From NCBI GenBank assembly GCA_031180805.1, contig JAPSLL010000045.1:1-34792 (forward strand): a stretch of 34,792 nucleotides of DNA. The letters run 5' to 3'. This document shows positions 1-34,792 of this stretch, one piece after another. How positions within the stretch are numbered: the stretch's first letter is position 1; each line of letters opens with the position of its first letter. A program made the translations under genes and the position numbers. The notes beneath the pieces are model-generated. The model was not told the origin of the DNA, ran no database searches, and saw only the letters and a list, made by a program, of their open reading frames with translations. This stretch comes from Bacillus sp. (in: firmicutes). Lineage in GTDB: Bacteria; Bacillota; Bacilli; Bacillales; Bacillaceae.

Positions 1-24
1 AAGACGGTTTTTCTACCGTCTTTT
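1..24. terminator. Hairpin at the window edge, probable terminator
   Basis: AAGACGGT pairs perfectly with ACCGTCTT across a 6-nt loop, and a short T-run follows on the + strand. It lies directly after the stop codon of the minus-strand gene at 25-312, so it may serve both directions. The gene to the left lies outside the window. Confidence 0.6.
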
Positions 25-312
25 TCATTTTGAAGTGTTTACATTTAATCTTGTCATCATAATATTTGTTTTCTTTGTTCGCTCAATTGTATTATAAGCA
101 ATTTTCACTTTAGCAATTGTTCCTTTTAATGCTTCTTCATTAGGTGGATAAGGTGGTTGATGAAAGACGGTAAAATCATACAAAGCTCTTGCAAGTAATT
201 CAATTGCTTTTTCATGCTCATTCATTTGTCTATCTCCTTTGTCCATTACCGACAAGCGAATAATATCATCTACGATTTCTTGAATCAGTTTCATGCTTTC
301 AGTAGCTGTCAT
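25..312 (-). CDS. Hypothetical small protein, 95 aa
   Basis: I do not recognise the family. The ATG start follows a good ribosome-binding site (AAAGGGGA, about 6 nt spacing). The protein is soluble-looking and helix-rich: an amphipathic N-terminal half, a Pro-rich turn (PPYPPNE near residue 55) and a basic C-terminal end. No signal peptide or membrane segment is seen. It is divergent from the small gene at 476-691, and the shared 163-bp gap holds two LexA-box-like sequences. DNA-damage control of this gene is therefore possible but inferred; its own promoter is not clear. The hairpin at 1-24 would terminate it. Confidence 0.6.
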   Translation of the reverse strand: MTATESMKLIQEIVDDIIRLSVMDKGDRQMNEHEKAIELLARALYDFTVFHQPPYPPNEEALKGTIAKVKIAYNTIERTKKTNIMMTRLNVNTSK

Positions 313-394
313 CGTCTTTCCCCTTTCCTAAAAAAATTTAATCCCTTCCCATCATCCTATGAATAAAAAAAGAAAAATATGGCAAAATTTTTAC

Positions 395-443
395 CGATCA
401 TACGTTCTTTTTTCTTGAATACGAATATACGTTCGTATATAAT
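395..443 (+). promoter_or_regulatory. LexA-box promoter for the gene at 476
   Basis: A sigma-A promoter is seen: -35 TTGAAT (415-420), 17-bp spacer, -10 TATAAT (438-443). The spacer contains CGAATATACGTTCG (422-435), matching 9 of 10 defined positions of the Bacillus LexA/DinR box CGAAC-N4-GTTCG. A second, weaker copy, CGATCATACGTTCT (395-408, 8 of 10), lies 27 bp upstream. A repressor on the spacer site would block RNA polymerase. The match is to the known consensus; SOS regulation is inferred. Confidence 0.7.
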
Positions 444-475
444 ATTATTAACAGAACAATAATGAGGTGTTCATC

Positions 476-691
476 ATGGAGCAATGTATAAAATATAGTT
501 ACATCGAGCAAAAGCCTATTGAAATTATATATTTATCAAGACAAGGTCAGTTTTCACAGAGGAAAATTACGGTAAAAAGCATTGACAATGGGCATCTAGT
601 TGCTTATTGCTTTATACGTAAGCAAATGAGAGTTTTTTCTTTGTCGCAAATTTTGTCTGCTTCGAGGTCTACAAATAAGAGGGTATCATAA
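476..691 (+). CDS. Small WYL-like single-domain protein, 71 aa, probably SOS-induced
   Basis: Start ATG at 476 is chosen because GAGGTG (464-469) sits 6 nt upstream; the earlier in-frame GTG at 467 lies inside that site. The protein is one small beta-rich domain: an I-E-I-I-Y-L strand, RQGQFSQRKITV, then a long strand ending RVFSLSQILSA. This resembles the minimal WYL/YolD-type domains of Bacillus, several of which are LexA-regulated, and the -35/-10 spacer here carries a LexA box. WYL domains often sense ligands or single-stranded DNA in DNA-damage and defence regulators, but there is no DNA-binding domain here. Family assignment rests on my reading of the strand pattern and the function is unknown. 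Confidence 0.65.
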   Translation: MEQCIKYSYIEQKPIEIIYLSRQGQFSQRKITVKSIDNGHLVAYCFIRKQMRVFSLSQILSASRSTNKRVS

Positions 692-864
692 ATAAATTCG
701 TCCAATTCCGTTGGCTCTTAATTTAAAAACTACAATACATGTAATTTTCATTCGTAAAAAGATAATTATCTTATATTCAGTTTCAAAGATTGTCTTAATG
801 TTTTACCAGTTTAAAACCGGGTAATACATAAGTAGCGCGCTATGAAAAGTTGAATATCCTAACG

Positions 865-940
865 TGACGCTAAATTATATGTGGAGCGGCCTCGGAGCCG
901 TAACGATATAAGAGAGGCAGGGCTTATATCTTATGCGTCA
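865..940. ncRNA. Candidate structured RNA or palindromic mobile-element remnant
   Basis: Most of the gene-free stretch 692-1110 is plain AT-rich DNA, but this part is GC-richer and can fold into a closed three-way shape. TGACGC (865-870) pairs with GCGTCA (935-940). Inside are CGGC/GCCG (887-890 with 897-900) and a perfect 8-bp stem GATATAAG/CTTATATC (905-912 with 923-930). Further palindromes flank it: TAGCGCGCTA (833-842) and GATAGCTATC (948-957). It matches no RNA family I know. A terminal hairpin of an IS200/IS605-type element is an alternative. No promoter is identified. Confidence 0.25.
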
Positions 941-1034
941 AATATATGATAGCTATCAAGATAATCGATTACATAGTTGAAATATACAATTATTAGGATG
1001 TACAATAAATGTCATTCTTGTAATTGTTCAACTA

Positions 1035-1090
1035 CGAAGTGAGGGTGACTCAAAAGGATCTGAACTTTTGGTTTTGAGCCACCCTCTTCG
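1035..1090. terminator. Long palindrome 3' of the MATE gene
   Basis: CGAAG-t-GAGGGTG-a-CTCAAAA pairs with TTTTGAG-c-CACCCTC-TTCG around a 16-nt loop. It lies 20 bp beyond the stop of the minus-strand MATE gene and could end its transcript, but no clear U-tract follows in either direction. The GGGTGnCTCAAAA core recurs at 23308-23376. Confidence 0.5.
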
Positions 1091-1110
1091 CAATGATTCC
1101 TTGAATTTGA

Positions 1111-2460
1111 CTAGTTAAACACTCTCTTCTCAAGAGATGGTAAACATAATGATAAAAAGAAAGACCTTGCAAAACAAAACATTATGAATGCAAGCCATAA
1201 ACCGTTATTATAATAAACTGGGAGCGTTACCCAAATGATGATAAGAAAAATGAGCAATGCTATTCCAATGGTGTTTCTAATATCTTTCGCCTCTGTTGCA
1301 CCCGAAAATATTCCTTCTAAATGTAATCCCCAGAAACCTACAAGTGGAAAGATAACAATCCAGCCTAAATATTGAAGAGCCATTTCCTTCACTTCGTTTA
1401 TAGTTGTAAATATCGAAACGATGAATCCACCAAATACATAGACTAGCATGGATAGACAAATTGCAGTTATAAGCCCCCATTTTGCTGATAATCTTATCGC
1501 TTGTTTAAATTGAGATTTATTATTAGCACCGATTGCTTTACCAATTAAAATGCTTGAAGCATTAGAAAAGCCTCCAAAAAAATATGCTAAAATATAATGC
1601 AATTGCAATAGGATCGCATTACATGCTAAAGCTACCTCTCCTAGCCGAGATCCAACAGCAGTAAATGTACAGGTCATCATAAGTAAACAAGCTGTCCGCA
1701 AAAACAGATCCCGATTGACAATAAACATAGCTTTTAATTGTGATGTACTAATAACGGATTTAAGTTTAATTTTTTTGAAAATTGTTTTATTATCTCGGAA
1801 AATAAACCATCCACCTAGTAAAAAAGCAAAAACTTCTGAAATTAATGTTGCATATGCTACACCACTAACACCTAATCCATAATAAAAAACAAATAACATA
1901 TCAAGAATGATATTCATAACATTCATAACGACTTGGATAATTAATGATAATTGAACTTTCCCCATACCCATAAGCCAACCAATAATCACATAATTTAACA
2001 ATGTAAAGGGAGCTCCCCAGATTCGAATAGAAAAATATGATTCTGCTAATCTAGTCACATTATTAGTTGGTTCAAGTAATAAAATTGCTAAATCAAAGAT
2101 AATATTTTGTGCAAGGATAAAAAAGATACCAAGAATAAAAGCAATCATCATTGGTCGAAAAAGTGACAGCATTGTCTCATTTTCATCGTGAGCACCCAGT
2201 GCCTGTGAAGTAAATCCTGTTGTACTAACGCGAAGAAATCCAAAAAGCCAGTACATCGTATTAAAAATTAAAACTCCAATTGCTACTCCACCAATAGCTG
2301 TAGGGTTCGGTAATCTACCGACAACCGCCGTATCAACGGCGCCTAATATCGGAGTAGAGATACCAGCGATAATTAGTGGTATAGCAAGAATAAGATAGTG
2401 CTTATTACTAATTCGTTCATCTTTATTTATTTGCTTATTTAATCGTTGCGATGATTCCAT
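1111..2460 (-). CDS. MATE-family efflux transporter, DinF-like, 449 aa
   Basis: Integral membrane antiporter of the multidrug and toxin extrusion family, about twelve transmembrane segments in two pseudo-symmetric halves. The opening region (IPLIIAGISTPILGAVDTAV, then GRLPNPTAIGGVAIG) is typical of the DinF/NorM group, and a second-half repeat (RTACLLMMTCTFTAVGSRLG) follows near residue 250. Length fits the family (about 440-460). ATG at 2460 is preferred over the TTG at 2475 because AGTAGGTG lies just upstream of it. Members export organic cations or toxic metabolites using Na+ or H+ gradients; the substrate here cannot be read. E. coli dinF is SOS-linked, but I see no LexA box directly upstream. 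Confidence 0.9.
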   Translation of the reverse strand: MESSQRLNKQINKDERISNKHYLILAIPLIIAGISTPILGAVDTAVVGRLPNPTAIGGVAIGVLIFNTMYWLFGFLRVSTTGFTSQALGAHDENETMLSLFRPMMIAFILGIFFILAQNIIFDLAILLLEPTNNVTRLAESYFSIRIWGAPFTLLNYVIIGWLMGMGKVQLSLIIQVVMNVMNIILDMLFVFYYGLGVSGVAYATLISEVFAFLLGGWFIFRDNKTIFKKIKLKSVISTSQLKAMFIVNRDLFLRTACLLMMTCTFTAVGSRLGEVALACNAILLQLHYILAYFFGGFSNASSILIGKAIGANNKSQFKQAIRLSAKWGLITAICLSMLVYVFGGFIVSIFTTINEVKEMALQYLGWIVIFPLVGFWGLHLEGIFSGATEAKDIRNTIGIALLIFLIIIWVTLPVYYNNGLWLAFIMFCFARSFFLSLCLPSLEKRVFN

Positions 2461-2646
2461 ATAGCACCTACTCAAAACCTTATTATATCGCTTTGTATAA
2501 AAGCTTTATCTTCATTCAAGTTACAATGATATAAACAATGAACATAATCCCATATTAAACTAAGGAAGACTACATAGCATATGTACGAAATGAATTAAAT
2601 ATATTCCTGCATACAAATCGTTAATCGGTTTACCCTAAAAATAAGC

Positions 2647-2796
2647 TTATTTTGTTTCGCGATGTATTGTCATTCTTCTTAACCTCGGAGAATACTTTTT
2701 CAATTCTAATCTTTCTGGATGTGTCCGTTTATTCTTCGTTGTTATATAATTTTTGTCACCGGTTTCTGTACATTGCAATGTTATTTTCACTCTCAA
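2647..2796 (-). CDS. rpmG: 50S ribosomal protein L33, zinc-independent paralogue, 49 aa
   Basis: The 49-residue product begins [17 protein letters not shown], contains [18 protein letters not shown] and ends TIHRETK, the full L33 length and pattern closest to RpmGA. Zinc-binding L33 has two CxxC pairs; here the first is C-T-E-T and the second is replaced by S-P-R-L, leaving one cysteine, so it should not bind zinc (C-minus form). The TTG start follows AGGGGTG with 8-nt spacing. Two Zur boxes upstream fit known biology: under zinc starvation Bacillus expresses C-minus ribosomal proteins to spare zinc. The gene stands alone between the MATE pump and the peptidase. Family assignment is firm; zinc-regulated expression is inferred from the operators. 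Confidence 0.93.
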
Positions 2797-2811
2797 TTCT
2801 AAAACACCCCT

Positions 2812-2949
2812 AAATCAAAATTATTACGATTTTAAACTTATCGTAAAGCTGATCATCATTAATGAATTTAGCTTTTTGTATATCTTCACTTCAATATTTT
2901 ATATTATATCTAATATTTACAAAAGGGTAAATCGAAATCTTTACGATTT
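2812..2949 (-). promoter_or_regulatory. Promoter and two Zur boxes for rpmG
   Basis: The promoter on the minus strand is -35 TTTACC (2926-2931), 17-bp spacer, -10 TATAAT (2903-2908). Zur-box candidates are at 2929-2949 and 2812-2832, each matching 18 of 20 defined positions of the Bacillus consensus AAATCGTAAT-N-ATTACGATTT. The first overlaps the -35 element; the second lies in the untranslated leader just before the ribosome-binding site. This explains most of the otherwise empty 2797-3127 gap. Confidence 0.75.
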
Positions 2950-3017
2950 GTATGCGAATTTAATTTAAACATATTTCTCTTATTCATGTAAAGTCAAATT
3001 CAAAAAATGAATAAAAA

Positions 3018-3050
3018 AGGCTAACCATACTCATATTTCATGGTTAACCT
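3018..3050 (-). terminator. Terminator of the peptidase gene
   Basis: AGGcTAACCAT pairs with ATGGTTAaCCT around an 11-nt loop; on the minus strand the stem is followed by TTTTTT. It lies about 80 bp past the stop codon of the gene at 3128-4231. Confidence 0.8.
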
Positions 3051-3127
3051 TATTTTATCATTTATCTCCATACTAACGCTTTTTTTATACCTTTTCCCCA
3101 ATCGTTTCCTTCTTATCTATTACACAA

Positions 3128-4231
3128 CTATTTTATAACCGTGAACTCTTTCGGATAGTTTGTTAATGTCTGATGTCCACCTTTTGTAATTAAGACATCA
3201 TCTTCGATTCTTACTCCTCCAATTTCAGGAATATAAATTCCCGGTTCAATTGTATATACCATTCCTTCTTTAATGAGTTCGTTATTCGTCATATTCATTG
3301 AAGGATATTCATGAACACTTATCCCTAGACCATGGCCTAATCGATGAGGAAAATAGTCTCCATATCCAGCCTCAGCAATGATACCTCTTGCAAGTTTGTC
3401 TAAGTCACCAATTCGAGTTCCAATCTTACTTTCATTTAAAGCAGATAATTGAGCTTTTAAAACAGTATCATATATATCCTTTTGTTGCTCATTATAAGAT
3501 TGATACATAACTGTACGAGTAATATCTGAGCAATAACCATCTAGAACTACACCAAGATCAAATAGAACAAAATCACCCTTTTGCAACTTATTTAACCCAG
3601 GATTTCCGTGTGCAAGTCCTGAGTTTTCCCCGAATAAAACCATTGTTGAAAAGGACATTTCTCTAATCCCTTTCTTCTTCAATTCATATTCGATCTTTGC
3701 AAGTACCTCTAATTCAGTTATTCCTTCCTTAAGAGCAGATACACCTACTTCCACACCATAGTCAGCTAACTCTGCGGCCTGTTTTAAAATGTTAATTTCT
3801 TTTTCGTCCTTTACAACTCGATGCTCATTCATTGTCGAGTCAACAGCAATAATTTCAACTTGATCCTTAATAATATTTTGTAACTGTTCCACGCGATAGT
3901 AGTTCGTAACTTCTTTCTCAATTGCAAGCTTATTTATGGATGTCAAATTTCTGCGTTCAAATTCAGCCTTGATTAAATTCCAAGGATTTTCGTGATCCCC
4001 ATATCCAACGACATCACTTTGCCATCCAGCTGCTTTTACTTGATCCACTTCCATTTGTGGACAAATTAAAAATGGCTCACTTGATTTAAAAAAGAATAAT
4101 CCGTTTAATCTTTCATGTGGTTCTGAATACATGTTAGATAAGTAAAAAATATTATCCTTTGATTGAATAAAGCAAATGTCAATATCATTATTAACAATCC
4201 AATTGATTAGTTTCTGTTGACGTTCTATCAT
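3128..4231 (-). CDS. ykvY: M24-family Xaa-Pro dipeptidase (YkvY-like), 367 aa
   Basis: Predicted cytoplasmic metallopeptidase that removes residues next to proline. An N-terminal creatinase-like domain (about 1-130) precedes a pita-bread M24 domain. All five metal ligands are visible: two Asp in DLGVVLDGYCSDITRT, His in HRLGHGLGISVHE, Glu in TIEPGIYIP and Glu in GGVRIEDD. The ATG at 4231 follows GGAGG with 9-nt spacing; the longer frame upstream has no comparable site and encodes an atypical N-terminus. Its position next to pfeT matches B. subtilis ykvY. Family certain; dipeptidase versus aminopeptidase P activity is not resolved by sequence alone. Confidence 0.9.
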   Translation of the reverse strand: MIERQQKLINWIVNNDIDICFIQSKDNIFYLSNMYSEPHERLNGLFFFKSSEPFLICPQMEVDQVKAAGWQSDVVGYGDHENPWNLIKAEFERRNLTSINKLAIEKEVTNYYRVEQLQNIIKDQVEIIAVDSTMNEHRVVKDEKEINILKQAAELADYGVEVGVSALKEGITELEVLAKIEYELKKKGIREMSFSTMVLFGENSGLAHGNPGLNKLQKGDFVLFDLGVVLDGYCSDITRTVMYQSYNEQQKDIYDTVLKAQLSALNESKIGTRIGDLDKLARGIIAEAGYGDYFPHRLGHGLGISVHEYPSMNMTNNELIKEGMVYTIEPGIYIPEIGGVRIEDDVLITKGGHQTLTNYPKEFTVIK

Positions 4232-4523
4232 TTTTAACAACCTCCAAATTATCTTACTATAATGATAACACATTCTATTTCTAGCTACAGAAATAAACAG
4301 CTCATTCTGATAAATAAAAGTCGAATTTATCACTTTAGGAAAGAAATCACTTTTATTATTTTTTTCACAAATTCGACAAATTCATGTCAATTGTAACAAC
4401 TATTTAACATTACAAAGGTACTCGAAATAACTTTTTTCTTGTATACTATTTACTATCAAACTAACTTTACATAATTCATTCCTGATTATGTTTTTATCTT
4501 TCTTCATTGAAGGAGTGTTTTAC

Positions 4524-4736
4524 GTGCTTCGAAGAATTAAACGTCATGTCGTTCCGATTTTATGTATTATTGCTTTGTTCGCTCCAATAATCGGAATGCT
4601 ACTGATTGATTTCTATTATTATAGTACAGTATATGGTTGGACGATTGGTTTTTGTTGCTTAGTCGCATCGTACATTATTGTTAGCAAAAGACCAGACGAA
4701 GAAGATGCTGTTACTTCAACAACCGAATCTCATTAA
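4524..4736 (+). CDS. Small two-helix membrane protein, 70 aa
   Basis: I do not recognise the family. The GTG start at 4524 follows GAAGGAGTG with about 8 nt spacing; the in-frame ATG at 4488 lacks a site. The product has a basic N-terminus (LRRIKRH), two hydrophobic segments (about residues 10-28 and 35-55) and a short acidic tail (RPDEEDAV). The topology suggests both ends in the cytoplasm. It is isolated between a divergent peptidase gene and a convergent ATPase gene, with its own terminator. The upstream 4232-4523 stretch shows no confident promoter. Confidence 0.6.
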   Translation: MLRRIKRHVVPILCIIALFAPIIGMLLIDFYYYSTVYGWTIGFCCLVASYIIVSKRPDEEDAVTSTTESH

Positions 4737-4747
4737 ATGTAAAATAA

Positions 4748-4780
4748 AGAGGACGACAAACATACGTCATCCTCTTTTTT
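4748..4780 (+). terminator. Rho-independent terminator
   Basis: AGAGGACGAC pairs with GTCATCCTCT (one mismatch) around an 8-nt loop, followed by a run of T. It ends the small membrane protein transcript just before the convergent ATPase gene. Confidence 0.85.
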
Positions 4781-4816
4781 ATTACGAAAAAGTCTATAAT
4801 GAAACTTACCGTCCAT

Positions 4817-6745
4817 TTATTCCCCTCTTAATAACCGTAATCCATTTAAAATAACAAGAATTGTACTACCTTCATGGCCAATTACTCCTAATGGGAGATC
4901 TAATACTTGAATGAAGTTTGAACATATTAAAAGAGCGATTACTGCCATTGAAAAGACAATATTTTGTTTAACAATTCGATTCATTTTTTTCGATAAGCCT
5001 ACTGCTTTAGTTAACTTTGAAAGTTCATTTTTCATTAAAACAATATCAGCAGTTTCAAGGGCAACATCGGTTCCCTCGCCCATTGCAATACCAACATCTG
5101 ATGTTGCTAGCGCTGGGGCATCATTAATTCCATCACCAATCATTGTGACTGTTCCATACTTGTCCTGTAATGTCTTCAATTCTGCTACCTTATCTGCAGG
5201 AAGGCATTCGCCTTTAAACTCATCTATCTGTAGTTCCTTCGCAATTGCCTCAGCAGTAGCCCGACTATCACCTGTAAGCATGACTGTTTTTATTCCGTTT
5301 TCTTTCAATGTTTGGATCGCTCGTTTTGCTTCCTCGCGTACAACGTCTTTTAAGGCTAACAAACCAACAATCTCATCATTACACACAACATAGACTATTG
5401 TTTTTCCTTCACTTGATAGCTTTTCACTTGATCCATCATGATAATGGATTGCATCTTCACGACCGACAAAATCAGCCTTTCCAATTTTCCAATGCTTACC
5501 GTTCAAATCAGCACTTACACCATATCCCGATTTTTCATCAACAGAAGCAAGTTTCATTTTTTGCCCATTAGTATCATCTTGCAGCTTTGCAACAATCGCT
5601 TTTGCTAATGGATGGTTTGATTGATTCTCAATTGTTAATACAGCCTCGTTAAATTCCTGCTTATCTACTGCTTCTGATATTATAATATCTGTCACAGTTG
5701 GCTCACCCTTTGTAAGTGTGCCTGTTTTATCAAATACAACAACCTTTGTTTTGCTTAATTGCTCTAGATGTACGCCACCTTTGAATAATAAACCATTTTT
5801 AGCTCCATTTGATATTGCAGATAGTGTAGCAGGCATAATTGATGCAACAAGAGCACAAGGTGAAGCAACAACCATTAATACAAGAGCCCGATAAATCGTT
5901 TCATTCCAACTCCAGCCAAGAACAAAATGAGGCAGTACCATCATAATCGCGACAAGTGCTAAAACTCCTTTTACATAAGTACCTTCAAATTTTTCAATAA
6001 ATTGCTGTGATGGCGATTTTTCAGATTGTGCTGATTGTACAAGGTCAATAATTTTTTGGAACATTGTTTCCGTACTTTTTTTCGATACCGTTACTGTTAT
6101 TGAACCATTACCATTTACTGTCCCTGCATAAACTTCATCATGAATTGCTTTTTCAACCGGCATTGATTCACCAGTAATTGCAGATTGATCAATATTCGTT
6201 TTTCCAGACATAATGATACCATCTGTTGGAATCCGCTCTCCTGGCTTTACTAAAATCGTATCTCCTACATGTAATGCTGAAACATGTACCCGACGTTCAT
6301 GACCGTTTTCTATTAGTAACGCTTCTTCTGGCTGCATACTCATTAATGCCGAAATTTCCCTTTGACTTTTATTCATCGTATATGTTTCAAGTGCACCACT
6401 TAAAGCAAAAATAAAAATGAGAACGGCCCCTTCTGTCCAATATCCAATAATCGCAGATCCAATTGCAGCAAAAACCATTAGTAGCTCTACATTTAATGTT
6501 TTCTCAGCAATTGTTTCTTCAATGCCCTCTTTTGCCTTCGCATAGCCTCCAATAACAAATGCAAGGATAAAAAACGGAATTGCTATACCTTCATTTCCAT
6601 TTGCATCTAAAACCCATCCGATAGCAATAAGAATTCCAGCAATTATTGCATTAATAAGCTCTATATGTTCTACCCACTTATTATTTAATCGACTTTTATT
6701 TTCATGAATTGGATTCGCTAATTGCTCTGTACTATTTAATTGCAA
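4817..6745 (-). CDS. pfeT: P1B4-type metal ATPase PfeT/ZosA, iron(II) efflux, 642 aa
   Basis: Heavy-metal P-type ATPase. Visible motifs are the SPC metal motif in TM6 (VVASPCALVAS), the phosphorylation site DKTGTLTKGEP, the HP motif (NHPLAKAI), GDGINDAPALATSDVG, and HEGST near the C-terminus. SPC plus HEGST defines the P1B4 class; there is no N-terminal CxxC metal-binding domain. B. subtilis YkvW was first named ZosA (zinc uptake) and later shown to be the ferrous-iron exporter PfeT, controlled by PerR. The TTG start at 6745 is chosen because AGAAGGAG (6761-6754) is 8 nt upstream; the GTG at 6754 overlaps that site. Two PerR-box-like sequences abut the promoter. Substrate is by orthology. Confidence 0.92.
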   Translation of the reverse strand: MQLNSTEQLANPIHENKSRLNNKWVEHIELINAIIAGILIAIGWVLDANGNEGIAIPFFILAFVIGGYAKAKEGIEETIAEKTLNVELLMVFAAIGSAIIGYWTEGAVLIFIFALSGALETYTMNKSQREISALMSMQPEEALLIENGHERRVHVSALHVGDTILVKPGERIPTDGIIMSGKTNIDQSAITGESMPVEKAIHDEVYAGTVNGNGSITVTVSKKSTETMFQKIIDLVQSAQSEKSPSQQFIEKFEGTYVKGVLALVAIMMVLPHFVLGWSWNETIYRALVLMVVASPCALVASIMPATLSAISNGAKNGLLFKGGVHLEQLSKTKVVVFDKTGTLTKGEPTVTDIIISEAVDKQEFNEAVLTIENQSNHPLAKAIVAKLQDDTNGQKMKLASVDEKSGYGVSADLNGKHWKIGKADFVGREDAIHYHDGSSEKLSSEGKTIVYVVCNDEIVGLLALKDVVREEAKRAIQTLKENGIKTVMLTGDSRATAEAIAKELQIDEFKGECLPADKVAELKTLQDKYGTVTMIGDGINDAPALATSDVGIAMGEGTDVALETADIVLMKNELSKLTKAVGLSKKMNRIVKQNIVFSMAVIALLICSNFIQVLDLPLGVIGHEGSTILVILNGLRLLRGE

Positions 6746-6844
6746 TTTCTTCACTCCTTCTAATTGAGAATAAGATTCATCATCATCATCGCTTATCTTA
6801 TAAACAAATCCTTATAATTTCGTTATTTCTTAAGTATATTACCA

Positions 6845-6911
6845 ATTATAACAAATATAAGAATACTTTCAAGAGATAATTATTATAATTACTAGATAAT
6901 AATAATTATAA
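6845..6911 (-). promoter_or_regulatory. pfeT promoter with two PerR-box-like sites
   Basis: On the minus strand -35 TTGAAA (6867-6872) and -10 TATAAT (6845-6850) are 16 bp apart. Against the PerR consensus TTATAAT-N-ATTATAA, 6874-6888 matches 12 of 14 defined positions and touches the -35; 6897-6911 matches 13 of 14. Their centres are 23 bp apart, about two helical turns. PerR control of this gene is established in B. subtilis; the sites here are by consensus match in an AT-rich region. Confidence 0.7.
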
Positions 6912-6955
6912 ATAATAAAGATTTTTATTCTCATTTAGAAGGAGCTTCATTCTTT

Positions 6956-7057
6956 ATGAATAAACCCTTTCGAAAAGCACATGTCAGCCTTCAAAATAAT
7001 AAACTTCATTACAGTCTATCAATAAAAATTAAAATTTCACTTTATTTCCTTCATTAA
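6956..7057 (+). CDS. Possible 33-aa basic peptide divergent from pfeT
   Basis: An ATG follows GAAGGAGC by 10 nt. The product (MNKPFRKAHVSLQNNKLHYS, then a hydrophobic SLYFLH end) resembles nothing I know. Its start lies about 45 bp downstream, on the + strand, of the outer PerR-box-like site, and it overlaps the 3' end of stoA in antisense by 21 bp. No clear + strand promoter is seen. The ribosome-binding site is the main evidence, so this could be chance. Confidence 0.25.
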   Translation: MNKPFRKAHVSLQNNKLHYSLSIKIKISLYFLH

Positions 7058-7537
7058 TATTTCCTTCGTTATCGGTCCATAAAATATCCTCTTCATTCTC
7101 CCACCCTTATCTATAATAAACGTAGTCGGAATCCCTATGACGCGATAATCCTTCGTTATTTCACCATCTTCATCTAATCCAATTACAAACGGTATTTCGG
7201 TGCTATTGATAAACTGCTCAACAGCTTTTTTACTTCTTTCAGTATTTGTGACATTAATCGCAACTACATTTATATCTAACGATTTCACCTCGTTAGTAAA
7301 ATCAATTAGCTCCTGCATTTCCTCTTGGCAATATGTACACCATGTTGTCCAAAAATTAAGTACCATTACCTTTCCTTTATAATCAGATAGCCTAATTTGC
7401 TTCCCTTCTACCGTCTTTACTGTAAATTCGGAGGCTTTTTCTCCAATAGAATTACTTGCATAAGCTTCATTTGTTAGGAAACAAGTGATGATAAATAAAC
7501 AGACAATTAATAATTTGATGTATAGCTCTTTCTTCAC
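7037..7537 (-). CDS. stoA: Thiol-disulfide oxidoreductase StoA (TlpA/ResA-like), 166 aa
   Basis: Membrane-anchored, extracytoplasmic thioredoxin-fold protein. A signal-anchor (about residues 4-24) precedes an AhpC/TSA-type fold with active site WTTWCTYC (CxxC) and the cis-proline loop GIPTTF. The GTG start at 7537 follows GGAGGG by about 10 nt and gives the length of B. subtilis StoA (about 165 aa); the longer upstream frame lacks a site and begins with non-secretory sequence. StoA reduces disulfides in the forespore intermembrane space for cortex synthesis. Neighbouring ykvU and pfeT match the B. subtilis locus. A terminator-like hairpin separates it from ykvU, suggesting its own promoter. 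Confidence 0.88.
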   Translation of the reverse strand: MKKELYIKLLIVCLFIITCFLTNEAYASNSIGEKASEFTVKTVEGKQIRLSDYKGKVMVLNFWTTWCTYCQEEMQELIDFTNEVKSLDINVVAINVTNTERSKKAVEQFINSTEIPFVIGLDEDGEITKDYRVIGIPTTFIIDKGGRMKRIFYGPITKEILMKEIK

Positions 7538-7609
7538 GTTTTTGTATCCCTCCACACTTTTTTTAGTATTCTTATCCTTTGTATAATAGAAAGAAACATT
7601 CAGAAACAA

Positions 7610-7683
7610 TAAAAAAGGGTCTGACCCATAGTAAACACGAATATAGGAAATCCTATAAGTTGTGTTCAAGGAGTCTAACCCTT
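7610..7683 (-). terminator. Long composite hairpin terminating ykvU
   Basis: An imperfect palindrome with three stem segments: AAGGGT..GAC (7615-7625) with its partner at 7673-7683, AACAC/GTGTT (7634-7638 with 7662-7666), and TATAGGA/TCCTATA (7642-7648 with 7651-7657). On the minus strand it is followed by TTTTTT. It begins 15 bp after the ykvU stop and ends before the stoA ribosome-binding site. Confidence 0.65.
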
Positions 7684-7697
7684 GCCTCATTCTTCTA

Positions 7698-9023
7698 TTA
7701 ATAAGATAATCTTGTTACCATAAAATAAACACTTATTCCTAATCGTTTACATATGGTTACATAATGCATGAGCATTAAAAGGACAGCTCCCATATTCATC
7801 CCAATAATAATGCCCTCCATATTTAAAAAATCAATTGAGCCTAACAAATACATCATTGCAAACGAGATGAGATGTGACCAAATATTATGAAATAAGGCAT
7901 CCCTTACTAAGCCTAACCCTATTAAATATGCTTGCATTGGAATTATGAAAAAATGGAATAAAAAGTATGGCCATAACAGCTTCAAGTAGATGGCTGCTGA
8001 TGTTGAGTGGAAGAATAAATGTGTTAAAGGCTCTGCAAATAGATACATGGCAATAATACTAATTGTCCCATATAAAAACGTAATCATTAACGCTTGTTTG
8101 AGAAGTCGTACTAAGCGATATTGGTCTCTCTCAGCAAAAGCTTCTGATACATTTGGAATAAGCATGGTCATCAATGAATGTCCGATAAAGGCTGGAAAAA
8201 AACCTATAGACATTGCTACTCCTGCTAACATACCGTAATGCTCTGTAGCTATTACACTTGAAAAGCCAGCACCTATTAATGCCGCTTTTACTAGGAAAGG
8301 CTGGATAGCATGTGTTAAAGAGTGAAAAAGTCGTAATCCTGTAGTCGGAAGTGACACTGAAAGTAACGCCTTTCTCACTACTTTCCCATCGAGAAACTGC
8401 TTCGGTCCCTTACCAAGCATATGAAAATGAATAAAATAAACAGCTACTAAATATGTACAAACTAAGAGTTCACTAGCGACAAGCGTTGCTAATGCAATAA
8501 AAAGTGCCATTTGCAAATCAAATTGAAATGATTGATAAACCCATAACAGCAGGAATAATTGGGCAACCTTTTTGACAAAATTTGTTAAAGCAATTTTCCC
8601 CATATGTTGAATTCCCATAAAATATCCTCTTGCAATTGACGAGAAAGAAACGATTGGGATGAGGATAATCACTAACCATTTTACGTACGGATGATATCCA
8701 TTAAACACTGGAATATATGGAAGCAAAATCATTGTGACAGCAATAAAAACAGCTGTAAAACAAATTGTAATAAACAACGTATGCTTCAACATATGAAAAT
8801 GGGTCTCTCTTTTTTTCTCAGCAATAAATTTCGAGATGGAAATCGGTAATTCCAAGCTTGCAATCGTAACAATTAAAAATATAATCGGAAGGATCGACAT
8901 ATATAACCCCATACCTACCTCACCTAGTTCTCTTGCTAAAATCATATTAACAAAAAACTCTAGGCATTCTCCAAAAAAAGCAGCAATAACAAGAAGTAAT
9001 GTCCCTCGTACAAATGAATTCAT
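7698..9023 (-). CDS. ykvU: YkvU-like MOP-superfamily sporulation membrane protein, 441 aa
   Basis: Polytopic membrane protein of the MATE/MurJ/SpoVB (MOP) superfamily with about 12-14 transmembrane segments. The N-terminal pattern (FFGECLEFFVNMILARELGE, then GLYMSILPIIFLI) is characteristic of SpoVB-like proteins. ATG at 9023 follows AGGGGA with 9-nt spacing; the ATG at 9041 overlaps that site. B. subtilis YkvU is sporulation-expressed and lies next to stoA, as here. MOP relatives flip lipid-linked cell-wall precursors, so a role in spore envelope assembly is plausible, but no substrate is known. Confidence 0.85.
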   Translation of the reverse strand: MNSFVRGTLLLVIAAFFGECLEFFVNMILARELGEVGMGLYMSILPIIFLIVTIASLELPISISKFIAEKKRETHFHMLKHTLFITICFTAVFIAVTMILLPYIPVFNGYHPYVKWLVIILIPIVSFSSIARGYFMGIQHMGKIALTNFVKKVAQLFLLLWVYQSFQFDLQMALFIALATLVASELLVCTYLVAVYFIHFHMLGKGPKQFLDGKVVRKALLSVSLPTTGLRLFHSLTHAIQPFLVKAALIGAGFSSVIATEHYGMLAGVAMSIGFFPAFIGHSLMTMLIPNVSEAFAERDQYRLVRLLKQALMITFLYGTISIIAMYLFAEPLTHLFFHSTSAAIYLKLLWPYFLFHFFIIPMQAYLIGLGLVRDALFHNIWSHLISFAMMYLLGSIDFLNMEGIIIGMNMGAVLLMLMHYVTICKRLGISVYFMVTRLSY

Positions 9024-9148
9024 GATGAAATGTCCCCTCATAATAAACTAGTCCTTAGTTAATCTTTATGAGACAAGACATCTAAATAGTATTAAAATTC
9101 TAGTAAGAAGGAGGAATATTCTATCCAAAATACCTTACCAGCTTATAA

Positions 9149-9604
9149 CTATTCGTATAAACTAATTTCTCGCATCGCACCTAATACAATCATGTAGCCA
9201 TCCGGATCTTGTAAAGCAGCATTTTTAAATTCCTTGCCACCATGTGAACCTACATAAGGTTCTACAGCAACCTTCCCACCCTTAGAGTGAACCTCTTCTA
9301 CTAATAAATCTAAGTCATTCCAGCTAACATGGATAAATGTATCCCAACCAAAGTCTGGCCCTTCCCATTCAGTCGGATAATCATTTCGCTTTTTTGACGG
9401 TGAATTCGGTTTAACATCTTGAGAAGTTTTCGCTTGCTGTAAAATAAGAATCATCCCATCCCTTTCTACATGTCCCCAATCATCAACCTTACACCCTAAT
9501 ACATCACGGTAATATTTTTTGGATATTTTTAAATCAGAAACGAGTCTAACTTGAATCGTTTTTCCAAATTTCCCTTTTTCATTTAGTACGTGTCGCTCAC
9601 TCAA
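9149..9604 (-). CDS. VOC-fold (glyoxalase/bleomycin-resistance type) protein, 151 aa
   Basis: A single vicinal-oxygen-chelate domain with two beta-alpha-beta-beta-beta repeats: VRLVSDLKISKKYYRDVLGC in the first, WNDLDLLVEEVHSKGGKV followed by ALQDPDGYMIVLG in the second. The pattern of one domain of about 140 residues fits dimeric glyoxalase-like or antibiotic-binding proteins; the metal triad is not certain. The TTG start at 9604 is chosen because AGGAG (9617-9613) is 8 nt upstream; the ATG at 9631 lacks a site. It lies between ykvT and ykvU, an insertion relative to B. subtilis as I remember it. Substrate unknown. Confidence 0.8.
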   Translation of the reverse strand: MSERHVLNEKGKFGKTIQVRLVSDLKISKKYYRDVLGCKVDDWGHVERDGMILILQQAKTSQDVKPNSPSKKRNDYPTEWEGPDFGWDTFIHVSWNDLDLLVEEVHSKGGKVAVEPYVGSHGGKEFKNAALQDPDGYMIVLGAMREISLYE

Positions 9605-9666
9605 AATATCAACTCCTAAAAATGAATTCATATATGTAAATTCGATAAATCGAAGCTTTATCCTTT

Positions 9667-9703
9667 AAAAAAGAGTTTGGACATTTAGCCCAAACTCTTT
9701 TTT
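9667..9703 (-). terminator. Strong symmetric terminator after ykvT
   Basis: AAAAAAGAGTTTGG pairs perfectly with CCAAACTCTTTTTT around a 9-nt loop. It lies just past the stop of the gene at 9711-10313 and carries T-runs in both directions. Confidence 0.9.
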
Positions 9704-9710
9704 AAATAAA

Positions 9711-10313
9711 TTATTTCGCAAAGCGATGATTACCGATTGTTAGAGTTACTTTGCGTGTTTTGATCCAATCACTTTTCGCTGTTTTAGGGTTATAGAAATA
9801 TAAAGATTTATGTCCCATACCACGATATGCTAATGCTTCTTTAACAGCTTCCTTAGCTTCTGCATCAGCAGGTTTATTAATCGTTCTATTTTGTACTGGG
9901 GTAAACGCATAAGCCCCTTGGACATTTTGATAAACAACATCCTTCACATTATTCGGGAATAATGAACTATCTACTCGATTTAACACAACAGTTGCGACCG
10001 CAACCTTTCCTGCATATGGCTCACCTTTTGCTTCTGCATGAACAAGACGTGCTAATAAATCTCTATCTGCTGAAGTTAAACTTTCTGGAATCGTTAATTT
10101 TTCTCCAACTAATAATAAGTGTGAAGTTTTCTTATTTACTGACATCAATGTTTTAACTGGCACTCCATGCTTCTTCCCAATTAACCATAGCGTATCTCCC
10201 GCTGTAACTTGATGTGTTGTTGCAGCACTAGCTTTTGATTGTGGAGCTGTAATCGCAACTAGCGATAAAGCTAATGTTGAAACAGCAACAAGTTTTAAAA
10301 TTGTTTTTTTCAT
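9711..10313 (-). CDS. ykvT: Secreted LysM plus SleB/CwlJ-type cell wall hydrolase, 200 aa
   Basis: A Sec signal peptide (about 1-30, cleavage after SKASA) is followed by one LysM domain (about 34-76, HQVTAGDTLWLIGKKHGV) and a Hydrolase_2 (SleB/CwlJ) domain (about 82-200) with the presumed catalytic glutamate in RLVHAEAKGEPYAGKVAVA. SleB-type enzymes are lytic transglycosylases acting on peptidoglycan, often spore cortex; YkvT-like members are mostly vegetative or sporulation accessory hydrolases. ATG at 10313 follows GGAGG by 10 nt; the longer frame to 10361 has no site and would bury the signal peptide. Synteny supports YkvT. A sigma-A-like promoter is proposed at 10408-10436. Confidence 0.88.
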   Translation of the reverse strand: MKKTILKLVAVSTLALSLVAITAPQSKASAATTHQVTAGDTLWLIGKKHGVPVKTLMSVNKKTSHLLLVGEKLTIPESLTSADRDLLARLVHAEAKGEPYAGKVAVATVVLNRVDSSLFPNNVKDVVYQNVQGAYAFTPVQNRTINKPADAEAKEAVKEALAYRGMGHKSLYFYNPKTAKSDWIKTRKVTLTIGNHRFAK

Positions 10314-10407
10314 AGATTCGTAACCTCCTACGGTTCGTAATGTTTTGAAATAAGTAAGCAACTGTGTCTGTTATTTTTGCTACAAGTACTAGCCTAACAG
10401 GTTCATT

Positions 10408-10436
10408 TATGTAAAACATCCCTCAATTATTGGCAA
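10408..10436 (-). promoter_or_regulatory. Putative promoter of ykvT
   Basis: On the minus strand -35 TTGCCA (10431-10436) and -10 TACATA (10408-10413) are 17 bp apart, giving a leader of about 90 nt. The rest of the 10314-10665 gap is AT-rich; a weak hairpin at about 10490-10518 (GAGAT..CACAA/TTGTG..ATCTC) has no U-tract. Confidence 0.45.
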
Positions 10437-10665
10437 GATTACCATGATTTTATGAGGAAGCTAACGGACAAAAATCACTATATATAGGAGAGATCACACA
10501 AAAAGTTGTGAAAATCTCGCTTAGATCACCTTAGATTATCAAGCATATGCAGAATGATATTACTTCCATTGATTTGATTCTTTACATTTCTTAGAAAAAA
10601 ATAGATTGATATGCTCAAAGTACCGCGGAATAAAAAAGAATGCATTCTTTGTTAGGAATCCATTC

Positions 10666-11169
10666 ATGCTCGATAAAGATTTTGAAGAATTGGAAAAAAA
10701 GTTTAAACCAATGATTTTTCATGTTATGAAAAGGCTAAATATTTATCAAAATAAAGATGAATTTTATCAGATCGGATGTATAGCATTATGGGAGGCAGCA
10801 CTTCGTTTTGATAAAAATAAAGGGAAGTTTTCCTCCTTTGCGTATTCGTATATTGCTGGACGAATGAAAACTGAGCTCACAAAACAAGGATTACAGAAGA
10901 AATATCACGATCTAGTAAGGGAAATAGCGGATTGCAGAGAAGATTATCTTGAAGATTTTTCTTTTCTATACACTCATTCTATCATCGAAAGTCTTTCACC
11001 ATTATTAACATATAATCAACTAAAATGGCTAAAGGGTTATTGTCTTTATGAAAAAGCCCCGACTGAAATTGCAAAAGAAGAGTCTACATCGGTAGTAGCA
11101 GTGAAAGCATGGCGTAGAGATGCTCTCAAGAAACTTCGAAGCCATCAAATAAAGGAAAGATTAAAATAA
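10666..11169 (+). CDS. Small sigma-70-family protein, 167 aa
   Basis: Region 2-like sequence covers about residues 5-75 (KPMIFHVMKRLNI, DEFYQIGCIALWEAALRFD, then KGKFSSFAYSYIAGRMKTEL), followed by a region 4-like helix-turn-helix (about 110-162: LLTYNQLKWLKGYC, then APTEIAKEESTSVVAVKAWR). Lacking regions 1 and 3, it is like the short ECF or phage-type (Xpf-like) factors. ATG at 10666 has AGGA upstream; the TTG at 10606 does not. No anti-sigma gene is adjacent, unlike most ECF factors. It may direct a small regulon or be competence- or phage-derived; its target promoters are unknown. Confidence 0.75.
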   Translation: MLDKDFEELEKKFKPMIFHVMKRLNIYQNKDEFYQIGCIALWEAALRFDKNKGKFSSFAYSYIAGRMKTELTKQGLQKKYHDLVREIADCREDYLEDFSFLYTHSIIESLSPLLTYNQLKWLKGYCLYEKAPTEIAKEESTSVVAVKAWRRDALKKLRSHQIKERLK

Positions 11170-11204
11170 AATGCTGTAGACATATTTAGGGATTTAAAAA
11201 CAAA

Positions 11205-11233
11205 AGCCAAGAAGTACATTTAGCTTCTTGGCT
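11205..11233 (-). terminator. Terminator overlapping a stop codon
   Basis: AGCCAAGAAG pairs perfectly with CTTCTTGGCT around a 9-nt loop; on the minus strand TTTGTTTTT follows. The upstream arm includes the last sense codons of the gene at 11220-11414, and its TAA lies in the loop. Confidence 0.85.
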
Positions 11234-11414
11234 CTTGTAAATATCGGAAAAGCACACTTCCTCCCTGTTTTGCAATACCTCTAAAATGCTTAAAATCATC
11301 ACGCTTCACAAGAACAGTACGAAATGCCGAAAACTGCTCTTTACTTACGTGAAATTCATTGAGCTCCCCATTTTTCAGCTTGTCTAAAATTTCATGAATT
11401 GTCTGTTCATCCAT
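11220..11414 (-). CDS. Conserved-looking small protein, 64 aa
   Basis: I do not know the family. ATG follows AGGAGGAAG, an excellent ribosome-binding site. The charged sequence has an N-terminal amphipathic helix (DEQTIHEILDKLKNGEL), a central VSKEQFSAFRTVLVKRDDFKHF and a C-terminal strand-like GGSVLFRYLQEPRS. There are no cysteines and no membrane segment. It is monocistronic with its own terminator, whose stem uses the gene's own last codons. It lies convergent to the sigma-like gene and downstream of the patatin gene on the same strand, separated from it by 46 bp, so the two could be co-transcribed. Confidence 0.7.
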   Translation of the reverse strand: MDEQTIHEILDKLKNGELNEFHVSKEQFSAFRTVLVKRDDFKHFRGIAKQGGSVLFRYLQEPRS

Positions 11415-11460
11415 TTTTCTTCCTCCTAAACATTGTCATATATCAATCTTTTAATGTCGT

Positions 11461-12318
11461 TTAGCTATTTTTCAACCATTTTTCCAAACGAGTAAATTCT
11501 TTCTTTGCATCCTCCATCCCTAGTCTATACAAATCCTCAAGCTTTTTCTGATTATTTTCAATTCGCCCTACCCTAAATGGCACACTTGGTCTTATGACAA
11601 AAACCGAACCGTTCCTCTCCTGCTCTTCAATATATTGTAACGTTTCATTATACATTTCATATCTCGTTACTATAGCATTGATTAGCTTCGGATAATCTTT
11701 ATAGGCTTTCTTTAATATCCATCCAATATTTGATTTCTTCTTCCGGTAGTTCCCATATCTAGTTAAAATGATGATATTTTTATTAAAGCCATCTTGTTCA
11801 GCTTTTTTAATTGGGATCGAATCAACAATTCCACCATCTAACAGATTTTTACCATTATACTGTACGATTGGTGCAATAAATGGCAGCGAGCTTGAAGCTC
11901 GTAAAAGAGTTAGGATATTTTCCCCGTCCTCTTTTTTATTATAATAAACGGGAGTACCTGTTTGGCAATCTGTAGTTACAACGACAAACTCCTCTTTCGC
12001 ATCCTTAAAAGCAGCAAAGTCAAATGGCACTATTTTATTTGGTAATTCATCAAATATAAAGTCCATTCCAAACAATTGTCGCTTTTTCAAATAGTTTTTC
12101 ACTGAAAGATAGTTTGGATCCTTTACATAGTCAATATTAACCTTTCGATTTCTCCCCTTTTGTCGCGACAAATACGATGCACCAAAGCAAGCCCCCGCTG
12201 ACACCCCAATAACATATGGCGCATAAAAATCCTGTTCCATAAAATATTCTAATACACCGGCAGTATATATTCCCCTCATGCCTCCGCCTTCTAATATTAA
12301 ACCAGTTCTCTCAATCAT
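11461..12318 (-). CDS. Patatin-like phospholipase/acyl hydrolase, 285 aa
   Basis: Cytosolic serine acyl hydrolase of the RssA/NTE group. The oxyanion loop GGGMRGIYTAG lies near residues 11-21, the nucleophile serine in GVSAGA near 38-43, and the catalytic aspartate in LLDGGIVDSIP near 160. The Ser-Asp dyad is complete. Length is normal for bacterial single-domain patatins such as B. subtilis YqhO or YlbK, but I cannot choose between them. The start ATG follows a GGAGAG site. The natural substrate (phospholipid or lysophospholipid) is not established for this group. Confidence 0.88.
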   Translation of the reverse strand: MIERTGLILEGGGMRGIYTAGVLEYFMEQDFYAPYVIGVSAGACFGASYLSRQKGRNRKVNIDYVKDPNYLSVKNYLKKRQLFGMDFIFDELPNKIVPFDFAAFKDAKEEFVVVTTDCQTGTPVYYNKKEDGENILTLLRASSSLPFIAPIVQYNGKNLLDGGIVDSIPIKKAEQDGFNKNIIILTRYGNYRKKKSNIGWILKKAYKDYPKLINAIVTRYEMYNETLQYIEEQERNGSVFVIRPSVPFRVGRIENNQKKLEDLYRLGMEDAKKEFTRLEKWLKNS

Positions 12319-12794
12319 CTATTTAACGCTCTCCTTACATAAGTTACAATCCTTTATTCATTGCGCTCATCCTTCTCATAAGGCTTGTACCTCGAAAAAC
12401 AAACATTATATTCTCTGTAGGGATCGTAACTAGTTTTTTACTCTTTATCGTTTGACTAATTATTAATGGCCGATTTCGATTGAGTCTATGTCCCGCTTCT
12501 CTTTTATACCAACTTGATTAGAAATCAAATCTCTTAGAAAAAGCACTTATTAATTGGAAATAACAAATCACTCAAATCGTCTTACTATATTATCACTATT
12601 TTTTAATATAACATGATTTCACGATAATTTTCTTAAATAACGTCTTTAATCCCACAATCATTCCACTATTTGTAATTTTTTTATGATCATTTATATGAAA
12701 GGCTTTACTTACTTTAAAAAATAGTGTTAAATAGTTCTAATGAAGGAATCAATTTCTTCATAATGTCTATGGCTCAAGGCGCCGACAAATACTT

Positions 12795-12819
12795 AGAAGA
12801 TTTTAATCAAAAATCTTCT
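12795..12819 (+). other. Hairpin in the ykvS leader; rest of 12319-12844 empty
   Basis: AGAAGATTTT pairs perfectly with AAAATCTTCT around a 5-nt loop, 16 bp before the ykvS ribosome-binding site. No U-tract follows, so it is not an obvious terminator. In the remaining 500 bp I see no gene with a ribosome-binding site, no repeat and no convincing promoter. Confidence 0.4.
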
Positions 12820-12844
12820 TAAGAATATGTAAAGGAGCGAGGCA

Positions 12845-13033
12845 ATGAAAATCGCTAAAGTAGGTAGTATTATCGAATTTAAAGAAGGATTAACAGGTGT
12901 AGTCGAAAAGGTAAATGAAAATTCTGTTATTGTTGACTTAACATATATGGAAAATTTCAGCGATTTAGATCTTGATAGACGCACAGTTGTGAATCACAAA
13001 AATTACAAAATTATTAAAGATTCATTCTCTTAA
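12845..13033 (+). CDS. ykvS: YkvS-like DUF2187 protein, 62 aa
   Basis: A small KOW/SH3-like beta-barrel: KVGSIIEFKEGLTGVVEKVN, then ENSVIVDLTYM, ending VVNHKNYKIIKDS. This is the DUF2187 pattern of B. subtilis YkvS and relatives, whose function is unknown; the fold hints at nucleic-acid or protein binding. ATG follows AAAGGAGCGAGGCA. Gene order between ykvT and queF agrees with B. subtilis. Its stop codon is the first base triplet of an exceptionally long perfect hairpin. Confidence 0.85.
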   Translation: MKIAKVGSIIEFKEGLTGVVEKVNENSVIVDLTYMENFSDLDLDRRTVVNHKNYKIIKDSFS

Positions 13034-13080
13034 TATATGAAAAACGCGAAGAATATGTTCTTCGCGTTTTTCATATATTA
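13031..13080. terminator. Perfect 23-bp hairpin, bidirectional terminator
   Basis: Positions 13031-13053 and 13058-13080 are exact inverted complements around a TATG loop, with GC core ACGCGAAGAA and T5 on the right arm. The ykvS stop TAA is the outermost triplet. It could also terminate the coat gene's antisense side. Confidence 0.88.
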
Positions 13081-13205
13081 AGTTCCTTTTTCATGAACAT
13101 AACAATATAAGCCTCTATTTAATAGACTAAAGCAAATCTTTTATTGCTCTAACATTTATTCATTGCTTAAATACAGAAGCCAGACAAATTTAATAAAGTT
13201 TATTA

Positions 13206-13568
13206 TTATTTGTGTCTTCTTTTTACAGGTTTACAGCATGGGTTTCGTAAATCTCTTCCACAATCATATTCCTCAACATATGTTTCTTCAACTTCAGATT
13301 GAGTTACTGGATAATAATTTTCAACTCTAACAATATTTCTATTTACATGTTCAACATGTGTTGGATGCACTCGTCTAACAGTACGTCTATTAGTTGTAGT
13401 GTTTACAATATTCTCTGTCGGTTCAAAAATTGTTTCTACATCATTATCACCATTGTCAAATGCACCTAAGACGTTGTTATTATCTTCAGCATCAAATGCG
13501 CCTAAAACATTACCGTTATTACCATTATACCCTCTTCTGCCTGCACCATATACACTTCTACGGCCCAT
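13206..13568 (-). CDS. CotD-family spore coat protein, 120 aa
   Basis: The C-terminal half carries the CotD signature: VHPTHVEHVNRNIVRVENYY followed by PVTQSEVEETYVEEYDCG and a cysteine-rich end (NPCCKPVKRR). The N-terminal half is Gly/Asn-rich and holds an exact heptapeptide repeat NVLGAFD, twice. Coat proteins of this type are mother-cell-made and assembled in the inner coat. ATG follows AAAGGAGAG. I found no clear sigma-K promoter (mAC, about 17, CATAnnaTA) in the upstream 200 bp, so regulation is unproven. Family by motif; exact name uncertain. Confidence 0.75.
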   Translation of the reverse strand: MGRRSVYGAGRRGYNGNNGNVLGAFDAEDNNNVLGAFDNGDNDVETIFEPTENIVNTTTNRRTVRRVHPTHVEHVNRNIVRVENYYPVTQSEVEETYVEEYDCGRDLRNPCCKPVKRRHK

Positions 13569-13638
13569 TTAAATCTCTCCTTTTTACATAATTCCTTACA
13601 ATAACATACTATTAATAATAAAATTGATTGATATAGTC

Positions 13639-13848
13639 ATGAATCTATCAAGACGAAAATATGCTAATTCTCTAGAAGAAAAACTAAATGATTATTGGGT
13701 TATAACATAAAAATTAATTTTTCCTTTATCACAATATAACGAACGATTTTCGGATGTTAAAAAGGATGATTTCATTTATTTAATTTCTGATACAAACTAT
13801 AAAAACTCTATTTCCATACTTAACGTTAAGCGTCCCAATTACGTGTGA
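13639..13848 (+). pseudogene. Possible decayed small gene, one in-frame stop
   Basis: An ATG-initiated frame reads 23 codons (MNLSRRKYANSLEEKLNDYW and on) to a TAA, then continues in the same frame for 45 more codons (FSDVKKDDFIYLISDTNYKN is part) before TGA. Both halves look protein-like, with amphipathic composition, so a nonsense mutation in a roughly 68-aa gene is possible. There is no good ribosome-binding site and no family match. Chance is a real alternative in DNA this AT-rich. The rest of 13569-14027 contains only the hairpin at 13897. Confidence 0.25.
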
Positions 13849-13896
13849 AAAGAGGCTAAAAGCCTGGAAACAATCAGCTTAGAAAAAAAAACCAAA

Positions 13897-13937
13897 GACA
13901 GTCTGCACGTTTGTTTTCCAAATGATTACAGACTGTC
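13897..13937. terminator. Hairpin with 9-bp perfect stem
   Basis: GACAGTCTG pairs with CAGACTGTC around a 23-nt loop. It lies in the gap before the gene at 14028. A-run precedes it and ATTT follows, so terminator strength is uncertain. Confidence 0.4.
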
Positions 13938-14027
13938 ATTTCCATAAGTAATTATTTAAATAATTGACAAATTAACTAAATAATGTAAAATTTTAATCAA
14001 TTGAACTTACTTTAAGGAGGATTAGAT

Positions 14028-14345
14028 TTGAAAAAAATACTCTCGGCTTTGCTACCTGGAATTTTGATTTTTTTGCTAATATATATAGATGAAACAGCTT
14101 TTCCTAATAGCAAAAATATATTAATAGGAATATATCTGATTTTCCCAATTATTTATATAGTTCAAGGGATCATAAGTGCTAAATCCATAATAGTACTAGT
14201 AATTGGAATCGTTGTATCTGCTGTTGCTACAATTTTACCAACGGAATTATGGTACAATATGTCGAGTTTATTCATTCCCGTCATCATTTATAGTTTACTA
14301 GCATTATTATCTTTTTACGTAACGAATAAAATCATGACTAAATAA
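14028..14345 (+). CDS. Small integral membrane protein, 105 aa
   Basis: I do not recognise it. A TTG start follows TAAGGAGGATTAGAT, a strong ribosome-binding site. The product is almost entirely hydrophobic: four predicted helices (about 5-21, 29-49, 53-72, 80-100) and a short basic C-terminus (NKIMTK). Isoleucine content is very high. No conserved polar residues stand out inside the helices. It stands alone and points toward the convergent transporter remnant and queF. Confidence 0.65.
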   Translation: MKKILSALLPGILIFLLIYIDETAFPNSKNILIGIYLIFPIIYIVQGIISAKSIIVLVIGIVVSAVATILPTELWYNMSSLFIPVIIYSLLALLSFYVTNKIMTK

Positions 14346-14347
14346 AA

Positions 14348-14506
14348 TCATTTTATCGGCATACTTAAGTAGAAAAAAACTCCACACCACAACTGGAAAG
14401 CCCTTCCAAAACCATGATATGATAACAAAGCACTTATTAAAATAGGCGATGCTCCAATAGCACCGCCCATTTTTAAAGTAGCCCAAAACTTCAGACAACG
14501 ATCACG
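14348..14506 (-). pseudogene. C-terminal fragment of a transporter gene (MFS-like)
   Basis: A 52-codon frame without a start reads FWATLKMGGAIGASPILISA, then LLSYHGFGRAFQLWCGVFFY, ending LSMPIK. The GGAIG..P....LL..GF..AF arrangement is like the last helices of major-facilitator transporters. A stop lies five codons before FWATL, and nothing matching continues upstream, so this looks like the tail of a deleted gene. Similarity is by eye only. Confidence 0.4.
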
Positions 14507-14566
14507 TTATAACAATGTGTTGGCGTAATCAATATATAATTCTTTCGGTTATCAAGTAAATTTCAC

Positions 14567-15064
14567 TTACCGATTATCAACCTTTTCAGGATACAAATCA
14601 TGATTCATCAAACGATATGCTGCCATTTCCTCATATTTCGTTCCTGGTTTACCGTAATTTGTATAAGGATCAATCGAAATACCACCACGAGGAGTAAATT
14701 TCCCCCATACTTCAATGTAGCGTGGATCCATTAGTTCAATTAAATCATTCATAATGATGTTCATGCAGTCTTCATGGAAATCCCCATGATTCCGGAAGCT
14801 AAATAAATATAATTTTAACGATTTGCTTTCAACCATTTTTATATCTGGGATATAACTAATGTAAATTGTTGCAAAATCTGGTTGACCTGTAATTGGACAT
14901 AATGAAGTAAATTCAGGGCAATTGAATTTTACAAAATAATCTCGGTTCGGATGCTTGTTATCAAATGTTTCCAAAATTTGTGGAGCATACTCAAATAAAT
15001 AGTTTACTCCTTGATTTCCTAGAAGAGTAACATCTTGCATTTCTTCTTGTTTTCTACCTGCCAT
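14567..15064 (-). CDS. queF: NADPH-dependent preQ0 reductase QueF, 165 aa
   Basis: Cytoplasmic T-fold enzyme reducing 7-cyano-7-deazaguanine (preQ0) to preQ1, the last step before insertion into tRNA. Catalytic Cys and Asp are in [18 protein letters not shown], and the QueF signature follows in [20 protein letters not shown]. Length equals the unimodular B. subtilis type (165 aa). It follows queC-queD-queE but is separated from queE by 146 bp that include a hairpin repeat, so it may be partly uncoupled from the operon. Start ATG is preceded by AAAAGAGGAA. Confidence 0.97.
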
Positions 15065-15117
15065 AATCGGATTCCTCTTTTCCTTCTTAATTTAATGCTT
15101 ATATATTTTTTACTACA

Positions 15118-15172
15118 GATGCTCGCTTTCCGAGAGGTTTGCTAATAAAGCAGGAGTCTCGAAATTAGCATC
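15118..15172. repeat. Hairpin repeat between queE and queF
   Basis: Nested stems GATGCT/AGCATC (15118-15123 with 15167-15172), CGAGA/TCTCG (15131-15135 with 15157-15161) and TGCT/AGCA form a 55-nt fold without a U-tract. Words such as GCTCGCTTTCCG and GGAGTCTCG echo the larger repeat at 27348-27468 and a widespread Bacillus intergenic repeat I remember. Confidence 0.45.
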
Positions 15173-15210
15173 CAAGTTGAAAACCAATAATCTCTAAAAA
15201 ATAGCCTAAT

Positions 15211-15942
15211 TTAAACACCGCGTTTGTTTCCCCAAACTAACGTATGGAGCTGAGGTAACACACGGACTTGATTTAACTCTTTATCCTCGATTACTTGCTC
15301 AACTAATGATTCATATTTATTTAACAGTTTCTGTACAAGCTTTGTCGTATCAGCCTCATGTATATCTTCATTTCCAACCTGTAAGTACATTGGAATGTTA
15401 GAGTATCGATGATGGATTTCCCTTGCATATTGTAAATCCGCTTCATCAAAAATCACGACTTTTAGACTGATTGACTGTTGATTCGTTTGATTAACCAGTT
15501 TATTGATAATCTCATCTAGCTTATCAAAATCAGTTTTCATCCCGGAGCTAGGGGGCTTCGGTGAAATAGTCAAATCATCAATATCCTTCAACCACTCTTG
15601 ATATTTACTTCCTTGTGTCTCAATTGCTATTTTCATCCCTTTGCTTTTTAGCAATTGAACAAACTCATCTAAATTCGCTAAGAGAGCAGGGTTTCCACCA
15701 GAAATGGTAACATGGGAAAAGCGATCGCCTCCCAATGCCTCCAACCGTTCCCAAATATCATTTGCTGTCATTTGTTTAATATCAGCTTTTGCTGAGCCAT
15801 CCCAAGTAAAAGCTGAATCACACCAGCTGCATGAATAGTCACAGCCAGCTGTCCGCACAAACATTGTCTTTTGACCAATGACCATTCCCTCTCCCTGAAT
15901 AGTTGGCCCAAAAATCTCTAATACAGGGATTCTTTTTTTCAT
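15211..15942 (-). CDS. queE: 7-carboxy-7-deazaguanine synthase QueE, 243 aa
   Basis: Radical-SAM enzyme converting 6-carboxy-tetrahydropterin to 7-carboxy-7-deazaguanine in queuosine synthesis. The cluster motif is CDYSCSWC (CxxxCxxC) near residue 31, preceded by FGPTIQGEG. The SAM-binding glycine segment SGGNPAL follows near 101. Length equals B. subtilis QueE (243). It overlaps queD by 4 nt (ATGA), indicating translational coupling. The operon is led by a preQ1-I riboswitch. Confidence 0.96.
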   Translation of the reverse strand: MKKRIPVLEIFGPTIQGEGMVIGQKTMFVRTAGCDYSCSWCDSAFTWDGSAKADIKQMTANDIWERLEALGGDRFSHVTISGGNPALLANLDEFVQLLKSKGMKIAIETQGSKYQEWLKDIDDLTISPKPPSSGMKTDFDKLDEIINKLVNQTNQQSISLKVVIFDEADLQYAREIHHRYSNIPMYLQVGNEDIHEADTTKLVQKLLNKYESLVEQVIEDKELNQVRVLPQLHTLVWGNKRGV

Positions 15943-16382
15943 TGCTGCTCCTCCTTATATTTCGGACGAAAAACAACATAGCTTGATGGCGTTTCTCTTA
16001 CAAATACTTGAACACATTTTGGCTTGTTAGCTTTTGTATCTAATTCCTTTTGAACAACTTCCCAAATCGCTTTCGCAACTCCTTCAGTTGTAGGGAAATA
16101 GTTAGGATCATCCTTTGAAAAAAGCTCTGTATGATCATTAAGAATGGTATGATCAAAACGATTATGAATTAGTTTTTTGATGCTTGAGAAATTCACCAAA
16201 AAGCCAGAATCATCTAAATCGTCCCCTGCAATGGTAATATTGATAAAATACGTATGCCCATGAACATTTTGACATTTCCCTGCATCCTCATGTGGGATAA
16301 AATGTGCAGCAGCAATATGCATATCTTTATTTAATTCAAATTGATAATTGTGTTGTACTTGAGGATATAATTGTTGAATCAT
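15939..16382 (-). CDS. queD: 6-carboxy-tetrahydropterin synthase QueD, 147 aa
   Basis: PTPS-family T-fold enzyme making 6-carboxy-5,6,7,8-tetrahydropterin from dihydroneopterin triphosphate. Zinc-binding histidines are seen in AAAHFIPHE and VHGHTYF, with the catalytic cysteine in GKCQNVHGH and a later FDHTILND. Length fits QueD. It overlaps queC by 4 nt and queE by 4 nt, so the three are one tightly coupled unit. Confidence 0.96.
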
Positions 16383-17041
16383 CGATTTTCAGCACCCTTT
16401 TTAAGCAAATATTCATCAAGACCTTTTTTTCTCAATTTACACGCAGGACATTCCCCACATCCATCAGCAATTATCCCGTTATAGCATGTCAAAGTTTTCT
16501 CACGAACAAATTCAAGTGCTCCTAAATCATCAACTAGCTTCCATGTTTCAGCTTTATTAATCCACATTAATGGTGTATGAATAACAAATGGTTTATCCAG
16601 CGCTAAATTAAGTGTCACGTTACATGATTTTACAAATGCGTCTCGACAGTCGGGATAGCCACTAAAATCTGTTTCACAAACACCTGTCACAATATGCTTT
16701 GCGCCAATTTGATAGGCGAAAATTGTTGCAAAAGATAAAAACACAAGGTTTCGTCCTGGAACAAATGTTGAAGGCAATTCACCTTCAGCATGCTCTATTT
16801 CAATATCCGTTCTCGTCAAAGCATTTGGAGCAAGCTGATTTAATAACGACATATCCAGCACATGATGTTTTACACCAAGCTCCTTTGCAATTGATGTGGC
16901 GACATCTATCTCTAAACTATGCCGTTGATTATAGTTAAACGTAACTGCAACAACCTCTTTAAATTCTTTTAATGCCCAAAATAAACAGGTTGTGCTATCT
17001 TGTCCACCACTAAATACAACGATTGCCTTTTCATTTTTCAT
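16379..17041 (-). CDS. queC: 7-cyano-7-deazaguanine synthase QueC, 220 aa
   Basis: ATP-dependent amidotransferase-like ligase converting 7-carboxy-7-deazaguanine to preQ0. The PP-loop SGGQDSTTC is near residues 11-19 and the zinc site [13 protein letters not shown] plus an upstream TCYNG cysteine is near 190. ATG at 17041 gives 220 aa, matching B. subtilis QueC (219); the GTG at 17053 lies against the AAGGATG site. It is the first gene of the queuosine operon, about 60 nt downstream of the riboswitch terminator. Confidence 0.97.
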
Positions 17042-17102
17042 GAAAAATTTCACATCCTTATACTCATCCTTATTTTTTTGCCGTATCTAAATAAATAATG
17101 GC

Positions 17103-17236
17103 AAAATAAAAAACACCTGGAATAATCCGAGGTGCTAGCATGATTTCTTCTATAAGAAAACTATTATTAATTATATATTAGTAGTTTTTTATAGAGGGTT
17201 TTGCTAAAACCTCTCCCGATAGCAAATTACTATCGG
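17103..17236 (-). promoter_or_regulatory. PreQ1-I riboswitch with terminator
   Basis: The minus strand at 17214-17182 reads AGAGGTTTTAGC, AAAACCCTCTAT, AAAAAACTA, the class I preQ1 aptamer: P1 AGAGG/CCTCT and the A-rich tail ending in ACTA for the pseudoknot. Downstream a terminator (CACCT/AGGTG, 17114-17134) is followed by TTTTTTATTTT. A separate 7-bp hairpin CCGATAG/CTATCGG (17216-17236) sits directly 5' of the aptamer. Binding of preQ1 should promote termination and switch off queCDE. This accounts for most of the 17042-17396 gap. Confidence 0.93.
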
Positions 17237-17264
17237 ATTTGTTCTATAGTTTTTTAACTAGGAA

Positions 17265-17293
17265 AATATATCACGAAAATAAAATCTTTGCAA
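17265..17293 (-). promoter_or_regulatory. Promoter of the queuosine operon
   Basis: On the minus strand -35 TTGCAA (17288-17293) and -10 TATATT (17265-17270) are 17 bp apart, placing the start near 17258, just ahead of the riboswitch. Confidence 0.65.
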
Positions 17294-17396
17294 ATATGAA
17301 AGATCATCAGCCAAATGTATGGTTAGTAAGATAAAAAGTTATACTTTGCCTTATTTTCCTTTTTATGCAAAGAGGTAATTATTACCATTATTTTTA

Positions 17397-17786
17397 TTAC
17401 TTTTTATCTTTATTAAACCAAAGCGGTTCTGTATCATCAACGTCCCCATTATAATTAATCAGAATTTCTTCACCAGCTTTAATATCCTTATATGCGTAAA
17501 ATTCAAAAGTATGATTATCAAAGTTAATATCATACGTTGCATTCGGATGATAAGAGTGATTAAATAACATTCCATATCCTAATACGATTGCCGTATGATT
17601 AATCCCATATTCAAATACATAATCGTCTAAAATCGTTTTCTCAATATGGACATGATCCCTATTTGGGTATGGTATTACTGGCGCTTCATGAATAAGCGTC
17701 CCTTTTTCAATATCAATTGTTGCAAAAACACCACGATTAAATTCCCCTCCACTTAGTGGAGATGTTTTAACTTTAATAATTGTCAT
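17397..17786 (-). CDS. SET-domain protein, 129 aa
   Basis: A compact SET fold: NRGVFATIDIEKGTLIHEAP at the start, the knot element GYGMLFNHSYHPNATYDIN in the middle and GEEILINYNGD near the end. These correspond to the AdoMet-binding and catalytic motifs (NHxxxPN and the GEEIxxxY). SET proteins are protein-lysine methyltransferases; bacterial single-domain members have few known targets. The C-terminal tail (LWFNKDKK) lacks the cysteine-rich post-SET zinc site. The start is uncertain: ATG 17786 and GTG 17789 both lie near a weak TAGG site. It stands alone upstream of the queuosine promoter. Confidence 0.85.
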   Translation of the reverse strand: MTIIKVKTSPLSGGEFNRGVFATIDIEKGTLIHEAPVIPYPNRDHVHIEKTILDDYVFEYGINHTAIVLGYGMLFNHSYHPNATYDINFDNHTFEFYAYKDIKAGEEILINYNGDVDDTEPLWFNKDKK

Positions 17787-17936
17787 CACCTACGACCTAA
17801 TAATATTGGATATCCTTTTCATTGTGAAGGTTTGTTCATCAGAAAGCAACCCTTTTATGCATCTTTATATTACAAACCTTAAAAATCAATTTGCAAAATA
17901 TATTCAATACTTAAGATTTATATACTTATAAGTAAA

Positions 17937-17962
17937 AAGGACTTACATAATAGTAAGTCCTT
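17937..17962 (-). terminator. Terminator overlapping the CorC-like stop codon
   Basis: AAGGACTTAC pairs perfectly with GTAAGTCCTT around a 6-nt loop, then TTTTT on the minus strand. Its outer base pairs share two bases with the TAA stop at 17961-17963. Confidence 0.88.
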
Positions 17963-19307
17963 AAGAAGTTGCAATTTTCTTTTCTAATAACGCCGGGTTA
18001 GGTAATGCTTCTTTTTGCATTTTTGTAATTTCTAGATAGCGAATATGATGATTTTCCATCTCAGTAACTTTGAAAGTTAGTGAACCAAATTCAACAAAGC
18101 CACCAGTTTTTATATCATAATGCTCTGTTAATACCCATCCACCAATCGTATCGACATCAGTATCATCGATTGATAAATTAAATAACTCATTGATTTCACT
18201 AACAAGAACCTTACCATCAACAATATATTTAGCATCATTTATCTTCTGAATAAGCGGAACCTCATCAGCATCAAATTCATCGCGAATTTCGCCAACAATT
18301 TCCTCAAGAATATCTTCAACTGTTACAAGTCCTGCCGTTCCACCATATTCATCAATTAGGACCGCCATATGAATACGTTCCTTTTGCATTTTGACGAGTA
18401 ATTCATGAATTGGTATCGATTCGATCACTTGAATAATCGGCCTAATATACTGTTCAATTGAAAATGGTTTTTGCTTATCAAAGTGAATGAGGTCTGTAAA
18501 TATTTCTTTAATATTTACGACGCCGATAATATGGTCTTTATCGCCATCCACAATTGGATAACGTGTATACTTTTCATCTTTAATAATTTCTAATTGCTCT
18601 TGAATTGGCGCATCGATTGATAATGAAACAATTTCAGTTCTTGGCACCATAATTTCTTTTGCAATACGATTATCAAATTCAAAGATTTTATTTACATATT
18701 TAAATTCAGATTGGTTAATTTCACCACTTTTATAGCTTTCCGATAAAATAATTCTAAGTTCCTCTTCACTATGAGCTAGCTCATGCTCTGAAACAGGCTT
18801 TAAGCCAAAAATTCCAGTTATAAATCGAGCTGACCCGTTTAAAGCCCAAATAAACGGGTACATAATACGATAGAAGGCCATTAACGGTTTAGAAAACCAA
18901 ATACTAATCGTTTCAGCCTTTTGTATCGCAACTGTTTTCGGTGCTAATTCACCTACTACAACATGAAGGAAGGTAATTGTTGAAAATGCGATAACAAACG
19001 AAAGAACAGTTGAAATAGACCCAGGCATGTGTAATTGTTCAAAAACTGGTGCTAATAAATGCTCAATCGTCGGTTCACCAAGCCACCCTAATCCTAATGC
19101 TGTAATTGTAATTCCTAGCTGACAAGCAGACAAATATTCATCTAAATTATCTATAACCTTTTTTGCCGCACTTGCCTTTTTGTTTCCTTCTGCAATTAAT
19201 TGGTCAATACGAGAGCTCCTAATTTTAATAATTGCAAATTCAGAAGCAACGAAAAAACCCGTAAGAGCGATTAAAATTGCAACAAGCAACAAATTCACTA
19301 TGTCCAA
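17961..19307 (-). CDS. CNNM/CorC-HlyC-family transporter, 448 aa
   Basis: DUF21 transmembrane domain (about 1-190, starting LLLVAILIALTGFFVASEFA) with an N-terminal hydrophobic stretch, then a CBS pair (about 210-330: KEIMVPRTEIVSLSIDAPIQ and IDEYGGTAGLVTVEDILEEI) and a CorC_HlyC domain (about 350-430). In B. subtilis the paralogue MpfA (YhdP) drives Mg2+ efflux; YrkA, YugS and YqhB are further paralogues and I cannot assign which. Often annotated hemolysin. The TTG start follows AAGGA with 8-nt spacing. The leader carries two tandem hairpins, one hiding a perfect Shine-Dalgarno sequence. Confidence 0.9.
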   Translation of the reverse strand: MDIVNLLLVAILIALTGFFVASEFAIIKIRSSRIDQLIAEGNKKASAAKKVIDNLDEYLSACQLGITITALGLGWLGEPTIEHLLAPVFEQLHMPGSISTVLSFVIAFSTITFLHVVVGELAPKTVAIQKAETISIWFSKPLMAFYRIMYPFIWALNGSARFITGIFGLKPVSEHELAHSEEELRIILSESYKSGEINQSEFKYVNKIFEFDNRIAKEIMVPRTEIVSLSIDAPIQEQLEIIKDEKYTRYPIVDGDKDHIIGVVNIKEIFTDLIHFDKQKPFSIEQYIRPIIQVIESIPIHELLVKMQKERIHMAVLIDEYGGTAGLVTVEDILEEIVGEIRDEFDADEVPLIQKINDAKYIVDGKVLVSEINELFNLSIDDTDVDTIGGWVLTEHYDIKTGGFVEFGSLTFKVTEMENHHIRYLEITKMQKEALPNPALLEKKIATS

Positions 19308-19322
19308 ATAAGCTTCCTTACT

Positions 19323-19352
19323 CCGTCAGTGACGGAAAAGGAGTCACCTCCT
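19323..19352 (-). promoter_or_regulatory. Tandem hairpins in the leader of the CorC-like gene
   Basis: On the minus strand AGGAGGTGACTCC folds as GGAG-GTGA-CTCC, a stem with a GNRA-type tetraloop that contains the perfect anti-16S sequence AGGAGGTGA. It is followed by TTTT and CCGTCA-C-TGACGG (19323-19335). The real start TTG (19307) lies about 37 nt beyond and has a weaker AAGGA. The rest of the gap 19353-19781 holds nothing I recognise. Confidence 0.5.
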
Positions 19353-19781
19353 GAGAGTTATATCATATTTATCTTTCCTGTCGTTCTTCTTATAGGTTAT
19401 GACTAGTTTTAGCGTCCGCTTGGAGTACAATAAGGGATGCTATTAGTCTATTCATTTTTAACTCTGCCCCATATTATCACCCCACAGATAGTATTAGTTT
19501 AATAATAATACGAATGAAACATTACCGTCAAACGTAACCCTTACTCGATTTTTTAAATAAATATGTGAAAATCTGACTAAAAATACCTTTTTCGGTAAAA
19601 TATCGCGTTTTACGAGCATAAATGAATGATTTAAGCTTCAAATAAATGTTTTGAGAATGAAAGAAAGATTATTTTCTATACTATTTTCCTCTCAATTTGA
19701 TTTATGAAACGTTGTACTATAGGCGAAAAGATTTCTTTATATGCAACTCTTTTCCATTACTCTTATATTTTCTGACAAGCA

Positions 19782-20810
19782 TCATTCATTAGGTAATTTT
19801 TTCACTAATAACAAAATAAGTGCTCCTAAACAAACATAGCCGAAAATTGGGTATAATAATGTAATTAATGAACTGTAGCCGATTTTGCTAATAAACGCAG
19901 CGATACATAATATCCCACATATTATCGTCATTCTTGGTATTTTAAAGTATGAATATATTTGTTTTTCAAGCCCGTACAAATTTCCGATAACTGAAGTAAA
20001 TACCTCGCCATAAATAACTGCAATATAGATGAAATAAATAGCAAGGAACGTCGTTTTCATTACTTCTGCCATCGGAATATCATATTGTGTTAAATGAGGT
20101 AAGCTTGATAGTGCAAAATGACTACTTATTAAAACAATCATTAAAAATAGCCCCCCAAGGAACCCTCCTCTTTTTAATACTTGCTCATCATTAATCTCTT
20201 TAGCTAATGGAACAAGAACAGCTGATGCCATTGTAATATTAAAAGCGGCATATGAAAATGCTGATATAATCCACTTAACAGAACTCGTCTCTTCATGTGG
20301 CAAATGTAAAATTGATTCAATGGAAAATGATTGAAAGGCAAGTAAGACACTAAATGTAATTAACATCGGGACTACTACGATATTGACACTAAACAAGCCT
20401 TTGATTCCAAACGCCATCACTAATATTGTGAGCAAAATTGTGACGATAACACCGATTCGTACTGACAATCCTAATTGTTCTTTAAAGATTGCTCCCGCTC
20501 CGGAAAGCATAATAGATGTTAATCCGAATAACACTAGCATCATAAAAAGATTCACTACCCCACCGAACTGTCTGCCGAATAAATATGTCATTAAATCCTG
20601 ATATGAATTTGCTTGAATTCTCTTTGATAAAACTAACATTTTCGTTCCTAGTTTAATAAATAGTATTCCTACTAAAAAAATCCCTGCAAGTCCATATATT
20701 CCATGTCTAGTAAAAAACTCAACAATTTCCCTTCCAGTTGCAAATCCAGCACCTACTACTGTTCCAACATATACTGCTGCAACTTGTATTGAAGATATCC
20801 ATTTCTTCAT
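19782..20810 (-). CDS. ykvI: YkvI-like membrane transporter, 342 aa
   Basis: About ten transmembrane helices. The first helix reads VAAVYVGTVVGAGFATGREI, the unwound GxGxATGREI pattern seen in LeuT/APC-fold transporters; this is the YkvI family. No substrate is known for YkvI. ATG follows AGAGGTG with 9 nt. It is divergent from clpE across 284 bp that hold three CtsR boxes and the clpE promoter, as in B. subtilis. Whether CtsR also affects ykvI is unclear. Confidence 0.85.
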   Translation of the reverse strand: MKKWISSIQVAAVYVGTVVGAGFATGREIVEFFTRHGIYGLAGIFLVGILFIKLGTKMLVLSKRIQANSYQDLMTYLFGRQFGGVVNLFMMLVLFGLTSIMLSGAGAIFKEQLGLSVRIGVIVTILLTILVMAFGIKGLFSVNIVVVPMLITFSVLLAFQSFSIESILHLPHEETSSVKWIISAFSYAAFNITMASAVLVPLAKEINDEQVLKRGGFLGGLFLMIVLISSHFALSSLPHLTQYDIPMAEVMKTTFLAIYFIYIAVIYGEVFTSVIGNLYGLEKQIYSYFKIPRMTIICGILCIAAFISKIGYSSLITLLYPIFGYVCLGALILLLVKKLPNE

Positions 20811-20932
20811 ATTATGTACACCTCTCTAATCGTAAACAAAGCTTGTATCATTATATGAAGGAATACGGAGATGATGCTCTTTCTCTTCCTATTATGGAAA
20901 AAATTACATCCATCCTTTCATAGGCAAAATAC

Positions 20933-21023
20933 TTGAAAGTCAAAAAAGGTCAAAGTATACTATAGTCAAAGATGGTCAAATTGGCATCTTCTTTTTATCA
21001 CACATTGGTCAAACTTAGTCAAA
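20933..21023 (+). promoter_or_regulatory. clpE promoter with three CtsR operators
   Basis: Promoter: TTGAAA (20933-20938), 17 bp, TATACT (20956-20961). CtsR heptad pairs (RGTCAAA-N3-RGTCAAA) lie at 20938-20954, 20964-20980 and 21007-21023, all with perfect heptads. The first fills the -35 to -10 spacer, the second starts just after the -10 element and the third is in the leader. CtsR repression of clpE at multiple sites is known in B. subtilis. Confidence 0.93.
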
Positions 21024-21094
21024 GCCTTGAAGATTCATTCTAATCTTTAAGCGTAACTAACAGGAAATTTTAAAAAAGAAAGGGATGGTTTTCG

Positions 21095-23227
21095 ATGATG
21101 TGTGAAAAATGTCAAATTAATAAAGCTACAATTCACTTAAACTTTCAATTAAATAATAAAAAAACGGAGGCTGCATTATGTCACGACTGTTATGCAGCCT
21201 ATAAGCAATCAATTCCAACTGGATTTGCAAATGGATTTTCTTCATTTCCATTTGATGAATTATTTAAAGGATTCCAAGCAAATGGTCCTTTTAATCAACA
21301 AACTCAAGCACAAACTCAGCAAAATGGTGGTGGAGGTATTCTTGATCAGCTTGCTCGTAATCTAACACAAGCTGCTCGTGCAGGTCTGATTGATCCTGTT
21401 ATTGGCCGTGATGAAGAAGTTGAACGAGTCATTGAAATTTTAAATCGTCGCAACAAAAATAACCCTGTCCTTATCGGTGAGCCAGGTGTTGGTAAAACAG
21501 CGATTATTGAAGGTCTTGCCTTAAAGATTGCAAACGGGACAGTGCCAGCAAAACTAACAAATAAAGAAGTATATCTATTGGATGTCGCTTCATTAGTTGC
21601 AAGCACAGGGATAAGAGGTCAATTTGAAGAAAGAATGAAAAAAGTCATTCAAGAGCTCCAGCAAAAGAAAAATATAATCCTTTTCATTGATGAGATTCAC
21701 CAATTAGTTGGTGCAGGTTCAGCAGAGGGTTCTATGGATGCAGGCAATATATTAAAACCAGCTCTTGCCCGTGGTGAGCTTCAAGTCGTTGGTGCGACAA
21801 CGTTAAAGGAATATCGCACAATTGAAAAGGATGCAGCATTGGAACGACGTTTCCAGCCTGTTACCGTCCATGAGCCAACAGTAGAAAAAGCAATTGACAT
21901 TTTAAAAGGAATTCAAGACAAATATGAGGCATATCATCATGTCACATATACACCTGAAGCGATCGAAGCATGTGTCACATTATCACAAAGATATATCCAA
22001 GATCGTTTCTTACCTGATAAAGCAATTGACCTACTTGATGAGGCAGGCTCTAAAAAGAATTTACACATCGTACATGTAAGCAATGAAGAACTAAAACAAC
22101 GACTTTCACAAATTACGAAACAAAAACAAGAAGCCACTGAAAAAGAGGATTATGAAAAAGCTGCTAAACTAAGAGATGAAGAAATTCTTCTAGAAGCACA
22201 ACTAAACCAAGAAACGACTACAGAAAAACTGATTGTAGATGTAGAAGATATCCATGCAATCATTGAAAAGAAAACAGGTATTCCTGTTGGAAAGCTTCAA
22301 GAAAATGAACAATCCAAGCTAAAACATTTAGTAGAAAATCTTTCTAAAAAGGTTATCGGTCAAAAAGATGCGGTAACAAAAGTGGCAAAAGCAATTAGAA
22401 GAAGCCGTGCTGGCTTAAAGTCTAAAACAAGACCAATTGGATCATTTCTCTTTGTTGGACCAACTGGTGTTGGGAAAACCGAACTAACAAAAACTTTGGC
22501 TGAAGAATTATTCGGCTCTAAAGATGCTATGATTCGCTTAGATATGAGTGAATATATGGAGAAACATGCTGTATCAAAAATAATAGGTGCACCTCCTGGA
22601 TATGTTGGTCATGATGAAGCTGGTCAGCTTACTGAAAAGGTTCGCAGAAACCCTTATAGTATCATTTTATTAGATGAAATTGAAAAGGCTCATCCTGACG
22701 TTCAGCATATGTTCCTGCAAATTCTTGAAGATGGCCGTTTAACTGACAGTCAAGGGCGAACAGTTAGCTTTAAAGATACTGTAATTATTATGACAAGCAA
22801 TGCAGGTGTAACCGATAAACAAATTAAAGTTGGCTTTAATACACAAGCAAATACAGCCGTTGAGGAAAGTCAGCTTTTACAATCATTAGGTTCTTTCTTT
22901 AAACCAGAATTTCTAAATCGTTTTGATAACATTATTGAATTCTCTTCACTTAAGAAAGATGATTTGCTAAAAATCGTAACACTTATGCTTAAAGAGTTAG
23001 AGCATACACTATCTGAGCAACATATTGCACTTGAAGTAACAACTACAGCGAAGGAAAAGCTTGCTGAACTCGGCTACCATCCGTCATTTGGTGCTAGACC
23101 ACTTCGCCGTGCTATTCAAGAACATGTTGAAGATAAGCTAACAGATTTACTTCTTGATGAAGATGAAATTTCATCCGTACTTGTTGATGTAAAAGAAAAT
23201 GATATCATTGTCGTAAAAAACAATTAA
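21095..23227 (+). CDS. clpE: AAA+ unfoldase ClpE, 710 aa
   Basis: HSP100 ATPase that unfolds and feeds misfolded proteins to ClpP and helps end CtsR repression after heat shock. Domains in order: N-terminal C4 zinc finger (Cys3, 6, 29, 32), a Gln/Asn-rich linker, AAA-1 with Walker A GEPGVGKT (near 130) and Walker B LFIDEIH, a UVR-type coiled segment (near 350: [16 protein letters not shown]), AAA-2 with Walker [10 protein letters not shown] (near 455) and [10 protein letters not shown], and the D2-small domain. No separate ClpN repeat is seen, as expected for ClpE. Length is close to B. subtilis (699). Three CtsR boxes precede it. Confidence 0.97.
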
Positions 23228-23307
23228 TATAACAAATGAATAACCCCTAGCTTTTTAGATTTAAAGACTGATTAAACAGTTTATAAATCGATCGCTCATA
23301 AATAAAT

Positions 23308-23383
23308 TGGGTGTCTCAAAACAGTAGTTATAAGCTCTTCCCTATATAGAGCAGCTACCATTTTTTGAGACACCCATTTTTTT
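23308..23383 (+). terminator. Long palindromic terminator after clpE
   Basis: TGGGTGTCTCAAAA (23308-23321) pairs with TTTTGAGACACCCA (23363-23376), followed by seven T. The inside also pairs: GTAG..GCTCT with AGAGC..CTAC. The outer sequence resembles the palindrome at 1035-1090. Confidence 0.85.
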
Positions 23384-23460
23384 TACTAAACAAACATATA
23401 GTATGATAAAATTTACAACATATCAAATATGAGGGACTGTCCCCAAGAAAGGGTAATGAT

Positions 23461-24489
23461 ATGATAATCATTAGACGAATTTTCCTTCGAGCAATTAAAA
23501 TGAACCATTGGCTTCTTATTTTTTCCACTTTAACTTTAGTTTTTTCTAGCAGTTATATCATTTATTTTTTAGAGCCAGAAACATTTACAAGTCCTTTTGA
23601 AGGATTATGGTGGACAATGACTACTGTTGTTACTGTTGGATACGGCGATGTATCTCCTACAACTGTTCCAGGTAAATTATTTGCGATGCTTCTTTACATA
23701 GTTGGAATTGGTTTAATGACGATTTTTATTGGGAAAGTCATCGATTCAATTAGTATTCGAAAAAAACTACAGGAGGAAGGACGCTTGAAAATTACAACCG
23801 AACAACATATTATCATGATTAATTGGACGAAAAAGGCAGAAATCGCGTTGGAAGAGCTTGTAAAAACATTTAAAGACATTCGTATCGTTATCATTGATGA
23901 AAAACTAGCAAAAATTCCAATTCTCCATGAACAAGTAGAATTTGTTAAAGGGGATCCGGCAAATGTCGAGACTTTAAAGCAAGCAAATGTCCTGCGTGCT
24001 AAATCGGTTATGGTCTTTTCACCTGATGGTACGTTATCTACTTCACAGGCAGACGGTCAAACCTTACTCATCGCTTCTATAATTGAAGGAATCGGCAAAG
24101 AATGCAAACAAAATATATATACGATTTGTGAAGTTGTTGATTCAAAACATATGCAAGCATTTGTCCATGCTAATGTTGAGGAATTTATTACCGCAAATGA
24201 CACAGCAGGAAATCTTGCCGCACGGTCAATTTTATTCAACGGCTCTAGTGAAATCATTCGCCAATTAACAAGTAACAAAGGATATGATTTATATTCCATT
24301 CCAAAAAAACAAGAATGGGTCACATATACTGATGCAAGCAATGCTCTTTCGGCAATGGGGGCATTATTAATTTCTGATGGTAACGACCTATCGATTATCA
24401 ACTCCCTTGATAGAGTAATCCCAACTAACGCTAATTTATTTATTATTTGCAACAATTCTACATATAACAAAATTATAAAAACTTTATAA
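23461..24489 (+). CDS. Two-helix potassium channel with RCK domain (YugO-like), 342 aa
   Basis: Two transmembrane helices (about 17-34 and 72-90) flank a pore loop with the K+ filter TVGYGD (near 58-63). A cytoplasmic RCK/TrkA-N domain follows from about 115 (HIIMINWTKKAEIALEELVK), with a less conserved second half. The Rossmann glycine motif is replaced by N-W-T-K-K-A, so nucleotide binding is unclear. B. subtilis YugO, which carries electrical signals in biofilms, has this architecture and is the nearest relative I know; orthology is not proven. A terminator follows at 24513. Confidence 0.85.
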   Translation: MIIIRRIFLRAIKMNHWLLIFSTLTLVFSSSYIIYFLEPETFTSPFEGLWWTMTTVVTVGYGDVSPTTVPGKLFAMLLYIVGIGLMTIFIGKVIDSISIRKKLQEEGRLKITTEQHIIMINWTKKAEIALEELVKTFKDIRIVIIDEKLAKIPILHEQVEFVKGDPANVETLKQANVLRAKSVMVFSPDGTLSTSQADGQTLLIASIIEGIGKECKQNIYTICEVVDSKHMQAFVHANVEEFITANDTAGNLAARSILFNGSSEIIRQLTSNKGYDLYSIPKKQEWVTYTDASNALSAMGALLISDGNDLSIINSLDRVIPTNANLFIICNNSTYNKIIKTL

Positions 24490-24512
24490 TTTAATAGAAA
24501 GTAAGACAATGC

Positions 24513-24543
24513 GGGAGATATAATTGGTTATATCTCCCTTTTT
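24513..24543 (+). terminator. Terminator after the channel gene
   Basis: GGGAGATATA pairs perfectly with TATATCTCCC around a 6-nt loop, followed by TTTTT. Confidence 0.9.
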
Positions 24544-24595
24544 CGCTGTCATTGTTACCTACTCATTCACATATACATGTGATGAGGTGTATACA

Positions 24596-24871
24596 ATGAT
24601 GAAATTTGAAAGCATATATTTATTTATCTCCCTTTTCCTTTTAATTTTTAACGGTACAGCATTTGGTTTTATTTTCTATCAAGAAAGGCTCGGGGAGATT
24701 TTTGGTCTTATATTATTTGTGGGAACAAGTTTATTTGGAGCTCTCCTTGCCTCAATTGCCGACGAAGATAAAACAACCTTCTACTCTCGTTTATTTTTCT
24801 ACGGAAATGTTACCGTCACTCTTCTTCCAATCTACTACTTAGGAATTTCTGCATTATTATATTCACTCTAA
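24596..24871 (+). CDS. Small three-helix membrane protein, 91 aa
   Basis: ATG at 24596 follows GAGGTG with about 7 nt; the upstream in-frame sequence to 24524 runs through the terminator of the preceding gene and is rejected. The product has three hydrophobic segments (about 8-24, 33-52, 70-88) with a DEDKT loop between the second and third. I do not recognise a family. It is followed by its own terminator and lies between a potassium channel and motAB. Confidence 0.65.
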   Translation: MMKFESIYLFISLFLLIFNGTAFGFIFYQERLGEIFGLILFVGTSLFGALLASIADEDKTTFYSRLFFYGNVTVTLLPIYYLGISALLYSL

Positions 24872-24895
24872 CTGTTCATACATATCCTTTTCTTC

Positions 24896-24935
24896 AAACT
24901 ATCTCTTAATGTTTATACTAAGGGATAGTTTTTTT
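24896..24935 (+). terminator. Terminator before motA
   Basis: AAACTATCtCTTA pairs with TAAGgGATAGTTT around a 10-nt loop and runs into TTTTT. Confidence 0.88.
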
Positions 24936-24976
24936 ACGAAATTTTTATCAAATCTAAAGAACTTCAAAGAAACCTC

Positions 24977-25003
24977 TAAAAATATTAAAGAACTCTCCGA
25001 TAT
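24977..25003 (+). promoter_or_regulatory. Sigma-D promoter of motAB
   Basis: TAAA (24977-24980), 15-bp spacer, TCCGATAT (24996-25003), 7 of 8 bases matching the sigma-D -10 GCCGATAT. Sigma-D is the flagellar/motility sigma factor. Confidence 0.85.
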
Positions 25004-25042
25004 AATAAATAAGAAAATAAATAGGAAATATGGTGATTTACG

Positions 25043-25843
25043 ATGGATAAAACGTCAATAATTGGATTAATACTTGCAATAATTGCAGTTGGAGTTGGTA
25101 TGACTCTTAAAGGGGTACATCCCTCAAATCTACTAAACATACCTGCTCTACTTATTATTATTTTAGGTACGATTTCTGCTGTAACAATAGCCTTCCCAAC
25201 AAGTGACATTAAAAGAGTACCTAAGTTATTCGGAATATTATTTAAAGAAACAAAGGTTCCTACCATCCAAGAGCTAATACCTTTATTCTCTGATTGGGCA
25301 CAAGTTGCTCGTAAAGAAGGACTACTTGCACTTGAAGCAAAGCTTGCTGATATTGAAGATCCCTTTTTGAAAAATGGTTTACTCATGGCAGTTGATGGAC
25401 AAAATGCTGATTTCATACGAGATGTTATGAGTGAAGAAATTGAAGCTATGGAAGAACGCCATCAAGCAAATGCAACGATTTTCTCACAAGCCGGAACATA
25501 CGCTCCAACACTTGGGGTTTTAGGAGCTGTTGTTGGTTTAATTGCTGCATTATCTCATATGGATGATACAGCAGCACTAGGAGAAGCAATTGCAGCAGCG
25601 TTTATTGCGACAATGATGGGGATTTTCACGGGATATGTTATATGGCATCCATTCGCCAATAAATTAAAGCGTAAATCTAAACAAGAAGTAAAAGTGAAAG
25701 AAGTAATGATTGAAGGTGTTTTATCCGTATTAGAAGGACAAGCACCAAAAGCGATTGAACAAAAGCTTGCAACATACTTACCTGTAAGTGAACGAATGAA
25801 AATGAACTCTTCAGTTTCTGAGGGAGAGAGTATAAATGGCTAA
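25043..25843 (+). CDS. motA: Flagellar motor stator protein MotA, 266 aa
   Basis: Four transmembrane helices with the long cytoplasmic loop that contacts FliG. The loop carries the conserved Arg and Glu in VARKEGLLALEAKL, and the TM3 proline region TYAPTLGVLGAVVGLI is present. MotA and MotB form the proton-driven stator. The start overlaps GGTGAT at normal spacing. The end overlaps motB by 8 nt, so translation is coupled. The order clpE-side to motAB matches B. subtilis, with the channel and small membrane protein inserted. Confidence 0.97.
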   Translation: MDKTSIIGLILAIIAVGVGMTLKGVHPSNLLNIPALLIIILGTISAVTIAFPTSDIKRVPKLFGILFKETKVPTIQELIPLFSDWAQVARKEGLLALEAKLADIEDPFLKNGLLMAVDGQNADFIRDVMSEEIEAMEERHQANATIFSQAGTYAPTLGVLGAVVGLIAALSHMDDTAALGEAIAAAFIATMMGIFTGYVIWHPFANKLKRKSKQEVKVKEVMIEGVLSVLEGQAPKAIEQKLATYLPVSERMKMNSSVSEGESING

Positions 25844-26594
25844 AAAAAAGAAAAAGCAACATCACGATGAGCATATGGACGAGTCTTGGCTTGTCCCATA
25901 TGCGGATATTTTAACATTACTCCTTGCCCTTTTTATTGTTTTATTTGCAGCAAGCAATGTTGACGCAAAGAAATTCCAGGAAATTGCGAAAGCATTTAAT
26001 ACAAGCTTTTCAGGAGGAACAGGTGTTTTAGAATTCCCAAGTCCTACTGAAACAGGAGAAATGGAACAACTTGATGTACAAGACAAGAAATCTAGTGAAG
26101 CAACTGAAGAAGAGCTAAAACAACTTGAGCAAGAAAAATTAGCAGAGATTAAAGAAAAAGTTGATTCGTATATTGAGGAAAAAAAGCTTGGTAACCAATT
26201 GAAAACAACACTTACAGACGAGGGCTTATTAATTACGATTTTAGATGATATTTTCTACGATTCAGGAAGTGCTGAAATTCGCGAAAAAGATAAGCAATTT
26301 GCGAAGGAAATCTCTGAATTACTTGTTATGAATCCTCCACGTAATATTATTGTAAGTGGACATACGGATAATGTTCCGATTAGCAATTCAACATATGAGT
26401 CAAACTGGGAATTAAGTGTTATGCGTGCTGTCAAATTCATTAAAGTATTAACCGAAAATAACAAATTAGACTCTAGCGTTTTTAGTGCCAAAGGCTTTGG
26501 AGAGTTCAAACCAGTTGCTCCAAATGATACAGAAGAAGGAAGAGAAAAAAATAGACGTGTGGAAGTTTTAATTTTACCAAACGAGCAAAAATAG
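25836..26594 (+). CDS. motB: Flagellar motor stator protein MotB, 252 aa
   Basis: A single N-terminal transmembrane helix (about 22-41) begins with PYADILTLLLALFIVLF, containing the proton-path aspartate. A charged linker follows, then an OmpA-like peptidoglycan-binding domain (about 145-248) with SGHTDNVPISNSTYESNWEL and KNRRVEVLI. The proton-coupled type rather than the Na+ PomB type is suggested by orthology. A GGGAGAG site inside motA serves the start. Its TAG stop is the outer triplet of the shared terminator. Confidence 0.97.
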   Translation: MAKKKKKQHHDEHMDESWLVPYADILTLLLALFIVLFAASNVDAKKFQEIAKAFNTSFSGGTGVLEFPSPTETGEMEQLDVQDKKSSEATEEELKQLEQEKLAEIKEKVDSYIEEKKLGNQLKTTLTDEGLLITILDDIFYDSGSAEIREKDKQFAKEISELLVMNPPRNIIVSGHTDNVPISNSTYESNWELSVMRAVKFIKVLTENNKLDSSVFSAKGFGEFKPVAPNDTEEGREKNRRVEVLILPNEQK

Positions 26595-26624
26595 AAAAGG
26601 ACCAAATGGTCCTTTTCTATTTTT
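26592..26624. terminator. Bidirectional terminator containing both stop codons
   Basis: TAGAAAAGGACC (26592-26603) pairs perfectly with GGTCCTTTTCTA (26608-26619) around AAAT, followed by T5. Its first triplet is the motB stop and its last triplet, read on the other strand, is the mhqR stop. Confidence 0.93.
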
Positions 26625-27075
26625 GTTTATTTAATAATTCATTCGCATGGAAACCAACCTTTTTCAAAAGATCGATTACAATACTTTTTTCTTCAGCAGT
26701 TAATACGTTTAATACCTCATTAATTTTTTCCTCATGTGCTGGAAAAATATCTTCAATTAGTTCTTTACCCTTAACTGTAATTTCAGCATGAGTAACTCGT
26801 CGATCATTAGGACATGCTTTTCTCGCAAGTAATCCCTTTTGCTCGAGTTTATCGACGACATATGTGATACTCCCACTCGCAAGTAAAATCTTTCCGCCAA
26901 TTTGTTGTAATGGCTGAGCACCCTTATGATAAAGTAACTCTAAAACAGCAAACTCTGTTGGATTTAATTGGTATGTGGAAATATGTTTATTGACAACATC
27001 ATTAAAAGCACGATGTGCACGTGAAAGAACAATAAATAATTTTAGTGAATCTTCTATTTGTTTTTCTTTTTCCAT
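26617..27075 (-). CDS. mhqR: MarR-family quinone-sensing repressor MhqR (YkvE), 152 aa
   Basis: Winged helix-turn-helix protein: dimerisation helices at both ends, recognition region LQQIGGKILLASGSITYVVD and the wing RKACPNDRRVTHAEIT. Bacillus MhqR represses azoreductase and quinone-detoxification genes and is released by quinones or hydroquinones. Support for MhqR over other MarR proteins comes from the position next to motB (as ykvE in B. subtilis) and from an operator-like palindrome TATCTCGAATTCGAAACA just downstream of its own promoter. Length (152) is near B. subtilis (about 145). One cysteine (KACPND) lies in the wing, so its redox role is open. Confidence 0.85.
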   Translation of the reverse strand: MEKEKQIEDSLKLFIVLSRAHRAFNDVVNKHISTYQLNPTEFAVLELLYHKGAQPLQQIGGKILLASGSITYVVDKLEQKGLLARKACPNDRRVTHAEITVKGKELIEDIFPAHEEKINEVLNVLTAEEKSIVIDLLKKVGFHANELLNKQK

Positions 27076-27104
27076 TTAACTCAATCCTTTAAATAAAATC
27101 TAGA

Positions 27105-27165
27105 TATCTCGAATTCGAAACAATTCCAATATTCTTATGATAGTGGAAATACTTTGTTTAGTCAA
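27105..27165 (-). promoter_or_regulatory. mhqR promoter and MhqR-type operator
   Basis: On the minus strand -35 TTGACT (27160-27165), 17 bp, -10 TATCAT (27137-27142). Just past the expected start lies TATCTCGAATTCGAAACA (27105-27122), matching the MhqR motif TATCTCGAA/TTCGAGATA at 16 of 18 bases. This placement implies autorepression. Confidence 0.75.
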
Positions 27166-27347
27166 GATTTTGTATTGTTACTTTCCAATGTTAATATTTT
27201 ACACAAAGAAACGCATTGAAACAATACTTCTACTTTAAACAAGTTTGAACATATACATAGTTTATACAAAATAATTCATCCACAATAATTTTACGAAAAA
27301 ATACTGTTTTCATAAACTTTGTTGCTTTTTACTTTGTTGACGGTTTT

Positions 27348-27468
27348 GGTTGATTTCCTCGTGTAGTACTCGCTTACCGCAGGGGTAGGTTGTAAGTCTC
27401 CTTTTAGTATATACTTGCTCACTCCTCACCTATCCCCACTGAAGTCTCACATGTAGCACCAATCAACC
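27348..27468. repeat. 121-bp imperfect inverted-repeat element
   Basis: It is bounded by GGTTGATT (27348-27355) and AATCAACC (27461-27468). The inside is GC-richer than its surroundings and contains ACTCGCTTACCG and GAAGTCTCAC. Flanking sequence shows more, weaker inverted similarity (about 27321-27490). It resembles the dispersed Bacillus intergenic repeat that carries CGCTTnCCG and GAGTCTCGC; no coding frame. It occupies the middle of the 27076-27612 gap. Confidence 0.6.
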
Positions 27469-27612
27469 TTTTAGTCAAAAATGAGCAAAATGTTTTTTCT
27501 ACTTTTGTCATGGACATAGTACAAAAAAGGAAAGTCCGCTATAATATATGTATTGCTCGACATGTATTACGTAAGGATAAACGGAGATATACATTTAAAG
27601 GAGAAAATTTAT

Positions 27613-28344
27613 ATGTCTAGTGTGTTATTTGGTAGTATATTATCAGCACTTTCAACAGGATTAGGAGCTATCCCAATATTATTTTTGCAAGGAACGCTTA
27701 CACATCGTTGGCGGGATATCCTTCTCGCTTTTACAGCTGGTATTATGATGACAGCTGCCATGCTAGGATTAATACCCGAATCCTTTAAATATGGTGGAAT
27801 TATTGAAATATCCATCGGTTTATTTTTAGGTGTTCTCACATTAACAACTCTTGAAAAACTAATCCCACATATTGATTTAGAGCACTCAAAAAGTGGCATT
27901 AAATTTGATGAAAAAGCAATGCTAATTATTGCGGCAATTACGTTGCATAACATACCAGAGGGGCTTTCTGTTGGAGTTAGTTATGCATCTGATATAAGTG
28001 ATACTGGTAATTTAATTGCTTTTGCAATCGGATTACAAAATGCTCCAGAAGGATTTTTAGTTGCACTTTTCCTCATTAATCAAAGTATTAGCAAATGGAA
28101 AGCATTTTTAATTGCAACAGCTACTGGTGCAGTAGAAATTATTGCATCTTTACTTGGATTTTATCTAACAAGTATTATTAGCTTCTTAGTTCCTTATGGA
28201 CTATCATTTGCAGCAGGTGCAATGTTATTTATCATATATAAAGAGCTTATTCCAGAAAGCCATGGCGATGGGAATGAACGAATTGCCACCTATTCCTTTA
28301 TAATTGGAATACTATTTATGGTTATTTTAATTTATAGCTTTTAA
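27613..28344 (+). CDS. ZIP-family metal transporter, 243 aa
   Basis: Eight predicted transmembrane helices. The metal-binding motifs are intact: HNIPEG in TM4 (TLHNIPEGLSVGVSY) and QNAPEGFLVAL in TM5, where the TM5 histidine of typical ZIPs is Gln. ZIP proteins import Zn2+, Fe2+ or Mn2+; ZupT-like bacterial members share this length. ATG at 27613 follows AAAGGAGA at 9 nt; the ATG-like start upstream at 27553 is in poor context. No Zur, Fur or MntR box is evident upstream, so the metal is unresolved. A terminator follows. Confidence 0.88.
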   Translation: MSSVLFGSILSALSTGLGAIPILFLQGTLTHRWRDILLAFTAGIMMTAAMLGLIPESFKYGGIIEISIGLFLGVLTLTTLEKLIPHIDLEHSKSGIKFDEKAMLIIAAITLHNIPEGLSVGVSYASDISDTGNLIAFAIGLQNAPEGFLVALFLINQSISKWKAFLIATATGAVEIIASLLGFYLTSIISFLVPYGLSFAAGAMLFIIYKELIPESHGDGNERIATYSFIIGILFMVILIYSF

Positions 28345-28366
28345 TACTAGAAACAATTATGCATGT

Positions 28367-28407
28367 AAAGAGGCTGACTAAAAGTTAAAACGTCAGCCTC
28401 TTTCATT
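28367..28407. terminator. Bidirectional terminator
   Basis: AAAGAGGCTGAC pairs perfectly with GTCAGCCTCTTT around a 13-nt loop, between the convergent ZIP and Spo0E-like genes. Confidence 0.85.
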
Positions 28408-28423
28408 TGAACATACTATTTTT

Positions 28424-28669
28424 TTATATTCCAATTTTTCTAGCACTGCTTGTCCAAATCAGTTGGATATAATCTTCAAATTTTCTTATCAATGTTTGCT
28501 CTTTTTCTTTTAATAGCTGGTCATAATCGTTCAACAAAACATCTAATTCTTGACTACATTTTATCGTTAATTGGCTTGTATACCCTTCCTTATCAGCTGC
28601 TTCGATCATTTCCCTTCTTTTGAAATGGATTAATTCGAGAAGCAATTTTTTCATGTTTTCATGATTCAT
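28424..28669 (-). CDS. Spo0E-family aspartyl-phosphate phosphatase, 81 aa
   Basis: It contains the diagnostic IKCSQELDVLLNDYDQLL (SQELD motif) in the second of two helices; Spo0E proteins dephosphorylate Spo0A~P to hold back sporulation. The N-terminal helix MNHENMKKLLLELIHFKRRE fits. The C-terminal extension after the motif (about 25 residues) is longer than in minimal Spo0E-like proteins and similar in size to true Spo0E. Position near mhqR and motAB recalls the B. subtilis spo0E locus, but I would call it Spo0E-like. ATG follows AGGAGGGAA. Confidence 0.88.
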   Translation of the reverse strand: MNHENMKKLLLELIHFKRREMIEAADKEGYTSQLTIKCSQELDVLLNDYDQLLKEKEQTLIRKFEDYIQLIWTSSARKIGI

Positions 28670-28796
28670 AAGGGTTCCCTCCTAACAATTGTTCGCCCAA
28701 GAATTCTATGAAAGGTAAAAGGAATATACCTTTTACTTATTTAAATATATTCCCTCTTCCCTTCATGTTTAAACCAAGCCATACGATAAATAGTAG

Positions 28797-29429
28797 TCAG
28801 TTTGTAATTTTTTCAATTGCTGCAATCCGAAAATCTTTGCTCTCCAATTTTGTAATAATTTGCTCCAATTTTGCTTCAGTTAAATCTCCTGAAAGATTTA
28901 ATATAATTCTTCTTAAATATTTATCTCCATTATCTAGAGTAAGCAACCCTTCTATATTTACATCCTTAACAGCTGTAACTAAGTCCTTTAAAGCACCTTT
29001 ATGCTCCTTCGTCCCGATTGTTAACAAATAACCCCCTGTTTTCATTCCGAATGAATCCTCTAATACATCCATTATATTCGAATGGGTAATGATCCCAGAA
29101 AATTCATTTTGTTCATTTAAAACTGCTAAAAACGGGAGACGTCTTATTGTTATAAAGGTTTTAAAAAACGAATCATTTTCATAAATAAAGGCATCCTTGT
29201 TCGCAATTAAATCTGAAATCTTATCATCGTCTTTCCCATTTCTTTCAACAAAATGCTCTAAAAGATGAACCTTATAAATTAGCCCAACAAATGTTTTCCC
29301 ATTATCCTTTAATACAGGGACAGAACGGAATCCTGTCTGGCTTAAATAATCATATGCTTCCTTTACTGTTACATGTTCCTCACAGTACTTTACATCTTCT
29401 TTTGTTACATAATTGTAACGAACCTTCAT
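28797..29429 (-). CDS. Two CBS domains plus ACT-like domain, 210 aa
   Basis: CBS 1 covers about 1-62 (EEHVTVKEAYDYLSQTGFRS then VPVLKDNGKTFVGLIY) and CBS 2 about 70-125 (FLAVLNEQNEFSGIITHSN). From about 130 an ACT-like domain begins (GGYLLTIGTKEHKGALKDLV then TAVKDVNIEGLLTLDNGD). AcuB and the c-di-AMP-binding CbpA/CbpB proteins have related architecture, so nucleotide sensing is likely, but ligand and partner cannot be read. ATG follows AGGAGGACTACTC. No operon partner. Confidence 0.8.
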   Translation of the reverse strand: MKVRYNYVTKEDVKYCEEHVTVKEAYDYLSQTGFRSVPVLKDNGKTFVGLIYKVHLLEHFVERNGKDDDKISDLIANKDAFIYENDSFFKTFITIRRLPFLAVLNEQNEFSGIITHSNIMDVLEDSFGMKTGGYLLTIGTKEHKGALKDLVTAVKDVNIEGLLTLDNGDKYLRRIILNLSGDLTEAKLEQIITKLESKDFRIAAIEKITN

Positions 29430-29503
29430 GAGTAGTCCTCCTTAAGCAAATACATGCTTTTTTTAGAATATGGAAAAACGATTAATTCATGTACGAAAAC
29501 AAA

Positions 29504-29762
29504 TTGCATTTTTCGTCAAAACTACATATACTATATATAACTATTGTACGAAAGGGTGTTTATTAGGACAATGATTTACTAATCTTTTTTTCTTAGGATT
29601 TTTTTGAATAATAAATTCAAACCTAGAGAAATTGGATTAGTCTGTCCTTTATACACCATATACGTTCATTTTATAGAAATTGCATATCTTTATGCTTATT
29701 TTTCTATATCATTTTGTATATTGGAACAGTATATCCTCTCTAAGGTTTAGGGAGGTTTTTTT
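29504..29762 (+). promoter_or_regulatory. Promoter and attenuator-like leader of the ABC-F gene
   Basis: Promoter TTGCAT (29504-29509), 17 bp, TATACT (29527-29532), giving a leader of about 220 nt. It ends in a terminator-like hairpin: CCTCTC (29735-29740) with GGGAGG (29750-29755), then TTTTTTT directly before the ATG. GGGAGG is also the ribosome-binding site. An upstream segment AAACCTAGAGA (29619-29629) can pair with TCTCTAAGGTTT (29737-29748, one bulge), which would melt the hairpin. No convincing leader peptide is seen. ABC-F resistance genes are often controlled by such antibiotic-induced attenuation. Confidence 0.55.
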
Positions 29763-31472
29763 ATGTTTATTTTAAAAGCACGAAATATTACAAAGAGCTT
29801 TGCTGATGAAGTGATTTTAAATGATGTGTCATTCGATTTATTAAAAAATGAACGTGTAGGAATTGTTGGGGCAAATGGTGCTGGTAAAACAACATTAGCC
29901 AAAATTATTTATGGTCAGTTAGCTCCTGATTCAGGCAAAATTGAAAAGCAGCAAAACATTTCTATTGGCTACTTACACCAATCAGTTGATAACGAGATTC
30001 ATGAAGAGGCTTTATCTTCAAAAGAATTTTATTTACGAACAAGTGAGCTTGGTTTACAGCAAGTACAAAATTGGACAAATGAACAGCTTGCCAATTTAAG
30101 TGGTGGAGAAAGGCTAAAAATTACTTTAGCGCAAATATGGGCCACACAGCCAGAGCTCCTTATATTGGATGAGCCAACAAATCACCTAGATTTTCAGGGA
30201 GTCAATTGGTTAATAAATGAGTTAAAGCATTTCAATGGGACAGTTCTTATCATTTCACATGATCGTTACTTTCTTGATAAAGCCGTGTCCACAATCTATG
30301 ATTTAGAACAAGGATACTTAACTATTTATTCAGGAAACTATACGACCTACCGTGAAAAAAAGCAAAAACTCAATGCTGATAAACTGCACCAATATGAGAT
30401 TATGCAAAAATATAAAGCGAATGTTGAGCAACAAATCAATCAATTACAGCAATGGTCAGGAAAAGCACATCGAAATATGAATAAACAAGAAGGCTTTAAA
30501 GAATATCATGGAGTAAAGGCGAAAAAAATTGATAAAGCGATAAAATCTAAAATGAAGCGTTTAAATCAGGAGCTAGAAAAGAAGAAAATTGAGAAGCCTA
30601 TTGAAGAAGCACCAGTTCGCTTTCAATTTGCCGAAAATAAAAAGCGCGGCAAAAGAATGGTTGAAGCTGAAAGACTAGAAAAATCTTTTGGAAAACGAAC
30701 ACTATTTAAAGATAGCTCCTTTTATATTAATAATGGGGAGCGTATTGGATTAATTGGTCCAAATGGTTCTGGTAAAACAACATTACTAAATATGATTATC
30801 GGACATGAGCTTCAAACAAGCGGTAAACTCATCATCAGTCAAGCAAATAAAGTAGCCTATTTAAGCCAAGATGTAGGAGATATGCCTTTATCCATCCGGG
30901 CTATTGACGCATTGGAATTAACGGATCAGGAAGAACAATTTAAAGCAAGAACAATATTAGCGAATATGGGCATTCATGCTGATAAACTAATGCAGCCAAT
31001 CGCAACATTAAGTCTTGGAGAACGAACCCGAATAAAGCTAACGAAAATCCTGCTACAAGGGTATAATCTGCTCATTCTAGATGAACCAACTAACCATTTA
31101 GACTTAGCAAGTCGTGAGCAATTAGAAGCAGCATTAACAGATTTTACTGGGACATTATTAATCGTTTCACATGATTATTACTTTATGAACAAATTATGTA
31201 ATAAACTTCTTGTTATTGAAAACGAGAAAATTATCAGGGTTGAAATGAATCTCGAGCAATATGAGAAAAGAAAACAAAGCCAAAGCGAACCTAATATCCA
31301 AGGCATAAAAGAAGAATTACTCTGTATCGAAACTGAGATTACAGCTGTTCTCGGACAAATGAGTCTTATATTACCATCGTCCGAAGAATACACACAATTG
31401 GATCAAAAATTCCTTTCTTTAACAAAGAGGAAACGTGAATTAATAAATTTACTAGATAAATTTAAAAAGTAA
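29763..31472 (+). CDS. ABC-F ribosome-protection ATPase, 569 aa
   Basis: Two ABC domains without transmembrane segments: Walker A GANGAGKTT (near 37) and GPNGSGKTT (near 335), signatures LSGGERLKI and LSLGERTRI, Walker B LLILDEPTNHLD twice. The inter-domain linker (about 195-300: KLHQYEIMQKYKANVEQQIN and on) is long and basic, as in antibiotic-resistance ABC-F proteins such as VmlR (ExpZ in B. subtilis, about 547 aa). A C-terminal coiled tail (about 505-565) follows. They displace drugs such as lincosamides or pleuromutilins from the ribosome. Resistance is inferred; a housekeeping EttA-like role cannot be excluded. Terminator follows at 31490. Confidence 0.88.
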   Translation: MFILKARNITKSFADEVILNDVSFDLLKNERVGIVGANGAGKTTLAKIIYGQLAPDSGKIEKQQNISIGYLHQSVDNEIHEEALSSKEFYLRTSELGLQQVQNWTNEQLANLSGGERLKITLAQIWATQPELLILDEPTNHLDFQGVNWLINELKHFNGTVLIISHDRYFLDKAVSTIYDLEQGYLTIYSGNYTTYREKKQKLNADKLHQYEIMQKYKANVEQQINQLQQWSGKAHRNMNKQEGFKEYHGVKAKKIDKAIKSKMKRLNQELEKKKIEKPIEEAPVRFQFAENKKRGKRMVEAERLEKSFGKRTLFKDSSFYINNGERIGLIGPNGSGKTTLLNMIIGHELQTSGKLIISQANKVAYLSQDVGDMPLSIRAIDALELTDQEEQFKARTILANMGIHADKLMQPIATLSLGERTRIKLTKILLQGYNLLILDEPTNHLDLASREQLEAALTDFTGTLLIVSHDYYFMNKLCNKLLVIENEKIIRVEMNLEQYEKRKQSQSEPNIQGIKEELLCIETEITAVLGQMSLILPSSEEYTQLDQKFLSLTKRKRELINLLDKFKK

Positions 31473-31489
31473 ACCCAAAATTTATTTAC

Positions 31490-31535
31490 AAAAAGTCGGA
31501 TGGAAACTCAAATAGCTTCGTCCGACTTTTTATTA
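31490..31535 (+). terminator. Terminator after the ABC-F gene
   Basis: AAAAAGTCGGA pairs perfectly with TCCGACTTTTT around a 20-nt loop, ending in T5. Confidence 0.88.
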
Positions 31536-31679
31536 TAGCTGTAACTTGATATGTACCAAATTATTCAGGGAATTTTTCATACACGCTGAAATCAACCATT
31601 TTCTTTAATTTACTCCAATTATTAAAAGAATTGGAATTTTAAACACACCCTTTTCCTAGGTCGATTTATAAAATTTTTA

Positions 31680-31709
31680 TTGACAAATATATTTATTGCT
31701 TGTTAACAT
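31680..31709 (+). promoter_or_regulatory. Putative promoter for the S-box leader
   Basis: A perfect -35 TTGACA (31680-31685) with a weak TAACAT (31704-31709) 18 bp downstream. No other better pair lies ahead of the riboswitch. The remainder of 31532-31777 is AT-rich and empty. Confidence 0.45.
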
Positions 31710-31777
31710 GCTAATCAAGCATTCTTTTTTTAAACAATTAATAAAATATGAAACATTAACTACATAATTTTTAAAAT

Positions 31778-31984
31778 CTCTTATCAAGAGTTGGCAGAGG
31801 GACTTGGCCCAATGACGCCGCAGCAACCGACCATACTACCATTGCAAGATGGGGTGATGATTTCACCTTGGATTTTATCCAATAGGGCACGGTGCTAATT
31901 CCATCAGAAAGCTTTAGCTTTCTGAAAGATGAGAGGTGAGAAGCAGTGACTTCAAGCCTCTTTCATTTATGAAAGAGGCTTTTC
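31778..31984 (+). promoter_or_regulatory. S-box (SAM-I) riboswitch with terminator
   Basis: P1 pairs CTCTTATC (31778-31785) with GATGAGAG (31928-31935). Within are conserved S-box segments: AAGAGTTGGCAGAGGGACTT, GGCCCAATGA, GCCGCAGCAACC and AAGATGGGGTGATGA. A P4-type hairpin AGAAAGC/GCTTTCT closes the 3' part. The terminator AGCCTCTTTC/GAAAGAGGCT (31955-31980) with T-run follows. High SAM should stabilise the terminator and stop transcription of mtnK-mtnA. All parts look intact. Confidence 0.95.
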
Positions 31985-32043
31985 TTTTTGTAGCGATAAA
32001 CTGAAAGCTAAATAAACATATAACTTACATGGAGGTCCTTACT

Positions 32044-33261
32044 ATGTGTGCTAGAAAATCATCAGTCTATCAACCATTAACTGAATCGGATGCGATCGCT
32101 CTTGTAAAGCGACTTATGCTGTTTGAAGATACAAGTCAACTAACTTGTAATAAAATAGGTGATGGAATTTTATACCTTAACTTTCATGTAAAAGAAACGT
32201 CAACTGATAACGGATTTATTATTAAACAAGCTTTACCTTATACAAAAATTGTAGGTGAAAGCTGGCCTTTTCCAATTGAACGTACACGTATTGAAGACCA
32301 TGCATTATTAAAACAAAGAGACTTAGCTCCGTCCTATGTTCCAAAGGTTTATTATTCAGATGTGAAGCTTGGTATTACAATTATTGAGGACTTGTCACAT
32401 CTTCACATAGCCCGTACAGCACTTATTGAAGGTAGTGAGCTACCATTGCTCTCGACACACCTAGGCGAATTTTTAGGAAAAACATTATTTTATACATCAA
32501 TTTATGCACAAAACCAACATTCGAAAAATGAATTAGAAAAGCATGTTTCAAACCCTGATCGATGTAAAGTTATTGAGGAGCTTGAAATTACAGACCCATT
32601 TTTCGAACATGAGACAATCCATAATGAACCAGAACTAAAAGCAAACGTGGAGAAAATTCAACAGGATCAATTATTAAGGCTTGAGGTAGCAAAATTGAAG
32701 GAAAAGTTTCTTACGAAGGCTGAAGCACTTATTCATGGAAATATACATACAGGAAACATCCTTGTAAGTGAGCATGAAACAAAGGTCATAGACGAAGGTT
32801 TCGCTTATTTCGGACCAATTGCGTTTGAAATCGGTCAAGTTTTCGGTCACTTTTTATTAAATGTCCTTTCACGTGACTTAGAAGATCAAGAATTCCTTTT
32901 CCAACATATCATTACAACTTGGAACGTATTTGTTGAAGAATTCTCAAAAGCTTGGCAAAAAGATGGCTCTGAAATTCACACAGCAAAAAAGGGTTATTTA
33001 GAGCATATACTTTCTGAAGTATTCACAGATGCTGTTGGCTTTGCTGGTTGCAAATTAATACGTCATACAATTGGGCTTGCCGATGTAGCAGAATTAGATA
33101 CCATACAACCATATGACAAAAGAATAACTGTAAAGCAATTAGTCCTTTCATTAGGTCATGATCTCGTTATTAAGCAAAAAAATATTACAAAGCCTGTGCA
33201 ATTTATTCAATACGTAAAACAGACAATTACAAATCGTTATCAGCATGTAGCAATAAAATAA
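32044..33261 (+). CDS. mtnK: MtnK homologue (5-methylthioribose kinase fold) with lost catalytic residues, 405 aa
   Basis: APH-fold kinase clearly orthologous to B. subtilis MtnK: retained motifs include IIKQALPYTKIVGESWPF, EDLSHLHIARTALIEG and FLGKTLFYTSIYA. ATG at 32044 follows GGAGGT by 7 nt; the ATG at 32029 lies inside that site. Numbering from this start is the same as in B. subtilis MtnK. Differences from the family at catalytic positions: HGD to HGN (Asp233 to Asn), DPE to DEG (Asp250 kept, Glu252 to Gly), GDGNLN to GDGILY (42, 44), RRTIG to RHTIG (Arg341 to His). The frame is full length and S-box controlled, so it is not a decaying gene. Kinase activity is doubtful. Confidence 0.9.
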   Translation: MCARKSSVYQPLTESDAIALVKRLMLFEDTSQLTCNKIGDGILYLNFHVKETSTDNGFIIKQALPYTKIVGESWPFPIERTRIEDHALLKQRDLAPSYVPKVYYSDVKLGITIIEDLSHLHIARTALIEGSELPLLSTHLGEFLGKTLFYTSIYAQNQHSKNELEKHVSNPDRCKVIEELEITDPFFEHETIHNEPELKANVEKIQQDQLLRLEVAKLKEKFLTKAEALIHGNIHTGNILVSEHETKVIDEGFAYFGPIAFEIGQVFGHFLLNVLSRDLEDQEFLFQHIITTWNVFVEEFSKAWQKDGSEIHTAKKGYLEHILSEVFTDAVGFAGCKLIRHTIGLADVAELDTIQPYDKRITVKQLVLSLGHDLVIKQKNITKPVQFIQYVKQTITNRYQHVAIK

Positions 33262-33295
33262 CAAAAGACTAGAGAGCGCGAAATTAGAATTTTTA

Positions 33296-33313
33296 GGAAA
33301 AAGGAGTTTTTCC
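33296..33313 (+). promoter_or_regulatory. Ribosome-binding site in a hairpin loop before mtnA
   Basis: GGAAAAA pairs perfectly with TTTTTCC and the 4-nt loop is GGAG, the ribosome-binding site. It ends 2 nt before the ATG of mtnA, so translation could be damped unless upstream translation or a helper opens it. Confidence 0.5.
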
Positions 33314-33315
33314 CT

Positions 33316-34368
33316 ATGAGTAATACTACAAATACAATACCTCGTTCTGTTATTTGGCAGGATGATTCACTTATATTATTAAATCAGCAAAAAATCCCAC
33401 AAATAACCGAATATCTTGAGCTTACAACGATTGATGATGTTTGGGATGCGATTAATACATTAAAGGTAAAAGGCATCTCTGCAACAAGTATAACCGCAGC
33501 TTATGGGCTTGCCCTTGCTGGTTTACAGGATACATCTGAATCGTTAGAGCAATTTCGTGAATTGCTACATAAGCATAGAGATTATTTAGCAAGCTCACAG
33601 CCAACAGCATTTCATTTCATATGGGCATTGGATCGATTAGTGGATAGTATAAAAGATGCAAAATCAATTAATGAGGCAAAAACAACCATTGTTCACGAAG
33701 CAATTCAAATTCAAGTAGAGAATGAAGAGATTTGCCGTTTAATAGGCGAGCATGCTCTATCTGTTTTTAATCACGGTGATCGTGTCATGACAATTGGTCA
33801 TGCAGGTTCGCTCACTACTGCTAAATATGGAACTGCAATTGCACCATTTTACTTAGCAAAGGAAAAAAATGTTGATATTCAGGTCTTTGTCTGTGAGACG
33901 AGACCAGCACTTCATGGAGCCCGATTGACTACTTGGGAGCTTATGCAAGCAGATGTCGATGTCACGCTCATTACGGATAATATGGCTGCACATACAATCA
34001 AAGCAAAAAAAATCAATGCAATTATCGTTGGTGCCGACCGAATTGCCGCAAATGGTGATACTGCAAACAAAATAGGTACATTTAATTTAGCTTTACTTGC
34101 CAATGCCTTTCAAATTCCTTTTTATGTAGCTGCTCCTTTATCAACCATTGATCCATCAATTACCAATGGTGATGATATACCTATCGAAGAACGAAATCCA
34201 AAGGAAATCACGGAAATTCAGAAAACTCAAATAGCCCCAAAGGGAGTGAAGGTTTTTAACCCTTCCTTTGATGTGACACCTGGAGAATTAATTACAGGAA
34301 TCATTACCGAAAAAGGAATATTGACTGGAAATTATCAAGAATCGATTTCTTCTATTATTGCAAACTAA
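33316..34368 (+). CDS. mtnA: MtnA homologue (methylthioribose-1-phosphate isomerase fold) lacking catalytic Cys, 350 aa
   Basis: eIF2B-like fold clearly orthologous to B. subtilis MtnA. Retained are [17 protein letters not shown] with the catalytic Asp240, [18 protein letters not shown] and [11 protein letters not shown], so overall structure should hold. Numbering here is one higher. Changed at functional positions: Cys160 of CNAG is Gly (MTIGHAG), its Asn is His, Arg51 of RGAPAIG is Lys (KGISATS), Arg94 of RPTAINL is Gln (QPTAFHF). Catalysis by Cys/Asp and phosphate binding are thus impaired. mtnK lies 54 bp upstream on one transcript; a terminator follows. Either pseudoenzyme or altered substrate. 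Confidence 0.9.
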
Positions 34369-34377
34369 TTAAAATGA

Positions 34378-34415
34378 TGGGATATCTCAAAAGCTAAGTA
34401 GATATCCCAGTTATT
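34378..34415 (+). terminator. Terminator after mtnA
   Basis: TGGGATATCT pairs perfectly with AGATATCCCA around a 12-nt loop, followed by a T-rich stretch (GTTATTTTT). Confidence 0.8.
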
Positions 34416-34506
34416 TTTCATATTTTAATCGTATAAGCGAGCAACTCCAATTTAAGCTTAATATAATCTCTAGCAATTTAAGTGTGCCAACAAAGATCCA
34501 ATACGT

Positions 34507-34620
34507 TCACTTCAGCTTTTCAAGAAGAATCTGTCTTTCCTGTTCAGAAATAATTCGCAGCTTTGAACAAATCGAAGTGTAGAAATACACTTTTTTTGCC
34601 TGTTTTTTAATTAACCACAT
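34507..34620 (-). CDS. Possible small basic protein, 37 aa
   Basis: ATG follows AAGGGG with about 8 nt on the minus strand. The product begins MWLIKKQAKKVYFYTSICSK and ends with an amphipathic helix ISEQERQILLEKLK. No family recognised; Spo0E, Sda and SASP motifs are absent. The ribosome-binding site, codon use and helix pattern are the only evidence. The remaining bases to the window end (34621-34792) hold nothing else I can name. Confidence 0.45.
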   Translation of the reverse strand: MWLIKKQAKKVYFYTSICSKLRIISEQERQILLEKLK

Positions 34621-34792
34621 AAGCTTGCCCCTTTCTTTCCCATATTCAACTTTTTTTCCTTACTCAAATTATATGTATTTTATTCAAACTTGTGACAAGT
34701 CATATGCCTATCGTAAGATCATGTTTGTCTTCTTCTCCTCTTATTTAGATGCTTGCGTTTACGATATAGGTTTAAAAGTGTTTTCCACTATC

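Follow-up and report, generated by a model that had tools for sequence, protein, structure and literature searches.

Two adjacent genes near the end of a 34,792-nucleotide contig of Bacillus sp. (the window, analysed at its full length) encode an MtnK-like and an MtnA-like protein that have undergone a real, shared and lineage-specific conversion to proteins lacking key catalytic residues, following loss of the lower methionine salvage pathway. Catalytic residues have disappeared from homologues that are otherwise intact, which is the usual meaning of a pseudoenzyme, and in our judgement the pair very likely lacks canonical activity. Profile-based annotation would assign to this genome a step of methylthioribose (MTR) salvage that is probably inactive. 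Relatives and a second genus provide other stages for comparison (a canonical pair, a stub), so that it becomes directly testable how pseudoenzymes arise or disappear.

Contig C117, which the window covers completely, belongs to draft genome G000 (4.58 Mb, rated 100% complete). Both genes lie on the forward strand, mtnK at 32044..33261 and mtnA at 33316..34368, 3' of a SAM-I riboswitch. The earlier note on this DNA had described them as full length and strongly similar to their families, and indeed both frames are open and the whole-length NCBIfam matches are far above cut-off (TIGR01767, 416.8 vs 275 bits for MtnK; TIGR00512, 401.6 vs 279 bits for MtnA). A second in-frame ATG is present upstream of mtnK at 32029; the ATG at 32044 is preceded by GGAGG at 32031-32035, and relatives start there too. 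Besides full-length homology, the window protein shares with MtnK (TIGR01767; PDB 2olc, 2pyw) the ancestral locus and S-box control but differs in altered G-loop, HGD, DXE and RR motifs. The second protein resembles MtnA (TIGR00512; PDB 2yrf) over its full length, and keeps D240, N250 and K251, but C160, R51, R94 and Q199 are replaced.

Substitutions in both proteins were scored against the solved B. subtilis proteins (2olc for MtnK, 2yrf for MtnA) and against 17 Metabacillus relatives. The MtnK alignment to 2olc was gap-free, so that numbers counted from 32044 are B. subtilis numbers, in agreement with those of the earlier note. In place of GXGNXN, HGD, DXE and RR the window MtnK has GXGIXY, HGN, DEG and RH. 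The underlying changes, all on the forward strand, are N42I and N44Y in the G-loop (codons 42-44, 32167..32175), Asp to Asn at the catalytic residue 233 (32740..32742), Glu to Gly at the magnesium ligand 252 (32797..32799) and Arg to His at residue 341, the second Arg of the RR motif (33064..33066). All five had been read directly from the sequence and were borne out by the alignment to 2olc and the relatives, which added P251E; D250, R340, F253, W74, L180 and L345 are retained. According to the available sections of a structural report on MtnK (PMC2194712), these four motifs are strictly or highly conserved. There, GXGNXN is the G-loop, the HGD Asp polarises O1 of MTR and forms bonds with O1 as well as O2, the two acids of DXE bind magnesium, and the first Arg of the RR motif contacts MTR whereas the second does not. 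The accessible part of another report (PMC11808438) assigns MTR recognition in B. subtilis MtnK mainly to Asp233, Arg340, Arg341 and the W-loop, and describes PsiK as completely inactive when the equivalents of D250 and E252 were changed to Ala.

Among the MtnK columns, 219 were invariant in the 17 Metabacillus relatives, and 50 of these were changed in the window and 56 in M. niabensis. With residues grouped into phosphotransfer and pocket sets by our own choice from published roles (D233 belongs to both), the window protein has lost five of the six phosphotransfer side chains N42, N44, D233, D250, E252 and R341, more than expected (P = 0.0026), and M. niabensis four of the six (P = 0.04). 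The five other MTR-pocket residues (R340, F253, W74, L180, L345) are all present in the window, and M. niabensis lacks two, L180 and L345. Enrichment over all 11 MtnK motif letters was not significant (P = 0.08 for the window, 0.30 for M. niabensis).

MtnA residues are given here with B. subtilis numbers, which we take to run one below those of the window protein, the 2yrf chain being tagged. Alignment to 2yrf and the relatives substantiated the three MtnA changes already pointed out, R51K (residue 52 of the window protein, 33469..33471), R94Q (residue 95, 33598..33600) and C160G at the catalytic Cys (residue 161, 33796..33798), and revealed two further changes, Q199H (residue 200, 33913..33915) and N161H; all four codons with coordinates are on the forward strand. 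Positions 51, 94, 160 and 199 carry K, Q, G and H identically in the window and M. niabensis proteins. The number of columns invariant in the relatives was 212, of which 28 were changed in the window, and the probability of losing all four of the three phosphate contacts and the Cys was 0.00025, or 0.003 for four of six when the kept K251 and D240 were counted as well. In the related R15P isomerase, as described in the available portion of PMC5789824, Arg22, Arg65, Gln166 and Lys215 hold the 1-phosphate and Asp204, Asn214 and Lys215 the sugar, with Cys135 and Asp204 as catalytic residues; the C135S mutant is inactive and still binds substrate, and the C135A mutant shows no substrate binding and weak product binding. 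By shared motifs, these roles would map to R51, R94, Q199, K251, D240, N250 and C160 of MtnA.

An mtnK-like match was found in 20 of the 21 genomes of the genus, with G009 contributing a short fragment and G004 nothing. Altered motifs occurred in the window genome and M. niabensis (G010), and the 17 other Metabacillus copies were canonical. The two altered pairs are 85% (MtnK) and 92% (MtnA) identical and have most losses in common, which, beside the 17 canonical copies, neither sequencing error nor the decay of one strain accounts for. The earlier note had proposed to look for these substitutions in relatives, and would have taken canonical residues in close relatives as a sign of error or recent decay. 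Such residues exist outside the clade only: the nearest species itself carries the majority of the losses, and in the one after it mtnK is truncated. We detected mtnW, mtnD above cut-off, and an aldolase-II (mtnB) match beside mtnW, as judged by coordinates, in 17/21 genomes each. G000, G010, G009 and G004 (4/21) lacked all three genome-wide, and are the same four genomes that lack a canonical mtnK. The nucleosidase gene mtnN was above cut-off in 20/21, including the window genome, with G004 as the exception. In G004 neither mtnK nor mtnW had a match, mtnD did not reach the cut-off and the nucleosidase matches all stayed below theirs, so that MTA hydrolysis and salvage have apparently been lost together. 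In G003, one of the 17 genomes with canonical motifs, mtnK is interrupted near its 3' end (C1:4304074-4305266; two pieces, internal stops), mtnA is open and mtnW is kept.

To the left of mtnKA in M. bambusae and G014 lie mtnU-E-W-X-B-D. None of the M. bambusae mtnU, E, W, X, B and D genes had a match within the window, in line with the previous remark that mtnWXBD are not seen on the left of the pair. Contig C14 begins with the 127 bases that close the window (34666-34792), an overlap left by the assembly that marks C14 as the next contig, and it carries genes for a histidine kinase, an acyltransferase, a radical-SAM protein and a penicillin-binding protein. Since these match the genes 3' of mtnA in M. 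bambusae and G014, the mtnKA locus is ancestral. An rpoB tree of 19/21 genomes (two gave no rpoB) placed G009 as sister to G000 and G010 with a support of 100. G009 has the same rearranged neighbourhood as the window, and its intact S-box (81.8 bits) is followed by a 103-residue mtnK stub (L083:9713-10274, minus strand); mtnA was not found at this locus. The stub and the window clade have E37K, N44H, A110G and M114I at columns that are otherwise invariant; at position 44 M. niabensis has H and the window has Y. The rearrangement and the first G-loop change therefore predate the G009 split. This N-lobe stub may be a relic, or it may serve as a small protein that SAM continues to regulate. In a tree of the MtnK and MtnA proteins the clade had a long branch and was not placed beside G014 as with rpoB (supports 36 and 67). 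These comparisons show that mtnW, mtnB and mtnD were lost in the clade of the window genome, M. niabensis and G009, and that the S-box is in its ancestral place in all three members, with both genes behind it in the window genome and M. niabensis.

The riboswitch itself is intact, as had been noted. The aptamer (31778..31935, forward strand) matches the full RF00162 model (1-108) with 81.1 bits, and is followed by an expression platform (31936..31990, forward strand) in which an intrinsic terminator was read from the sequence at 31956-31989, with a stem formed by 31956-31964 and 31971-31979 and a T run at 31980-31989. The aptamer is identical to that of M. niabensis at 154/158 bases, and the platform at 54/54 aligned bases plus one gap column. 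Together they are better conserved (208/212) than the upstream flank (265/304, with 13 gaps; p = 3e-6).

We then asked how the two genes have evolved since the losses. Pairwise omega between the window and M. niabensis was 0.30-0.36 for mtnK and 0.19-0.20 for mtnA; four of five neighbour genes gave 0.02-0.13 and the fifth, an 81-aa ORF, 0.19-0.35, and omega for rSAM was 0.047. Codon branch models, fitted to 13/19 sequences with a branching order consistent with rpoB, gave a background omega of 0.040 (mtnK) and 0.047 (mtnA). On the stem of the clade omega was 0.088 for mtnK, above background (p = 0.016), and 0.061 for mtnA (p = 0.42). The two terminal branches pooled gave 0.298 for mtnK and 0.181 for mtnA, about 7-fold and 4-fold the intact background; equality with the background was rejected (p = 2e-19 and 1e-6), and so was an omega of 1 (p = 3e-8 and 1e-11). 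The pooled branches thus show both genes to have been under relaxed but real purifying selection after the losses. A fit with separate omegas, which we do not rely on as it uses distant outgroups to polarise synonymous changes and yields branch lengths (0.172 vs 0.125, mtnK) that contradict rpoB and rSAM, gave 0.12 (mtnK, p = 0.04 vs 1) and 0.05 (mtnA, p = 7e-4 vs 1) on the window branch and 1.46 (mtnK) and 2.15 (mtnA) for M. niabensis, where an omega of 1 was not rejected. Equality of the two terminal omegas was rejected in that fit for mtnA (p = 0.02) and not for mtnK (p = 0.17). The fit as a whole is compatible with decay of the M. niabensis copies. Amino-acid changes since the split could be polarised to the window in 12 cases and to M. 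niabensis in 22 for mtnK (24 unclear), and in 3 and 12 cases for mtnA (13 unclear). Neither copy of either gene contains a stop; the simulated probability of this after 0.2 neutral substitutions/site on one sequence was ~3e-4 for mtnK and 2e-3 for mtnA, and after 0.08 neutral substitutions/site 0.012 and 0.051.

A search of 397 genomes of the order for the DNA pattern encoding HGNxHTG returned five places in four genomes, three of them mtnK (one in the window, the others in two species belonging to genus g23, family f20) and two not mtnK. Because this search was ascertained for Asp to Asn, D233N in g23 is no independent evidence for that change. The three g23 species examined (G039, G334 and G083; loci L089, L090 and L095) each have one mtnK, in every case behind an S-box (76-79 bits) and beside mtnU, and none of the three loci (~20 kb) had a match to M. 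bambusae mtnA, mtnW, mtnX, mtnB or mtnD. The MtnK losses are G41A and D250S in G039; N42K, D233N, D250N and E252T in G334; and G39D, N42H, D233N, E252S, R341Q and a deleted W-loop stretch in G083. R340, F253 and L180 are retained in 3/3, L345 in 2/3 and W74 in 1/3. The lone g23 gene therefore resembles the window locus in its S-box, open mtnK, eroded motifs and absence of mtnWXBD at the locus, and differs from it in that mtnA is not at the locus, mtnU is kept and the losses vary by species. All three distant species have an open mtnK of 389-397+ residues, and identity among them is 53-63% for MtnK, 72-76% for mtnU, 84-90% for rSAM and 86-88% for a CBS protein; g23 MtnK evolves fast yet stays open at saturated synonymous distance. 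Omega for g23 mtnK was 0.045 vs a background of 0.026 (p = 0.23) with neutrality rejected, a value that we do not claim given saturated synonymous sites. The similar fate of MtnK in this second genus suggests that proteins of this kind may be retained for a non-catalytic purpose.

Taken together, we lean slightly towards the view that the window pair have no catalytic activity left and are retained for a weaker function outside catalysis, which may be the binding of a ligand. Pooled selection and persistence suggest that the proteins are still wanted; the raised rates, the separate M. niabensis fit and the G009 stub point the other way. On this view both proteins would have given up their original reactions, MtnN (its gene is present) would still make MTR from MTA, and the pair would be made when SAM is low and act without catalysis. 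As the window proteins retain most of the residues that contact the sugar, the likeliest ligand would be MTR or a comparable ribose modified at position 5. MTR might be bound, buffered or reported by the pair, and presumably leaves the cell by export; E. coli, which lacks MtnK, excretes MTR, according to the available part of PMC6302742. Ligand binding is open to doubt, since D233 and R341 recognise MTR and D233 contacts the sugar in the accessible sections of PMC11808438 and PMC2194712, and since the Cys to Ala change in R15P isomerase abolished substrate binding and weakened product binding in those of PMC5789824. With D233, R341 and the MtnA Cys gone, binding could just as well be weaker.

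The main alternative is slow decay, in which loss of the lower pathway left mtnK and mtnA useless and on their way out, with G009 as the endpoint. We regard it as somewhat unlikely, although it would account for the omegas raised over background, the M. niabensis branch that alone is not distinguishable from neutral in the separate fit, the G009 locus with a stub and without mtnA, the continuing drift of residues that sets the two species apart (N42I, H/Y at 341, L180F, L345H) and the W-loop deletion in G083. It sits poorly with the rejection of omega = 1 for both genes on the pooled branches, with frames that would rarely remain free of stops under neutral simulation, with a stem omega far below 1 although change began before the G009 split, with the open mtnK of three distant g23 species and with an S-box better conserved than its flank. 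The same pooled purifying selection, and the acquisition of K, Q, G and H alike by MtnA of the two species, could also be expected of new enzymes, a pair that remains catalytic with another substrate or another chemistry; but an MtnK without the catalytic Asp and one magnesium-binding acid, pocket residues that still vary between the two species, and an unsystematic look in which no new conserved catalytic residue was noticed make this quite improbable. A sequencing or assembly artefact, or an intact second copy elsewhere, might be suspected of a window that is a whole draft contig ending 424 bases past mtnA. The separate M. niabensis assembly has most of the changes, however, the contig end overlaps C14 by 127 bases, and the search for a second intact pair gave one match each and no mtnK or mtnA beyond the window copies in a genome rated 100% complete, which leaves this explanation a negligible probability.

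The change in MtnA resembles that in eIF2B-alpha (PF01008 family), a regulatory subunit related to the isomerases. As far as the available text of PMC5789824 goes, eIF2B-alpha has lost its 1-phosphate contacts, and the catalytic Cys has become Ala in human and Gly in S. pombe; sugar phosphates bind its ancestral catalytic site as activators, according to the accessible part of PMC8187479. The likeness is an analogy and not membership: eIF2B-alpha is eukaryotic, sits in a large complex and binds sugar phosphates. The earlier note had suggested a co-evolved pseudoenzyme pair, a regulatory complex, or a substrate that does not need phosphate. The catalytic losses are real, common to a second species and accompanied by pooled purifying selection, which fits a pseudoenzyme pair; co-evolution or a complex would be a step further, as the losses accompany downstream pathway loss and in g23 the trend is seen in MtnK by itself, with mtnA not found at the locus. 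Phosphate contacts mostly lost and sugar contacts mostly kept would be compatible with a substrate not needing phosphate. A broader proposal, that Bacillales losing methionine salvage repeatedly convert MtnK to a SAM-riboswitch-controlled, MTR-binding pseudokinase, and that MtnA of this clade follows the eIF2B-alpha path to give a two-protein methylthioribose sensor or buffer, we consider unlikely, our estimate being lowered because D233 and R341 serve substrate recognition and the Cys to Ala change in R15P isomerase weakens binding. A literature search, mostly of open papers, gave no account of such an MtnK-MtnA pair among the matches listed. AlphaFold models of the two proteins, built from 5 and 4 sequences, had pLDDT values of 43 and 45. 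Elsewhere in the window, positions 855-942 on the minus strand match the BsrC small RNA (Rfam RF01410) with 47.9 bits, above the cut-off of 38.
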